64,000 nt of DNA from Desulfosporosinus nitroreducens (GTDB lineage Bacteria > Bacillota > Desulfitobacteriia > Desulfitobacteriales > Desulfitobacteriaceae), in assembly GCF_023897015.1 (NCBI RefSeq), contig NZ_JAMHFY010000006.1, positions 184,469 to 248,468 of the forward strand, in the 5' to 3' direction. Positions 1 through 64,000 of the stretch are shown here, in pieces (the stretch's first letter is position 1; every line of letters begins with the position of its first letter). Both the position numbers and the translations under genes were made by a program. Under the pieces are notes generated by a model that was not told where the DNA came from, did not search any database, and saw only the letters and a program-made list of their open reading frames with translations.

Positions 1-468
1 AACCACGGCGGCGAGCTCAATGCTGCGGTACAAGTTGCCAGCTACTTCATTCCAGAAGGTCCGGTTGTTTATATAGTAGATAAGCAAGAGAACGTTGACA
101 CTAAGATGTCAACAGGTACATATCTGGGGATGCCGATGGTGGTCCTTGTGAATGAAGAAAGTGCTTCAGCGGCTGAAATCGTTGCAGGCGCGATTAAGGA
201 TAAAGAAACAGCAAGTTTGGTGGGAGTAAAAACCTTCGGAAAAGGGATTGTTCAAACAATCTTCCCTTTGGACGGAGGAACTAGCGTTAAACTAACTACT
301 GCAAAATACTTAACGCCTAATAAGTTGGATATTCATAAGAAGGGAATCGAGCCCGATGTTGTGGTAGAATTAGGGAAAGGACAACAAGCTACCATAACCC
401 CTCAAGACACCAACTTTGATGCTCAACTTCAGAAAGCGTTGCAAACACTGCAAGGGAAACTAAAGTAA
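1..468 (+). CDS. ctpA: C-terminal part of a carboxy-terminal processing protease (S41, CtpA/Tsp-like), truncated by the window edge
   Basis: The reading frame is open from the first base and ends at a TAA, giving about 155 residues; the start lies outside the window. The visible part is the end of an S41 peptidase domain. It opens with NHGGELNAAV, the usual substrate-strand region, then NEESASAAEI, which carries the nucleophilic Ser, and KTFGKGIVQ, which carries the general-base Lys, followed by the conserved KYLTP and GIEPDVVV strand. These proteases act outside the membrane and degrade or trim proteins from the C terminus. The PDZ domain and signal segment expected upstream cannot be seen. 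An intrinsic terminator follows directly. Family assignment is firm; which paralogue it is cannot be told. Confidence 0.9.
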   Translation, partial: NHGGELNAAVQVASYFIPEGPVVYIVDKQENVDTKMSTGTYLGMPMVVLVNEESASAAEIVAGAIKDKETASLVGVKTFGKGIVQTIFPLDGGTSVKLTTAKYLTPNKLDIHKKGIEPDVVVELGKGQQATITPQDTNFDAQLQKALQTLQGKLK

Positions 469-482
469 AAAAATGAATTAAT

Positions 483-512
483 AAAAAAGACACGCCAGAG
501 CGTGTCTTTTTT
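483..512 (+). terminator. Intrinsic terminator after the S41 protease gene
   Basis: AAAAAAGACACGC and GCGTGTCTTTTTT form a near-perfect stem around a short CAGA-type loop, ending in a T-run. The A-run on the 5' side makes it potentially bidirectional. Confidence 0.85.
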
Positions 513-593
513 ATCGGCCGAACCTCAATTTCACCTTCGTACCCCTTCTTGCATAGACTACGCTGACCGAAAAAAACGACGGGGGTAAGAAGC

Positions 594-1628
594 ATGAGAA
601 ATAAGACTGGTGTGCGACATTACTTTGCCGAGGGACTGACCACCAGGGGTTACATATCTTTATTGCCAAACATGATGCCAAGTTGGAAACGTGCCTATAT
701 CTTGTTAGGAGGCCCTGGGACCGGTAAATCAACGTTGATAAAGATTGTTGGTTTAGAATTGTTGGATCGAGGATATGACATTGATTTTCTACGGTCGGTA
801 CGTGATCCGGATTCGATGGCAGGGTTTATTATGCCTCGGATGGGGTTAGGTATGTTAGATGCCATGGAGGTTTCTCCACTTCGTTGGCAAGCCCCGGGTG
901 TTGTTGAGAAATTCACTGATTTCAGTCTGTTCTGTGATGAAGTGAAGTTGGAGAAGCAAAGGTCTTCAATAATTGAGATTGAAAAACGGCTTCAAGAACT
1001 GCAAATGACTTTGGAAGAAGAGCTGGCTTCTGAACTAGGGTCGTTAATAGGGTCCAGGACGACAAAGCCTCCATTAGATAAAGGGAACATTTCTTGGATT
1101 CTCGGGAACTCAGCTCAGCTGAAAGTTAAAAAAGAGAATACAGGTCCTTGGCCACTAGCGGAAAATGCTCTTAAATTACTGCAAAAAAGTGTTGTAAATC
1201 CGTTTTTCCTGCACGGCCTAACTGCGGAAGGATGGCTTAATCTGTCCCCGCATTTCTTGACGGATTTTGATCAGATTCGGTTGGAAGGAGACGAAACTCT
1301 AGATGCCTTAGATTGGGTGCTTCGTGAGGCTCAACAATTAGGGCAATTAATTGAAATTGTCTTGCACCCTCTCAATCCAGATGAAGTCATCGGGATAGTC
1401 TTTCCAGAGAGGCGTTTAGCGATCTGGCAAGGTAATCCGGAAAATTTGCAAGACCAAGGATTAGAACGTCCTTTAAGCAAAACGTTAATAGAAACCTTAG
1501 CATCATGGCAAATCAATAGGGCACAGCTTAAGGCTATCTACATGGAGGCGGTTAATTTTGATCAAGTAGACAGTTGTCGTGAAACCATATTGAACCAGAT
1601 TTTATGTGATTTAAATAGCAAAAGTTAA
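594..1628 (+). CDS. P-loop NTPase of unknown role with internal duplication (PRK06851-like)
   Basis: 344 residues, ATG start behind a GGGGG-type ribosome site. A Walker A motif, GGPGTGKST, lies at about residues 39-47. The protein is an internal duplication: YFAEGLTTRGYISLLPN at about residue 10 is echoed by FFLHGLTAEGWLNLSPH at about residue 203, and the segments after both have similar length. The second copy has no P-loop lysine, so only the first half should bind nucleotide. A charged coiled-coil-like stretch (about 125-145) links the two. Proteins of this architecture are conserved in Bacillus and Clostridia as uncharacterised ATPases or predicted nucleotide kinases. No partner is clear from the context, since the next gene faces the other way. 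Function unknown. Confidence 0.75.
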   Translation: MRNKTGVRHYFAEGLTTRGYISLLPNMMPSWKRAYILLGGPGTGKSTLIKIVGLELLDRGYDIDFLRSVRDPDSMAGFIMPRMGLGMLDAMEVSPLRWQAPGVVEKFTDFSLFCDEVKLEKQRSSIIEIEKRLQELQMTLEEELASELGSLIGSRTTKPPLDKGNISWILGNSAQLKVKKENTGPWPLAENALKLLQKSVVNPFFLHGLTAEGWLNLSPHFLTDFDQIRLEGDETLDALDWVLREAQQLGQLIEIVLHPLNPDEVIGIVFPERRLAIWQGNPENLQDQGLERPLSKTLIETLASWQINRAQLKAIYMEAVNFDQVDSCRETILNQILCDLNSKS

Positions 1629-1643
1629 TCTAGAATAATTACA

Positions 1644-2486
1644 TTAGCTGAATAGGGTTGGGTCTATAAGGAATTCCCCAAGATCTGCCATCAAAAGCTC
1701 AAGGTCTGACTCTTTAAGCCATAGTTTATCGAGCGCTTCCTGTTGTATCGGATTTAATAAACTGTCCACACCGCCGCCAATACCGAGCAAACTTGCAAGC
1801 CCGTTAGCAACATGAATTACGCAGGCGAGTTCGGGGTAGCTTGGCGCTTGTGACGGAGAATGATGATAGGAAATTGCAGATACCAGATCTTCCGGCAAAA
1901 ACCAAGTCCTGGCCAAGAACCCACCAACAGTTGCATGATTATACCCTATGACTTTTTCCTCAAGTTCGGAATAGGATAGTTTTACCTCTTTTACTTTCTC
2001 GACAAGAAAAGGCCCCACTTCCTGTACATAAATAGAGATAACTAGTTTTCCGATATCATGAAGCAAGCCTGCAGTAAAGGCAACATCTCCAAAAGGGAGT
2101 TTATGATATTGACAAAGACGTTTCGCTGTCATAGCGGTAAGCATAGAATGCTTCCAAAGGCCCTCTTGCTCAATCTCGTAACCTATAAGATTATTTTTCA
2201 ATAAAGGGGCAACTGCGGAAGCCATTGCTAGCCCTTGTGTCACCTGAAAACCAAGCATGACGATAGCTTCTTGGAGAGAGGAGATTCGTCTGGCGTACCC
2301 ATAATACGCAGAATTGGCTTGTCGTAAGATACCAGCTGTGAGTGAAGGGTCTTGGCCGATAACAGTTTCTAGCTCTTTAACGGTTGTTGCGGGGTTTTTG
2401 GTTAAGGCAATAACGCGCAAAGCAGATGTGGGCAGGGGCGGAAGAGCTTGTACGCGCTTTAAGACATGTTCCAATTTAATAGTCAA
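1644..2486 (-). CDS. HDOD-domain signalling protein
   Basis: 280 residues. The start is a TTG at 2486, chosen because AAGGAGGG sits 7-8 nt upstream on the minus strand. The HDOD domain fills most of the protein: LPPLPTSALRVIALTKNP at the N terminus, DPSLTAGILRQANSAYYG, and AGLLHDIGKLVIS near residue 140, where the His-Asp pair is kept although HDOD proteins usually lack a full catalytic set. A YHH motif follows near residue 207. HDOD proteins are regulatory, often tied to cyclic-di-GMP, stress or competence pathways, and no enzymatic activity can be claimed here. It is convergent with the gene on its left, separated by only 15 bp without an obvious terminator. Confidence 0.85.
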   Translation of the reverse strand: MTIKLEHVLKRVQALPPLPTSALRVIALTKNPATTVKELETVIGQDPSLTAGILRQANSAYYGYARRISSLQEAIVMLGFQVTQGLAMASAVAPLLKNNLIGYEIEQEGLWKHSMLTAMTAKRLCQYHKLPFGDVAFTAGLLHDIGKLVISIYVQEVGPFLVEKVKEVKLSYSELEEKVIGYNHATVGGFLARTWFLPEDLVSAISYHHSPSQAPSYPELACVIHVANGLASLLGIGGGVDSLLNPIQQEALDKLWLKESDLELLMADLGEFLIDPTLFS

Positions 2487-2606
2487 CTATAGGCCCTCCT
2501 TAATTTTTGCAGATATTCAAAGGAAGTTTTTCACAGGGATTTTTTATGACGACTAGGGGAAACTAATTTAAAGAATTGCTTGAGAACCCCGAAAGGAGTG
2601 CGTAAC

Positions 2607-3962
2607 ATGTCAAAAAGATTGCGATTCTTGGTTGTCTTAATTGCAGTATGTCTTAGTTTAACCATAACTGGCTGCAGTCTACAAGATCTTTTAGGGAAAA
2701 ATAAAAATAAAACTTCTGCAAAAAAGGAAAGTGAACCAATTATAGCAGTTTCATTGAATGAGCAAGACCCTAACAAACTGCTTATTTCAAAAGGAATCGA
2801 AGATCTGGCCAAGAAAGAAGATGTAAAGGTAAAGTATATAAATAGTGAATCAAAAGAAGAGTCTCCTTTAAAAGATGCTAAGATCCTAATTTATCAAGGA
2901 GGAGATGAGAGCATTTTACAAGAATCTCAATCTGAAGAAATTCCAATCTTAGCTTTAACCCAACTTCCGTCAGGAATAAAACCTGAAGGTATAATTATCC
3001 CTGATCAGGAAAAAGCCGGAGAGCTTATGGCCCAGACTTTAGTGGGAAAAGTTACTGAGGGTCAATTGGTTATACTGCAAGGAGATCCTAATGAAAGTGG
3101 GTCCCAAGAACTTTTAGCAGGAAATAAGGCTATTCTTAGCAAGTATCCTAAGATTACCATACATACCATTTCAAGTCCTAAAGGATCTGAATCAGTAGCC
3201 AGGATAGGCTTAGTCGACTTTCTTCAAAAGAACCCTGATAATGTGCAAGGGATTTTAGCCCATAATGAAAGCTTGGCGGTACAGGCGAGCGAAGTTCTCA
3301 AACAAACTCAGTTAGACAAAAAAATTAGTTTGATTGGTGGACAAGCTAGTATTCCATCCTTAGAGAGGATGGCTAAGGGTTCTCAAATCGGAGATATTGA
3401 TACCTCTCCTTATCTACAGGGTGCCAATGCCTATCAATGGGCTCAGAAAATAATTAAGAAAGAACCTCTAGAAGTTAATAATTCAATTACCAGCGAGCAA
3501 GGGGAAATACCTGCTAAAGTTATAGCGGTGAAGGCAGTAACTTCATCTAATTTAGCGGTCATTCAAAAAAGTTATACTACAACTATGCAAACTGCGGAAA
3601 AAGATAAAAAGCAAAAAGAGCAAGCGGAGTCCAAAGGGAAGGAAGAAAAGGATCAAAAGAAGGACCAAGGAAAAGATCAAGAGAAAGATCAAGCAGCCGA
3701 TAAGAAAGAAGAAGGGCAGTCCGGTGATAAGCAAAATTCTGTTCCTCCAGGTGTTGAGAAAGTTACAGAACGAGTAAAAACGGAAACAACACGAGATTAT
3801 CTTAATGCTGAAGGGAAAGTAATAGGCACAGAAAAAACCGTTAATGAACAGGTGAAAACAGTTCCGCCAGAGATGTTAAAGCAACAAGCAGAACAACCAA
3901 AAGATGCTGAAAAAGCTGAGGGAGATCAGGCGAAGGATGATTCGAAAAAAGAGGAAAAGTAA
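2607..3962 (+). CDS. Substrate-binding-like lipoprotein with charged C-terminal tail
   Basis: 451 residues from the ATG at 2607, which has AAAGGAG about 8 nt upstream; an earlier in-frame start would precede that site and is unlikely. The N terminus is a lipoprotein signal, hydrophobic LVVLIAVCLSLTITGC, with the lipid-modified Cys at about residue 24. Residues 50-320 look like a periplasmic-binding fold of the sugar/LacI type: ISKGIEDLAKKED, then GILAHNESLAVQ and SPYLQGANAYQWAQ. The last ~120 residues are low-complexity and rich in Lys, Glu, Asp and Gln, ending EEK. No transporter permease or ATPase is adjacent, so it may act as an orphan sensor or wall-associated protein rather than a transporter part. 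Ligand unknown. Confidence 0.7.
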   Translation: MSKRLRFLVVLIAVCLSLTITGCSLQDLLGKNKNKTSAKKESEPIIAVSLNEQDPNKLLISKGIEDLAKKEDVKVKYINSESKEESPLKDAKILIYQGGDESILQESQSEEIPILALTQLPSGIKPEGIIIPDQEKAGELMAQTLVGKVTEGQLVILQGDPNESGSQELLAGNKAILSKYPKITIHTISSPKGSESVARIGLVDFLQKNPDNVQGILAHNESLAVQASEVLKQTQLDKKISLIGGQASIPSLERMAKGSQIGDIDTSPYLQGANAYQWAQKIIKKEPLEVNNSITSEQGEIPAKVIAVKAVTSSNLAVIQKSYTTTMQTAEKDKKQKEQAESKGKEEKDQKKDQGKDQEKDQAADKKEEGQSGDKQNSVPPGVEKVTERVKTETTRDYLNAEGKVIGTEKTVNEQVKTVPPEMLKQQAEQPKDAEKAEGDQAKDDSKKEEK

Positions 3963-3981
3963 AAACGAAGTACAAAATAAG

Positions 3982-4024
3982 GAGACAGATTTGTTGTTTG
4001 GTAAAATAACATCCTGTCTCTTTG
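3982..4024 (+). terminator. Weak terminator-like hairpin after the lipoprotein gene
   Basis: GAGACAG (3982-3988) and CTGTCTC (4014-4020) can pair around a 25-nt loop and are followed by TTTGTT. The loop is long, so the call is tentative. Confidence 0.4.
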
Positions 4025-4200
4025 TTATCGGACAAAAGCTCCAGAAACTAAAATTCTTGGAAATTCAACCAAATATATATTGTGTTGTAAACAGACATTG
4101 CAGGGTAATTATTCTTGTGCTTCGATTTGTATAAGCACCAGGGTAGATGTAAAATACAGAGTAGAGCAACTTATTATATAATCGAAAGGAAGAGTGGCGC

Positions 4201-6258
4201 ATGGAATTTCGTATACATGCCCCATACCAACCTGGCGGAGACCAACCCCAGGCTATCGATGCGCTGGCTGCAGGTCTGAATGAAGGCTTAAACCACCAGA
4301 CGTTGCTGGGGGTCACGGGATCGGGGAAGACCTTCACTATGGCCAATATCATCATGAAAGTTCAAAGACCAACTCTGATATTGGCGCATAACAAAACCTT
4401 GGCCGCCCAACTTTACAGTGAATTTAAAGAGTATTTTCCAGAGAATGCCGTGGAGTACTTTGTGAGTTACTATGATTATTACCAACCAGAGGCTTATGTG
4501 CCTTCGAGTGATACATTTATCGAAAAGGACGCATCGATAAATGAAGAGATCGAGAAGCTGCGACACTCGGCAACCGCTGCTTTATTGGAGCGTCGCGATG
4601 TGATTGTAGTGGCTAGTGTTTCGTGTATTTATGGTTTAGGTTCACCAGAAGATTACCGTGATCTTGTCCTTTCCCTGCGACAGGGGCAAGTGGTCGATCG
4701 TAATGAAATTTTGCGCAAGCTGATAGCAATTCAATACGACCGTAATGATATAGCGTTTACTCGGGGAACTTTCCGTGTGCGTGGAGATATTGTAGAGATT
4801 TATCCGGCTTCCTCTAGTGAACAAGTGATTCGGGTTGATATGTTTGGAGATGAAATTGAGCACATCTATGAAATTAATATGTTGACGGGGGAGATTTTAG
4901 GGGAGCGGCATCATGTCTCAATTTTTCCGAACTCGCACTATGTAACTGCCCAAGAAAAAGTTATGCAGGCAGCAGAAAATATTGAAATAGAGCTGGAAGA
5001 GCGACTGAATCTATTAAATTCCGAAAATAAGTTGCTTGAGGCACAACGTCTTGAGCAACGAACTCGCTATGATCTGGAAATGCTCAGAGAGATGGGATTT
5101 TGTAATGGAATAGAAAATTATTCTCGTCACTTAACATTTCGTGAGCCAGGAGAGACTCCTTACACCTTACTAGATTACTTTCCAGATGACTTTCTCCTTT
5201 TTGTTGATGAATCTCACGTTTCCCTTCCACAGGTGAGAGGAATGTATGAGGGAGACCGGTCACGTAAGACTACCTTAGTAAACTACGGCTTTCGTCTGCC
5301 TTCCGCTCTGGATAACCGACCACTGACCTTTGTCGAGTTTGAACGAACGATCAAGCAAAGTGTCTATGTCAGTGCAACACCTGGACCCTATGAATTAGCA
5401 CATTGCCCGACGGTTACAGAGCAAATTATTCGCCCCACCGGGTTATTAGATCCAATGGTTATCGTCCGTCCTACCAAAGGTCAGATCGATGATTTGCTAG
5501 GAGAAATGAGAAGACGGATTGCGAAAGATGAACGAGTCCTCGTGACAACCTTGACAAAAAGAATGGCAGAGGATTTGACGGATTACTTTATAAATTTAGA
5601 AATCAAGGTAAAGTATTTGCATTCAGATATTAAGACCCTCGAACGAGTGGAAATTCTTCGAGAACTTCGCCTGGGCGAGATCGACGTAGTCGTAGGTATT
5701 AACCTTTTACGGGAAGGCCTGGACTTGCCGGAAGTTTCCCTCGTAGCAATTCTCGACGCAGACAAAGAAGGGTTTCTTAGATCGGATCGCTCACTCATTC
5801 AAACCATAGGTCGTGCAGCCCGTAACGCTGAAGGTAAAGTTATTATGTATGGAGATAAAATTACCCGCTCGATGCAGAACGCCTTGGATGAAACGAACCG
5901 ACGCCGTGAAATTCAAATGGCCTGGAACGAAAAGTCGGGAATTACTCCTCAAACCATACGCAAGGCAGTTCATGATGCTCCAGAGGCAATGAAAGTCGCG
6001 GAACTCAAAAAGGCTTATGGGACAAAGCTTCCTCCTGACGAGCTGGCACAACTTATTAAGAGCCTGGAAGCTGAAATGAGGCTAGCGGCAAGAGACTTAG
6101 ATTTTGAGCGGGCAGCTGAAATTCGAGATGCTATGATTGATTTAAAAGGGGAAGAAAACAAATATAAAATGACGAGTCAACAAGGCGGGAGCAAAAGAAA
6201 TACTCGGTATGACCATAAAGCACAGAAAAAGGGGTCTTCTCGAAAAAGTAAAAAATAG
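4201..6258 (+). CDS. uvrB: Excinuclease ABC subunit B
   Basis: 685 residues, full length for UvrB. Nucleotide excision repair: UvrB receives damaged DNA from UvrA, verifies the lesion and recruits UvrC. Walker A GVTGSGKT lies at residues 37-44, the damage-wedging beta-hairpin region at [12 protein letters not shown] (about 95), motif II as VDESH, and the helicase C-terminal motifs near [15 protein letters not shown] and [13 protein letters not shown] domain that contacts UvrC is visible near the C terminus ([15 protein letters not shown]), followed by a basic tail. The start has AGGAAG about 8 nt upstream. uvrA follows after 172 nt and has its own leader, so the two are neighbours but may not be strictly co-transcribed. 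I saw no clear LexA operator upstream. Confidence 0.97.
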
Positions 6259-6430
6259 GAAGAGCAAAGCGAGAGGACAGTGCGTTGTTTATCGGTGAAT
6301 TTGAATCGGAACGGTTGTATAATGATATTGGATACTTTATAATAAGTTCGTATATGTTCGATTTGAATCGAAAGTTTGTTTGGGCGAACATCAAATGTCT
6401 CTTCCCAACTCATCACTTAGGAGGAAAACC

Positions 6431-9247
6431 ATGACCCAAGAGTACCTACGCGTGCGCGGTGCACGCGCTCATAATTTGAAAAACATCGATATCGATATTC
6501 CACGCAATAAACTTGTAGTAATCACAGGGCTGTCAGGCTCGGGAAAATCTTCCCTAGCCTTTGATACAATTTATGCCGAGGGACAAAGGCGGTATGTAGA
6601 ATCCCTTTCTGCCTATGCACGGCAGTTCTTGGGGCAGATGGACAAGCCTGATGTAGATTCCATCGAAGGGCTTTCTCCTGCAATTTCCATTGACCAGAAG
6701 ACGACTAACCGTAACCCCCGCTCGACGGTGGGGACTGCAACAGAAGTCTCTGATTACCTCCGCTTGTTGTATGCTCGGATCGGTCATCCGCATTGCCCAA
6801 AGTGTGGCCGAGCTATTTCCCAGCAGACGGTCCAACAAATGGTGGATCTGCTGATGAATCTCCCAGAACGGACAAGAGTGCAAATCTTAGCCCCACTCGT
6901 AAAAGGAAAAAAAGGGGAACACCACAAGGTCTTAGAAGACGCTCGAAAGGCAGGGTATGTTCGGGTAAGAGTAGACGGGGAGGCTAGGGACCTCAGTGAA
7001 GAAATTGAACTGGCAAAAAACAAAAAGCATTCTATTGAAGTCGTGATAGATCGCATTTCATTGAAACCCGAAAGTGCTGAACGTCTGGCAGATTCTCTTG
7101 AAACAGCTCTTAAACTGGGAGAGGGAAACGTCATTGCAGACATCATTGAGGGAGAAGAGTTACGTTTCAGTGAAAACTTTGCCTGTCCGGATTGCGGGAT
7201 TGCGCTCGAGGAAATCTCTCCACGTCTTTTTTCTTTTAACAGTCCCTATGGAGCCTGCCCAGCGTGCACCGGACTAGGAGCAAACCTTGTCGTTGATATT
7301 GACCTGCTCATTCCCAATCGTTCCCTGTCCCTGGCAACAGGAGCAATAGCGCCTTGGGCTAAATCAACCTCAAGTTATTACCCAAAAATGATGGAGGCCG
7401 TAGCCCAAAACCTCAAATTTGGGATAGATACCCCTTTAAAAGACTTGAGTGAAGACCAATGGAAGGGGTTGCTCTATGGGACGGATACTCCCATAACCTT
7501 TCAGTATCAAAATATTTTTGATCAATTGAAAACCTACAACACCACGTTTGAAGGGCTGGTTCCCTTATTTGGGCGTCGTTATCGCGAGTCGACCTCGGAT
7601 ATGGTACGTGCTGAAATTGAAGGGTATATGAGCGAAAACCCTTGCCCAGAGTGCCAAGGGAAGCGACTGAAACCAGAAGCGTTAGCGGTGAAGGTAGGTG
7701 GGATCTCAATTGACGATTTGTCTCGTCTTTCAATTACCGAAGCGATTAGCTTTGTAAATACTCTCGATCTCACCCCCAAAGAGGAGACCATTGCCCACCA
7801 GATTTTGAAAGAAATCAAGGAAAGACTGGGTTTCTTAATGAATGTAGGACTGGATTACCTGACCATGTCCCGTGCTGCAGGTTCGCTCTCCGGTGGAGAA
7901 GCACAACGGATTCGCTTGGCGACTCAGATTGGGTCAAGTTTAATGGGTGTGCTTTATGTTTTAGATGAACCGAGCATTGGCCTCCACCAAAGAGATAATG
8001 CCAGATTGTTGGAGACCCTTAAACGGTTACGTGATCTCGGAAATACCTTGATTGTGGTCGAGCATGATGAAGATACGATGGTTGTCGCAGATCATATAAT
8101 TGATATCGGTCCCGGAGCTGGGGCCCATGGCGGGCGAGTAGTGGCTGAAGGCCCTATTGAGGAAATTAAGGCCAATAAAGAATCGATGACCGGGCAGTAT
8201 TTGAGTGGTGCCAAGAAAATCAGCGTGCCGGTGGAGCGACGTCAACCGAACGGAAAGTGGCTAGAGGTGTTAGGTGCTCGAGAGAACAACCTGAAGAATG
8301 TCCATGCGCGTATTCCCTTGGGCTTGTTTACATGTGTGACTGGAGTCTCGGGCTCGGGAAAAAGCACTTTGGTCAATGAGATTATCTATAAGGGATTAGC
8401 ATCCAGACTCAGTCGAGCTCGGGTTCGCCCAGGAGCGCACGATCAATTAAAAGGTTTGGAGCATCTGGAAAAGGTCGTTGATATTGACCAGTCTCCAATC
8501 GGTCGGACGCCCCGTTCAAACCCTGCTACCTATACCGGTGTTTTCGATTTTATTCGTGAGCTTTTCTCTATAACTCCAGAAGCAAAGATGCGAGGGTACA
8601 AACAAGGTCGGTTTAGCTTTAACGTTAAGGGGGGCCGTTGCGAGGCTTGCCGTGGAGATGGAATCATTAAGATTGAGATGCATTTCCTGCCTGATGTCTA
8701 TGTTCCCTGTGAAGTCTGCGAGGGAAAACGCTATAACCGGGAGACCTTGGAAGTACGGTATAAAGGTAAAACCATTGCGCAAATTCTCGATATGACAGTT
8801 GATGAAGCGGTGGAGTTTTTCCAAGTAGTCCAGAAGATTGCTCGAAAACTCCAGACACTCCAAGACGTGGGGCTCGGCTATATTCGCCTGGGGCAACCTG
8901 CAACCACCTTATCTGGAGGAGAAGCCCAACGCATTAAGCTTGCTACTGAATTAAGCCGACGCAGTACGGGGAGAACAATCTATATTCTTGATGAACCGAC
9001 AACAGGCCTACACACGGCAGATATTGATAAACTCCTCCATGTTCTTCACCGCTTAGTGGACGGGGGAGATACCGTACTTGTCATTGAGCATAATCTGGAT
9101 GTTATCAAAACTGCAGACTGGCTGATTGACCTGGGTCCGGAGGGAGGGAATCGGGGCGGAGAAGTGCTGATCGCTGGGAAGCCCGAGGAAGTTTCGTCTT
9201 TCCCGGCATCCTATACCGGGCAGTATTTAAAACGCTATTTAACCTAA
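6431..9247 (+). CDS. uvrA: Excinuclease ABC subunit A
   Basis: 938 residues. The ATG at 6431 is preferred over the upstream in-frame ATG at 6380 because TAGGAGG (6418-6424) is well spaced before it, and UvrA proteins normally begin like [18 protein letters not shown]. UvrA is the ATP-dependent damage sensor of nucleotide excision repair. Two ABC ATPase modules are present: Walker [10 protein letters not shown] near residue 34 and GVSGSGKST near 640, with two signature motifs LSGGEAQRI and two DEPS/DEPT Walker B segments. Zinc-binding Cys pairs occur at CPKCG and CPDCG in the first half and CEACRGDG and CEVCEG in the second. A TATAAT-like -10 element lies at 6318-6323. Confidence 0.97.
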
Positions 9248-9405
9248 AGTCTCAATAGGGTAAAACTATTTGCTAATTCATAAAGAGGCATCAATAGATT
9301 GGAGCTAACCAGAAGCACGACCTCGATAAGTTTGGCCGAAAGTCTAAACAACGATTTTAACATCGAGCCTCGTACTTGTGACTCGGATAGAGGAGTGAGA
9401 AAAAA

Positions 9406-10212
9406 TTGACGATTCGTTTAGTAGCCATGGATCTCGATGATACATTGCTTAGAGATGATTGCACAATTTCACCTCGAGTGGTAAAAGCAATACAAAAGGC
9501 CCAGATGCAGGGAGTAAAAATGACGATTGCCACAGGACGTATGCCTATCTCGACACGTCCTTATGCAAAGCAGCTGGGGCTGGATGTTCCTGTGATTACG
9601 TATCATGGGGCGATGATCCAACAGGCTATCAGTGGAGATATACTATTCCGGCGCCCAATTCCCAGCGCTTTAGCCTCTGAGATTGTTCAAGATGTAGGGG
9701 GAAGGGGGAATTATGCGCAGATCTATCTCAAGGATCGCGTTATCGCCCAGACACTTAATGAATGGTCCGAGGAATATGCGCGGATCGCGAGTGTTCACAT
9801 CGAAGAAGCCGACCTTCCAGGCATTCTTGCCCAAGAACCGGAAGGGGTTGAGAAAATCCTCGTTATCGGGGAAGAGTCTGACCTAGATCAATTGGTCCCT
9901 CTGTTAAATCAACGCTATGGAAAAAAAGTGCATATTACAAAATCAAAACCCCATTTTTTGGAGATAATAGAGGGCACTGTAAATAAAGGAGTAGCTCTGG
10001 CTGCTTTGGCAGAGCGCTTGGGAATATCCCGACAAGACGTAATGGCAATAGGGGATAGTTTTAACGATTTAGAGATGATTCAATATGCCGGGGTTGGAGT
10101 AGCCATGGGAAATGCCCGCAAAGAAATAAAGCAACAGGCAGATATCGTGACACTCACAAATGAGGAAGACGGAGTGGCAGAGGCTATCGAACAATATGTT
10201 TTGCTAGGATAA
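9406..10212 (+). CDS. Cof-type HAD-superfamily phosphatase
   Basis: 268 residues, TTG start with GAGGAGTG 8-9 nt before it. The HAD motifs are in order: MDLDDTLL at residues 8-15 with the nucleophilic Asp, ATGRMP near 42, a Lys in the GTVNKGVAL segment near 190, and GDSFNDLEMI near 212. The large cap between motifs I and III and the overall length fit the Cof/IIB branch, which dephosphorylates sugar phosphates, flavin precursors or pyridoxal phosphate with broad specificity. It stands alone, 158 nt after uvrA and 95 nt before the next gene. Substrate cannot be predicted. Confidence 0.9.
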   Translation: MTIRLVAMDLDDTLLRDDCTISPRVVKAIQKAQMQGVKMTIATGRMPISTRPYAKQLGLDVPVITYHGAMIQQAISGDILFRRPIPSALASEIVQDVGGRGNYAQIYLKDRVIAQTLNEWSEEYARIASVHIEEADLPGILAQEPEGVEKILVIGEESDLDQLVPLLNQRYGKKVHITKSKPHFLEIIEGTVNKGVALAALAERLGISRQDVMAIGDSFNDLEMIQYAGVGVAMGNARKEIKQQADIVTLTNEEDGVAEAIEQYVLLG

Positions 10213-10307
10213 CATTTGCAATGGAAATAATTATCGGATGTAAGATTTAGCGTGAACCCTAGTTTTGAACCGCAAATGAGAAAAAGCATTTGAGTGGAGG
10301 CTAAAAA

Positions 10308-11324
10308 ATGAGTGAAAATAAAAAAATGAACATCCAAACAGTTCGCCAAACTGCACGAGAAAAACTTAAGGGTTTTTGTAGAGTCTGTCCAGAGTGTAAT
10401 GGTAAGGCTTGTGCAGGAGAAGTTCCAGGTATGGGGGGGATGGGCACAGGGACATCGTTTAAAAACAATGTCGAAGCGTTAGCAGCCTATCGTATTAATT
10501 TGAGGACATTGCACGGCGTTAAAAAGCCCAATACACAGATCAAACTTTTTGGTCAAGAATTAAAAACCCCAATCTTTGGCGCTCCGATTACCGGTAATAA
10601 CTTCAATATGGGCGGGGCTTTGAATGAAGAAGAATGGGCTGAGGCTATGATTCAAGGTTGCCTATCTTCAGGGGCCATGGGATCTACAGGTGATGCGCCT
10701 GACCCCGCAATGTATAAGGCAGGTCTTGGTGTGGTTGCGAAAGCCCAGGGTTTAGGTATTCCGTTTATGAAACCGCGGGAATTGCCGGAAGTATTTGATT
10801 ATCTGCGTCTGGCAGAAGAAGCAGGAGTTCTTGCAGTGGGTATGGATGTAGATGCAGCAGGCTTAGTTACCATCCCTGTCAGCCCAAAAACCAAGGAAGA
10901 TCTGAAAACGATCATTGATAATACGTCATTACCCTTCATTATTAAAGGAATCATGACAGTTGAGGAAGCCGAAATAGCTGTTGAAGTTGGTGCTGCCGCA
11001 ATTGTCGTTTCAAACCACGGTGGAAGAGTACTTGATTACACTCCAGGAACGGCGGAGGTCTTGCCGGAAATCGCTGCGGCTGTAGATGGACGCATCCCGG
11101 TGATTGTTGACGGTGGAGTCCGTACGGGAGTTGATGTTCTGAAGATGTTAGCTTTAGGGGCAGATGCTGTTATGATCGGGAGACCCCTTATTATCGCTGG
11201 TTACGGTGGAGGCGCAGAAGGAGTTGCCTTAGCGATAAGGAGAATGACGAATGAACTAAAACAGGCTATGGTTCTGACTGGCTGCCAAACACTTGAAAAT
11301 ATTGATATGGATGTGTTTTTTTAA
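10308..11324 (+). CDS. FMN-dependent alpha-hydroxy-acid oxidising enzyme with N-terminal Cys cluster
   Basis: 338 residues; GGAGG lies 8 nt before the ATG. The core is an FMN-binding TIM barrel of the lactate/glycolate oxidase family: IIKGIMTVEEAE supplies the flavin-contacting Lys, VVSNHGGRVLDYTPG carries the catalytic His and Arg, and the phosphate-binding end is DGGVRTGVDVLKMLALGADAV then GRPLI. Unlike aerobic oxidases it is short and starts with a compact Cys cluster, FCRVCPECNGKACAGE (about residues 23-38), suggesting a metal or iron-sulphur site or a redox partner contact. In an anaerobe it more probably passes electrons to a carrier than to oxygen. The substrate is not determined by the sequence. 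Confidence 0.8.
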   Translation: MSENKKMNIQTVRQTAREKLKGFCRVCPECNGKACAGEVPGMGGMGTGTSFKNNVEALAAYRINLRTLHGVKKPNTQIKLFGQELKTPIFGAPITGNNFNMGGALNEEEWAEAMIQGCLSSGAMGSTGDAPDPAMYKAGLGVVAKAQGLGIPFMKPRELPEVFDYLRLAEEAGVLAVGMDVDAAGLVTIPVSPKTKEDLKTIIDNTSLPFIIKGIMTVEEAEIAVEVGAAAIVVSNHGGRVLDYTPGTAEVLPEIAAAVDGRIPVIVDGGVRTGVDVLKMLALGADAVMIGRPLIIAGYGGGAEGVALAIRRMTNELKQAMVLTGCQTLENIDMDVFF

Positions 11325-11399
11325 AAGGAAAACTTTTACGAGTTAGTTATCAAAGAAATTACTATTTCGAGTTTAAATCGAGAAAAATTAAGTTTAAAA

Positions 11400-11443
11400 A
11401 ACTTAATTTAGGTGGAGATTAAAAAACTCCACCTAATTAAGTT
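11400..11443. repeat. Long inverted repeat (hairpin) between the hydroxy-acid enzyme and the deacetylase
   Basis: The arms 11400-11417 and 11427-11443 pair over about 17 bp around a 9-nt A-rich loop, with core AGGTGGAG/CTCCACCT. A T-run is lacking on the plus strand, but an A-run precedes the left arm, so it would read as a terminator on the minus strand. It may still end the upstream transcript. Confidence 0.6.
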
Positions 11444-11491
11444 AGCGCCAAAAATACCTAAATCGAACCTCGTGAAAGTGGGACAGACATA

Positions 11492-12508
11492 ATGTGGACA
11501 AAACATTGCCGAATGTGGAATGCAGCGTTAGCAGTTTTGATACTTCTAACGAGTGTATATCTAGGCGGATGTCAATCAGATAAGTTGCCCAAAGCATCCG
11601 TTACCTCCTCAGGAGCGATCGAATCCGCCCAGCCAGACATAGTTAGTGAAGAGGACGATAATTCTATCCCCAAAACGCAAGATACACAAGATAAGCCAAA
11701 GACAGAATCCGGTCCTGAACCAATTGCTAAGCCGGTTCCCAATCAAAAAGTTGAAGCAAAACCCGTCATCCCTTTGCCGGAAAAATCCCCTCCCGATACT
11801 CCAATCCATCCATTTTATAGTTTAGACGGAACTCCGCCGAGTGCACCAGGACTTGCCATGCGGAAGAGAGAGTTTGCTATAGAGCCTGAAAAAATTGCTT
11901 ACCTTACATTTGATGATGGTCCTTATCCGGAAACGACCCCTCACCTTCTTAAAATTCTTCAACAAGAAGGTGTTAAAGCAACATTTTTCGTTTTGGGGCG
12001 ACAGGCTGAGCGTTATCCGGAACTTCTGAAAGACGAATATGTACAGGGACACGGGATTGGAAACCACAGCTATTCACACGATTACAGTTCGGTTTATCAT
12101 AGTCCGGAGACTTTTTTAGCAGAGATTAAACAAGCTGAAGAAGTCATTTTTAAGGTTATTGGAATCCGCCCCCGAATGGTAAGGGCGCCTGGAGGTACTC
12201 AGGGGCATTTCAATGTAAACTATTACAATACATTAGATGCTGAAGACTACTTGGTTTATGATTGGAATGTCAGCAGTGGGGATGCGGCGGCACCGCTTGT
12301 TTTAACCGAGCAACTTGTCAAAAACATTGAGGCCCAAGTGCCTGGCAAAACAAGAGTCATCATTTTAATGCATGATTCGAAAAGTAAAACTACAACCATT
12401 GAGGCGCTTCCGATGATTGTTCATTTCTTAAAAGAACAAGGATACTCCTTCGGTAAGATTACGCCGAAAGTTGCTCCAATTCTCTTTCCAGGTGGATTTA
12501 ACAGCTAA
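11492..12508 (+). CDS. Polysaccharide deacetylase lipoprotein (NodB/PdaA-type)
   Basis: 338 residues. The N terminus is a lipoprotein signal ending VYLGGC, with Cys at about residue 27, followed by a disordered Pro/Lys/Glu-rich linker to about residue 105. The NodB homology domain then shows every catalytic motif: TFDDGPYPET (catalytic base Asp and metal Asp), HSYSH (metal histidines), RAPGG, and LMHDS (catalytic His). These enzymes remove acetyl groups from peptidoglycan or other GlcNAc polymers at the outer face of the membrane; in sporeformers several act on cortex peptidoglycan. Its start has only a weak ribosome site (GTGGGA). A strong terminator follows, so it is probably monocistronic. 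Substrate is uncertain. Confidence 0.88.
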   Translation: MWTKHCRMWNAALAVLILLTSVYLGGCQSDKLPKASVTSSGAIESAQPDIVSEEDDNSIPKTQDTQDKPKTESGPEPIAKPVPNQKVEAKPVIPLPEKSPPDTPIHPFYSLDGTPPSAPGLAMRKREFAIEPEKIAYLTFDDGPYPETTPHLLKILQQEGVKATFFVLGRQAERYPELLKDEYVQGHGIGNHSYSHDYSSVYHSPETFLAEIKQAEEVIFKVIGIRPRMVRAPGGTQGHFNVNYYNTLDAEDYLVYDWNVSSGDAAAPLVLTEQLVKNIEAQVPGKTRVIILMHDSKSKTTTIEALPMIVHFLKEQGYSFGKITPKVAPILFPGGFNS

Positions 12509-12542
12509 AATTAGCAGTTGCGACTTGCCAATAAAGAGAACG

Positions 12543-12583
12543 AAAAAGGTGCCTGTATCAATTTATTGATAGGCACCTTTTTT
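12543..12583 (+). terminator. Strong intrinsic terminator after the deacetylase gene
   Basis: AAAAAGGTGCCT with TATCAA pairs with TTGATA and AGGCACCTTTTTT around a TTTA loop; about 17 bp in all, ending in a T-run. Confidence 0.92.
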
Positions 12584-12660
12584 GTTTTCATTTCACCATC
12601 CTTGTTTAAGTTGTGACGGTGTTCTAACCTTGAAGTTAGTTTGCTAATGATTTAATCGTA

Positions 12661-12897
12661 TAATTAGGGTTTGCTAATTTATCGAAGAGTCTAGATTTTG
12701 CACGGATTTACGGGTAGTTCTGCGTAATATATGTGCATGAAAAAACAGCCTTTGGCGTCAAACCGTGCACATGGGGTTAAAAACGATGTATCGTAAACCA
12801 AATAGTTATCGCCAGACCCGGCCGGGCTTGTCTCCAAAATCGCAAGATTCTGGTTGCTTAAGAGAAAAAAAGGGGTTTGGTTAGCAAGCCCTAATTA
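12661..12897 (+). ncRNA. Candidate structured RNA of unknown family
   Basis: The ~600 bp between the deacetylase and radical SAM genes has no credible ORF. A 17-bp stem pairs 12661-12677 with 12881-12897 (one G-U pair). Inside it are a TGCACGG/CCGTGCA helix (12699-12705 with 12763-12769) that competes with an ATGTGCA/TGCACAT helix (12731-12737 with 12766-12772), a hairpin built on ACGATGTATCGT inside GGTT/AACC (about 12775-12799), a GACCCGGCCGGG segment, and a GCAA...TTGC hairpin (12842-12856). Mutually exclusive helices are typical of riboswitches, and the closed outer stem of stand-alone RNAs. No known family motif was recognised. A TATAAT at 12659-12664 overlaps the left arm, so the stem may be only partly transcribed; strand and boundaries are guesses. 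Confidence 0.35.
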
Positions 12898-12909
12898 ACA
12901 TCCTGGATT

Positions 12910-12958
12910 GAATTAAGATCGGAAATGGGAAATGTACAAAGCGTGTGTATCTTAATTC
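12910..12958. repeat. Inverted repeat upstream of the sigma-54 promoter
   Basis: GAATTAAGAT (12910-12919) and ATCTTAATTC (12949-12958) are perfect 10-bp complements separated by 29 bp. They lie 86-134 bp upstream of the -24 element, within the range where enhancer-binding proteins usually bind. It could equally be a hairpin of the preceding RNA candidate. Confidence 0.4.
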
Positions 12959-13043
12959 TAAATAATTGGACAATCAGCCTCGTGTTCTAGAATAATTAAT
13001 CTTTCTGAAGACCTTATTGTTGTCTCGCTATGCCTTATCAATC

Positions 13044-13059
13044 TGGCATAACAATTGCA
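13044..13059 (+). promoter_or_regulatory. Sigma-54 (-24/-12) promoter for the radical SAM gene
   Basis: TGGCATAACAATTGCA matches the sigma-54 consensus (TGGCAY-N-TTGCW) with the invariant GG and GC dinucleotides exactly 10 nt apart. Transcription would start near 13070, leaving a 36-nt leader that contains AAGGGGG before the TTG start at 13106. rpoN itself is encoded 6.4 kb downstream. No enhancer-binding activator gene is seen in the window. Confidence 0.75.
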
Positions 13060-13105
13060 TTGGGAGCATTAAACCGCTATACTTAAGGCGAAGGGGGTTG
13101 CGATT

Positions 13106-14875
13106 TTGCGTATTCTTTTGGTTGCCCTCAATGCGAAATATATTCATACGAATTTAGCCCTTCGCTATTTGCGAGAGGGAGTTCGTACGTTATACCCGGA
13201 TGTTTTGCTTAAAGAATTTAGCATTAACGATCACCTGGATCGGATTGCAGGGGAGATTTATGAAGCCAAGGCCGATGTCGTTGGTTTTTCATGTTATATT
13301 TGGAACCTAAAAGAGACCGTGGAGGTGATTAGACAGCTTCACCCGGTCTGTCCGAATATTCGATTTGTTTTAGGGGGCCCGGAAGTATCCTTCGAGTCTG
13401 AGGAGTTTCTTCTGGAGCATCCTGAAGTAGATGCTCTTGTTATTGGCGAAGGGGAAAAAACCTTTTTAGAGCTGTTAAAGACGTGGCAGGATGGTCATGA
13501 TCCCTCTCATGTCCAAGGCATTGCTTGGACAAAGGACGGGAAAATTATGGTTAATCCCGCTCCAGTCAGCCCTCTTAGCATGAACGATCTGCCGTTTCCT
13601 TATACTGAAGACGAAGACTTCACAGGACGGTTGGTCTATGTTGAGACGACTAGGGGATGCCCTTTTAACTGTCAGTATTGCTTATCCTCTACTTTTCAAG
13701 GAGTCCGTTTTTTGGAGCCTGAGAGGTTTCGAATGATGTTCCGTCAGTTGTTGAAAAATGGTGCCCGAACCATAAAGTTTGTGGACCGAACCTTCAATGC
13801 CAATAAACGGCATGCTCTTGGAATTTTAGACATTGTACGAGAGGAAAGTGAGCTGCACTCTGATGCCAAGTCGATTCGAGTTCACTGCGAAATGGCAGGA
13901 GATTTATTAGATGCGGAATGGATGGACTACTTCAGAAATTATCCACGGGGATTAGTTCAATTAGAAATAGGAGTACAATCTACACACCAGCCAACTCTGA
14001 AGATAGTTTCACGTCCACAAAGGTTTAAAGAGTGGAAGAAATATATATCTGAAATGCGGTGCTTTGGAATACCGCTTCACTTAGACCTGATCGCTGGATT
14101 ACCTGAGGAAAACTGGCTAAACTTTCGGACATCATTTAATGAGGTATATGAGACAGATCCGGATATGCTTCAGCTAGGCTTTCTCAAAGTCCTTAAAGGA
14201 TCTGGTTTGCGTCTGCAAAGCAGTCGCTATGGACTCTTGTTTGTACCTGACCCACCCTATACAATTTTAGAGACTAAGGACTTATCACATAATGAAATAC
14301 TTCAATTGCAACGCATGGAAAGTATTTTAGATAAATATTATAATTCAGGGAAGTTTGAGCACGCCTTGCGATATGTCCTCAAACTCTTTCCGACCCCCTT
14401 TGATTTTTATCATAAGTTTGCAGAGCTTTGGCACAAGAAGGATTGGTTTTCTCGCCAGTGGCAAGGCAAAGCCCTCTTTGATAAACTGTGGGAATTTCTC
14501 CAAGACGTACAGGATGCCGAAAAAAGGGAAGGGATGGACATCATTCGTTGGAATATAATCCGTGACGCCCTGAGGTTTGATTATTACATGTGGGAACGTC
14601 CGAATATCATCCCTGACTATTTAGAAGATGAAAACAGCCTGGAGCTGGAGAAGAGAACAGATCAGTGGAAGACAATGCAGGATAAGATCCGCAAGGATGC
14701 TTATTGGGAGATAATAATTCCAGAGGTTAAAAAAATGGACCGGCGGCAGTGGAATCGCAATACAGCGATTGCATATTTTACGTCGGATTTATTGCAAGAA
14801 TCCAACAGACCTTGTTGGTATCTTTTTCACTATCAACAGGGGAAAGTGAAGGCCTACCGATATGAAGAATCATGA
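13106..14875 (+). CDS. B12-binding-domain radical SAM protein (DUF4080-type)
   Basis: 589 residues, TTG start with AAGGGGG 8 nt upstream. Residues 1-140 form a cobalamin-binding-like Rossmann domain (ILLVALNAKYIHTNLALRYL, then FVLGGPEVSFE and VIGEGEKTFLELL). The radical SAM core follows, with the cluster-binding motif CPFNCQYC at about residue 186 and the usual LEIGVQS and LIAGLPEE strands. The C-terminal third is a family-specific domain rich in Trp and Tyr. Such proteins are suspected methylases or enzymes of unknown chemistry. It is driven by a sigma-54 promoter, so expression should depend on a specific activator. The next gene starts inside its last codons, suggesting translational coupling. 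Confidence 0.85.
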   Translation: MRILLVALNAKYIHTNLALRYLREGVRTLYPDVLLKEFSINDHLDRIAGEIYEAKADVVGFSCYIWNLKETVEVIRQLHPVCPNIRFVLGGPEVSFESEEFLLEHPEVDALVIGEGEKTFLELLKTWQDGHDPSHVQGIAWTKDGKIMVNPAPVSPLSMNDLPFPYTEDEDFTGRLVYVETTRGCPFNCQYCLSSTFQGVRFLEPERFRMMFRQLLKNGARTIKFVDRTFNANKRHALGILDIVREESELHSDAKSIRVHCEMAGDLLDAEWMDYFRNYPRGLVQLEIGVQSTHQPTLKIVSRPQRFKEWKKYISEMRCFGIPLHLDLIAGLPEENWLNFRTSFNEVYETDPDMLQLGFLKVLKGSGLRLQSSRYGLLFVPDPPYTILETKDLSHNEILQLQRMESILDKYYNSGKFEHALRYVLKLFPTPFDFYHKFAELWHKKDWFSRQWQGKALFDKLWEFLQDVQDAEKREGMDIIRWNIIRDALRFDYYMWERPNIIPDYLEDENSLELEKRTDQWKTMQDKIRKDAYWEIIIPEVKKMDRRQWNRNTAIAYFTSDLLQESNRPCWYLFHYQQGKVKAYRYEES

Positions 14876-16088
14876 ATGGAGTGCGGTTCGAGTCATGGAC
14901 AGTGCCTGGCGGCTTGGCGTCAGCCAAGTTTTCTATATACTAGTCAGTTTCATTCTTGTCACGGGGTGTTCGTCTGCCCCTCAGACGGGACAACCAGGTG
15001 GACCGGCCCCCTCAGTTGTGGACATCTGGCATTCTTTGCAAGGGGCAGAGGCGGATGCCTTAGAGGGTCAGGTTCAAACGATTGTAAAGACAAATCCTGA
15101 GGTTATCGTTAAACTTAACTATGTGCCGGCTCAGAACTTTGCCGCCTTTTCCTACCAAGCAGAAGCAGGCGGGGAAGGCCCGGAGATTTTTATAGCTTCA
15201 AGAGATATTATCCATGAGCTTTATGGGCAAGGAGCATTGGCCCCTGCCGCGCATAACGATAAAGAGGCATTTCCTGCAACATTAGCCGCCTTTCGATTTG
15301 GAGAGGTGGATTATGCACTTCCTTGGATGACGGATATTCCTTTGCTCTATTTTAGAACGGATACTGCTTCAGTGCCTGCCAGTCTGGCGGAGCTGTTTTC
15401 AGTCAATGGGATTTCTATTGCCTCTCCAGATACCGCCACACTTTCAGCATGGTGGAATGGGCAGGGTGGGCGGTTGATGAATGCCGGAAACATTAGTTTT
15501 AATGAACCAAACAATTTGGCGTTTCTTCAACAAATCTTAACTTGGCGGAGTACGAATGTCCTTCGTATTGATCCGGCCGCTCTGACCGCGTTTGCTAATG
15601 GTCAAACACCCTATGTTATCGCAGGAGCCAGTACCGCAAAACATTTGACACAATTAAATGTCCCTTGGGGAAGCATGCCTCTTTCCGATTTGTTGGGTGG
15701 ACAAGGGCAAGCGCTTATAGGGACAACGTTAGGAATTGCTAATTCTGCAATTAAAACCACTCCAGCGATGCTGGATGCTATTCAAACGGTTGAAAAGGCA
15801 TTGCTCTCACCAGAAGTTGAAGCAGCGATGCAGACTGCTGGAAGTCTTCTTCCAGCTAATATGAGTTATTATGGACGTCCAGAAGCTCAGAAAGGCGTTT
15901 TTCCTCAGGCAAATATTGCTCTGACCAAAGCCTGGGTTTTGGAGGGGAACGGACAGGAATGGAAGTTGATTCCCTTGCAAAATGAAGCATGGAGTAATGT
16001 CTTGGCAGGGAATGCCACTCCTGAGGATGCGCTAAATAATGCCCAAGAGCAAGCTGGAAAAGTTTTATCGGTTAAGGGGCAGCCATAA
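14862..16088 (+). CDS. Extracellular solute-binding lipoprotein
   Basis: 408 residues from the ATG at 14862, which overlaps the end of the radical SAM gene by 14 nt; an alternative ATG lies at 14895. A lipoprotein signal follows, YILVSFILVTGC, with Cys at about residue 36. The rest resembles family 1 solute-binding proteins (maltose or spermidine type): VVDIWHSLQGAEADALEGQV at the start, AGEGP-like EGPEIFIAS, FNEPNNLAFLQQ and ALTKAWVLEGNGQEW. No permease or ATPase genes are adjacent, so its transporter is elsewhere or it acts as a sensor. An interspersed 31-bp repeat (14904-14934) forms part of its signal-peptide coding sequence, which is odd. Confidence 0.78.
   Translation: MKNHEWSAVRVMDSAWRLGVSQVFYILVSFILVTGCSSAPQTGQPGGPAPSVVDIWHSLQGAEADALEGQVQTIVKTNPEVIVKLNYVPAQNFAAFSYQAEAGGEGPEIFIASRDIIHELYGQGALAPAAHNDKEAFPATLAAFRFGEVDYALPWMTDIPLLYFRTDTASVPASLAELFSVNGISIASPDTATLSAWWNGQGGRLMNAGNISFNEPNNLAFLQQILTWRSTNVLRIDPAALTAFANGQTPYVIAGASTAKHLTQLNVPWGSMPLSDLLGGQGQALIGTTLGIANSAIKTTPAMLDAIQTVEKALLSPEVEAAMQTAGSLLPANMSYYGRPEAQKGVFPQANIALTKAWVLEGNGQEWKLIPLQNEAWSNVLAGNATPEDALNNAQEQAGKVLSVKGQP
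14904..14934 (+). repeat. Interspersed 31-bp repeat, copy A (inside a signal-peptide region)
   Basis: 31-bp element that is identical at 27 of 31 positions to 31888-31918. Its core CTTGGCGTCAGCCAAG is a perfect 6-bp hairpin followed by TTTTCT. It lies inside the 5' coding part of the solute-binding lipoprotein gene. Confidence 0.6.
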
Positions 16089-16110
16089 TATAATAAGAGG
16101 AGGTGAAAAA

Positions 16111-17004
16111 ATGAATAAACAAGGATTAGAACTTATTGTTATTACCGGCTTATCAGGAGCTGGAAGAACTCAGGCAATGCAAAGCCTTGAAGACCAAGGG
16201 TTTTTCTGTGTAGATAATTTACCCCCAACGTTTCTGGTCAAATTTGCTGAGCTTTGCGCTCAGTCCAGAGGCAAGGTTTCTAAAGCAGCTATTGTTTGTG
16301 ATCTGCGAGGTGGGGAATTCTTTTCCTCGCTCAGTGAAGCTTTAAACAATCTGGAGAAGGAAGGCTTCCGTCTGGAAGTGCTCTTTCTAGATGCATCGGA
16401 TGAAACCTTAATTCGTCGTTATAAAGAATCAAGACGCAGGCACCCACTCTCTCCTCAGGGGCGAGTATTAGATGGAATTCAGGCTGAACGGCAACAACTG
16501 GAAGAACTTAGAATTCGGGCAGATAACATTATAGATACTTCCAACTTGAGTTCCCAGCAACTTCGCAGTCAAGTAGCGGAGCTTTTTTGCAAAGCTCAGG
16601 GGTTAGGCCAAATGGCTGTTTCAGTGATATCCTTTGGCTTTAAATATGGAATGCCCATGGATGCAGACTTGGTTATGGATGTACGGTTTCTCCCGAACCC
16701 TTTTTACGTGGAATCATTACGTCCTCTAACTGGGGAACATGAATTGGTCAGAGACTATGTCTTTGGCAATCAAATGGCCCAGGAATTTATGGAAAAATAC
16801 TTGAATTTATTGGAGTTCATCCTTCCCAATTATATTAGAGAAGGAAAAACTCACTTGGTTATTGGGATTGGCTGTACGGGTGGACAACATCGCTCCGTTG
16901 CTATTGCAGAAAGAGTAGGGAGTTTTTTAATAGAACGTGATTATGCCATCACTGTTAAGCATAGGGATGCCATAAAAAACCAAAAGCGTGGAATAACGCG
17001 ATGA
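16111..17004 (+). CDS. rapZ: RapZ-family nucleotide-binding protein (YvcJ), with altered P-loop
   Basis: 297 residues from the ATG at 16111, preceded by AGAGGAGGTG; an upstream in-frame extension has no ribosome site. RapZ/YvcJ binds nucleotides and, in E. coli, is an RNA adapter controlling glucosamine-6-phosphate synthase; in Bacillus it affects competence. Conserved elements: the CVDNLPPTFL segment near residue 36, VCDLRGGEFF, FLDASDETLIRRYKESRRRHPL near 90, and in the C-terminal domain VISFGFKYGMP, DVRFLPNPFY, and GIGCTGGQHRSVAIAER. The P-loop reads GLSGAGRT at residues 13-20, with Arg where the family has Lys. Its stop overlaps the yvcK start by 4 nt. Confidence 0.93.
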   Translation: MNKQGLELIVITGLSGAGRTQAMQSLEDQGFFCVDNLPPTFLVKFAELCAQSRGKVSKAAIVCDLRGGEFFSSLSEALNNLEKEGFRLEVLFLDASDETLIRRYKESRRRHPLSPQGRVLDGIQAERQQLEELRIRADNIIDTSNLSSQQLRSQVAELFCKAQGLGQMAVSVISFGFKYGMPMDADLVMDVRFLPNPFYVESLRPLTGEHELVRDYVFGNQMAQEFMEKYLNLLEFILPNYIREGKTHLVIGIGCTGGQHRSVAIAERVGSFLIERDYAITVKHRDAIKNQKRGITR

Positions 17005-18374
17005 ACCCAAAAAGATACGAACCCTTTTATCGATATCTAAAATGGCTTTACCCCGATTTGAAAGTAAAAAGGTGGTTTATCCTCGCCGTTCTGGGAATCT
17101 TCCTTTTTGCAACAGGATTTTCCGTCATGAATGATGGGGTGGCTATCGGCTATGCGGAGTTGCAATTCCGAGAGGTTATTTACCGATTGACGGGAAGTAC
17201 TAAGCATATTGCCGTTCCGACTGGCGCAATTATTAGCGCCCTGGGAATTTTTGCAATTATCGTTGGTTTTAAACGCATGCTTTATTCGATTATTTCTTCT
17301 GTGCTCCCGGAAAATGAAGTGAGAATTGTGGATAGGATCTATTCCCGCCATCATTTGAAAAGGGGACCGAAGATTGTAGTGGTTGGCGGAGGGACAGGAC
17401 TTTCTGCCCTTTTGCGTGGTCTTAAGGAATACACCTGTAATCTTACTGCCATTGTGACAGTTTCGGATGATGGAGGAAGTTCTGGAAAACTGCGTGATGA
17501 ATTGGGCATACAACCACCCGGAGATGTGCGCAATTGCATGGTCGCATTGGCTGAGACAGAGGAAATCATGGATACTCTCTTTTCTTATCGCTTTGAAAGT
17601 GGAGCACTCGAAGGACATAGTTTGGGGAACTTACTTTTAGCAGGATTAACCGATACCTTTGGTGATTTTCAAAAGGGAATTGAACAGGTCGGCAAAGTGT
17701 TTGCACTCCGTGGCAAGGTGTTTCCTACTACCTTGGATCAAGTAGTCCTTATGGCAGATTTAGAAGACGGAACCCGTGTAGTTGGGGAAACTTCGATTCG
17801 AGTCACTGAGGGTAAAATTAAGAGAGTATATCTGGAGCCTAGTGATTGTACCCCTTTACCAGAAGCCATACAGGCAATTGAAGAAGCAGATCTTATAGTT
17901 TTAGGGCCAGGAAGTCTCTATACCAGTGTTTTGCCAAATTTATTGGTCCTAGGGCTTAGAGAAAAGATTCGAGAAGCCAGCGCTCCCTGTGTTTATGTAT
18001 GTAATGTTATGACAGAAAAAGGGGAAACAGATGGCTATAAAGTCTCCGATCACCTGCAAGCGATTCTGGATCACTGTGGTGCAGGCTTTGTAGATGCAGT
18101 GCTTGCCTCTCGTGGTGAAATTACTGCTCCGCTTTTAAAACGCTACAGTAAGGAAGAAGCTGTTCCGGTGGTTACTGATCCTAAAATGGTTCAGCATTTA
18201 GGGGCGAAGTATTTTGAAGCGAATTTAGTCCAGGAGAGGAATGTCGTACGTCACGATTCGGATCGACTAGCGAAGGAACTCATTCGGTTACTTTTTCGTT
18301 TAAAACCAATAGGAGAGCGTATTGCTTTAGTCGATGCCTATTTGCTCACTCGGAAACTTCGTAAAAATTCGTAA
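17001..18374 (+). CDS. yvcK: YvcK/GlmR-family gluconeogenesis and cell-wall factor
   Basis: 457 residues, ATG overlapping the rapZ stop (ATGA). The core is the YvcK fold related to CofD: KIVVVGGGTGLSALLRGL near 125, TVSDDGGSSGKLR, PPGDVRNCMVALAE, EGHSLGNLLLAG, and DLIVLGPGSLYTSVLPNLLV. YvcK/GlmR binds UDP-sugars and supports peptidoglycan precursor synthesis on gluconeogenic carbon. About 115 residues precede the core with two hydrophobic segments (WFILAVLGIFLFATGFSVM and IISALGIFAIIVGF), so this version is membrane-anchored, as in many Clostridia. The set rapZ-yvcK-whiA is a classic conserved Firmicutes operon. Confidence 0.93.
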   Translation: MNPKRYEPFYRYLKWLYPDLKVKRWFILAVLGIFLFATGFSVMNDGVAIGYAELQFREVIYRLTGSTKHIAVPTGAIISALGIFAIIVGFKRMLYSIISSVLPENEVRIVDRIYSRHHLKRGPKIVVVGGGTGLSALLRGLKEYTCNLTAIVTVSDDGGSSGKLRDELGIQPPGDVRNCMVALAETEEIMDTLFSYRFESGALEGHSLGNLLLAGLTDTFGDFQKGIEQVGKVFALRGKVFPTTLDQVVLMADLEDGTRVVGETSIRVTEGKIKRVYLEPSDCTPLPEAIQAIEEADLIVLGPGSLYTSVLPNLLVLGLREKIREASAPCVYVCNVMTEKGETDGYKVSDHLQAILDHCGAGFVDAVLASRGEITAPLLKRYSKEEAVPVVTDPKMVQHLGAKYFEANLVQERNVVRHDSDRLAKELIRLLFRLKPIGERIALVDAYLLTRKLRKNS

Positions 18375-18522
18375 ATTAACCGTTAGATTAGGAACTTAGT
18401 TTAGGCACCTGTAGATTTGTTGAACACAGATAGGATAAATTCTGGTGTGATAATCGATACTCGGAATTCTTAGGCGAACTGCGAATTTGAACATCGACCA
18501 CGATCAAAGGGGGGCTGGAGAA

Positions 18523-19467
18523 TTGTCCTTTAGTGCTGTTACGAAAGAAGAACTTGCCCGCTTAGACAGTCAGAGACCCTGTTGTGATTTAGTAGAATTG
18601 GCGGCTTTGGTCCGTATGGATGGAACACTGCAAATTAGTGGAAATCAACAATATACTTTGAATGTGATCACAGAGAGTGCACCTGTTGCTCGTAAGATTT
18701 ATCGTTTAGCCAAAGATGTTCTAAAGCGCCAGGTGGATATTGTGGTACGACGCAAGCTGAGACTTCGCAAAAACAATTCATACCTGGTTAGAATCCATCC
18801 CCGCGGATTAGAGGACTTACAGAGCTTAGGTCTGGTTGATAGTAAGGGCCAAATTTACTTGGGAATTGCACCGGGTCTTATTAAAAAGCGTTGTGATCAA
18901 AAGGCCTATTTGAGAGGAGCTTTCTTAGCCGGGGGTTCGATCAACAATCCGGAAGGTACCTATCATCTTGAAATTGTCAGTAATGATGAACAACATGCCA
19001 AAGAGTTATGTCAATTAATCAATAGATTTAAACTAGGTGCCAAGGTGAGCATGCGCAAGCATTGGTATGTGGTATATCTCAAAGAGAGTGAACACATTGT
19101 GGATTTTCTTGGTTTCATTGGAGCTCATCATGCTTTACTAGAATTTGAAAATGTTCGAGTTCTTAAAGACGTGCGTAATCAAGTAAATCGCCTAGTTAAT
19201 TGCGAGACTGCTAATCTTGATAAAATTGTTGATGCTGCTGTACGCCAATTGGAGAACATTCAATTTATAGCTGATACGATTGGGCTTCAGTCTTTGCCAC
19301 CCACCTTGCGAGAGATAGCTGAGTTGCGGTTAGCTTACTCGGAAGCCAGTTTAAAAGAACTTGGAGAAATGTTGCGACCTAAGGTAGGGAAATCTGGAGT
19401 CAATCATCGAATGAGAAAAATCGATGAGTTAGCAGATCGAATCAGGAACCAGAAGATGGGAACTTAA
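18523..19467 (+). CDS. whiA: WhiA, DNA-binding regulator with LAGLIDADG-like fold
   Basis: 314 residues from the TTG at 18523. This start is preferred because AAAGGGGGG and a GGAG lie just upstream and because WhiA proteins begin with SFSxxxKEELAR; a possible TTG 36 nt earlier has no ribosome site. The N-terminal degenerate homing-endonuclease fold shows [23 protein letters not shown], and the C-terminal helix-turn-helix shows [27 protein letters not shown] then [14 protein letters not shown]. WhiA controls sporulation genes in actinomycetes and affects division and chromosome segregation in Bacillus. There are 112 nt between yvcK and the first possible start here. Confidence 0.94.
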
Positions 19468-19510
19468 AAAATGGAAGGATAGAATAAATATAGATATAGG
19501 GGGGAATAAG

Positions 19511-20911
19511 GTGCGGTTAGGATATGGTCTGAGTCTCGAGCAAACCCAAAAACTAATTATGACCCCAGAATTGCGCCAGGCAATTACGATTTTGCAGTTG
19601 TCCGCACTTGACCTTTCCACGTATGTTGAGGAACAGCTTTTGGAGAATCCTTTACTGGAAAATCTTGAAGAGAGTACGGACAGTAAGGTAGAAGCAGAGC
19701 CCCCTGTGGTGGAGGAAAGTCCGCCCATTGACAAATGGGAAGTTGACTGGCAGGATTATTTTCATGATCAGGATGAAAATCGGGTTCGCCAAGAACGAGT
19801 GATTACAGAAGACAAACAACGGTTTGATCCCTTTATTGCGGCTGCCCCGACGCTTCAGGAACATTTACTAGAACAACTCCATGTTCAAAGAGTCACCTGT
19901 TCTTTAGATATCGCTGAATATATTATCGGGAATCTGAATGACAAAGGATATCTTACATTGTCGTTAGACGATATTGTTCGGGAAATGAATGTTTCCCTCG
20001 CAGAGGTCGAAGACGCGTTGACAGCAGTCCAGAGTCTGGACCCATTGGGTGTTGGGGCCCGGAATTTAGAGGAATGCCTATCGTTGCAATTACCTCTCCT
20101 GATAAATTGCCCTCCTGAATTACCAGAGTTTTTAAAGCATTTGGAAGACTTGGCAGCAGGACGGTTGCAACGGATTGCCCACGCTTTGAAAGTTTCCCTA
20201 AGTCGAGTTCAAGAATTGGCTGACTCAATAAGGAAGCTCGACCCTAAACCGGGTCTCCGTTTTTCTGGCCCGGGGGAAGTTCGTTATATAGTCCCTGATG
20301 TAGTTATTGAAGAGATTGAAGGCCAATTCATTATTCTTGTTAATGATATTACTGTTCCGCGCTTAGGAGTCAATAAGGCATACCGTGATGCCTTGAGCCA
20401 GGATGAGGGAACTGACACTCGCAAATTTGTCGAACAGAAATTAAACGCGGCTGCCTGGCTCATACGAAGCATCGAGCAACGACGTCTAACTCTTTATAAA
20501 GTAGCGGATGCTATTGTAAAGTGGCAAAATGAATTCCTCCGCAGTGGAATTCGTCATCTAAAACCGCTTACCTTAAGAGATATCGCAGAAGAAATTGGAG
20601 TTCATGAGTCGACGGTCAGCCGAGCAACTGCCCATAAATACGTTCAAACTCCCCGTGGGATTTTCGAATTCAAATTCTTCTTTGCTAATAGTATGGGGCG
20701 TGGTACTCAAAATGACTCAGGCGTAACTACTGATGTTATTAAATTAGTTCTGCGTGACATTATCGCCTCAGAAAATCCTAAATGCCCTTACTCTGATCAG
20801 AAATTAGCAGACCTCCTAAAGGCTAGAGATATGGAGATTTCTAGACGGACAGTTGCAAAGTACCGTGATGAGTTAGGAATTGCAGCGACGACGGTCAGGA
20901 AGAGGTATTAG
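19511..20911 (+). CDS. rpoN: RNA polymerase sigma-54 factor
   Basis: 466 residues, GTG start after a GGGGGG ribosome site. Region I is the activator-responsive N terminus (LSLEQTQKLIMTPELRQAI then LQLSALDLSTYVEEQLLENPL), followed by an acidic linker, the core-binding region, the DNA-binding region with DIAEEIGVHESTVSRATAHKY, and the diagnostic RpoN box RRTVAKYRDELGI near the C terminus. It directs RNA polymerase to -24/-12 promoters and needs an AAA+ activator; one such promoter is at 13044. In several Clostridia rpoN precedes the cggR-gap cluster; here the glycerol genes sit between. Confidence 0.95.
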   Translation: MRLGYGLSLEQTQKLIMTPELRQAITILQLSALDLSTYVEEQLLENPLLENLEESTDSKVEAEPPVVEESPPIDKWEVDWQDYFHDQDENRVRQERVITEDKQRFDPFIAAAPTLQEHLLEQLHVQRVTCSLDIAEYIIGNLNDKGYLTLSLDDIVREMNVSLAEVEDALTAVQSLDPLGVGARNLEECLSLQLPLLINCPPELPEFLKHLEDLAAGRLQRIAHALKVSLSRVQELADSIRKLDPKPGLRFSGPGEVRYIVPDVVIEEIEGQFIILVNDITVPRLGVNKAYRDALSQDEGTDTRKFVEQKLNAAAWLIRSIEQRRLTLYKVADAIVKWQNEFLRSGIRHLKPLTLRDIAEEIGVHESTVSRATAHKYVQTPRGIFEFKFFFANSMGRGTQNDSGVTTDVIKLVLRDIIASENPKCPYSDQKLADLLKARDMEISRRTVAKYRDELGIAATTVRKRY

Positions 20912-21352
20912 GATTAGGCAAGGGATAATTAGACGGCTTCAATTAAGGAAAAATAAGGAATGCAAATTTTCCGAAATTTTTGTTGTTAGGGTATTGAAAT
21001 AGAGGAAAAGATAGAATATACTGATATTAGAGACGGTCATACAAGCGTTAAAGACCAGAGAATAATTCATATAATTCATATAATTATATATTAAGGCTAG
21101 AGTATTAGAGAAGCCGGATTATACTAGAAATTCGAATGACGAATGACTAGTATAATTCGGCTTTTATTTTTTCTAACTAACGGTATTGCTAGCAGTTGAC
21201 TTAGGTTAGGACGATTTATCCTTATTTAACCAGGATGTACCAATCGTGATGAAGGGGGAGATAATTTAAAAACAAAGCTCTAAAAAAAGGGGAATTAGAG
21301 GAAAAATTAATTAAAATTCCGACGAAAATTGAAATTGAGGAGGAATGTTGAG
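20912..21352 (+). other. Intergenic region between rpoN and glpF
   Basis: 440 bp without a credible gene. It holds the rpoN terminator (separate entry) and an AT-rich stretch with tandem ATAATTCAT units around 21060-21085. Downstream of the terminator there is a TTGACT hexamer at 21196-21201, without a good -10 at normal spacing, and a purine-rich leader. A weak CTCTAA/TTAGAG hairpin (about 21276-21299) precedes the glpF ribosome site and could be part of a GlpP-responsive leader, but this is not convincing. Confidence 0.4.
21112..21172 (+). terminator. Intrinsic terminator between rpoN and the glycerol genes
   Basis: AGCCGGATTATACTAG (21112-21127) pairs with CTAGTATAATTCGGCT (21147-21162) with one G-U pair around a 19-nt loop, followed by TTTATTTTTT. 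Confidence 0.9.
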
Positions 21353-22072
21353 ATGGAAGCAAAATTTATAGCTGAGATGATAGGTACTATGATTATCCTT
21401 TTATTTGGTTCGGGGGTAGTTGCTAACGTTTTATTAAACAAGACTAATGGAAATAACGGCGGCGCATTTATGATTACCTTAGGGTGGGCAGTCGGAGTTC
21501 TTTTAGGGATTTATGCCACAGCTCCAATCAGTGGAGCACACTTAAACCCGGCCGTAACGATTGCCTTAGCGTCAATTGGGCAATTTCCTTGGGCAGAGGT
21601 GCCAATCTATATTGCGGCTCAGTTCTTGGGGGCATTTATCGGCGCAGTGTTAGTTTACTTAGCTTATCTGAACCAATGGGAAGCAACTGAAGATCCTGGC
21701 CTGAAATTGGGCGTTTTTAGTACGGCACCACAAATCAGAAATTATCCTGCGAACTTGTTGACTGAAATGATAGGTACTTTTATCTTGGTTTTTGTAGGAC
21801 TTGCTATTGGGATTTCTGAAACAGCCACGGCTACAGGACTTAATCCACTTTTGTGGGGATTCTTGGTATGGGGACTTGGGGTATCCTTTGGTGGGCCTAC
21901 GGGCTATGCAATCAATCCGGCTCGTGATTTAGGACCCAGAATTGCCCACTTCTTATTGCCAATAGCGGGAAAAGGAAAATCGGATTGGGCATACTCGTGG
22001 GTGCCTGTTGTCGGTCCGGTCATCGGTGGAGTGCTTGGCGCTTTTCTATACAAAATAGTGTACTTGGGCTAG
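21353..22072 (+). CDS. glpF: Glycerol facilitator (aquaglyceroporin)
   Basis: 239 residues from the ATG at 21353, which has GAGGAGG 9 nt upstream; the frame extends 8 codons further but without a ribosome site. Six membrane segments and the two pore half-helices of the MIP family are visible: HLNPAVTIA near residue 65 and AINPARDLGPR near 187. The Asp after the second NPAR is typical of glycerol-conducting rather than water-only channels. It sits 45 nt before glpK, so uptake and phosphorylation genes form one unit. A plasma-membrane channel with no energy coupling; glycerol is trapped by GlpK. Confidence 0.95.
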   Translation: MEAKFIAEMIGTMIILLFGSGVVANVLLNKTNGNNGGAFMITLGWAVGVLLGIYATAPISGAHLNPAVTIALASIGQFPWAEVPIYIAAQFLGAFIGAVLVYLAYLNQWEATEDPGLKLGVFSTAPQIRNYPANLLTEMIGTFILVFVGLAIGISETATATGLNPLLWGFLVWGLGVSFGGPTGYAINPARDLGPRIAHFLLPIAGKGKSDWAYSWVPVVGPVIGGVLGAFLYKIVYLG

Positions 22073-22075
22073 TAA

Positions 22076-23614
<1,539 letters not shown>

Positions 23615-23702
23615 GCACTAAACGCAGACTCTGACGCTGAAGCGATGGCAAGAGATCTGAGGTTAGTGAAAAAAATTGTATAAGGCGGCTCGGAGAATAA
23701 GT

Positions 23703-23752
23703 GAAGCCACCAAAGAAACCATTGAGATACAACGGTTTCTTTGGTGCTTCTT
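23703..23752 (+). terminator. Stem-loop between glpK and glpA, possible antitermination target
   Basis: GAAGC plus ACCAAAGAAACC pairs with GGTTTCTTTGGT plus GCTTC (one bulged C; 13-nt loop), followed by TTAATTT. It lies inside the glpFK-glpABC unit. A GlpP-type antiterminator is encoded nearby, and in Bacillus GlpP acts at a leader terminator ahead of the G3P dehydrogenase gene, so regulated read-through into glpA is plausible. Confidence 0.75.
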
Positions 23753-23778
23753 AATTTCGAGCAAAGGAGGAAATAGGG

Positions 23779-25398
23779 ATGCGTGAGATCAGTACTCAAG
23801 TTGTAGTAATCGGAGGAGGAGCAACAGGGGTTGGTATATTGAGAGACCTAAGTATGCGTGGAATACCAGCGCTCTTGTTAGAACAAGGAGACTTGGCACA
23901 TGGGACGAGTTCGCGATTTCACGGTCTTTTGCATAGTGGCGGGCGTTATGCAGTCAAAGATGATAAAGCAGCTCAAGAGTGTATTGAGGAAAATATAATA
24001 TTGAAAACCATTGCAGCACACTGCATTGAAGATACCTATGGTTGGTTTGTATTTTTAAAGGGAGATGATCCAAACTATTTGGAGCTTTGGCTTCAAGGGT
24101 GTGATCAAGTGGGAATACCTGTTAGGGAGGTTCCGCTTGAAGAGGGGTTTCGTCTGGAACCTTTGTTAACAAGAAAGGCAGCACGGATTTTCGAAGTGCC
24201 CGATGCTACTGTTGATGGTTTTAAATTGCTATGGTCAAACGTGAAATCTGCAGAAAAATATGGAGGAACGTATCAAACGTACTGTAAAGTTCAATCGCTT
24301 TGGTTAGAAAATGGGCGAGTGATTGGAGTCTATGCCGAAGATCTCATCACCGGTGAAACGCTGAGAGTGCGCAGCGAAATTGTAGTAAATGCTGCGGGTC
24401 CTTGGTCTGCTGAAATCGCAGCAATGTCAGGTTTTAATGTTGATGTTCTAAAAGATAAAGGGTCTCTGCTTGTGTTTAACCAACGCTTGTTTAATCGAGT
24501 GATTAACCGTTTGCGGGTACCGGGTGATGGTGATATTTTTGTACCACATCAAACGGTGACTGTTTTTGGGACGACTTCACATACGGTGGAATTGCCGGAT
24601 GATCATCAGGTCGATGAGCAAGATATAACGTATTTGATCGAATTGGGCCAAAACTTGTTGGAAGGGATTGAACGACAGCGTATTGTTCGGTCGTTCGCTG
24701 GTATTCGCCCTTTGTATGAAAGTGTTGAAGACCAAGATCAGGAAGGGCGAGGGGTTAGCCGTAATTTTGTAATCATAGATCACCAAAAGATGGATGGAGT
24801 TCAGGGGCTCGTTAGTATTCTAGGTGGTAAATTAACGACTTATCGTTTGATGGCTGAGAAAGTTTCAGATTGGGTTGCCGCTAAATTAGGGGTGCATACA
24901 GCATGCCGAACCGCAGAAGAACCCTTGCTCAATGAACAATCTGCAGAAGTTTGGGATAAAGCTCGTCAATTAATAGGGGTTGCCGCTGCAGACAAAATGA
25001 TGGAACGGTTAAATGAACAAGCTGGAGCCGTCGTTGAAGCGATAGCTCGTCAACCGCTGCTTGGGCAGTTTGTCTGCGAATGTGAAATGGTCACTCAAGC
25101 GGAAGTTATTCATGCCTTACAAGATCCTGCAGTTAACTCGCTTGATGATCTTCGGCGTCAGACCAGATTGGGAATGGGAACGTGTCAAGGTGCCTACTGC
25201 TCCTATAGAGCGACCCCTATGATTCATGAAGCCTTCGGCGGGTGGGAGAGAACCGTAAAAGAATATCGGCTTCTATTGGCAGAACGTTGGCGAGGGATTA
25301 CTCCAGTACTTTGGGGTGAGCAACTTCGTGAAAGTGAATTAGCACGTGCCTTATTTTTAAACGTTCTGGATCTAAAAGCTGAAGAGAGTGAGGGGTGA
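23779..25398 (+). CDS. glpA: Anaerobic glycerol-3-phosphate dehydrogenase, FAD subunit A
   Basis: 539 residues, ATG with AAAGGAGG upstream. The FAD-binding Rossmann motif VVVIGGGATGVGILRDLSMRG-like region is at residues 8-28 (GGGATG core), followed by the DAO-type GTSSRFHGLLHSGGRY segment near 46. The C-terminal part has a BFD-like iron-sulphur domain: CECE near 435, then RLGMGTCQGAYC near 466. This matches GlpA of the three-subunit anaerobic enzyme rather than the aerobic GlpD. With GlpB and GlpC it oxidises glycerol-3-phosphate to dihydroxyacetone phosphate and passes electrons to the quinone pool. The gene ends within the glpB ribosome site. Confidence 0.95.
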   Translation: MREISTQVVVIGGGATGVGILRDLSMRGIPALLLEQGDLAHGTSSRFHGLLHSGGRYAVKDDKAAQECIEENIILKTIAAHCIEDTYGWFVFLKGDDPNYLELWLQGCDQVGIPVREVPLEEGFRLEPLLTRKAARIFEVPDATVDGFKLLWSNVKSAEKYGGTYQTYCKVQSLWLENGRVIGVYAEDLITGETLRVRSEIVVNAAGPWSAEIAAMSGFNVDVLKDKGSLLVFNQRLFNRVINRLRVPGDGDIFVPHQTVTVFGTTSHTVELPDDHQVDEQDITYLIELGQNLLEGIERQRIVRSFAGIRPLYESVEDQDQEGRGVSRNFVIIDHQKMDGVQGLVSILGGKLTTYRLMAEKVSDWVAAKLGVHTACRTAEEPLLNEQSAEVWDKARQLIGVAAADKMMERLNEQAGAVVEAIARQPLLGQFVCECEMVTQAEVIHALQDPAVNSLDDLRRQTRLGMGTCQGAYCSYRATPMIHEAFGGWERTVKEYRLLLAERWRGITPVLWGEQLRESELARALFLNVLDLKAEESEG

Positions 25399-25403
25399 AT
25401 GAG

Positions 25404-26642
25404 ATGTGGGATGCCGTAGTGGTGGGGGGCGGCTTAGCCGGTTGGATAGCAGGGATACGAGCCGCCCAACGGGGTAAAAAGGTGCTTTTAGTCACGGAAG
25501 GGGTCGGAACGCTCTTTTATTTCTCGGGGATTTTTGATTATGGAGATATCGAGGGTTTGCGTCATTTGCCCAAACATCCCTATACATTATTTAATTCAGA
25601 GGCAATTGCTCAGGGACAACACTTCGTTCAAGAAATCTGTCCGGAGTATATTATAAATGAAACACCACAGTCTGCCTTCACTGTCTTAGGTACCGTGCGT
25701 CAAGGCGATCTCATGCCTCGCAACATGATTCTTCCGGATCGACAGGAGCAGGGGAGGTTCGTACTCTTAGTGCCCGAAGGATTGAAAGATTTCTTTCCAG
25801 AGGTTGTTATTGCTAACATGGCTAGAGAATTCCCGGGTTGGCAGGTAAGTGCAAAGAGGATGCGAGTGGATGCCCTTGCGGAGTGGGTCAAACTGGGTAA
25901 AAGTGTATCAAGCATAGATTATTCGGCTATCTGGAGGTCAGAAGAGGGTCAAAGAGTTCTCGCCCATGAAATTGAAGAGATTAAAAGACAGTATCAAGTT
26001 GGGAACAAGCCGCAGGAGAAAATCGTCGTGGTGTTGCCTAGTTTGGTAAAGGAGTACGTTGATTTTTCTCGCACAAAACCTTGTATAGAGGAATTTTCTC
26101 TGCCGGTCTTGGAAATGAGTTCATTTGTGCCTAGTCCGCATGGCCGTTATTTTGCTGAATATCTGAAGCATAGGTTCACTGATTTAGGCGGTGAATTAAT
26201 GATCGGGGCTCGTGCAGTATCTTTGAACCAAGAGTCACCGTCGGAAAATAAGGCTAGGACGTGTCAGGAAGTTATAGTGAATAGCAAGGGTAAATCGCTT
26301 TGTTTAAAAGGCAAGAAGTTTATCCTAGCTACAGGCGGGCTCTTAGGAGGGGGAATCAAAGTTGGTATGGCAAGAAAATCGATACACGAAGGGGTTTTTG
26401 ATCTGCCTCTATTTGTACCGAAAGAATGGAGTGAGCCCCAGTTCTTTGCTTCTCAACCGTTTGCCCAGATCGGCGTAGAAACAGATGAATTAATGCGTCC
26501 GCTTGATCCCGCACGTGGAGAAGTGGTGTGGGATAATGTCCATGTCGTCGGAAGAATGCTTGCCCACTGGGATCCTTGGACCCAAAGATGTGGCGGAGGG
26601 GTATCGGTCACATCTGGTTACGTTGCAGCTGAATTAGTTTAG
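25404..26642 (+). CDS. glpB: Anaerobic glycerol-3-phosphate dehydrogenase subunit B
   Basis: 412 residues from the ATG at 25404, chosen because GAGGGGTG ends about 7 nt before it; a GTG at 25395 would overlap glpA by 4 nt but is too close to the ribosome site. The N terminus has a dinucleotide-binding motif, VVVGGGLAGWIAG, and the C-terminal half shows the second FAD-related stretch LATGGLLGGGI. GlpB is the flavin subunit that connects GlpA to the membrane-bound GlpC. Sequence after residue 100 is typical of GlpB, which is weakly conserved. Gene order glpA-glpB-glpC is the canonical operon. Confidence 0.9.
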   Translation: MWDAVVVGGGLAGWIAGIRAAQRGKKVLLVTEGVGTLFYFSGIFDYGDIEGLRHLPKHPYTLFNSEAIAQGQHFVQEICPEYIINETPQSAFTVLGTVRQGDLMPRNMILPDRQEQGRFVLLVPEGLKDFFPEVVIANMAREFPGWQVSAKRMRVDALAEWVKLGKSVSSIDYSAIWRSEEGQRVLAHEIEEIKRQYQVGNKPQEKIVVVLPSLVKEYVDFSRTKPCIEEFSLPVLEMSSFVPSPHGRYFAEYLKHRFTDLGGELMIGARAVSLNQESPSENKARTCQEVIVNSKGKSLCLKGKKFILATGGLLGGGIKVGMARKSIHEGVFDLPLFVPKEWSEPQFFASQPFAQIGVETDELMRPLDPARGEVVWDNVHVVGRMLAHWDPWTQRCGGGVSVTSGYVAAELV

Positions 26643-26675
26643 TTTGACGAAGCATTTAAAAGGAAAGGGGGATCC

Positions 26676-27923
26676 TTGACTGTGGATTCAAGAGATGAAT
26701 TGGCAGCTCGACTGGATGCTTGTCAAAAATGTAATATGTGTACTGCTCAATGCCCGGTGGCTAAAGTTAACCCGCGTTTCATTGGGCCAAAAGGTTTAGG
26801 CCCGGATATGGAACGTTTTCGCAGGGGTCAAATCAATCTAGATGAAACAATGTTGGATGATTGCAGTAATTGTAAGACCTGTGAGTTAACGTGCCCTTCC
26901 GGCGTCAAAATAACGGAGATGATTCTCGGGGCAAGAAGAGCTGCTAGTAAAGCACGGCATAAAAATACAATGGGATTAAGGTTGGGCCTAAGAGGGTATA
27001 TTTTGGGTCGGAATGAATACCTTGGCAAGCTTGGAGTTATATGGCCCACTCTGACTAATCAAGTTTTAAAGATTAAATTAGTGCGTTTAGCTCTCGATAA
27101 AACACTGTCTATCAGCAAGAATGGACCTTTACCTGCGTACGGAAAGCCACTAAAAATACAGCCGGATAAAGTCGGAATTGGTACAAATACCAACAAACAG
27201 GTTGTTTATTTCCCTGGTTGTTATACGCGATTTAATGAAGGGGATACAGGGCGTATCCTAATTCGGCTCTTAGAGCATCTGGGATATAAAACGACAGTTC
27301 CTGATTTCCATTGTTGTGGTTTACCCTTAGAGGCTAACGGCCAGTTTGGAAAGGCCGACAAAAATGGTCGTTATAATTTAGAGTTAATGCGGCCCTATCT
27401 AGAAGCAGGCATACCGGTTATTACATCCTGTACGAGTTGCGGTTTAACACTGAAAGAAGATTATCCAAAATTGGAGACAAGTTCTGCTCAGCTCATTGGA
27501 GCGCAGGCCTATGATTTGTTTGAATTCCTGTGGCAACTCCATGAAAAAGGGGAACTGCCCCTTGACTTTCAGGAGGTCCGGGCTTCCTACGGTTACCACC
27601 CCCCCTGCCACTTAAAGGCACAAGGGATCGGAACGCCAGCGTTGCGGATTTTGGGGTTAATCCCGGGAGTGAAAATCCGTAATCTCGATGCAGGGTGTTG
27701 TGGTTTATCGGGCAGCTACGGTTTTAAGGCTGAAAAATATAAAAAAGCTATGAAAATAGGAAGCAGCCTTTTTGAGGCAATAAATGTAGGTTCGCAACAC
27801 GGCGATTTCCAAAGTATGACGACAGAATGTGGTGTGTGTAAAGTGCAAATTGTGCATGGTACTGGAATTCCTACTGAGCATCCGGTACACATCCTGGCTA
27901 AAGCATATCGTCTGATAGATTAA
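26676..27923 (+). CDS. glpC: Anaerobic glycerol-3-phosphate dehydrogenase, iron-sulphur subunit C
   Basis: 415 residues; TTG start with AAAGGAAAGGGGG just upstream. Two 4Fe-4S motifs open the protein: CQKCNMCTAQCP (about residue 15) and CSNCKTCELTCP (about 64). Two CCG domains follow, each ending in a paired-Cys motif: VYFPGCYTRF with HCCGLPL (about 180 and 215), and HPPCHLKAQG with GCCGLSG (about 310 and 343). This is the standard GlpC arrangement; it carries electrons from GlpAB to the membrane quinones. It closes the glycerol module; gap begins 58 nt later with no evident terminator, so read-through into glycolysis genes is possible. Confidence 0.95.
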   Translation: MTVDSRDELAARLDACQKCNMCTAQCPVAKVNPRFIGPKGLGPDMERFRRGQINLDETMLDDCSNCKTCELTCPSGVKITEMILGARRAASKARHKNTMGLRLGLRGYILGRNEYLGKLGVIWPTLTNQVLKIKLVRLALDKTLSISKNGPLPAYGKPLKIQPDKVGIGTNTNKQVVYFPGCYTRFNEGDTGRILIRLLEHLGYKTTVPDFHCCGLPLEANGQFGKADKNGRYNLELMRPYLEAGIPVITSCTSCGLTLKEDYPKLETSSAQLIGAQAYDLFEFLWQLHEKGELPLDFQEVRASYGYHPPCHLKAQGIGTPALRILGLIPGVKIRNLDAGCCGLSGSYGFKAEKYKKAMKIGSSLFEAINVGSQHGDFQSMTTECGVCKVQIVHGTGIPTEHPVHILAKAYRLID

Positions 27924-27981
27924 AGACGAATATATCGTTGTGATGGAAAAATAAGTTTGAAATTAATAGGAGGTTATTTAA

Positions 27982-28989
27982 ATGAGTGTACGAGTAGCAA
28001 TTAATGGTTTTGGCAGAATTGGTAGGCTTACATTGCGAGCCGCCCTGAATAAATCCCTTCCGTTTGAAGTGGTGGCGATTAATGATTTAGGAAGTCCAGA
28101 TTTATTAGCTCATTTGTTCAAGTATGATTCAGTTCACGGAGTTCTTCCGAATTCGGTGGAGCTTGATAAAAACAGGATGATTGTAGATGGGAAAAGTATC
28201 GAAATTTTGGCTGAGAGAAACCCTTTGGATTTACCATGGCGTAAGCTGGGAGTAGATATTGTCATTGAGTCGACCGGACGTTTCACGAAGCGCGATGCTG
28301 CCGCTCAACATTTAACAGCCGGCGCTAAAAAAGTTGTTATTTCTGCTCCCGGCAAAAACGAAGATATTACTGTTGTCATGGGAGTTAACGATGATAACTA
28401 TGATCCACTGAACCACCATATTATTTCTAATGCTTCTTGTACTACAAATTGTCTCGCGCCCGTGGCCAAAGTTCTACTGGATGCTTTTGGGATCGAACAA
28501 GGAATGATGACTACAACTCATTCAGTTACCAATGATCAACGAATTTTAGACCTGGAACACTCAGATTGGCGCAGATCTCGAGCGGCTTATCAATCTATGA
28601 TTCCGACGACCACGGGTGCGGCCAAAGCAGTTACGTTAGTCATTCCGGAATTAACAGGCAAAATGAATGGATTAGCTGTCAGAGTTCCAACACCGAATGT
28701 TTCTTTAGTTGATTTCGTCGCAAATTTATCCAAGTCAACAAGCAAAGAAGAAGTAAACTCAACCTTACGAGAAGCGTCAGAGGGCAAATTAAAAGGATAT
28801 CTCGAGTACACGGAATTACCCCTCGTATCCCGTGACTTTAATGGTAACCCGGCCAGCTCAATCATCGATGGATTATCCACGATGATGATTGGGGAACGCA
28901 TGGTTAAAGTGTTGGCATGGTATGATAATGAATGGGGTTATTCGAACCGCATTTTGGATTTAGTCAAGCTGATTGTCGCGAAAGGCTAG
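27982..28989 (+). CDS. gap: Glyceraldehyde-3-phosphate dehydrogenase, type I
   Basis: 335 residues, ATG with AGGAGG 8 nt upstream. The NAD-binding start is INGFGRIGRLTLRA, with AINDLGSP carrying the Asp that favours NAD. The catalytic Cys is in SNASCTTNCLAPV near residue 152, with the His in the TTHSVTNDQ region, and the C terminus carries the conserved YDNEWGYSNR. It makes 1,3-bisphosphoglycerate with NADH. It heads the lower-glycolysis genes gap-glpP-pyk-pgk-tpiA-gpmI-eno. The usual repressor gene cggR, normally directly upstream in Firmicutes, is missing, and glpC takes its place. Confidence 0.96.
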   Translation: MSVRVAINGFGRIGRLTLRAALNKSLPFEVVAINDLGSPDLLAHLFKYDSVHGVLPNSVELDKNRMIVDGKSIEILAERNPLDLPWRKLGVDIVIESTGRFTKRDAAAQHLTAGAKKVVISAPGKNEDITVVMGVNDDNYDPLNHHIISNASCTTNCLAPVAKVLLDAFGIEQGMMTTTHSVTNDQRILDLEHSDWRRSRAAYQSMIPTTTGAAKAVTLVIPELTGKMNGLAVRVPTPNVSLVDFVANLSKSTSKEEVNSTLREASEGKLKGYLEYTELPLVSRDFNGNPASSIIDGLSTMMIGERMVKVLAWYDNEWGYSNRILDLVKLIVAKG

Positions 28990-29177
28990 CGGGTAAACCA
29001 TTCTGCACAATAGATACAAAGGAGATAGTTCCTGCGGAATTTACCAGTAGAAAGTGCGTTTTTAGGGTATGTATCCTTTTGAAAAATGTTCTAAGACGTT
29101 CCGAAGGGTTTCTGCATGATAGGTACGGAAAAGCTTATGTTATTGAAGCTTTATTTGAGTGCTAGGGGGATGGCAAA

Positions 29178-29750
29178 ATGGATTTTTTGAAAACCATTAT
29201 GTTAGATAAGAAAATTGGCGCAACGATTCGAAAAATAGAGGATCTGAATGAGGCAATTCACCACCCCAATATTGGTACAATATTTCTTTTGGGTGCAGAC
29301 ATTAATGTACTACCCTCAATAATAAAAAAGATTCAAGCGGATAATAAGATTTTAATGGTGCATCTCGATATGCTCGAAGGAGTGGGTAAGGATAAAGCAG
29401 GGATACACTTACTTGCGAGAATGGGCCTGCGAGGGCTTGTTACGACTAAACCGAACTTAGTCAAATTTGCCAGCGCAGAAGGGATGACAGTAATACAACG
29501 CTTGTTTGTATTGGATTCAGAGTCTGTTAAAACAGGTATCAAGATGGCATCCACAGTGAAACCGAACGCGGTTGAAATCTTACCAGCAACCGTCCCGCGC
29601 TTTGTAATTCAAGATATGAAGGATGCTCTGGGTATCCCGGTTCTCGGAGGAGGTCTATTGAAAACTGAAGAAGACGTAAGGCTTGCCTTGTCAAAGGGGA
29701 TTGATGCTGTATCTACCAGTTTGCGGCATTTATGGGATATGGACTATTAA
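29178..29750 (+). CDS. glpP: GlpP-family glycerol-3-phosphate-responsive antiterminator
   Basis: 190 residues, ATG with AGGGGGATGG just upstream. The sequence matches the GlpP family: a TIM-barrel-like RNA-binding protein with GTIFLLGADINVL near 34, ILMVHLDMLEGVGKDKAGI near 56, GLVTTKPNLVKFA, VLDSESV near 115, KPNAVEILPATVP and IPVLGGGLLKTEEDV near the C terminus. In Bacillus, GlpP with glycerol-3-phosphate prevents premature termination in glp leader RNAs. Here it lies between gap and pyk, 5 kb from glpF and separated from the glp genes by gap. It is the only recognisable regulator in the glycerol-glycolysis cluster, and the stem-loop before glpA is a candidate target. Confidence 0.9.
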   Translation: MDFLKTIMLDKKIGATIRKIEDLNEAIHHPNIGTIFLLGADINVLPSIIKKIQADNKILMVHLDMLEGVGKDKAGIHLLARMGLRGLVTTKPNLVKFASAEGMTVIQRLFVLDSESVKTGIKMASTVKPNAVEILPATVPRFVIQDMKDALGIPVLGGGLLKTEEDVRLALSKGIDAVSTSLRHLWDMDY

Positions 29751-29914
29751 GAGCTCTCCCACTTTACTTAAAAAAATCGGGTAAGTTCCTCGCAACTTCG
29801 ACGAAATCAATTCTCGGTCGATGGTATTTCGTACAGGGCCGTGGGCTTTTGTCGATAGAATGTTTTGAGCTTGCCCACTAAGGATAATATGGATGGTATA
29901 AGAAAGGTACTGTA

Positions 29915-31648
29915 ATGAGAAGGACAAAAATTATTTGTACGATTGGTCCGGCCTGCGAATCTAGAGAAAAAATCCAACGTTTATTTACGGCAGGCATGAA
30001 TGTTGCACGATTGAATTTTTCTCATGGAACACATGAAGAACATGGTTCGCGAATATCTGTTTTAAAAGAGGAAGCGTTAAAGGCGGGGAAACATTTAGGA
30101 ATCTTGCTTGATACTAAAGGGCCGGAAATCCGTACAGGTAGGGTTTCTGAGTCAGGAATTACGCTTAAAAAAGGTACAGAGTTTATTTTGGATACGAAAA
30201 CTGCTCTTGGCTCATCGGAAAGAGTAGGAATTACTTATAAAAGATTATGGCTAGATGTTGTTCCGGGGACCCATATTCTAATTGATGACGGACAGTTGGA
30301 TCTAGAAGTTCTGGCGGTACAACAAGAAGAGATTAAGACCATAGTGCGTAATGGGGGGATTCTAAAATCACAAAAGGGTGTCAATGTCCCGGGAGTATCG
30401 ATTAAATTGCCTGGTGTTACGGAAAAAGATATTGACGACATTCGTTTTGGTGTTACTCAGGGAATTGACTTCATAGCTGCTTCATTTACGAGAAAAGCAA
30501 GCGATATTTTGGCTGTACGCCAGATTGTAGAGGAAATGGGAGCAACTGTTCAAATTATTGCTAAGATAGAAAGCCAGGAAGGAATAGATAATCTGGATTT
30601 AATTCTGGATGTAGTTGATGGGGTGATGGTTGCTCGCGGAGACTTAGGAGTTGAGGTGCCGGTAGAGGAAGTCCCTGTTTATCAAAAAGAGATGATTCGT
30701 AAATGTAATCTACTCGGTAAGCCAGTTATTGTAGCAACTCAAATGCTTGATTCCATGATTCGTCAACCACGTCCAACAAGAGCGGAGGCCAGCGATGTGG
30801 CGAATGCTATCCTGGACGGGGCAGATGCCATTATGTTGTCAGGTGAAACCGCTGCCGGACAATTTCCGGTTGAGGCAGTAATTATGATGGACAAGATTGC
30901 CAAACGCACAGAAACGGCGCTTTTAGCCAATAAGACAACTCGCTATTCCCATCTTAATGTAGCTGAATCTATTAGTTGCGCCAGCTATAGTATTGCCAGA
31001 GATCTTAATGCAACCGCGATTCTAACCCCGACACAATCTGGATTAACTGCAAGGATGATTTCTAAATATCGTCCAAAGGCCCTTATAGTAGCGGCCACTC
31101 CCTTTCCTGAGGTCGCCCGAAAACTCACTTTGCAGTGGGGAGTAGAACCGTTAGTGGTTCAGGAAAGTTCTGGGACAGATCAATTATTGTCAGTGGCAGT
31201 AACTGCCGCGATTGAACAACAGTACATTAAAACTGGGGATATTGTCGTGATTACGGCAGGGGTTCCGGTAGGTAAGGTTGGCACAACTAATATGATTAAA
31301 GTCCAAGTGGTAGGTGGAATCTTGGCGAAAGGAACTGGCATAGGCAGAAAATCATATATGGGTACTGCTCGGATAGTCCATCAGCCTGAGCAGGATACCT
31401 TTGAAAAGGGCGACATTCTTGTTGCTGGCTCTACCGATGCTCGATTTATTCCGCTAATTGCTCAGGCAGGGGCCTTAGTAATCAAAGAGTCTGGTTTGAC
31501 CTCACATGCGGCTATTGCTGCTTTAGAATACGGTATTCCAGCCATTATAGGCATTCAAGATGCTCTGACTAAGATTTCTGAGAGACAAAGAATCACAGTA
31601 GATGCCCTTTCAGGGGTTATTTACGAGGGAACGGTTAGTATTTTATAA
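29915..31648 (+). CDS. pyk: Pyruvate kinase with extra C-terminal PEP-utiliser domain
   Basis: 577 residues, longer than the ~475 of E. coli-type enzymes. The catalytic domain shows RRTKIICTIGPACES, NFSHGTHEEH, LDTKGPEIRTG, AKIESQEGIDNLD with the catalytic Lys, and MVARGDLGVE, then CVATQMLDS-like VIVATQMLDSMI. The last ~90 residues form the extra domain known from Bacillus and Geobacillus, related to the phosphohistidine domain of PEP synthase: FEKGDILVAGSTDARFIP, ESGLTSHAAIAALEYGIPAI. It makes ATP and pyruvate from phosphoenolpyruvate. The ribosome site (AAAGGT) is weaker than its neighbours', and 164 nt separate it from glpP. Confidence 0.96.
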   Translation: MRRTKIICTIGPACESREKIQRLFTAGMNVARLNFSHGTHEEHGSRISVLKEEALKAGKHLGILLDTKGPEIRTGRVSESGITLKKGTEFILDTKTALGSSERVGITYKRLWLDVVPGTHILIDDGQLDLEVLAVQQEEIKTIVRNGGILKSQKGVNVPGVSIKLPGVTEKDIDDIRFGVTQGIDFIAASFTRKASDILAVRQIVEEMGATVQIIAKIESQEGIDNLDLILDVVDGVMVARGDLGVEVPVEEVPVYQKEMIRKCNLLGKPVIVATQMLDSMIRQPRPTRAEASDVANAILDGADAIMLSGETAAGQFPVEAVIMMDKIAKRTETALLANKTTRYSHLNVAESISCASYSIARDLNATAILTPTQSGLTARMISKYRPKALIVAATPFPEVARKLTLQWGVEPLVVQESSGTDQLLSVAVTAAIEQQYIKTGDIVVITAGVPVGKVGTTNMIKVQVVGGILAKGTGIGRKSYMGTARIVHQPEQDTFEKGDILVAGSTDARFIPLIAQAGALVIKESGLTSHAAIAALEYGIPAIIGIQDALTKISERQRITVDALSGVIYEGTVSIL

Positions 31649-31965
31649 TATTGTGAAATGATCCACACGCTAAGGCGGCTAAAAGCAGTGCAGAGCAGGA
31701 AGAACTGTATGATTAGTCCTTGCTGGGCAGGAAACGGCAACTTGGTGTAGAATTAGTATAAGTTGGGTTAATTGGAATTATTAATTCCCCGGGGGAGTAA
31801 GAAGGGTCTTTCTACGGTATACTAAGGTATATTTTTGTACTGTCAGAAAGTATGAATCTTGGGGTAAAGTAGCAATCCTTGGTCATCGCCTGACGGCTTA
31901 GCGTTAGTCAAGTTTTCTTTATCTTTATTCTGAACCCTTGGATCAAGGTGAAAGGGGATTTTTGT
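31649..31965 (+). other. Intergenic region between pyk and pgk
   Basis: 317 bp with no credible gene. It contains a GC-richer segment (31660-31740) able to form hairpins, a GGAATTATTAATTCC palindrome at about 31772-31786, and a copy of the 31-bp interspersed repeat at 31888-31918 (separate entry). A regulated leader or promoter for pgk is likely here but no clean -35/-10 pair was found. Confidence 0.4.
31888..31918 (+). repeat. Interspersed 31-bp repeat, copy B (pgk leader)
   Basis: 27 of 31 positions agree with 14904-14934. Core CTTAGCGTTAGTCAAG with TTTTCT following. A looser relative (GCTAGCTAAGTTTTTCTT) occurs near 35819-35838 in the eno leader. Confidence 0.6.
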
Positions 31966-33153
31966 ATGAACAAAAAGAGTGTAAAAGATGTAGAGGTACG
32001 TGGAAAACGAGTACTTGTTCGAGTAGACTTTAATGTCCCTTTAAATGAGCAAGGACAAATTACTAATGATAAACGAATACAAGCCTCACTCCCTACTATT
32101 TTGTATCTGGTAAGAGAAGGAGCACGTGTCATTCTTGCCTCTCACTTGGGGCGCCCTAAAGGACAAGTTAATCCAAAGTATTCTTTAGCGCCTGTTGCTG
32201 AGCATTTAAGCGAACAGCTGGCTCAAGCAGTGCCCTTTGCTAAAGACTGTATTGGGGATGTAGCGATGGAAGCTGTCAGTACGTTGCAAGACGGGGAAGT
32301 CCTCTTACTAGAAAATGTCCGTTTCCATGCAGAAGAAGAGAAAAATGATCCTGCATTTGCGAAAGAATTAGCTGGGTTGGCAGAGTTGTTTGTCAATGAT
32401 GCCTTTGGAACCGCTCATCGTGCCCATGCTTCAACCGAAGGGGTTACGCACTATATACCAGCCGTTTGCGGTTTACTGATGCAAAAAGAAGTTGACTTCA
32501 TGGGCAATGCTCTGGAACGGCCGGAACGTCCCTTTGTAGCCATTATCGGCGGTGCCAAAGTAAGCGACAAGATCGGCGTCATTGAAAATCTTCTGGAAAA
32601 GGTTGACGCACTGATCATCGGTGGGGGGATGGCAAATACCTTCCTTAAGGCTCAAGGATTTAACGTGGGAAAATCCCTTCTTGAAGAGGAAAAAGTGGAG
32701 TTGGCAAAGCAACTCATTGAGAAGGCCAAGGCTAAAGGGATTGAATTGGAACTACCGATTGATGTGGTCGCAGCTCTTGCTTTTCAAGCGGATGCCCCTC
32801 ATCGTACGGTGAAAGTGTCTGAAATTGGGGAAGATGAAATGGCCCTAGATATAGGTTCGGCCAGTGCTGAGAAATTTGAGGCCCGCATTTCGACGGCTAA
32901 AACGGTGATTTGGAACGGCCCGATGGGTGTTTTTGAAATGGAGGCCTTCGCTAAAGGAACTGAGCGAGTCGCTCAAGCGGTTGCAACTTGCGGCGGGATC
33001 ACGATTGTTGGCGGAGGAGATTCGGTGGCAGCTGTAGAGAAAATGAAAGTAGCGGATCGCATGACCCATATTTCTACAGGGGGCGGAGCTTCACTTGAGT
33101 TTCTAGAAGGGAAAGTGTTGCCGGGTGTCGCAGCTCTGCAGGACAAAGAATAA
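31966..33153 (+). CDS. pgk: Phosphoglycerate kinase
   Basis: 395 residues from the ATG at 31966, which has AAAGGGGAT 7 nt upstream; an ATG 18 nt earlier is in frame but overlaps that ribosome site. Conserved PGK blocks: [14 protein letters not shown] at about 16-29, [41 protein letters not shown], and in the nucleotide domain the [17 protein letters not shown] block, [22 protein letters not shown] and [11 protein letters not shown]. It makes ATP and 3-phosphoglycerate from the GapDH product. The gene is followed by tpiA at 141 nt. Confidence 0.97.
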
Positions 33154-33294
33154 TCTGAAGTTTAATTATATGAATGGAGATCTTTTGTTGCACCTCGTGC
33201 ATAGAGTGGGAAGAACCGTTATCGAACTGAGCATATTTACATAATTAAAATGCAAAAGATACAAATTACTATTAAGATGGAGGTATCAAACAAA

Positions 33295-34080
33295 GTGGCT
33301 AATCGACGTCCGGTTATTGCCGGCAACTGGAAGATGTTCAAAACTATAAGTGAAGCAGGGGACTATGCAGTAAAGTTCTTGGATGAGGTTAAGGATGTTA
33401 CTGATCTGGATATAGTCCTTTGTGCTCCGTTTACAGCCCTTCATGCCCTTAAAAATGAACTGGAAGAAAGTATTGTCCACATAGGTGCTCAAAACATGGC
33501 CTGGGCAGACCAGGGTGCTTATACTGGAGAAATCTCAGCTCAGATGTTGCTTGATGTAGCATGTACATATGTCATACTCGGCCACTCGGAACGGCGGGAA
33601 ATGTTCGGAGAAACGGATCAGGAAATTGCTAAGAAAGTGCAGCAAGCTTTAGCGGTAGGATTAACTCCCATTCTTTGTTGTGGAGAGAATTTGAACCTTC
33701 GTGAAGAAGGGCAGGCAGTCGAGCGGGTACAAGGTCAAGTGTCTCGCGCTCTTTCCGGCTTATCAATTGAAGATTTGAGTCGTATAATAGTTGCATATGA
33801 GCCTATCTGGGCGATTGGCACTGGGAAGACAGCGTCGAGTCAAGACGCCCAAGAAATGTGTGCCGCGATTCGTGCCACTCTGACTGAACTTATGGGACGA
33901 ACCGCGGAGAAAGTGCCTATTCTCTATGGCGGAAGTGTCAAGGCTGAAAATATAGGGGAACTGATGAAAGAGCCTGATGTCGACGGGGCTCTAGTCGGTG
34001 GGGCAAGTCTTGATCCGCTTAGTTTTGCCAAGCTTATCAAAAACGCAGGTCCTCTCGTGGCCCGCATGGAAGGAATATAG
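33295..34080 (+). CDS. tpiA: Triose-phosphate isomerase
   Basis: 261 residues from the GTG at 33295, supported by GGAGGT 10 nt upstream and by the family N terminus RRPVIAGNWKMFK that begins a few residues in; ATG starts further upstream lack a ribosome site. Catalytic Lys is in GNWKM, the His in ILGHSERREMFGET near residue 96, and the Glu in VAYEPIWAIGTGKTAS near 168 with flexible loop 6. The phosphate-binding end is ILYGGSVKAEN and GALVGGASLD. It interconverts dihydroxyacetone phosphate and glyceraldehyde-3-phosphate, which is the entry point for carbon from the glycerol genes. gpmI starts 2 nt after its stop. Confidence 0.96.
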   Translation: MANRRPVIAGNWKMFKTISEAGDYAVKFLDEVKDVTDLDIVLCAPFTALHALKNELEESIVHIGAQNMAWADQGAYTGEISAQMLLDVACTYVILGHSERREMFGETDQEIAKKVQQALAVGLTPILCCGENLNLREEGQAVERVQGQVSRALSGLSIEDLSRIIVAYEPIWAIGTGKTASSQDAQEMCAAIRATLTELMGRTAEKVPILYGGSVKAENIGELMKEPDVDGALVGGASLDPLSFAKLIKNAGPLVARMEGI

Positions 34081-34082
34081 TA

Positions 34083-35627
34083 ATGGAAGTTGCCAAACCA
34101 CTTTTTCTCATGATTCTAGATGGCTGGGGTTGCCGAGACGCTGTTGAAGGCAATGCTATTGCCCAGGCGAATATTCCTAATTTCAAACATCTGGAAAGTA
34201 ACTATCCTTATACTACCCTTCAGGCATCTGAAGAGGCCGTAGGACTGCCGGGCGGACAGATGGGGAATTCTGAAGTTGGTCACTTGAACATGGGGGCAGG
34301 ACGGGTCGTCTATCAGGAGTTAACTCGTATTTTCAAAGGGATTCAGGATGGAACATTATTTGAGAATTCCGTCCTGCTCGAGGCCATGGATCAGGCCCGA
34401 GTACATAACAAGGGACTTCATCTAATGGGCCTGCTCTCCGATGGCGGGGTTCATTCTCATATTGATCACTTATTCGCACTGCTGGAGATGGCTAAGAAAA
34501 AGGACTTAAAAAAGGTGTATATCCACGTTATTCTCGATGGCCGGGACGTCTTACCTCAGAGTGCCAAAGACTATATTGTCCAACTCGAGGAGAAGATTAA
34601 AGAACTGGAAGTGGGAAAGATAGCATCAGTAAGCGGTCGTTACTACGTAATGGACCGGGATGAGCGTTGGGAACGCCTAGAAAAAGGATATCGGGCGATA
34701 GTTTACGGGGAAGGGAAGCACGCCGCAGGGGCCCTGTCAGCAGTGGAATTTTCCTATGATACCCGTGTCACCGATGAATTTGTGTTGCCTACGGTAATCG
34801 ACGATCAGGAAGGGAACCCGGTGGGCCGAGTTCAAGAGGGTGACAGTGTCCTTTTCTATAACTTCCGTTCGGACCGAGCTCGTGAAATCACACGTGCTTT
34901 TGTAGATGAAGAGTTTTCAGGATTTGAACGACCCAATCGCCCCCATGTCCACTTTGTATGTATGACTCAGTATGATGAGACGATTCCTGCGCCTGTAGCA
35001 TTTCCTCAACAGAACTTGGACAACACTTTAGGAGAAGTGCTTTCAGATCAAGGGCTAAAGCAGTTAAGAATTGCAGAGACAGAAAAATATGCCCATGTAA
35101 CCTTCTTCTTCAATGGCGGGCTCGAAGAACCTTATCCAAGCGAAGACAGAATCCTTATTCCTTCGCCAAAAGTCGCTACTTATAACCTGCAGCCTGAGAT
35201 GAGCGCCACGGAAATAACTCAAGCTGTCCTTAAACAGCTGCGGGAATCGACGTATGATGTGGTCATTCTGAATTTTGCTAACCCCGATATGGTGGGACAT
35301 ACGGGGATGTTTGAGGCAACAGTCAAAGCAGTAGAGGTGGTCGACCAATGTTTGGGCCAAATTTATGAGGAACTTATAAAAATGAATGCTACCCTCCTCG
35401 TGACTGCGGATCATGGGAACGCTGAAGAAAAAGTGGATCCTAAGACATTGTTCCCCATAACTGCCCACTCCACTAACTGTGTACCGTTTATTCTTGTTGA
35501 TGAAAGGGTTAAAGGACAAGCACTGCGCAAGGGTGGAGCATTGTGCGATGTGGCTCCCACTATCTTAAAACTACTTCAGATTCCCATTCCTAAGGAAATG
35601 ACAGGAAAGCCATTGCTCGAATCTTAA
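34083..35627 (+). CDS. gpmI: 2,3-bisphosphoglycerate-independent phosphoglycerate mutase
   Basis: 514 residues, normal for the manganese-dependent iPGM. The alkaline-phosphatase-like domain begins LMILDGWGCRD; the phosphorylated Ser lies in GNSEVGHLNMGAGRVVYQ near residue 62. Other metal and substrate segments: HLMGLLSDGGVHSHIDHL, ILDGRDVLPQSA, SGRYYVMDRDERWER, FYNFRSDRAREITRAF, and near the C terminus NFANPDMVGHTG and VTADHGNAEEK. Isomerises 3- to 2-phosphoglycerate. It starts 2 nt after tpiA, inside AAGGAAT ribosome context, so the two are clearly co-translated in one operon. Confidence 0.97.
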   Translation: MEVAKPLFLMILDGWGCRDAVEGNAIAQANIPNFKHLESNYPYTTLQASEEAVGLPGGQMGNSEVGHLNMGAGRVVYQELTRIFKGIQDGTLFENSVLLEAMDQARVHNKGLHLMGLLSDGGVHSHIDHLFALLEMAKKKDLKKVYIHVILDGRDVLPQSAKDYIVQLEEKIKELEVGKIASVSGRYYVMDRDERWERLEKGYRAIVYGEGKHAAGALSAVEFSYDTRVTDEFVLPTVIDDQEGNPVGRVQEGDSVLFYNFRSDRAREITRAFVDEEFSGFERPNRPHVHFVCMTQYDETIPAPVAFPQQNLDNTLGEVLSDQGLKQLRIAETEKYAHVTFFFNGGLEEPYPSEDRILIPSPKVATYNLQPEMSATEITQAVLKQLRESTYDVVILNFANPDMVGHTGMFEATVKAVEVVDQCLGQIYEELIKMNATLLVTADHGNAEEKVDPKTLFPITAHSTNCVPFILVDERVKGQALRKGGALCDVAPTILKLLQIPIPKEMTGKPLLES

Positions 35628-37178
<1,551 letters not shown>

Positions 37179-37242
37179 TAGCTAGGCAAGTTAGCAGAAA
37201 GCAAATACATACCCCAATTCAACCCCCCTATGCATGGATTGA

Positions 37243-37271
37243 TTGAGTTTTGCAGGCGCTTGTGCTAAAAT
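37243..37271 (+). promoter_or_regulatory. Sigma-A-type promoter for secG
   Basis: TTGAGT (37243-37248), 17 nt, TAAAAT (37266-37271). Start expected near 37278, about 60 nt before the secG start. Confidence 0.7.
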
Positions 37272-37340
37272 GAGCCTATTGATAATTTACAAAGTTGTAG
37301 TGATATATAACAAAGGGTTATCTTAGGGGGGTGAATTATT

Positions 37341-37565
37341 TTGCAAATTGCTTTGATAATTCTTTTAATCCTCAGTTCGATAGGACTGATTGCAGCAGTA
37401 CTGCTTCAGTCTGGAAGAAGTGCAGGATTATCAGGAACTATTACTGGCGCCGGCGAAGCTATCTTTGGTAAGAAGAAAGGTATGGATGAATTATTCGCCA
37501 AACTCACGGGAGTTTTAGCGGGTGTCTTCTTACTAAGTTCTTTAGGCCTAGCTATTATTGCTTAA
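37341..37565 (+). CDS. secG: Preprotein translocase subunit SecG
   Basis: 74 residues; TTG start preceded by AGGGGGGTG. Two hydrophobic segments frame a short polar loop: residues 2-22 (ALIILLILSSIGLIAAVLLQ) and about 55-73 (LAGVFLLSSLGLAIIA). The loop carries the family hallmark QSGRSAGLSGTITG followed by GAGEAIFGKKKG. SecG stimulates the SecYEG channel. Its position after eno is conserved in many Clostridia and Bacilli. It has its own promoter and terminator. Confidence 0.93.
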   Translation: MQIALIILLILSSIGLIAAVLLQSGRSAGLSGTITGAGEAIFGKKKGMDELFAKLTGVLAGVFLLSSLGLAIIA

Positions 37566-37610
37566 GTCTAAGAGGTTAGATTGCTTCTTTATACTGTACC
37601 AAAATCAATG

Positions 37611-37638
37611 AGGGGCACTTCGTATGAGGTGCCCTTCT
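37611..37638 (+). terminator. Terminator-like hairpin after secG
   Basis: AGGGGCAC pairs with GTGCCCTT around a 10-nt loop; followed by CTGTGCTATTCTTT, so the T-run is imperfect. Confidence 0.65.
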
Positions 37639-37964
37639 GTGCTATTCTTTATCCACTTGCGGATAATATTTTTTCTATAAAAATATGTGTTTCGAACTTC
37701 TTAAATAAGGATAGTTTTAAGTAAGGATGATCTCCAATGGAGGTTATCGCCAAGGCCTATCCATAGAAAACTTAGCGGTGAAGGATATAGCTTCTCTAAC
37801 ACATAGATCCTTCTAGCAAATTCATTTATTTGATTCTGCGTTATTGACGCATCGATGTTCAGCTTTAACCGAGAGTTTAAATGAGTTTGCTCGAGTTTTT
37901 ACACAAAATAATAGTAGTCCGGTCGGATATTCGGGTATCGCACATCGACTAAGGAGGTGCTTTG
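37639..37964 (+). other. Intergenic region before the esterase gene
   Basis: About 325 bp with no credible gene. A tRNA, often found after secG, was looked for and not seen. The end contains the AAGGAGGTG ribosome site of the next gene. Confidence 0.4.
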
Positions 37965-38768
37965 GTGGAACCACAAAGACGCTTAGTAGAGCCCTTTTAT
38001 TTCCTAGGAAACCGTGTAGGCTGCTTGCTCATTCATGGCTTTTCGGGATCTCCTTCAGAAATGCGTTTAATGGGTGAACGTTTAACTAAGTTTGGATGGT
38101 CAGTCCTTGGAGTGAAACTTTCAGGGCATGGAACAAGCCCTGAGGAGATGGCAAAAACGAACTGGGAGGACTGGGCTAAAGACGCAGAAGTTGGGGTTAG
38201 AAAGCTGAGGGAGTCTTGTGATATTGTCATCGGAGTAGGACTGTCGATGGGAGGATTGTTAGCACTTCATTTAGGGACTCTAGGCATAATCGATGGTCTG
38301 ATTACTATGAATGCTCCAATGATACTTGCTGACCGGAGAACTCGTTTCGTCCGGTTCGTTAGACCATTTATGACGTATGTTGAAAAACCAAAATCAAAAC
38401 CAGTTGCAACCGTAGCTAAATCAAAAACAGCCTCATCAGTAACGGAACCAAAAGCGGAGCGTTTTGTCTATGAACGGATTCCGGTGGATGCCCTGATTTC
38501 TTTGAATAGAGGGATTCGCCAGGTGCGCAGTAAACTTCATACAATTAAGTGCCCGGCTTTATTAATGCAAAGTACAAGAGATTTAACAGTTAACCCTATC
38601 AGTGTTGAAATCATTAGGAAGAAAATTCAGCAGGTTAACCCAGGCGTGATTTATTGGGAAAAATCCGGACATATTTTAACACTTGGGCAGGAACGAGATG
38701 AGGTTGTACTAAAGGTTCATGAATTTATTCAGAGGTTTGTCGAGAAGAAGGAATCACAACAGTCATGA
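37965..38768 (+). CDS. Alpha/beta-hydrolase, carboxylesterase-like
   Basis: 267 residues from the GTG at 37965, 5 nt after AAGGAGGTG; an adjacent TTG is too close. The fold is seen from GCLLIHGFSGSPSEMR (oxyanion region) near residue 22, the nucleophile elbow GVGLSMGGLLALHLG with Ser near 97, an Asp in MQSTRDLTVNP and a His in SGHILTL near 239. It resembles the Geobacillus Est30-type carboxylesterases common beside secG and rnr in Firmicutes. An unusual Lys/Ala/Ser/Thr-rich insert (about 140-170, KPKSKPVATVAKSKTASS) lies in the cap region. Natural substrate unknown. Confidence 0.85.
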   Translation: MEPQRRLVEPFYFLGNRVGCLLIHGFSGSPSEMRLMGERLTKFGWSVLGVKLSGHGTSPEEMAKTNWEDWAKDAEVGVRKLRESCDIVIGVGLSMGGLLALHLGTLGIIDGLITMNAPMILADRRTRFVRFVRPFMTYVEKPKSKPVATVAKSKTASSVTEPKAERFVYERIPVDALISLNRGIRQVRSKLHTIKCPALLMQSTRDLTVNPISVEIIRKKIQQVNPGVIYWEKSGHILTLGQERDEVVLKVHEFIQRFVEKKESQQS

Positions 38769-38904
38769 GCGGATATTTTTGAAAGACATAAACTGATGTA
38801 ATTGTGTAACCCAATAATAGCTACCGTTAAAGGGTACATAATTGGGAAATAGGTCCTTATAGTAAGGAAATAATTTTGATTTGGAAAGTGAGCTGGAGAT
38901 GGAT

Positions 38905-39459
38905 ATGATGACGCGTGAAGAAGCTTATATGGAATTAACGAAGTATGTTGACAATAAAAACTTACTAAAACATATGATCTCAACAGAAGCAGTCCTTATC
39001 CGTTTGGCTAAGCTTTTTGATCAAGACCCCGATTTGTGGGGCATGGCGGGCCTTCTCCATGATATCGATTATGAGGACACAAAGGAACTGCCGGAAGAAC
39101 ACTCCCTTAAAGGAGCAGAAATATTAGAGAATATGGGTTTTTCGGAAGAGCTGGTGTATGCAGTGAAAGTTCACAATGAGAGGCACGGACTCCTGCGTAA
39201 CTCCTTATTAGATAAGGCCCTCTACGCAACTGACCCTATGACAGGTCTCATTGTCGCTGGAGCACTAATTCGACCAGATAAGAAGCTTTCGGGGGTGGAT
39301 GTTCCCTTTCTTCGTAAGAAATTCGATCAAAAAGCATTTGCGAAGGGAGCAAATCGGGAACAGATTCTCACCTGTAGTGAGCTAGGGCTTTCATTGGAAG
39401 AGTTCTTGGGATTTGGCTTAGAAGCAATGCAGGGGATATCAGAGGCCTTGGAACTATAA
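38905..39459 (+). CDS. HD-domain phosphohydrolase (HDIG-type)
   Basis: 184 residues from the ATG at 38905; CTGGAG sits about 6 nt before it, and in-frame TTG/ATG codons upstream are less well placed. The metal-binding HD motif is in GLLHDIDYEDTKELPEEHSL near residue 52, preceded by a HMISTEAVLIRLA helix with the first His and followed by VHNERHG. Small HDIG proteins of this kind hydrolyse phosphate monoesters or cyclic nucleotides; the exact substrate is not predictable. It precedes smpB by 93 nt, which has its own promoter. Confidence 0.85.
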   Translation: MMTREEAYMELTKYVDNKNLLKHMISTEAVLIRLAKLFDQDPDLWGMAGLLHDIDYEDTKELPEEHSLKGAEILENMGFSEELVYAVKVHNERHGLLRNSLLDKALYATDPMTGLIVAGALIRPDKKLSGVDVPFLRKKFDQKAFAKGANREQILTCSELGLSLEEFLGFGLEAMQGISEALEL

Positions 39460-39495
39460 TTCATGAGGACCCCAAGTATTCTAGAATAACATTAT

Positions 39496-39525
39496 TTGGT
39501 TAAAATAGGTAATTTGTGATATACT
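39496..39525 (+). promoter_or_regulatory. Promoter for smpB
   Basis: TTGGTT (39496-39501), 18 nt, TATACT (39520-39525); start expected about 20 nt before the smpB start codon. Confidence 0.6.
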
Positions 39526-39552
39526 GAAATACTAGATGAGAGGAGGAGTAGT

Positions 39553-40023
39553 ATGCCTTCCGAAGGAATTAAAGTTGTTGCCGACAATAGAAAGGCTTTC
39601 CACGATTATCATATCGAAGACCGAGTGGAGGCCGGGATCATTCTTACTGGAACAGAAATTAAATCTATTCGTAGCGGACGGGTAAATTTAAAAGATAGTT
39701 ATGCACGTTTGGACAATGGCGAAGTTTGGGTTCACCAGATGCATATTAGCCCTTATGAACAGGGAAACAGATATAATCATGATCCACTTAGACCGCGAAA
39801 ACTTTTACTTCATCGTGCCGAAATTAATAAACTGATTGGCAAAATTCAGCAACAAGGGCTAACCCTGATCCCCATTAAAATATATTTAAAGAAGGGTATG
39901 GCAAAAGTAGAATTAGCGGTTGGTCAAGGAAAGAAAAATTACGATAAACGGCAGGCTCTTGCTGAACGAGAAGGTAAACGTGACATTGAGCGGGCACTAA
40001 GGGATCGTAATAAAGCTTACTAG
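39553..40023 (+). CDS. smpB: SsrA-binding protein SmpB
   Basis: 156 residues, ATG with GAGAGGAGGAG upstream. Conserved OB-fold elements: [68 protein letters not shown] and [31 protein letters not shown], ending in the basic tail [11 protein letters not shown]. SmpB binds the tRNA-like end of tmRNA and brings it to ribosomes stalled without a stop codon. The tmRNA gene itself follows after 166 nt, the common Firmicutes arrangement. Confidence 0.97.
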
Positions 40024-40141
40024 AAATGAAATTTAGTTCAAACAAAAAAAGATAATGCGGGAAAGATTGAACTAAAAGAATGTAGGCATTCTTAAATGAG
40101 CATCTTTCCATAATAATGTAAAGATTCCATGGATATTCGCT

Positions 40142-40170
40142 TTGCTTTATGCTTAAATGTGTTATACTAT
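40142..40170 (+). promoter_or_regulatory. Promoter for ssrA
   Basis: TTGCTT (40142-40147), 17 nt, TACTAT (40165-40170); start expected near 40177, 13 nt before the mature tmRNA end, consistent with 5' processing by RNase P. Confidence 0.6.
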
Positions 40171-40189
40171 GCATATGGAACTTTTACAT

Positions 40190-40540
40190 GGGGGCGTTTT
40201 AGACTCGCTCGGGGAAGCGGTGGCATAGGTTGCGCGTCGAGATTCCACCTGGTCTCGTTAAACGGTGGACCTAATAGTTAACGAAAATAATTACGCTCTA
40301 GCTGCTTAAGTGCCGCTAGCATCCTGCCTTCAGAACCTACGATGAAGAACCAGGGTGTCAATTAAGTAGGACGCTCTAATGTCAATGCTCGGAGACATTA
40401 GCTAAGATTATCGAGCTAGCCTGAACTGAATCCTTGCCTTTAGGAGTCAAGACTGGCGAAATTTAAATTAAAGGACACACGCGTAGACGCTTATGTGGCA
40501 GCTCTTCGATACAGGGGTGCAAGTCCCCTCGCCTCCACCA
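40190..40540 (+). ncRNA. ssrA: Transfer-messenger RNA (tmRNA)
   Basis: 351 nt. The 5' end GGGGGCG pairs with CGCCTCC before the 3' ACCA to give the alanine-type acceptor stem, and the T-arm is visible as GGGGTGCAAGTCCCC. The tag reading frame starts after TAGTT and reads AAC GAA AAT AAT TAC GCT CTA GCT GCT TAA, so stalled proteins would receive Ala (from the charged tmRNA) then NENNYALAA, recognised by ClpXP. Pseudoknot segments follow. The last 73 nt also form the 3' end of an antisense serine recombinase gene, so this end is an integration junction; the RNA looks intact. Confidence 0.95.
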
Positions 40541-42039
40541 TTAAAAACCCTGTAGGTTATTTCTACGTCAAGAGTGTTAATATTATCTGAAGGGTTAACG
40601 ATAACCTTATCTACATATTCTTGAAGGATTCTCTTCTTTTCGTTTTCATCATTCGAATAGAGAGCATCCTTTTTTTCTTTTAATAAATTATAAATTGCTT
40701 TATCATTAATTTCTGTTTCCTTTTGGAGTATATTTATATGATCCAGTTCTTCTCGAAGAAGTTCAACTTTATTTTGGGCTTCCACAATTCTTTCCTCAAG
40801 CCCTTTTATACCTTTACCTAATGCCTGCATCCAATTTTCAATAGTAGACTCAAGCTCTTTTATCTCCTTCTTGATCGGGCCGATATCATCCTGAGTTTCT
40901 TTTCTTCGCTCCTGATAAAGTTCTTTGACCCTTATGACAATGCTATCCATGGCCACTTGTGAGAAACAATGAAAGGCAAGTTGCTCGATTACTATGCGTT
41001 CAAGATCCTCCTTCCGCATACTAGAATTTTTGCATTTTCCGGAACATTTGTAATAACACAAAAGGGTATTCTCTTTGCTTTTAGAATTCCTATAAGAGTT
41101 CCCATTATAAGGAGCTCCACATTTTCCGCAGAAGACTTTTCCGGTAAGTAAATAGTTTACTTTAGCTTTCATTCGGCCGGGCTTATATTTCTTCTTGTTT
41201 ATCAATTCATTCACTTCCCCAAAAAGGTTAGAGTTAAGAACTTTAGGGATAATTCCCTCTTTGATAACTTGTTCTTCGATGGGTTTCTTTTTGCTAGTAT
41301 TACGCCGGCCGTCGACATCTTTAGAACTTGCCACATTAAACACGTAGTCCCCATTATATTTTCTATTAGTATCCCAGCCATAAAAGCTGTCTCTAGTAAA
41401 TTTTTTTCCGGTTTGTGTCCTATACCCTAAATTGTTAAGCATTTCAGCAATGTTCTTACGTGATATCCCGTCTCTCCGTCCTTCAAAATAGATTTGGACA
41501 GCTTTATATCTAGTCTCATCAAGCTCATATCTACGGGTTTCTGGATTAACTTTGAGTCCATAAGGAGGTCGCCCTCCAGTATGTATTCCTTGGTCCGCAT
41601 TTTCAAACATACCTTTCATAACTTCTCGAGCAAGGTCTAAACTATAGTATTCATCCATTCCTTCCAGTAGGGCTTCTAATAAGATTGATTCAGGGGAATC
41701 ATCTAAAGGCTGGAGTACGCTTTCTACGCGAACTCCGGCCTTTTTTAGCATGCGCTTATAGATAGCTGAGTCATACCTATTGCGGGCAAAGCGATTAAAT
41801 TTATGTATGATAATTACATCAAAAAGACCACGCTTTGCGTCACGAATCATCCTTTGAAAATCATCTCTTCGATCATTTCTACCTGTTAGTTCTTCATCTT
41901 TATATTCTGCGACAATCAAATAGCCTTTTTTCTTAGCATGTTCCCGTCCTGCTCGAAGTTGGGCTATCGTGGATTCTTCACGCTGATTATCCGAGCTATA
42001 GCGTGCATAGAGAGCTGCACGGATACGAATTTTGTTCAC
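40468..42039 (-). CDS. Large serine recombinase, inserted at the ssrA 3' end
   Basis: 523 residues; GTG start at 42039 with AAAGGTGATGG upstream on the minus strand. The N-terminal resolvase domain shows ALYARYSSDNQREES with the catalytic Ser at 15 or 16, and HKFNRFARNRYDSAIYKRML. A recombinase domain (PPYGLKVNPETRRYELDE, IAEMLNNLGYRTQ, TGKKFTRDSFYGW), a zinc ribbon (CGKCGAPYNGNS then CYYKCSGKCKN) and a coiled coil (about 390-460) follow, as in phage and ICE integrases. The last 24 codons, from GGGEGTCTP on, are antisense to the tmRNA 3' end, so the stop codon lies in host DNA. Probably the last gene of an operon with the dGTPase and ImmA-like genes. Confidence 0.92.
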   Translation of the reverse strand: MNKIRIRAALYARYSSDNQREESTIAQLRAGREHAKKKGYLIVAEYKDEELTGRNDRRDDFQRMIRDAKRGLFDVIIIHKFNRFARNRYDSAIYKRMLKKAGVRVESVLQPLDDSPESILLEALLEGMDEYYSLDLAREVMKGMFENADQGIHTGGRPPYGLKVNPETRRYELDETRYKAVQIYFEGRRDGISRKNIAEMLNNLGYRTQTGKKFTRDSFYGWDTNRKYNGDYVFNVASSKDVDGRRNTSKKKPIEEQVIKEGIIPKVLNSNLFGEVNELINKKKYKPGRMKAKVNYLLTGKVFCGKCGAPYNGNSYRNSKSKENTLLCYYKCSGKCKNSSMRKEDLERIVIEQLAFHCFSQVAMDSIVIRVKELYQERRKETQDDIGPIKKEIKELESTIENWMQALGKGIKGLEERIVEAQNKVELLREELDHINILQKETEINDKAIYNLLKEKKDALYSNDENEKKRILQEYVDKVIVNPSDNINTLDVEITYRVFNGGGEGTCTPVSKSCHISVYACVL

Positions 42040-42111
42040 GAACCATCACCTTTTTCATCTGTTGCTTATCATTTAAGGTTCTTAATAAATATTTAGTTTT
42101 AGTATAGGTTT

Positions 42112-43248
42112 TTACATAGCTGATTTTTCTTCAAAGTAATCATCTAATTCGTTTATTTGATCATCATGGTATATATTATCTTTTATACTCTTATAAGTCA
42201 TGTCAGCGTTTTCATCGCCAAGCCATTGGATATAGTCAACGATCACTCGTTCTAAGCCATGGTGCTCCAATTTATATTGATTAACTTTCGAATTTCTTTT
42301 TAATATAAATTCAGGATTCTGCATGCAGAAATGGAATATGGCATTTATTTTTTCAATACCTTCCTTATCTCTAGACTGAACCATTGGAGAAAGTATGATA
42401 TTCTTCAAAATAAAATTTTTGATCTTATCATGAAGCTTTTCAAAATCTGGACTAAATGTAATTTGGTGTTTGTCTTTGCTAGAGTTTATTACGTCGAGGA
42501 TTAAGTGATCAATCCAATTGTTATTAAAGGGAAGATCAGTGTTGTCGTCCCATAATTTTCTAAATTCGTATTCCGTTATAAGATCATTCCTTATGCCGTC
42601 ATCAATATCATGCTTTAAGTATGCAATTCCATCGGCAATGTCTACAACTTGTCCTTCAAGAGATGAGGGCTCATCTAAATTAAAAAGTTCAATTCTTGGA
42701 AGCTCATTAAAAAGCACTTTGCATTTCGTATGTTTCAGAACTCCTTCAACAACATCATATGTTAGGTTAAAACCAGGATAAGGTTTTCCATTTAAATCAA
42801 GGCGATTACACAAAGTATTACGCAATATCCAGGCACTTTGAACATTGTGGTTAAAAGACATAGTTGTTAGACAATCCTGAAGAGCCTTTTCCCCAGCGTG
42901 GCCGTAAGGGGTATGTCCTAAATCATGCCCCAAAGCAATAGCTTCAGTAAGATCTACATTTAATTTTAAAGGTCGTGAAATAGATCTAGAAATTTGGGAG
43001 ACTTCTAAAGAATGAGTTAAACGAGTCCTATTGTGTTGATCAGATCCACTTGCTTTAAAAATCTGGGTTTTCATTCTTAGCCGACGGAAACAATTTGAGT
43101 ATAAGATTCTACCGATATCACGTTGATATTCAGTTCTATAAGGATCTGGTTCTTCAACTTTCCAGCGCCTAGAATCCGAAGACCTTTTGGCGGCTGCACA
43201 TAAATTATCTCTTTCCCAGGTTTCTTGTTCTTCCCTAAATGATGTCAT
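42112..43248 (-). CDS. dgt: Deoxyguanosinetriphosphate triphosphohydrolase-like protein (dGTPase, HD family)
   Basis: 378 residues from the ATG at 43248, which has GAAGGAGGA about 10 nt upstream; a longer frame lacks a ribosome site. The HD-type metal centre is complete: RTRLTHSLEVSQISRS near residue 66 (first His), AIALGHDLGHTPYGHAGEKAL near 105 (His-Asp), and DIADGIAYLKHDIDDG near 190. The N terminus (DPYRTEYQRDIGRIL, FRRLRMKTQIF) is typical of bacterial dGTPases, which cut dGTP to deoxyguanosine and triphosphate. It sits between an integrase and an ImmA-like gene on an integrated element. Nucleotide depletion by dGTPases is a known anti-phage strategy, so a defence role is plausible but inferred. 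Confidence 0.88.
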   Translation of the reverse strand: MTSFREEQETWERDNLCAAAKRSSDSRRWKVEEPDPYRTEYQRDIGRILYSNCFRRLRMKTQIFKASGSDQHNRTRLTHSLEVSQISRSISRPLKLNVDLTEAIALGHDLGHTPYGHAGEKALQDCLTTMSFNHNVQSAWILRNTLCNRLDLNGKPYPGFNLTYDVVEGVLKHTKCKVLFNELPRIELFNLDEPSSLEGQVVDIADGIAYLKHDIDDGIRNDLITEYEFRKLWDDNTDLPFNNNWIDHLILDVINSSKDKHQITFSPDFEKLHDKIKNFILKNIILSPMVQSRDKEGIEKINAIFHFCMQNPEFILKRNSKVNQYKLEHHGLERVIVDYIQWLGDENADMTYKSIKDNIYHDDQINELDDYFEEKSAM

Positions 43249-43325
43249 TAATTGTATTCCTCCTTCGTATGTTACTAAATAGTACATATGGATATCTGAC
43301 TAAAATGACATGGTTTATACAAATA

Positions 43326-43805
43326 TCAAATAAATCCTGTCCCTTTACTTAAAGTCTGTCTGTCGAAAACCATTTTTAGCAGACCGAGTTTACGATACAT
43401 AAACCATTCAGTAACATCAAAATGTTCCGCTAATTCGAAGCAGCTGCAGATGCCAGATTCTAATGCCTTTACAAGTTCGCAGTTGGGAATCAGGAAGTCT
43501 GTAGCCCATTGAGCAGCTTTCCTTTCATCTTGAGCCTCCATGGTCTGTAAATTGGCCGAAGTATGTACCGAGAGAAGGTTCGTGCGTGCTGCTGTGTAAA
43601 AGTGTCCTATCTCTTCTGCTAATACGCACTTGTGTAACCGGTGCGTATGAAGGAGCTGTTTATCCAGGACAATTATTGGGCCGAGCCTGTGATCGTAAAG
43701 GTAAAGACCATGAATATTCTCTGGTAACTGCGAAAAGTCCTTATACCTAATTTTGACATTTTCCTTATTTACAATATCCCAAAGTCTTTTCAAGATGTCA
43801 CCCAC
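43326..43805 (-). CDS. ImmA/IrrE-family metallopeptidase-like protein
   Basis: 159 residues; GTG start at 43805 with no clear ribosome site. The zinc-peptidase helix reads HKCVLAEEIGHFYTAART: the second His and the Glu of the HExxH-type motif are present, while the first His position holds another residue, as in the EExGH variant common in clostridial phage and ICE proteins. A MEAQDERKAAQWATDFLIP segment supplies the third ligand region, and the C terminus looks helix-turn-helix-like (CFELAEHFDVTEWFMYRKLGLL). Relatives cleave phage or ICE repressors. No cognate cI-type repressor is adjacent, which is unusual. Start 77 nt upstream of the dGTPase gene. Confidence 0.8.
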   Translation of the reverse strand: MGDILKRLWDIVNKENVKIRYKDFSQLPENIHGLYLYDHRLGPIIVLDKQLLHTHRLHKCVLAEEIGHFYTAARTNLLSVHTSANLQTMEAQDERKAAQWATDFLIPNCELVKALESGICSCFELAEHFDVTEWFMYRKLGLLKMVFDRQTLSKGTGFI

Positions 43806-43842
43806 AGTCGAAATGTAATAATTAATGTCGAATATAAAAACA

Positions 43843-43879
43843 AAAAACTACCTTGCCCATTTGGGTGGTAGTTTTATTT
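43843..43879. terminator. Bidirectional terminator-like hairpin
   Basis: AAAAACTACC with CCCA pairs with TGGG and GGTAGTTTT around a short AT loop; A-run on the left, T-run on the right. It insulates the recombinase operon from the decayed region to its right. Confidence 0.75.
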
Positions 43880-43908
43880 TTTTCTAACTTTATCTAATTC
43901 TTCTTTTA

Positions 43909-44013
43909 GGAACACCTCAGAATTACGAAGAAGCAGCGGATTGGTTTGAGATGGCCGTCGCTAAAAACCACAAATACGCTCAGTACTCTCTAGCTGGCCT
44001 TTACTACCAGTAA
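43909..44013 (+). pseudogene. C-terminal remnant of a Sel1-repeat protein
   Basis: 35 codons ending in TAA with no start: GTPQNYEEAADWFEMAVAK then YAQYSLAGLYYQ. This is one Sel1/TPR-like repeat, of the kind found at the end of relaxase-associated proteins of integrative conjugative elements. The rest of the gene is gone. Confidence 0.6.
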
Positions 44014-44189
44014 ACATGGCGGATGGGCGTAAGATAACACTTGATGAACATTTCAATTCTCCCCAGCACGCGCTGGATGTTCCTAATTTTGTTGTCTCAT
44101 TGACCTTCACATATTCTTCTGACCCCTGTTCTGGTTTCTTCTCTTTTATAGCTTTCATAGACTCAGTTTTGGACTTAGCCCGTTTCACT

Positions 44190-44636
44190 TTAGGCCTTGG
44201 CTATCAGCTCTTTCATAATGTTCATGCACTCTTCCCTGGTCTGGTTTGTCTTACCCGCATCCTCATTGATGTATCTTTCATATACATCCTCAAAATAATC
44301 CTCATCTTCGTGAATGTCGGCAATGTCTTCCAGTGTATAGTCATTGTTATAGAGGTAGTGAATAAAGTTGGTATAGTATTCACTCATACCAAAGGCTCTC
44401 TCATACCACTCACTGGCAAGGTCACTCTCATCAGATCCGTTAGTATGCCAATCAGTTAAGTCGCCAACGAAAGACGATAAAAGCTCTCCAGCACTCTTGA
44501 ATCCCGCTTTGTAAGCCAGTAGTTTTAAACTGCTATACTCTTTATCAGTAAGACTGACCTTTAAATCATTTCTTATCCTATCTGTCTGCAAGTCCTCATT
44601 CTGTTCCTTTGCTCTATGTACAAGGTATTCGTTCAT
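44190..44636 (-). CDS. Conserved hypothetical protein of conjugative-element type
   Basis: 148 residues from the ATG at 44636; AGGAGAAAA-type ribosome site (AAGGAG) lies just upstream on the minus strand. Polar N terminus MNEYLVHRAKEQNEDLQTD, then KVSLTDKEYSSLKLLAYKAG, which looks like a ribbon-helix-helix or mobilisation-protein motif, and an acidic C-terminal part (EDIADIHEDEDYFEDVYERY). Proteins of this look occur on clostridial mobile elements near relaxase genes. I do not recognise a defined function. It lies between two broken mobile-element genes, so it may be a survivor of the same element. Confidence 0.6.
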   Translation of the reverse strand: MNEYLVHRAKEQNEDLQTDRIRNDLKVSLTDKEYSSLKLLAYKAGFKSAGELLSSFVGDLTDWHTNGSDESDLASEWYERAFGMSEYYTNFIHYLYNNDYTLEDIADIHEDEDYFEDVYERYINEDAGKTNQTREECMNIMKELIAKA

Positions 44637-44662
44637 TGTTTTTTCTCCTTCCGAACTTATTC

Positions 44663-44779
44663 CCAGCAGAGCCAGCCGAGGACTTCTTTTGTACATTCTT
44701 GGAGCTACTCGGCATGAAGAGGAATACATTTTATAGAAGAGTAGCTGAATACGAAGCAAAAGAAAGGGATTTAAAATAA
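44663..44779 (+). pseudogene. C-terminal remnant of a serine resolvase/recombinase
   Basis: A plus-strand frame of 38 codons plus stop, without a start, reads AEDFFCTFLELLGMKRNTF then YRRVAEYEAKERDLK. This is the C-terminal helix-turn-helix of Tn-type serine recombinases (LxxLGMKRNTFYRRV). It overlaps the leader of the minus-strand gene. Confidence 0.5.
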
Positions 44780-45300
44780 TTCCTTTCTTTTCACTATACC
44801 TTTTTGGGTACTGCCAACCAAATGACGCGAAACACTCGCAAGACAATATTTAACAAAAAGAAGCCAGTTTTCCCCATTCTAAGGCAAACCATCTTTATTG
44901 TTAAAAAATAAATACAATACACCCCAACGTCGCTCAAGTCGTAACCTGGATAATAGTCCATAGCTCAAGGATAGAGAATGATCCGAACAAAAAAAACTGA
45001 AACGAACACCCTAGTAAATCAAAGCTAGTGAGAGGAAATGGACTTTGATCCTTAAAGTGAAAACACGCTTGTTAGGATATAAATTTGTAGAAAACGAAAA
45101 TATGTAAATCGGCTGTCAAGGAGAAATTTGACTAAAAACGAGGAAATGGTATTGTCGCAAATGTACGTAATTCTCATTATAGGACACAAATTTTAAAAAG
45201 GTAAATTATTCATAGCTGTCGAATTGAGTTTGCTGAGACAATTCGTTGCTTAGAAATTCCAAATCGAGGACAGATAAAATAAAAAGAAGTGATGAAATTG
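44780..45300. other. Non-coding stretch in the accessory region
   Basis: About 520 bp of AT-rich sequence with stops in all frames. I see no RNA gene, repeat or preserved gene fragment in it, apart from a possible ribosome site (AGAAGTGATG) for the broken ABC ATPase that follows. Confidence 0.4.
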
Positions 45301-45560
45301 ATGGAATTACTTAGTGTATATAATTAACCACGCAGGGCATTCTGACAACAACATGGATATCGTCAAAAACGTGGCTTTGTTAGTAAAATCTGGTGAACTG
45401 GTTGGACTGATTGGTCCTACCGAAGCTGGGAAAAGCACTACGATTAAGGCGATCATGGGGTTGTTGCCAGTGATGGATGGTAAGGTCGAATTCACAGGAG
45501 AGAGTAAAAACTATGCCTATATACCAGAACAACCCGTACTCTATGAAGGGTTAGAAAAAT
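45301..45560 (+). pseudogene. Broken 5' fragment of an ABC-transporter ATPase gene
   Basis: It starts MELLSVYN and then stops; the frame continues one register over as NHAGHSDNNMDIVKNVALLV, GLIGPTEAGKSTTIKAIMGLLP (Walker A) and YIPEQPVLYEGL (Q-loop region), after which homology ends abruptly at the edge of a short direct repeat. The signature motif, Walker B and the rest of the domain are missing. The P-loop has TE in place of the usual NG. A frameshift plus a truncation make it a pseudogene. Confidence 0.75.
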
Positions 45561-45580
45561 CAGCTTATTGTTGTCTTAGT

Positions 45581-45615
45581 GTGGGGTTTTACGTCATTTC
45601 GTTGGCCCTACCCCT
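45581..45615 (+). repeat. Direct repeat, left copy (35 bp)
   Basis: GTGGGGTTTTACGTCATT ... TTGGCCCTACCCCT; about 30 positions agree with 47978-48011. The pair flanks a 2.4-kb block with the C39-like and CWB2 genes. Confidence 0.6.
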
Positions 45616-45641
45616 TTTTTGAAAATATTATTTATTAATTA

Positions 45642-45695
45642 CAGCCATCTGAGGTAAGAACTTGCTTGAAATGCAAAATCCCCCTCGGGTGGCTG
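45642..45695. terminator. Terminator-like hairpin downstream of the C39-like gene side
   Basis: CAGCCATCTGAGG (45642-45654) pairs over 13 bp (two G-U) with CCTCGGGTGGCTG (45683-45695), followed by CTTCAGGTTATTTTT. It could terminate whatever reads out of the ABC fragment. Confidence 0.55.
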
Positions 45696-45774
45696 CTTCA
45701 GGTTATTTTTGAAACTAAGACAATTGCTAATTTATCATAATAAAATCATGCCAAACAAATGGTAACTATGGCAT

Positions 45775-46329
45775 TTATCCTTGGCTAGTCTTGCCTGGTC
45801 TAACATATGTCCCTGTTACAATTCCTACTACTGAACCATCATAGTTAACATAAACATTACCACCAACACTTGTATCATGAACAACCATATAGGAACTGGT
45901 TCCACTGATATTATATCCGACACAAGCCATAGTATGATTTCCAAATCCATCAGGATAAGCTGGAGAAGTTGCAGTACAGTTTAAGACAGTAACTAAAAAC
46001 GGAAATCTACCATTAATTTGGGTTTTTAGTTCTGCAAAAGTAGTTGAATAATCAGTCTCGCAATATAATCGACCATTAGCACCATCCTCATAGTTTGATA
46101 TGGCTTCTATTATACCTAAATTTATATCATAAACCCTAGTTCCACCGGATGAATTCGTTTTCATAGCAGTCGCTAAGTCTTCAATTAAAGTTTTTGTAGT
46201 AATATCTTCAAGTAGATCTTCATAACTAAATCTCAATACCATTGCTGCGCTTGTTGGTGTACAACCTTTATACCACTTATAATCAGGTACTTTTAATATT
46301 CTTTTTGTTACAGCTAAAGGAGTAATCAT
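45775..46329 (-). CDS. C39-like cysteine peptidase domain protein, probably N-terminally truncated
   Basis: 184 residues from the ATG at 46329. The active-site Cys lies in YKGCTPTSAAMVLRF near residue 22, and the His in GNHTMACVGYN near 131, followed by the Asp in VVHDTS: the papain-like C39/BtrH arrangement. Bacterial relatives are secreted, but there is no signal peptide here. The frame stays open about 84 nt further upstream (…SKPDIAKKNRENLSQKASISS) without a good start, so the true N terminus, including the export signal, seems lost. It stands head to head with a truncated CWB2 gene; the two share the break point. Possibly a non-functional remnant. Confidence 0.6.
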   Translation of the reverse strand: MITPLAVTKRILKVPDYKWYKGCTPTSAAMVLRFSYEDLLEDITTKTLIEDLATAMKTNSSGGTRVYDINLGIIEAISNYEDGANGRLYCETDYSTTFAELKTQINGRFPFLVTVLNCTATSPAYPDGFGNHTMACVGYNISGTSSYMVVHDTSVGGNVYVNYDGSVVGIVTGTYVRPGKTSQG

Positions 46330-46395
46330 AGAAGATATAGACGCTTTTTGGCTTAGATTTTCTCTATTTTTTTTAGCAATATCAGGTTTTGAAGA

Positions 46396-47619
46396 AATAT
46401 ATTTTCTGCTTTTACTTCAGCAAAAATTGCATTAGATGGGTGGAAACAATCAAATTATGCAATACTCGCTTATGGCGAAAATTTCCCAGATGCTTTAACT
46501 GCAGCCCCTTTAGCTAAGAAATATAATGCACCTATACTTTTGACTGAGACGAATTCTATACCAACAGATACTTTAAACGTAATACAACAATTGAAGGTTT
46601 CTGAAATTTTTATTATCGGTGGGACCGGAGTGATTTCATCGTCTGTAGAAAATCAATTGACTTCATTAGGGGTTAAAACTACTAGATTAAGTGGACAAGA
46701 TAGATATGAAACTAGTATAAGCGTTGCTTACCAACTAGAAAATGTTAGTGAAATAACAATTGTAACAGGAGAAGATTTTGCTGATGCTTTGTCTATATCT
46801 CCTATAGCCGCCAAAAGAAAGATGCCTATTATATTAGTTCCTCACAATGTGATACCAGATATCGTAAAGGAATATATAAAACTTCATAAAATATCTAAAA
46901 CCTATGTTATTGGTGTCGGTTCCTCATTAGACGAATCTTTGGTAAGTGAGCTGCCTAATGTTGAACAAATAAATGGACAAGATAAATATCAGAGAAACCT
47001 AGCTGTTATTGATAAATTTAAAAGTGAAATGGATCTAAATGCTATCTACTTAACTACAGGTGAAACTTTTGCTGATGGACTTTCAGGTTCTGCTTTAGCA
47101 AGTGTAAATTGTAATCCACTGCTTTTAGTTGGAGAAAATTCAATATCACAAAAATATTTTTTAAATAATAATTCAATTATTAATTATAATATTGTTGTAC
47201 TTGGAGGTGTAACAGAAATGGCTATTATCGGTTCTACTAATGTTGATTACGAAGAAAAAAAGATAAGTGATGTTATTAATATAAAGTCTGATGATAATAT
47301 AACGAAAATAGTATTTTATGACGGTAGGGGTGGAAGAAACGAACCATTAACAATTGAAGATAAACAAAAGATTAAGGAATTTATGGGTTATCTAGATGGT
47401 TATGTAATTAAAAAAGAAAAAAATCCGGTACCCTCAGCAGGGTGGATACATAAGGCTGTATTTTATATCAACGACAAAGAAGCAATGAGTATAACCTTTG
47501 TTGATCCAATGATTATAGATGGAAAATATTACTATAACATAATAAAAGGTAACTTAGATACTGATAAGATTGATAAGTTTCTAAAATCGATTGATCCAGA
47601 ATATATCATAGGCATTTGA
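46396..47619 (+). pseudogene. Cell-wall-binding repeat 2 (CWB2) protein, 5' end lost
   Basis: The open frame begins without a start around NIFSAFTSAKIALDGW and runs to 47619. Three CWB2-type units are seen: YAILAYGENFPDALTAAPLA with APILLTE; EITIVTGEDFADALSISPIA; and AIYLTTGETFADGLSGSALA, each with the VIGG/IIGGTGVIS-type strand between. CWB2 repeats hold proteins on anionic wall polymers. The last ~120 residues (from about 47260) are an unassigned domain with FYDGRGGRNEPLTIEDKQK. Upstream a one-base shift gives ISGF, the start of the missing repeat, so the gene has both lost its signal peptide and suffered a frameshift. The first internal Met is at 46540. Confidence 0.65.
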
Positions 47620-47692
47620 ACTTCAAAAAATTATTAACAAATTACGATATAAAATATACCATTTACCTATAAAGACAATTCATGCTATTAGA

Positions 47693-47727
47693 AGCCCCAT
47701 CGTTATAAACTAAGTGACGAGGGGGCT
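47693..47727 (+). terminator. Terminator-like hairpin after the CWB2 gene
   Basis: AGCCCC and GGGGCT with weaker pairing of the inner ATCGT/ACGAG, followed by ATTAGTTAAC. T-run weak. Confidence 0.45.
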
Positions 47728-47778
47728 ATTAGTTAACATAACTGTAAGCGGTGGAACAAATACCGTCATGTAAAACAG

Positions 47779-47827
47779 CCTTCCCTCTGATACATTAAGA
47801 GCAAGTGATCAGACGGGAGGTTTTTTT
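47779..47827 (+). terminator. Strong terminator-like hairpin with outer inverted repeat
   Basis: CCTTCCCTCTGAT pairs with ATCAGACGGGAGG (one bulge), followed by seven T. An outer inverted repeat, GTAAGCGGT near 47752 and ACCGCTTAC near 47840, encloses it, so the ~100 bp unit resembles a small terminator cassette or MITE remnant. Confidence 0.65.
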
Positions 47828-47977
47828 AAATGAAATCTACCGCTTACAAGTAGATGGATAAAATCGGTTAATTTTTAGGTCGAAATTCCTAAAAAAATAT
47901 GTGGCAGATCTTTTCATAAGGTTAATTATAGGACGCAATGACTGTAAAAAAGGGTGGTTACTATATATTTCCTTAAC

Positions 47978-48011
47978 GTGGGTTTTCCGTCATTAAGCTG
48001 GCCCTACCCCT
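47978..48011 (+). repeat. Direct repeat, right copy (34 bp)
   Basis: GTGGGTTTTCCGTCATT ... CTGGCCCTACCCCT; partner of 45581-45615 in the same orientation. Confidence 0.6.
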
Positions 48012-48064
48012 AGTAGGATGACGCGAAGTAAAGATTATTATATTTCTTGAAAGAGGAAAGAATA

Positions 48065-48775
48065 ATGTTAAAAATTGATTTGAAGGTTGAAGGCATTCCT
48101 GCAATCTTGTGGGGAGAACCATCTGATAAAATATTTATTGCTGTTCACGGAAACATGTCTAGCAAGGATGATGATTCAATTGTAATTTTTGCTGAAGAAG
48201 CAATTGACAAAGGGTATCAGGTACTTAGCTTTGATTTGCCTGATCATGGTGACCGTAAAGGTGAAGGCTATGCTTGCAAGGTTCAAAACTGTGTTAGTGA
48301 CCTTACAGCCATTGTGGAGTATGTCAAAACTATTTCAAGTAATATAAGCGTATTTGCTTGCAGTATGGGTTCATATTTCAGTTTACTTGCATACAGAGAT
48401 TTGCCACTCAAACAATGTCTATTTCTTTCTCCTGTGTTAGACATGGAGCGAATCATAAACAATATGATGACATGGTTCAACGTAAGCGAGGATAGATTAA
48501 AAGCCGAAAAAGAAATTGAAACACCAATCGGACAGACACTTTATTGGGATTATTACTACTATGTAAAATCTTATCCTATTGACACTTGGAACCAACCTAC
48601 TGCGATTCTCTATGGTTCAAATGACAATCTTTCTGAGTTTAATGTGGTTTCTGAATTTGCAAAACGTTACCATTGCAGGTTACATGTGTTGGAAGATGGG
48701 GAGCACTATTTCCATACTGTCGAACAACTGCACTATTTTAGGCAGTGGTTGTGGGATAATATTTCCGTGTTTTGA
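48065..48775 (+). CDS. Alpha/beta-hydrolase family protein
   Basis: 236 residues from the ATG at 48065, preceded by AAGAGGAAAG; a TTG 18 nt earlier overlaps that site. The fold: KIFIAVHGNMSSKDDDS (oxyanion region) near residue 27, SFDLPDHGDRKGEG, the nucleophile elbow FACSMGSYFSLLAY with Ser near 106, YGSNDNLSEFNVV with the acid, and DGEHYFHT with the His near 218. This is an intact small esterase or peptidase-like hydrolase of unknown substrate. It follows directly on the right direct repeat of the decayed block and ends at a duplicated hairpin. Base use is AT-rich like the rest of the accessory region. Confidence 0.75.
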   Translation: MLKIDLKVEGIPAILWGEPSDKIFIAVHGNMSSKDDDSIVIFAEEAIDKGYQVLSFDLPDHGDRKGEGYACKVQNCVSDLTAIVEYVKTISSNISVFACSMGSYFSLLAYRDLPLKQCLFLSPVLDMERIINNMMTWFNVSEDRLKAEKEIETPIGQTLYWDYYYYVKSYPIDTWNQPTAILYGSNDNLSEFNVVSEFAKRYHCRLHVLEDGEHYFHTVEQLHYFRQWLWDNISVF

Positions 48776-48823
48776 GCATTATGGAAGATCGAGTTAGCTT
48801 ATTTTCTTTTGATTATATTCAGT

Positions 48824-48872
48824 AAAAGACCTGTACTTGGTATACTTGGTATAAAAATCAAACAGGTCTTTT
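48824..48872. terminator. Hairpin terminator, first copy of a duplicated segment
   Basis: AAAAGACCTG (48824-48833) pairs with CAGGTCTTTT (48863-48872), ending TTATTGCAC. The surrounding ~65 bp recur at 49298-49357. An A-run on the left makes it bidirectional. Confidence 0.75.
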
Positions 48873-49079
48873 ATTGCACAGTAGACGGATTATGTGACTT
48901 AATCTTTTCTTTACCATTTAAGCCGATTGATGGTAATATTAAGTTATGGAAGTAGGAAAATACGCTCTTGTCGCACTGTTTATATAAAGTGTAGAATATC
49001 CTCAATAAAGAGAACTCCATATTATCCCCTTTGCTTGGAGATGGGTCAAACAGGAATGAAAAGTGGGGAGGGAATTGAA

Positions 49080-49265
49080 ATGCCTTTCTTTTTGAAAATT
49101 ATTGCAAGTGCATTTCTACTTATTTATATTTTTAACCCGAAAATCGGTTGGATGATTTCTGAAGGATGGAAATACAAAAATGCTGAGCCGAGTGAAGTGT
49201 ATTTAATAATTAACAGAATATTAGCTGTTGCCTTTTTAATTATTATTTGGTTCCTAGTTAGGTGA
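49080..49265 (+). CDS. Small membrane protein (DUF6199-like)
   Basis: 61 residues, ATG with GGGGAGGGA 6 nt upstream. Two hydrophobic segments, about residues 2-18 (FFLKIIASAFLLIYIF) and 44-60, flank the conserved-looking loop NPKIGWMISEGWKYKNAEPS. This loop is what suggests the DUF6199 family of short two-pass membrane proteins; the assignment is from memory of that motif. Function unknown. The gene sits between two copies of a duplicated hairpin, as if the pair had flanked a transferred single-gene cassette. Confidence 0.55.
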   Translation: MPFFLKIIASAFLLIYIFNPKIGWMISEGWKYKNAEPSEVYLIINRILAVAFLIIIWFLVR

Positions 49266-49310
49266 AGATACTAATGCAGACTAATGAACATCATTCTTAT
49301 TATATTCAGT

Positions 49311-49350
49311 AAAAGACCTGTACTTGATATAAAGATCAAGCAGGTCTTTT
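49311..49350. terminator. Hairpin terminator, second copy of a duplicated segment
   Basis: AAAAGACCTG (49311-49320) pairs with CAGGTCTTTT (49341-49350). Flanks match the copy at 48812-48879. Confidence 0.75.
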
Positions 49351-49390
49351 ATTGCACACCCATTATGCGCAGCAAGGAGATCATGAGAAT

Positions 49391-49408
49391 AACGCCCCGA
49401 AAGGCGTT
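49391..49408. terminator. Small hairpin downstream of the 64-residue minus-strand gene
   Basis: AACGCC and GGCGTT around CCGAAA. Short and without a T-run next to it, but well placed to end the minus-strand gene. Confidence 0.4.
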
Positions 49409-49443
49409 ATTGGACTAAGTATTGCTTTCGTTTTTCGTTAGTC

Positions 49444-49638
49444 CTATTTGCATGTAAAACCTCTTTGATTCAGCAATTCCTGCATTTTTTGCTCGCCAAG
49501 TTCGTGCTCGATCAGAAACATGTCACGATCATTACAAATAATTGGGATATGACACATAGCATCGGTTATAATCGACTGAGCTTCCACGGCTTCCGTGTGA
49601 GTGTCACACGCAACATAATTACTATATACCTTAATCAT
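49444..49638 (-). CDS. Small hypothetical protein
   Basis: 64 residues with no family I recognise. The ATG has AAAGGAGT 8 nt upstream on the minus strand, which is the main reason to call it. The sequence (MIKVYSNYVACDTHTEAVEA, later CHIPIICNDRDMFLIEHELG) is a soluble, mixed alpha/beta-like small protein with three Cys. It is monocistronic. Could be a cargo gene of the accessory region. Confidence 0.5.
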   Translation of the reverse strand: MIKVYSNYVACDTHTEAVEAQSIITDAMCHIPIICNDRDMFLIEHELGEQKMQELLNQRGFTCK

Positions 49639-49815
49639 CCAGTAAACTCCTTTGTGCTTCGATCTTCTTTGAGATCCGCAAGCAATTCCACAATCTAACG
49701 TAAGTTACCACGCACGCATATATCAATAGGTTGAATAAAATATTTCAAGTTTATTTTCACCGTCAATCGACGGTTATTTTTATGCCTTGGAATTCAAGAG
49801 AAAGGGGGGAGGCGA
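49639..49815. other. Short intergenic with terminator-like hairpin
   Basis: CCGTC-AATC-GACGG at about 49760-49773 is followed by TTATTTTTA and looks like a small intrinsic terminator on the plus strand; no gene precedes it on that strand within 350 bp. Confidence 0.45.
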
Positions 49816-49923
49816 ATGTCGGATAAAGATGCTAGCGAAATAATAGCCTCACTCGGGAAAATATGAGATGGAGTTAACGATCTGCTTGATTGCCGGAAGT
49901 TATATTCCGAGAGGATCTCATGA
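49816..49923 (+). pseudogene. Small ORF interrupted by an in-frame TGA
   Basis: GGGGGGAGG precedes an ATG; the frame reads MSDKDASEIIASLGKI, TGA, then DGVNDLLDCRKLYSERIS, TGA. The reading on both sides of the TGA looks like one small protein of about 35 residues with a Trp codon changed to a stop. I do not recognise the family. Small ORFs like this often precede recombinase genes, as here. Confidence 0.4.
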
Positions 49924-49952
49924 AGCACAAGGATGAAATAAGAGATAAGTAC

Positions 49953-49976
49953 AAGAGATAATATACATTATCTCTT
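49953..49976. terminator. Hairpin before the broken tyrosine recombinase
   Basis: AAGAGATAAT and ATTATCTCTT are perfect 10-bp arms around ATAC; an outer GCACAAG/CTTGTGC pair encloses it. Confidence 0.5.
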
Positions 49977-50148
49977 GGGTTCTTGTGCAATTGTGATAGA
50001 CTTATTTTAGAAAAAACTTATGATTTGCGGGTTCTAGGCAAAATACTCGCTGCTGATTGAGTCGCTAAGGACCGAAAAACTCAGGAGATAAGATTTCACA
50101 ACCGAAACATAGAGGAAATAATAAGGTTAACCAAAGGAAAAAGAGGGG

Positions 50149-51022
50149 ATGTTTTTGTTACAGACTAACGTACCGGAAATTAACGCATGGATCGAACGCC
50201 TTCGAGAAGCTAATAAAAGCGAAAACACCCTCCGTGCCTATAGCCAGAGAGTGCTGCATTTTGCTGAATGGTTTGAATCAACTATTGGAGAATTGCTTAC
50301 CCCTGAGCGTGTCACTCCAACAGACCTGCGTGAATATAAATCCTACCTAATAATAAACCTTAAGCGTACTCCATCGACAGTCAATCTTTCCTTTGTTGCG
50401 ATTGCAAACTGACTGGACTTTAACGGTCAGAATGTACCAATGCCGTCATATGTGGAAGAGGTACGTTCTGAACCTCAAGGTCGGAGCGGTTGGACCAACG
50501 ATCATTTACTCGTGCTGTGGAACGCGAAAGCATCCCACGGGATATTGCCCTAATTACGCTCATGCTAAACACTGGTCTTCGTATTAGCGAAGTGGCTGCA
50601 TTGGATATAGACGATCTCATTATTGGGGAGCGCTCCGGCAGTCTCAAGGTACCGCTGGGGAAAGGGAGTAAATTCCGTACTGTCCCCCTTAATAGTGACA
50701 GACGGAAAGTCCTGCGCGACTATATAAACGGTAGAACAAAAGGAACATTGTTTTTAAGTCAGCGGGAGAAGGGAACAGTCGCTTATCTTCCAGCGGAATT
50801 CGGCAGGTAATTGATCAGTACGCTTACCTTGCGAAATTACCCGAACTTCATCCCCATGGTCTACGGCATACATTTGCTCGGAACATACTGAAAACTGGTG
50901 AAGGACTGGAAATGGTCGCTGAGATCCTGGGTCACAAGAGTCTCAATACGACACGAATTTACACTCAGCCGTTTGAACAGGATAAAGCGAAAGCTATGGA
51001 GAAGTTGTCGCAAAGACATTAA
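50149..51022 (+). pseudogene. Tyrosine recombinase (phage-integrase family), frameshifted
   Basis: The parts of one ~290-residue integrase are spread over at least three frames. The N-terminal SAM-like domain (NAWIERLREANKSENTLRAY) stops at 50412; the catalytic domain resumes with LMLNTGLRISEVAALDIDDL, which has the first Arg, breaks again near 50810, then continues HPHGLRHTFARNILKTGEG, LGHKSLNTTRIYTQP with His, Arg and the nucleophilic Tyr, ending at 51022. All catalytic residues are still readable, so decay is recent. A second, shorter relic of a close relative lies at 52323. Confidence 0.85.
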
Positions 51023-51245
51023 TTAATTCGCAAGAGAGCATCCAGATAAAAGTATCGTACAAGCCCTTGGCTATCGCGTTTTAACGATAATGAACTTTGA
51101 AATTCCTATTTATATGCAATTGGAATGTAGAATCGGTATTGAAGAAGTAATCTGAGGGCTTGGGAAGTTCGGTTATCTGTGAAAGATGACTACGATTTTG
51201 GAATGTTCCAACAGTATTCTATGAATACTATGCTCGCTAGGTTAC

Positions 51246-51596
51246 TTACTTTTTTTCTAATTCAGCTATTTTAGCTTTCAATGTATCGATCTCTGATTGT
51301 AAATTACTTGGTTGGGTTGACTCAAACATAAGGAGTTTACTCTTGCTAGCATTTTTATCTTTATTGATGTATATAAAAACAACAGTTCCTAATACAACTA
51401 TAATAGTCCAAAGGCCGTATTTTTGATTTATGCCTGATCTTAGACTTGCGGCCATTTCCGGGCTATTTCCCATCCACCCTATGCTCTCGTATTCTTTTCC
51501 TATTCGTACTTCGCTAAGCTGTTTCGTCCATGAATTTATTATCAATAATAACAAAATAAATCCACCGACAATAACAATTTTAATACTTTTTTTCAT
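51246..51596 (-). CDS. Hypothetical membrane protein with C-terminal coiled coil
   Basis: 116 residues, ATG at 51596 with GAGGGAGAG upstream on the minus strand. Two membrane segments: about residues 6-22 (KIVIVGGFILLLLIINS) and 62-78 (LWTIIVVLGTVVFIYIN). Between them is a polar loop; after the second comes a short coiled coil, LQSEIDTLKAKIAELEKK, at the C terminus. No family recognised. The intact ribosome site and codon structure suggest a real gene among the surrounding decay. Confidence 0.6.
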   Translation of the reverse strand: MKKSIKIVIVGGFILLLLIINSWTKQLSEVRIGKEYESIGWMGNSPEMAASLRSGINQKYGLWTIIVVLGTVVFIYINKDKNASKSKLLMFESTQPSNLQSEIDTLKAKIAELEKK

Positions 51597-52322
51597 AATA
51601 GAGTCTCTCCCTCTTAAAATTAATATTATCTCTCGTTATCGCACTTATTCAGTAGTATTTCACTATTTAGATTTATCGTCAATGATAATAATAAATCTTT
51701 AAGAGGCGAAGTATTATAATATTCTTCATGAAGATTTCAAAAATCAGTTACTAATTCCTTTTCGATTGATCAGCAATTAGATATATCTTGTTATATAACT
51801 TATGGAGACAATCCTTTATTTAAGCTGAAGAAGCCAAAAATGCTCGAGAAATTACTCAACTAAGAAGAACAACATCGCCATCCTGACATCTCGAACATTT
51901 TATCCCGCTTAAGGCCATTCCATCGTGAGTGTTTTGGTTTATCAGGTTAATAGACTGTATTAGCTATAACATGAAGCGGTTAATGAATCACAGGAGCTAA
52001 ATTCTTAAGGATATTGTAGGGGATTTAAAAAATGCCTTGGGGTGGTCAAATTTTTAGCTGTCACGGTGATAAACTTTTCGCTTGACACTACTAATTGGTC
52101 GAAATTCAAGAGTATTATTAACTCAATACTATCTGAAAAGGTAAATGGGAAACTATTTTCATATGATAAATGGTTAAAATGGGAGTGGTGTTCGGTAGAT
52201 TCCTTCGGAAAGCCTATAGTTATTCCTGAAGTTTATTGGATTTGATAAGAAAGATAACCTGAAGGAATATTCTATGTTTACAGAGCTAATAAAGTGTAAA
52301 GGAACAGGTCGTCTATCAGCTA
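51597..52322. other. Non-coding or decayed stretch
   Basis: About 725 bp. A plus-strand frame at 52042-52245 (about 67 codons, SLDTTNWSKFKSIINSILSEK) is open but has no ribosome site and no recognised relatives; it may be another relic. Nothing else supported. Confidence 0.35.
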
Positions 52323-52533
52323 GTGGTATTCGGCAGGAACTTCCCAACTTCACCCCCATGCACCGAGGCATACGTTTGCCCGGAATCTACTGAAAACTGG
52401 AGAAGGACTGGAAATAGTCACGGAAATTCTGGGGCAAAAGAGTTTGAATACTACACAACTTATACTCAGCCGTCTGAACAGGATAAGGCAAACGCCGTGG
52501 AGAAGTTGTCTAATCCAATTAAAGGGAAATAAG
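52323..52533 (+). pseudogene. C-terminal relic of a second tyrosine recombinase
   Basis: This stretch is strongly similar in DNA to the last ~215 bp of the broken integrase at 50149-51022: it keeps the GGCAGGAACTTCCCAAC..CACCCCCATG, GAAAACTGGAGAAGGACTGG and ACTCAGCCGT segments, but with several frameshifts and an in-frame stop. The nucleophile region reads TYTQPSEQDKA. The first 600+ bp of the gene are missing. Confidence 0.75.
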
Positions 52534-52972
52534 TAACAAGGTCAAAGGTGGCGTGTTTTATTCAGGGAAGATATCGCAGAGGGCTTCGGCTGAAAAAGGT
52601 TGTTACTTCGGGGCTCAAATGGGAAATATATTTCGTGAACGTAGCACGTTGTTTTTTTTGAGAAGCAAATATACGGTAATAACAAGGAAAAATAAGAGAA
52701 GACCAATAGGGAATTGCTTGACGGTTTGAAAGTGAAGAGTGCTACTCAATACCATAAGGTGGTTTCCAGGCCCAAAAAATAATATATACAAATCATTATT
52801 TGTGAAATTACTACGAGGATAAGTTAAAACTTATCCTCGGTTTTCGTCCAAATTCCCCTATGACTACCATGTCCCCTGAACAAAAAAATGTCTAGATGTA
52901 ATGTTATGATGGACGTATCGCAGTATTTCTTAAATTTACTATTTACGGAGACATAGAAAAAGGCGAAATAGG
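52534..52972. other. Intergenic region upstream of the cas operon
   Basis: About 440 bp with no gene. It contains the terminator at 52814 and nothing else that I can support; in particular no small toxin-like ORF with a ribosome site next to the crRNA-like element. Confidence 0.4.
52814..52844 (+). terminator. Intrinsic terminator insulating the cas operon
   Basis: CGAGGATAAG (52814-52823) and CTTATCCTCG (52830-52839) form a perfect 10-bp stem around TTAAAA, followed by GTTTT. Confidence 0.85.
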
Positions 52973-53001
52973 TTGACAATAATATGAAAAAGTGATAATT
53001 T
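52973..53001 (+). promoter_or_regulatory. Promoter of the cas operon
   Basis: TTGACA (52973-52978), exactly 17 nt, TAATTT (52996-53001). The -35 is perfect, so the promoter should be strong unless repressed. The start is expected near 53008, which is inside the 14-bp sequence matched by the spacer-like segment downstream. Confidence 0.8.
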
Positions 53002-53003
53002 TA

Positions 53004-53017
53004 TATTAATTAAACAT
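53004..53017 (-). promoter_or_regulatory. Predicted target site of the crRNA-like guide, over the cas transcription start
   Basis: On the minus strand this reads ATGTTTAATTAATA, identical to the first 14 nt of the spacer-like segment at 53049. Immediately 5' on the minus strand (plus 53020-53018) is CCA, which fits the CCN-type PAMs reported for clostridial type I-B systems. It begins 3 nt after the -10 box. Binding of a Cas complex here would block initiation. The same pair can also be read as an inverted repeat. Confidence 0.6.
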
Positions 53018-53019
53018 TG

Positions 53020-53100
53020 GTAAATTTAACCATATGTGGAATGTAAATATGTTTAATTAATAGGTCTTTTTATTTAATTTAACCACCATGGAATTTAAGA
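53020..53100 (+). ncRNA. crRNA-like mini-array (two degenerate repeats and a 22-nt spacer) in the cas leader
   Basis: The first repeat-like unit (53020-53048) ends GGAATGTAAAT exactly as the array repeats do, so its 8-nt crRNA 5' handle ATGTAAAT is intact, and keeps TAACCAT with the CCA/TGG stem. The second (53071-53100) keeps TTTAACCA and ATGGAAT but has a decayed handle, which a terminal repeat would not need. Between them lies a 22-nt segment starting ATGTTTAATTAATA. The unit begins about 12 nt after the predicted start of the cas transcript and ends 22 nt before cas6. Cas6 cutting of both units would release a short guide. This matches the design of the regulatory guides called CreR/CreA. 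Strong sequence case, untested. Confidence 0.65.
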
Positions 53101-53122
53101 AAATGAGTAAGGAGGCGAAACC

Positions 53123-53854
53123 ATGCGAATTAAAATTGAGTTTGAAACCGAGTGCGAAGATCTGCCCATTGATTATCGAAGAAAATTCATATCATATTTA
53201 AAGGGTGCTTTGGCAGATTATAACCAGGATCTTTTTGCTGCTTTATACGGAGAAGGACCCTCTTCCAAGTCTTTTTGCTTCAGTATCTATTTTGCACCTG
53301 AAGTGACTATTGCAAAAGATGGGATCACTCTACACAGTAAACGATTTCATGTTTGGTTAACCACGCGGGATGTATTGATAGGGGTGCACCTGGCCAATGC
53401 TTTTATGGCCCGCCGCAACAAGTGGTTTCCTATGGCTGATAGTAATAATAAGTTGAAGGTGCTCTCTATAACTAAAGTACAGGAATATTCGATCACGTCC
53501 AATGCCGTTCATTTTAAAATTCTTTCACCCATTGTCATCCGAGATCACGATGAAGAAAAGGGGAGGGACTGGTATCTAACGTTTGAAGATGATGACTTTG
53601 AGGTGATTTGGAAACGAAACTTAAAGACGGAGTTTCAAAAGGCCTTTGGTAGAGATGTCTGCGATGATATTAATGCCTTACGCATCAAGCCCATTCGTCT
53701 AAAAAAGACGGTTGTAAAAAGTTACGGAATTTATATTCCTTGTACCATCGGTAGCCTCGTAGTGGAAGGGGAAAAATATTTACTGGAATACCTGTATAAG
53801 GCTGGAGCCGGAAGTAAAAGGGCGATGGGCTTTGGCTGCTTAGATATAGTGTAA
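53123..53854 (+). CDS. cas6: CRISPR-associated endoribonuclease Cas6
   Basis: 243 residues, ATG with AAGGAGGCG 7 nt upstream. Cas6 cuts the pre-crRNA inside each repeat, leaving an 8-nt 5' handle. The family's C-terminal glycine-rich loop is clear: LLEYLYKAGAGSKRAMGFGCLDIV region near residues 219-243, with GAGSKRAMGFGCL as the core. The N-terminal RRM-like half has LPIDYRRKFISYLKGAL and SKSFCFSIYF. A His in the KRFHVWL segment near residue 71 could be catalytic, but the site is variable. It is first in the cas operon and its leader carries two repeat-like sequences that it may itself recognise. Confidence 0.93.
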   Translation: MRIKIEFETECEDLPIDYRRKFISYLKGALADYNQDLFAALYGEGPSSKSFCFSIYFAPEVTIAKDGITLHSKRFHVWLTTRDVLIGVHLANAFMARRNKWFPMADSNNKLKVLSITKVQEYSITSNAVHFKILSPIVIRDHDEEKGRDWYLTFEDDDFEVIWKRNLKTEFQKAFGRDVCDDINALRIKPIRLKKTVVKSYGIYIPCTIGSLVVEGEKYLLEYLYKAGAGSKRAMGFGCLDIV

Positions 53855-53865
53855 GGAGGGGTGAA

Positions 53866-55580
53866 ATGAGCAGTGATACTATTCGACTTACAATGGGCGA
53901 TTGGCAGTGGAACGCAGCGTTAATTGGGTTTATTAATATTGTTGGAGAAGAAAATGTTCACATTATGGATGATACAGTGGAGTTTACATCAGACGTGCTA
54001 GATGGATTTGAAGACAAATACTTCGCATATCTTATACATGCTTATGAGAAAACGTTATCATGGAGCAAAATAGTTAGTTTTAAAAACAAACTGGATGGCT
54101 ACAAAGAAAGCAATTTTGAAAATTTCAATTTGAAGGCACTTCAGAGCTTAAATACTTACATAAAAGATGTTAAACGTTATACCAAAAGCAATAGTTATAA
54201 GGCTGCTTACGAGCTGATTGATTCGAATGTGGACATGCTGTCTCTAGAAAAACACTTAACGACAATTAAAGAGCCTAAAGGTCAGCAACAGTTCGATGTC
54301 GATAGAAACAGACTGATCGCAGAGGTGAAACAGGTTGTAGCTATTTTGCGTCAAATAATTGACTACTGCGACAGTGTGGAAAGCAAACGGTATATTGGTG
54401 CCAAAAATGTCATTTACACGGTGATTAAAAATGCTTGGAGTGGGGTGAGTTTCCTCAACGCCCAGACGAAGGAAAAAGATGTCTATATTGATTACAAAAC
54501 ATATTTTGTAGATACGGGGACTGATTATCTAAAAAGTAATAAGAGTAAATACAAATTCAATTGTTTCGTGTGTGATGCGCCCATTAAGGATATGAGTAAT
54601 GATTTGAGCTTTTTAAACGCAACCGGCTTTGATGTTGCGAGGAAATCCTCTCATGTTTGGGATTTTCAAAATGACATAGCCATTTGCCCAATATGTAAGT
54701 TGATATATTCTTGTTTGCCGGCAGGTATGACCTACATTTATGACCGGGGTATTTATGTTAATGCGAATATCCGCCTGCAAGATGCACTGAATATTAATTT
54801 AAAAATCAAAAAGGATATTTTGAGCTCGCAAGAGGGCGGAATGCGATCAGTGTACCATGCATTGGTGGGCGCGTTGCATGAAAAAGAAAATAATTCGGCC
54901 AAATACGAGCTTGCCGATGTACAGGTGGTCCGTTATGAAAATGAGAGCTATCGATTCAATATCTTGTCCCAAAAAATGCTGGAAATTATCGTAGCGTTCG
55001 AGCAGGAATTGAACAGTCTCATTAAGACGGCTTTCAGCGAAAATGGTGTAAGCGTCCAAATCCATGATGAGGTCGTTACTCGTATCTTTAACAGTCAAAA
55101 TTTATTCACCTTGATTCACAGGATGTTGCATTATAAACTTTCCGATTCGTCAAAATGCTATTTTAATGGAGCGCATGTGACTCATCTATTAAAGATCAAC
55201 CAAAGAATTTATATAAGTTTAGGAGGGATCAAGATGGATAAAGCTGGGGAACAAGTGCAGGAAAACATTGATCTAGTCAAGAACGCCAAAGCGGCTGGCT
55301 ATTATCTTCGCGGGGAGTACACCAACAAGGGTTCAGGCAATAAACTTCCAGGAATTTGTTATCGCTTGCTCAATGCTCTCAAAACATCCAACACCGATAT
55401 GTTTATGGATGTAACACTTAATTGCTATCTGTATGTAAGGAGTCAAGTCCCAAAAGTCATTACGGATGTATTGGGCAAAGATAAGAGTTTTAGTACCATG
55501 GGTTATGCCTTTGTCGCTGGAATGATAGACGCCCAGGATAGTCAAGAGAGTTCAACGAAAAAAGTGAAGGGGGAAGGGAA

Positions 55581-55584
<4 letters not shown>
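53866..55584 (+). CDS. cas8b: Cas8 of type I-B, Cst1 (CXXC-CXXC) family
   Basis: 572 residues, ATG with AAGGAGGGG upstream. It is the large subunit of the Cascade-type complex and is expected to read the PAM. The diagnostic zinc-finger-like pairs of the Cst1 family are present: CFVCDAPIKD near residue 230 and CPICKLIYSC near 275, the latter followed by the typical LPAGMTYIYDRGIYVN segment. The rest is poorly conserved. In older naming this is cst1 or cas8a1 of the Tneap subtype. Its last bases overlap the start of the next gene (ATGA), so the complex subunits are translationally coupled. Confidence 0.9.
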
Positions 55585-57192
<1,608 letters not shown>

Positions 57193-57202
57193 GAGGATTG
57201 TT

Positions 57203-59476
57203 GTGGACGAACGTGCGTTGGCAAAGTCTAATCCCAAAGAGGATATCCAGACACATACCGATAAATTACTGAAAAACTTCGATTTATTACGAAATCTATA
57301 TCCCGATCGGCTTTCAGATCGAGATTGGGAGTTGCTACGTTGGGCTTGTGTTTATCACGATTTAGGGAAATTAAATTCTAAGTTTCAAGAACGAATTAAA
57401 ACTGGAAAGCGTTTTCCAAATGAAGTCCCTCATGGCCTTTTGAGTCTAGCCTTTATTGACTACAATTCGCTAAAAAAAGTGTATGACAGAAATGACCTTA
57501 AGCTTTTGTTTCAGGCTGTGGCTTATCACCATGATCGGAAAATGCCGTTCCAGAATTCTGATATTGAAGAGGAATTCCCAGGACTACGTGCTCCTTCTGA
57601 ACTGTTTGAATACGATAAGTTGCCAAAAAAAATATTTATAGCCGAGTACATCGATCAGCGTTATTTCAGTATAAACGAACGATTTTATGAGGAGCAGGGG
57701 GACTTGTTTTTTCGCTTTATCATGCTTGAGGGATTGCTGAACCGTCTGGATTATGCTGCGAGTGCACATATTCCGATTGAGAATCGCAATGATTTCCTCA
57801 AGGCAGCTATGGATGGGTTGATGGGACGGTGGATAAAGAGCGATAAAAAAGCACGTTGGAATGAGTTGCAGGATTATATGCAAAATAGTGCGGACAAGAA
57901 TGTCATTGTGATTGCTCAAACTGGAATGGGTAAGACGGAGGCAGGCCTTTTATGGCTCGGGAATGACAAAGGATTCTTTACTCTACCACTTAAAAGTGCC
58001 ATCAATGCGATTTATAATCGTATAACAACAGATATTGTGTTGGAGGATAAGGAAGAACGGGTTGGAATGCTTCATTCAGACACGTTTATTCGCTATCTTG
58101 AGCAAAGTGAGCTTGGAGATAAAGAAGAACAGAATGATAAAAAAGAGGACCTATCGCTAGATATCTATTACACGAAAACAAGACAACTTTCGTTGCCACT
58201 GACCATTTGTACTCTAGATCAACTATTTAGCTTTGTTTTTCGTTATAGGGGATTTGAACAGAAATTGGCGACATTATCTTATGCAAAAGTAATTATCGAT
58301 GAGGTACAGATGTACTCTCCCGAATTAATGGCTTATCTAGCTCTTGGGTTGAATTATATTACAAGCATGGGCGGCAAGTTTGCCATCTTAACGGCTACAT
58401 TGCCAACCTTTTTTATTGATTTGCTACGAGGGCAAAAAATTCAATTTGAAACTCCTCGGGTTTTTACAGACCATCGTCTTCGTCATAGCTTAAAAGTGTT
58501 GAATAAGGATATCAATACTGAAGATATTGTCAGTTTTAGCCGTCAATACGGTGGTAAGAAACTATTAGTGATTTGTAATACTGTAAAAAGTGCGGTTAAT
58601 TTGTATCACCAGCTTAAAGAGGAAATAGGTGATGAGAAACAGTCAGTGCATCTTCTCCATAGCTGTTTTACTCAAGCGGATAGAGCACACAAAGAAAAGC
58701 ATATTTTGAAAATGGGGCAAAGAGAGAGTACAGAAAGTGGTATATGGATTTCAACCCAAATCGTGGAGGCTTCTCTGGATATCGATTTTGACCTTTTATT
58801 TACAGAGTTATCCGACTTAAATGGCTTGTTCCAACGGATGGGAAGATGTTATAGGAAACGGAAGTTGGACCTCCCCTACAACTGTTTTGTATTTACTGGC
58901 GGCGACAAACGTTGTAGCGGGGTAGGTGTGTTTATTGATAAGGAAATTCACAGACTTTCCAAGGAGGCGCTGTCTTGTGTTGACGGTGTAATTGGAGAAG
59001 AACGGAAAGTGGCTATGGTGGAAGAACTTTACACTAAGAAAAACTTGCCAGAGTACTATGTCGCTATGACGGATCTTATTCGTTATGTGCAAAGCTATCA
59101 AGCTTATGAACTTAATAAAAAAGAGGCGAGTGAGAGATTCCGCTACATCGACACAGTCAGCGTGATTCCACGCGAGGTTTTTGAAGAACATAAAGAGGAC
59201 ATCAACGCTGCCATTAATGAATTGAAAAAAGTCTACAGCGGAGTAGATAAAAGCCAAGTTAAAACACTTAAAGCAAAAGCACGGAGTAGGATTTCTGCCC
59301 AAACTGTGACTATTTCCTCATACTTAGCAAGGAATATCGAAATAATGCCACAAATAATTAATGATTATGAAAAAATCCTCATTGCTGAATGTGGATACAA
59401 CAGCGAAGAGGGGATTATCAGACCTGTGTTAAAGCCGAAGGCAGAACTTGAGGATTTTTCAGCCCATTCTTTCTAA
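57203..59476 (+). CDS. cas3: Cas3 nuclease-helicase (HD plus DExH)
   Basis: 757 residues from the GTG at 57203, set by AGGAGG 6 nt upstream; an earlier in-frame ATG lies inside cas5. The N-terminal HD nuclease shows HTDKLLKNFDLL, CVYHDLGKLNSKFQ near residue 50, VPHGLLSLAF and AYHHDRK near 110. The helicase shows Walker A AQTGMGKTEAGLLWL near 250, motif II VIIDEVQMYSPEL near 375, motif III LTATLPTFF and motif VI LFQRMGRCYRKR near 545. Cas3 is recruited to target-bound Cascade and unwinds and degrades the foreign DNA. All motifs are intact. Confidence 0.95.
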   Translation: MDERALAKSNPKEDIQTHTDKLLKNFDLLRNLYPDRLSDRDWELLRWACVYHDLGKLNSKFQERIKTGKRFPNEVPHGLLSLAFIDYNSLKKVYDRNDLKLLFQAVAYHHDRKMPFQNSDIEEEFPGLRAPSELFEYDKLPKKIFIAEYIDQRYFSINERFYEEQGDLFFRFIMLEGLLNRLDYAASAHIPIENRNDFLKAAMDGLMGRWIKSDKKARWNELQDYMQNSADKNVIVIAQTGMGKTEAGLLWLGNDKGFFTLPLKSAINAIYNRITTDIVLEDKEERVGMLHSDTFIRYLEQSELGDKEEQNDKKEDLSLDIYYTKTRQLSLPLTICTLDQLFSFVFRYRGFEQKLATLSYAKVIIDEVQMYSPELMAYLALGLNYITSMGGKFAILTATLPTFFIDLLRGQKIQFETPRVFTDHRLRHSLKVLNKDINTEDIVSFSRQYGGKKLLVICNTVKSAVNLYHQLKEEIGDEKQSVHLLHSCFTQADRAHKEKHILKMGQRESTESGIWISTQIVEASLDIDFDLLFTELSDLNGLFQRMGRCYRKRKLDLPYNCFVFTGGDKRCSGVGVFIDKEIHRLSKEALSCVDGVIGEERKVAMVEELYTKKNLPEYYVAMTDLIRYVQSYQAYELNKKEASERFRYIDTVSVIPREVFEEHKEDINAAINELKKVYSGVDKSQVKTLKAKARSRISAQTVTISSYLARNIEIMPQIINDYEKILIAECGYNSEEGIIRPVLKPKAELEDFSAHSF

Positions 59477-59513
59477 TTTGAAGGATTCTTCAGAGGATAA
59501 GGAGGCTGGTGTT

Positions 59514-60002
59514 ATGCGTATTACGGGAACGATGTTTTATTATTATTTTGTCTGTGCGCGGAAACTATGGTGCTTTTACAATAACATCAGGTTGGAGAAT
59601 GAAAGTGATAGAGTACTGCTGGGCAAGTTGATTGATGAGACTGCTTATGGGCGAGAGCACAAACATATAATGATCGACGAAACGGTCAATCTGGATTTCA
59701 TCAAGGATTGGAAGGTCTTGCATGAAGTAAAAAAGAGCAAAAGTATAGAAGAGGCATCTATTTGGCAGGTAAAGTATTATTTGTATTTCCTGAATCAAAG
59801 GGGAATTCAAATTGAAAAAGGCATTTTGGACTATCCAAAACTCAAAAAACGTGAGGAGATCTTCTTCCAGGAAGGTGATTCGGAAAAAATCGAAGAGATT
59901 ATATCAGGTATAGAAAGAATCGTTTCTCAGGAAAAGATGCCGCCACTTATAGACTCCAAAATCTGTAAAAACTGCGCTTATTACGAATATTGTTACGTTT
60001 AA
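59514..60002 (+). CDS. cas4: Cas4 exonuclease, RecB-type with iron-sulphur cysteines
   Basis: 162 residues from the ATG at 59514, with AAGGAGG 8 nt upstream; an upstream frame extension lacks a ribosome site. One Cys lies near the N terminus (FVCARKLWCFYN) and three at the end (CKNCAYYEYC), the iron-sulphur pattern of Cas4. The RecB-like nuclease site is spread over GKLIDETAYG, DETVNLDFI and HEVKKSKSIEEASIWQVKYYLYFL (Asp, Glu-x-Lys and Gln-x3-Tyr). Cas4 trims and orients prespacers so that spacers come from PAM-adjacent DNA. Next to cas1 and cas2. Confidence 0.93.
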   Translation: MRITGTMFYYYFVCARKLWCFYNNIRLENESDRVLLGKLIDETAYGREHKHIMIDETVNLDFIKDWKVLHEVKKSKSIEEASIWQVKYYLYFLNQRGIQIEKGILDYPKLKKREEIFFQEGDSEKIEEIISGIERIVSQEKMPPLIDSKICKNCAYYEYCYV

Positions 60003-60013
60003 GGAGGTACAGT

Positions 60014-61006
60014 ATGGCGGAGAGTTTCTATTTGTTTGCAAATGGAGAATTGCATAGGAAAGACAATGTTTTGCGGGTTACCACGCCCGATGGTCGATTT
60101 AAAGATATTAAGGTAGAAATGACACGTGACATTTATGTATTTGGAGAGCTTAGCTTAAATACAAAATGTCTGAACTATGCTGGTCAGTTATCTATGCCTA
60201 TTCATTTTTTCAATTACTACGGCTCATATACTGGAAGTTTTTATCCGAAGGAAGAAAACGTATCCGGCAAATTGCTGATTGAGCAAGTAAATCATTATAC
60301 TGACAAAGATAAGCGGTTGGAAATTGCAAAGGAATTCATTGAGGCGGCAAGTTATAACATTTTACGAAATCTGCGTTATTATAATGGAAGAAACAAAGAC
60401 TTAAAAACTTGTATCGATGATATCAAAGCTTTAAGAAGAGGCATTGCTCGAACGCAGGATGTTAATGAATTGATGGGAGTAGAAGGGAGTATTCGGCGAA
60501 CTTACTATAGTGGATGGAAGGAGATTATCAATCAAGAAATCGATTTTGAAAAAAGGGTTAAACGTCCACCGGATAATATGATCAATGCTCTGATCTCTTT
60601 TGTAAATTCTCTAGTATATGTGACATGTTTAACTGAAATCTATAAAACTCAGTTGCACCCGGCTGTGAGCTACTTGCATAGTGCAGGAGAGAGACGTTTT
60701 TCCCTGTGTTTAGATATTTCGGAAGTGTTTAAACCCCTAATTGCAGATCGTCTGATATTTTCTATGTTAAATAAGAACATGCTGACGGAAAAGGATTTTG
60801 AACGGGGGTCAAACTTCTGTTACCTTAAGGATGCTTCACGTAAGAGGTTGTTGCAGGAATATGACGAAGCTCTGGAGAGGACGATCCAACACAAAGGGCT
60901 GAATAAAAATGTCTCATACCGGCATTTAATTCGTCTGGAATGCTATAAACTAATTAAGCATTTGATGGGAGATAAAAAATATGAAGGCTTTAGTATTTGG
61001 TGGTGA
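60014..61006 (+). CDS. cas1: Cas1 integrase of the adaptation complex
   Basis: 330 residues from the ATG at 60014, placed by AAGGAGG overlapping the cas4 stop. The N-terminal beta domain (SFYLFANGELHRKDN) and the alpha-helical catalytic domain are both present. The metal residues are the Glu in LMGVEGSIRRTYYSGW near residue 158, the His in LHPAVSYLHSAGERRFSL near 222, and the Glu in LDISEVFKPLIADRL near 241. With Cas2 it inserts new spacers at the leader-proximal repeat. Intact, so the array could still grow. Confidence 0.96.
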   Translation: MAESFYLFANGELHRKDNVLRVTTPDGRFKDIKVEMTRDIYVFGELSLNTKCLNYAGQLSMPIHFFNYYGSYTGSFYPKEENVSGKLLIEQVNHYTDKDKRLEIAKEFIEAASYNILRNLRYYNGRNKDLKTCIDDIKALRRGIARTQDVNELMGVEGSIRRTYYSGWKEIINQEIDFEKRVKRPPDNMINALISFVNSLVYVTCLTEIYKTQLHPAVSYLHSAGERRFSLCLDISEVFKPLIADRLIFSMLNKNMLTEKDFERGSNFCYLKDASRKRLLQEYDEALERTIQHKGLNKNVSYRHLIRLECYKLIKHLMGDKKYEGFSIWW

Positions 61007-61008
61007 CG

Positions 61009-61287
61009 ATGTACATTATATTGGTTTATGATATTGAGATGGATGATGGTGGAGCGAAGGCGTCAAGGAGGATTTTCAAAACTAGTAAGAAATATCTAAC
61101 CCATATTCAGAAATCTGTTTTTGAAGGTGAGATTACACCAGCCTTATTAAAAAAGTTGCAAATGGAGTTGTCAAAGTATATTCGTGTGGATAGAGATTCA
61201 GTATTAATATTCAAAAGTAGAGAAGAGCGTTGGCTACAAAAAGAGTTTTGGGGGAAAGAAGATGATAAAACCTCCAATTTCTTTTGA
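61009..61287 (+). CDS. cas2: Cas2
   Basis: 92 residues; the ATG at 61009 follows the cas1 stop by 2 nt and gives the family N terminus MYIILVYDIEM with the conserved Asp. The ferredoxin-like fold continues with RRIFKTSKKYLTHIQKSVFEGEITPALLKKL and ends with DSVLIFKSREERWL. Cas2 dimerises between two Cas1 dimers. It ends the operon; a small GC-rich hairpin follows, then the leader of the array. Confidence 0.95.
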   Translation: MYIILVYDIEMDDGGAKASRRIFKTSKKYLTHIQKSVFEGEITPALLKKLQMELSKYIRVDRDSVLIFKSREERWLQKEFWGKEDDKTSNFF

Positions 61288-61332
61288 GATAGTATTTCTC
61301 TGTCGATTCCCAATGATGCAAATTGACCAGTA

Positions 61333-61352
61333 GGGCGACAAACGCCCAATTT
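61333..61352 (+). terminator. Small terminator-like hairpin after cas2
   Basis: GGGCG (61333-61337) and CGCCC (61343-61347) around ACAAA, followed by AATTT. Short; could also be a leader element of the array. Confidence 0.45.
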
Positions 61353-61375
61353 GCAGTAATCGCTGATATAATCAA

Positions 61376-61405
61376 TTGTTTCTTATCAATAGAATTGAAT
61401 ATAAT
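61376..61405 (+). promoter_or_regulatory. Candidate promoter in the CRISPR leader
   Basis: TTGTTT (61376-61381), 18 nt, perfect TATAAT (61400-61405). The start would be near 61412, about 66 nt before the first repeat. The region 61288-61477 is the leader, between cas2 and the array. Confidence 0.6.
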
Positions 61406-61477
61406 GAGATATGAAAACTTATGGTCGACAGAAATAGATGTAAAATCCTTAGAACTATGCGCTTTCAAGGCCGAAGC

Positions 61478-63678
61478 GTAGTAATCTAACCATGATGGAA
61501 TGTAAATTCAAAGGAAGATATTGAAGTAACTAAGAGGTTGATAGGTAGTAATCTAACCATGATGGAATGTAAATTCGTTAAACTAGCTAAATGATAACTA
61601 GTCGTTGAAGTAGTAATCTAACCATGATGGAATGTAAATAGTAATATTCAGTTTTAATTCTAGAATTCAATCCAGTAGTAATCTAACCATGATGGAATGT
61701 AAATAATTGAGCATTTAAACAAGCTTACAGAGACACGAATAGTAGTAATCTAACCATGATGGAATGTAAATAATGTTGACAATTTTTTTGTTCATCTCTT
61801 GTGCAGTAGTAATCTAACCATGATGGAATGTAAATATGGTTACAGTTCTTGATGCCCCATCAAGTATGGCCGTAGTAATCTAACCATGATGGAATGTAAA
61901 TAGTAAAGCAATAGTCAATATAGTTTCAGAAATTGAGTAGTAATCTAACCATGATGGAATGTAAATCTTTTGAAGCTGTATACAATCTAGGAAAAGGGAA
62001 AAGTAGTAATCTAACCATGATGGAATGTAAATATACCCCCTTAAAAACACCAACAACTAAAACCCTGTAGTAATCTAACCATGATGGAATGTAAATATTT
62101 TATTTTTAGTTGACGCGATTATATTTCTTCACCGTAGTAATCTAACCATGATGGAATGTAAATTCTTATATGCTTAATGATAAGCGTTCTCCAGGACTGT
62201 AGTAATCTAACCATGATGGAATGTAAATTCACATCACCCGGAGCATAAGATCCGTTTTTAGGACGTAGTAATCTAACCATGATGGAATGTAAATATAAAT
62301 AGCGTCAGCAGTAAAAAACATATTTGTTGGTAGTAATCTAACCATGATGGAATGTAAATTCCGTTACCTCGCCCCACTCTGTACCATCTGCTGTCGTAGT
62401 AATCTAACCATGATGGAATGTAAATTGATAGTCCGCCTTTTTCGCCGTTCATTCCATCATTGTAGTAATCTAACCATGATGGAATGTAAATCTACCCATA
62501 TAGATCTCTTCGTAGTATTCAAGTACCAACTCAGTAGTAATCTAACCATGATGGAATGTAAATATAGTTAGACGGTCCAACATCGACTTTGCATTGAGTA
62601 GTAATCTAACCATGATGGAATGTAAATCCATTTGAACTATAATATAAAGCAGAGCCTTGCCATGTAGTAATCTAACCATGATGGAATGTAAATAACATGA
62701 CGTTACCGCCATCCACTAACTCTGTTTTGGTAGTAATCTAACCATGATGGAATGTAAATCTCATCCATAATGCTACTGGTCTGTTGCTGTGCTGTGTAGT
62801 AATCTAACCATGATGGAATGTAAATCCATCCAAACGCACCTACATCTACAGGTGTAGAATGTAGTAATCTAACCATGATGGAATGTAAATTTGTTATTAC
62901 CTCTTTCTATGGTATTCTAAAGGCAGTAGTAATCTAACCATGATGGAATGTAAATTACATGCGGCACAGTCTGTCCATCCGTTAGGGCATTGTAGTAATC
63001 TAACCATGATGGAATGTAAATTACCTCTTTAGGCTTGCGATTCTTTAGCCAAAAGATTTGTAGTAATCTAACCATGATGGAATGTAAATCTGTCTAAAGC
63101 TGTTGCTGTTATGATTAATGGATCGTAGTAATCTAACCATGATGGAATGTAAATTAGTAAAGCGGTATGACCTCCAATTGTAGCAATACGTAGTAATCTA
63201 ACCATGATGGAATGTAAATATATATCCGTCCCGTGACTTCATGGCCGGAATATCCGTAGTAATCTAACCATGATGGAATGTAAATCCAACCACTGTAATA
63301 ATTCTGAAGCACTCCATAGGGTAGTAATCTAACCATGATGGAATGTAAATAAATCTAAGTTAAAGCATAGATAACGATCACCAGAGTAGTAATCTAACCA
63401 TGATGGAATGTAAATCGCTCTACAAGGGCCATCCTAAATCCTCTACGCACGTAGTAATCTAACCATGATGGAATGTAAATACAGTAGAATCGTGCACCAT
63501 GAAAGTCCTAGAAGAGTAGTAATCTAACCATGATGGAATGTAAAGACTATCGCTCCAAACGCTCCGCACATAATGCCAACTAGTAGTAATCTAACCATGA
63601 TGGAATGTAAAGTACATAGATAACATAGCAATAAATGATATTGGCTTCGTAGTAATTTAACCATAGTGGAATATAAAG
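61478..63678 (+). CRISPR. CRISPR array: 34 repeats of 30 bp, 33 spacers (type I-B)
   Basis: The repeat begins GTAGTAATCTAACC and ends GGAATGTAAAT, with a small CCAT/ATGG stem in the middle; cutting would leave the 8-nt handle ATGTAAAT. Repeats 1-31 are identical by eye. Repeats 32 and 33 end in G instead of T and repeat 34 (63649-63678) differs at several positions, so the right end is the old, leader-distal end and the cas2 side is the leader. Spacers are 34-38 nt, mostly 35-36, with one of 42 nt (62492-62533). No two spacers look alike. Transcription would run on the plus strand, from the leader promoter. Confidence 0.99.
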
Positions 63679-64000
63679 TTATTAGGTTTCCTGTTGTATC
63701 ACGAATTAAAGAAACAAGGGTATGTAGAAATACGCGAGCAAGGAAAGAAGTGATCTGGAAAGTAGCTTGCATATTAATGTTATGGATAATTTTTCAACCA
63801 TGCAAAAAGCAATGAGGTAGTAGAAGGAAGTTCAGATGATTATTTTGTCAGTGTTAAGATCTAATTCTCAAGGTTGTCGAAGTCAGTTCAGTTTTTATCT
63901 ATTGACCAAGATATTCATAAGATTATAATGGTCTAGGAAAACTCGACAAGATTTCTTGAAAAGATAATGAACCTGATATAATAAAACCACTAAAGAAAGC
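63679..64000. other. Region after the CRISPR array
   Basis: 322 bp without a supported gene. A plus-strand frame just after the last repeat reads LLGFLLYHELKKQGYVEIRE and stops at about 63750 without a start; it may be a gene relic or chance. No further repeat-like sequence was found. Confidence 0.4.

Follow-up and report, generated by a model that had tools for sequence, protein, structure and literature searches.

The window, a stretch of 64,000 nucleotides from a Desulfosporosinus nitroreducens contig, carries on its plus strand a complete type I-B set of cas genes in the order cas6-cas8b1-cas7-cas5-cas3-cas4-cas1-cas2, followed by a CRISPR array. The first gene of the operon, cas6 (53123..53854), is assigned by TIGR01877 and the seven others (53866..61287) each score above their NCBIfam cut-off. 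The array (61478..63677, plus strand) comprises 33 exact-core repeats of the sequence GTAGTAATCTAACCATGATGGAATGTAAAT and a degenerate final one; its spacers measure 34-42 nt. Upstream of the cas locus, a tyrosine recombinase lies in two pieces in separate ORFs (50149-50810; an integrase N-terminal domain and a catalytic domain), and a terminator-like hairpin of 11 pairs (52814-52839) is located between upstream gene remnants and the predicted cas promoter. A match to the Rfam L20 leader at 52729-52852 was sub-threshold and the sole match, and was rejected.

Between the predicted promoter and cas6, a repeat-spacer-repeat unit (53019-53100, plus strand) stands outside the array, at the cas locus, as CreR guides do. 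The two degenerate repeats and the 22-nt segment between them, described in the sequence-only reading of this DNA, are all present. The first repeat, psiR1 (53019..53048), closes with a 5' handle, ATGTAAAT (53041-53048), that is identical over 8/8 nt to the end of the array repeat. The spacer (53049..53070) is followed by the second repeat, psiR2 (53071..53100), which is identical to the array repeat at 20/24 nt over the core and retains the CCA/TGG stem as well as the upstream part, but has decayed over the last eight nt at its 3' end. An ordinary array looks different, given that psiR1 agrees with the repeat at 17/30 ungapped positions and that the spacer has 22 nt against 34-42 nt in the array. 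The predicted mature CreR-like RNA (53041..53092) consists of the 8-nt handle, the 22-nt spacer and 22 nt of psiR2, its ends being placed where Cas6 would be expected to cut, 8 nt ahead of the end of each repeat. The remainder of the leader (53101-53122) is a ribosome-binding region only, and a leader ATG at 53049 opens three codons as judged by eye.

The spacer matches the predicted promoter region of its own operon. Its positions 1-14 equal, at 14/14 nt, the minus strand of the target (53004..53017; TATTAATTAAACAT on the plus strand), which overlaps the predicted transcription start and lies beside the PAM CCA (53018..53020; TGG on the plus strand), itself sharing 2 nt with psiR1. The match had been claimed from the letters and is confirmed. 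The promoter proposed along with it, TTGACA-17-TAATTT (52973..53001, plus strand), has both hexamers in place (TTGACA at 52973-52978; TAATTT at 52996-53001, gap 17); a second -10 candidate, GATAAT at 52994-52999, is the better hexamer, at a gap of 15. Since a consensus promoter scan with gaps of 16-18 and stricter rules does not list the cas promoter, it stays a prediction.

The claim that a 14-nt match beside a PAM is improbable by chance holds up well. The 156-nt upstream region was put through 20,000 dinucleotide shuffles, among which the 14-mer turned up once at any place and never with CCN, and a CCN-flanked match complete over positions 1-5 and 7-11 turned up twice. When all spacer starts in the window leader were scanned (CCN, at least 8/10), the register set by the handle gave the sole pair. 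The target core CCNATGTTNAATTA, with its sixth base free, occurs a single time in the 5,457,426-base genome, at the target site.

The sequence-only reading depends on CCA being compatible with the PAM of this system, and the protospacers of the array allow a direct comparison. Of the eight array-spacer matches with 74% identity or more, seven are preceded by CCN (CCG, CCT, CCA) and the eighth (L056, 30/36) lies behind GAG. The array spacer at 63220 matches a genome of the same genus (L055, behind CCG) and four viral contigs (L064-L067, behind CCG, CCT, CCG and CCG, respectively), the protospacer sites of L055 and L064 being identical. Two further spacers match one viral contig from IMG/VR (L068) behind CCA and CCG, and because two different array spacers match it, this contig is likely a relative of a past invader. 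With 28-33 of 36 bases matching, the CCN sites can be taken as relatives of the original targets. L059 (27/37) and L060 (30/42) contain weaker matches that lack CC. CCA thus fits as a PAM, since array spacers match phage DNA behind CCG, CCA and CCT. Five degenerate spacer patterns were compared with IMG/VR, of which two gave five contigs and three gave nothing. The window array yielded no protospacer in phage records, plasmid records or its own genome, nor did the arrays of two relatives in phage records, a search outside which the arrays of L003, L050, L052 and L076-L097 remained.

Similar units recur beside cas6 in related genomes. The Cas6 searches returned three metagenome-assembled records (L001-L003) and loci from further genomes, L045 being a duplicate of L003, and the first ten non-redundant loci are the window, L001, L002, L003, L005, L006, L014, L015, L046 and L018. 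Cas6 identity to the window is 59-84% in L001, L002, L003, L005, L006, L014 and L015 and 31% in L018, and the Cas6 proteins of L046 and L072 have profile E-values of 4.5e-123 and 4.9e-52. A mini-CRISPR lies beside cas6 in 8/10 of these first loci, and L072, where it is on the strand opposite to cas6, is the ninth carrier, which brings the genomes besides the window to eight. Spacer length is 16-24 nt in eight loci. Upstream of cas6, L001 has a partial psiR2 only and L046 has no repeat/spacer-target pair; because these 2/10 related loci do without it, the element is not essential. In L001, a close relative, psiR1, spacer and target are lost and the break falls inside psiR2. The gene 3' of cas6 encodes Cas8b1 (TIGR01908) in 8/8 loci checked, a set made up of L002, L003, L005, L006, L014, L015, L018 and L046 and excluding L072. 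The position of the predicted promoter differs among the relatives and is uncertain in L005, L014 and L015, so that the place of the target relative to the promoter is likewise uncertain there.

If the spacer acts as a guide, spacer and target should change together in relatives, as the sequence-only reading had proposed to check, and this is the case in 9/9 element-bearing loci, each with CCA or CCG beside its target. For scoring, the register was fixed by the 8-nt handle and the best upstream site was taken irrespective of the PAM; this site is flanked by CCA in 7/9 loci and by CCG in 2/9. The spacers, with lower case where a base differs from the target, are ATGTTTAATTAATA (window), ATGTTAAATTAcTA (L003), TGTATtAGTTTA (L002), ATTTTtTTGTTTTAT (L005), ATATAtGTAGTtG (L006), GTTTAgTTATCaCT (L014), GTATTtATTAgaATTAG (L015), AATATtTTGATtTTA (L018) and TTAATaTTTTTaAGTTT (L072). 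Matching reaches 9/9 at each of positions 1-5 (45/45) and 7-10 and 8/9 at position 11 (44/45 for 7-11), followed by 8/9 at position 13 and 7/9 at position 14 (15/18 in total), with at most 4/9 beyond 14, whereas position 6 matches in 2/9 loci and position 12 in 3/9. Fisher tests of position 6 against the other positions 1-11 (89/90; 1.9e-8) and of position 12 against 13-14 (0.026) assume independent loci and positions, which is true only roughly. The nine loci are not fully independent, because the window and L003 share related spacers and targets. The exact 14-nt match put forward earlier is peculiar to the window; what is conserved across the loci is limited to positions 1-5, 7-11 and 13-14, with 6 and 12 free. 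Cascade of E. coli type I-E flips out every sixth crRNA base, although position 6 aided binding for some guides (PMC5904413). The lost matching at 6 and 12 is predicted by these flipped-out bases and is not predicted by an RNA hairpin. At position 6, the mismatched letter is the complementary one in 7/7 cases of the nine-locus set (T/A five times, G/C and A/T), a pattern that may be chance in AT-rich DNA.

The first eight sites were recognised by eye, and only then was the scoring rule set, which omits position 6. L072 was found after the rule was fixed and can therefore be treated as out of sample; of its first 17 bases, only those at 6 and 12 are mismatched. With 20,000 shuffles per locus for the eight loci then known, the number of CCN-flanked matches at least as good as observed over positions 1-5 and 7-11 ranged from 0 to 26, the highest count belonging to L015, whose score is 9/10. 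When spacers were compared with the upstream regions of other loci, CCN-flanked sites scored 3-7 of 10 with two exceptions, namely the related pair of the window and L003 (10/10) and the L018 spacer in the L005 region (9/10). If the PAM is disregarded, the window region also holds a 10/10 site for the spacer of L005, which is T-rich.

A blind scan of 400 nt upstream of cas6 in 48 loci, with a handle of at least 5/7 and CCN required, gave 10/10 in nine: the window, L002, L003, L005, L006, L014, L018, L070 and L072. Six rows reached 9/10, one each in L015, L022, L023, L026 and L075 and an additional one in L072. When the 48-locus set is shuffled by mononucleotides, the mean is 0.35 rows at 10/10 and 4.55 at 9/10 or better, so that the 9/10 rows other than L015 are at noise level. 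A looser, PAM-free scan of 28 loci was noisy, and the elements of L049, L053 and L076 were masked in it as array; among the matches listed, the CCN-flanked hits alone were used. In the window it gave two other 10/10 hits, at 52814 (flank ACC) and 53441 (flank CTG), which take their handles from the wrong repeat orientation and were discarded. Its hit in L087, a 19/20 inverted repeat without CCN, was rejected.

The two repeats have decayed in a complementary manner. In the six loci with a known array repeat, psiR1 has kept 40/48 positions of its handle compared to 29/54 of its upstream part, and psiR2 41/54 of its upstream part compared to 28/48 of its handle. Inside the predicted RNA, repeat positions are conserved at 81/102 against 57/102 outside (Fisher 5e-4). 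As far as the letters tell, the conserved parts are those that a Cas6-cut crRNA would hold. Cascade assembly in Haloarcula depends on the 8-nt handle and on the initial 12 nt of the repeat (PMC9458426).

The spacer and its target could also be read as the arms of a hairpin that the cas mRNA forms at its 5' end, a stabiliser or attenuator whose likeness to a guide would be incidental. The window leader RNA is predicted to pair over 11 bp of target and spacer with a minimum energy of -20.1 kcal/mol (z-score -1.44; 18/200 shuffles fold as well), and in 7/9 loci the target is an inverted repeat of the spacer on the same strand. Such a helix explains neither the position-6 mismatches in 7/9 loci amid 89/90 matching positions nor CCA or CCG at every site; in L018 it is impossible, the target having the same sense as the spacer, and in L072 the guide and the cas genes are on opposite strands. 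We therefore judge a hairpin to be very unlikely. Fainter still is the prospect that the unit is what remains of the end of an old array, or else a palindromic operator bound by a regulatory protein, the match having arisen by chance. The DNA is AT-rich and the match is an inverted repeat of the kind common among operators, yet chance matches are rare in the shuffles, and nine loci with differing letters share the register, the PAM and the position pattern, where a site recognised by a single protein would retain its sequence.

A guide of the CreA type, by which a small toxin rather than the cas genes would be repressed, has the same anatomy (PMC9458426), and there are loci in the present set that resemble it. 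L070 and, farther upstream, L071 hold guides with a target before a small hydrophobic ORF; they were counted as CreTA-like and omitted from the nine-locus set, and since position 6 matches in both, their inclusion would give 4/11. In the more distant L076 (G628) and L078 (G625), a guide with a degenerate repeat upstream of cas6 is CreTA-like as well. The L078 spacer has two matching sites, one of 17/17 nt next to CCT and another of 14 nt next to CCA, and the L076 spacer matches 15/16 nt next to CCA; by eye, the targets are promoter-like stretches before a small hydrophobic ORF of ~20-26 codons. In the window, by contrast, the target is the promoter region directly before cas6 instead of the promoter of an adjacent toxin gene, and no other notable ORF is seen by eye in 53004-53122. 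An antitoxin role is accordingly very improbable here, even if a toxic RNA within the leader may exist.

We consider it highly probable that the element is a CreR-type autorepression guide, from which a Cas6-cut RNA of ~52 nt would direct Cascade against its own type I-B operon. The sequence itself shows both repeats, a short spacer and a target next to a PAM, and in eight other genomes this target has changed in step with the spacer; the nine-locus covariation and compatible PAM support the earlier reading of a guide against its own cas promoter. The leader would be transcribed from the promoter that the guide targets, and Cas6 would cut before 53041 and before 53093 to yield a crRNA-like RNA that would load into Cascade. 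Steered to the transcription start, Cascade would block RNA polymerase and repress the cas operon. Because the match is 14 bp long and the spacer 22 nt, Cascade should bind without cleaving. Such silent binding is expected from spacers of 16-24 nt, because in Haloarcula I-B a 24-nt spacer represses without interference, target transcription being cut to 10.80% with interference and priming gone (PMC10989794). Repression would be relaxed whenever Cas proteins are occupied or inactivated by array crRNAs or an anti-CRISPR. Since the guide sits in the 5' leader, every copy would have to come out of a cas transcript, and repression of the operon would also restrict the supply of guides.

CreR, likewise a crRNA-like RNA encoded outside the array with limited complementarity to its own cas promoter (PMC12737573, PMC13131331, PMC12948488), provides autorepression in types I-B, I-E and V-A through this partial complementarity (PMC13131331) and responds to crRNA supply and Acr proteins (PMC12737573). 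The mechanism having been published as CreR, no new principle is involved. Compared to CreR as rendered in passages citing Liu et al. 2023 (doi 10.1016/j.chom.2023.08.005), the present element lies inside the predicted 5' leader and leaves positions 6 and 12 free. CreTA is alike in its psiR1-spacer-psiR2 order, degenerate repeats, short seed match and use of Cascade as repressor (PMC9458426), with a CreA seed match of 11 bp (PMC10989794), but CreA represses a toxin gene, whereas the window target precedes cas6 and no toxin gene is seen in the leader. The scaRNA (PMC9458426) and the long tracrRNA in Cas9 autorepression (PMC13131331) also employ a Cas effector as repressor, but belong to type II and function without Cas6 or Cascade.

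What is likely distinctive, judging from these comparisons, is the site inside the leader of the targeted operon together with an evolutionary footprint of the six-base spacing of Cascade. Shmakov et al. 2023 reportedly predicted crRNA-like mini-arrays, mostly of type I, that share with this element a partial complementarity to cas promoters. A literature search with a scope exclusive of Liu et al. 2023 and Shmakov et al. 2023 returned no account of the cas leaders of these organisms, by which we do not claim absence from print. We are inclined, with some reserve, to see in these loci a family of autorepression guides embedded in the leaders of clostridial-type I-B systems. In such a family the guide would be cut from the cas mRNA it represses, Cas6, guide and Cascade would form a closed loop, and covariation would proceed in five-base blocks with 6 and 12 free. 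The nine natural guide-target pairs make a comparative case for RNA-guided self-control of type I-B, and the free positions 6 and 12 offer a sequence-only criterion to tell Cascade-bound regulatory guides from hairpins and chance matches. In addition, the closed loop makes predictions on how the Cas level is set and how such cells respond to anti-CRISPRs.

Beyond the closer relatives, no mini-CRISPR with a matching target was seen by eye in ~300 nt upstream of the distant Cas6 loci L020-L043; L022 has two ordinary-looking repeats there, probably an array end. A Cas6 search in viral contigs found none. The plasmid collection contains three records with Cas6 of ~30% identity, and 360 nt upstream in two of the three show no repeat-like copies by eye. 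In L018, viewed as the reverse complement, an ORF of 20 codons with a ribosome-binding-like site, identified by eye, lies between the guide and cas6.
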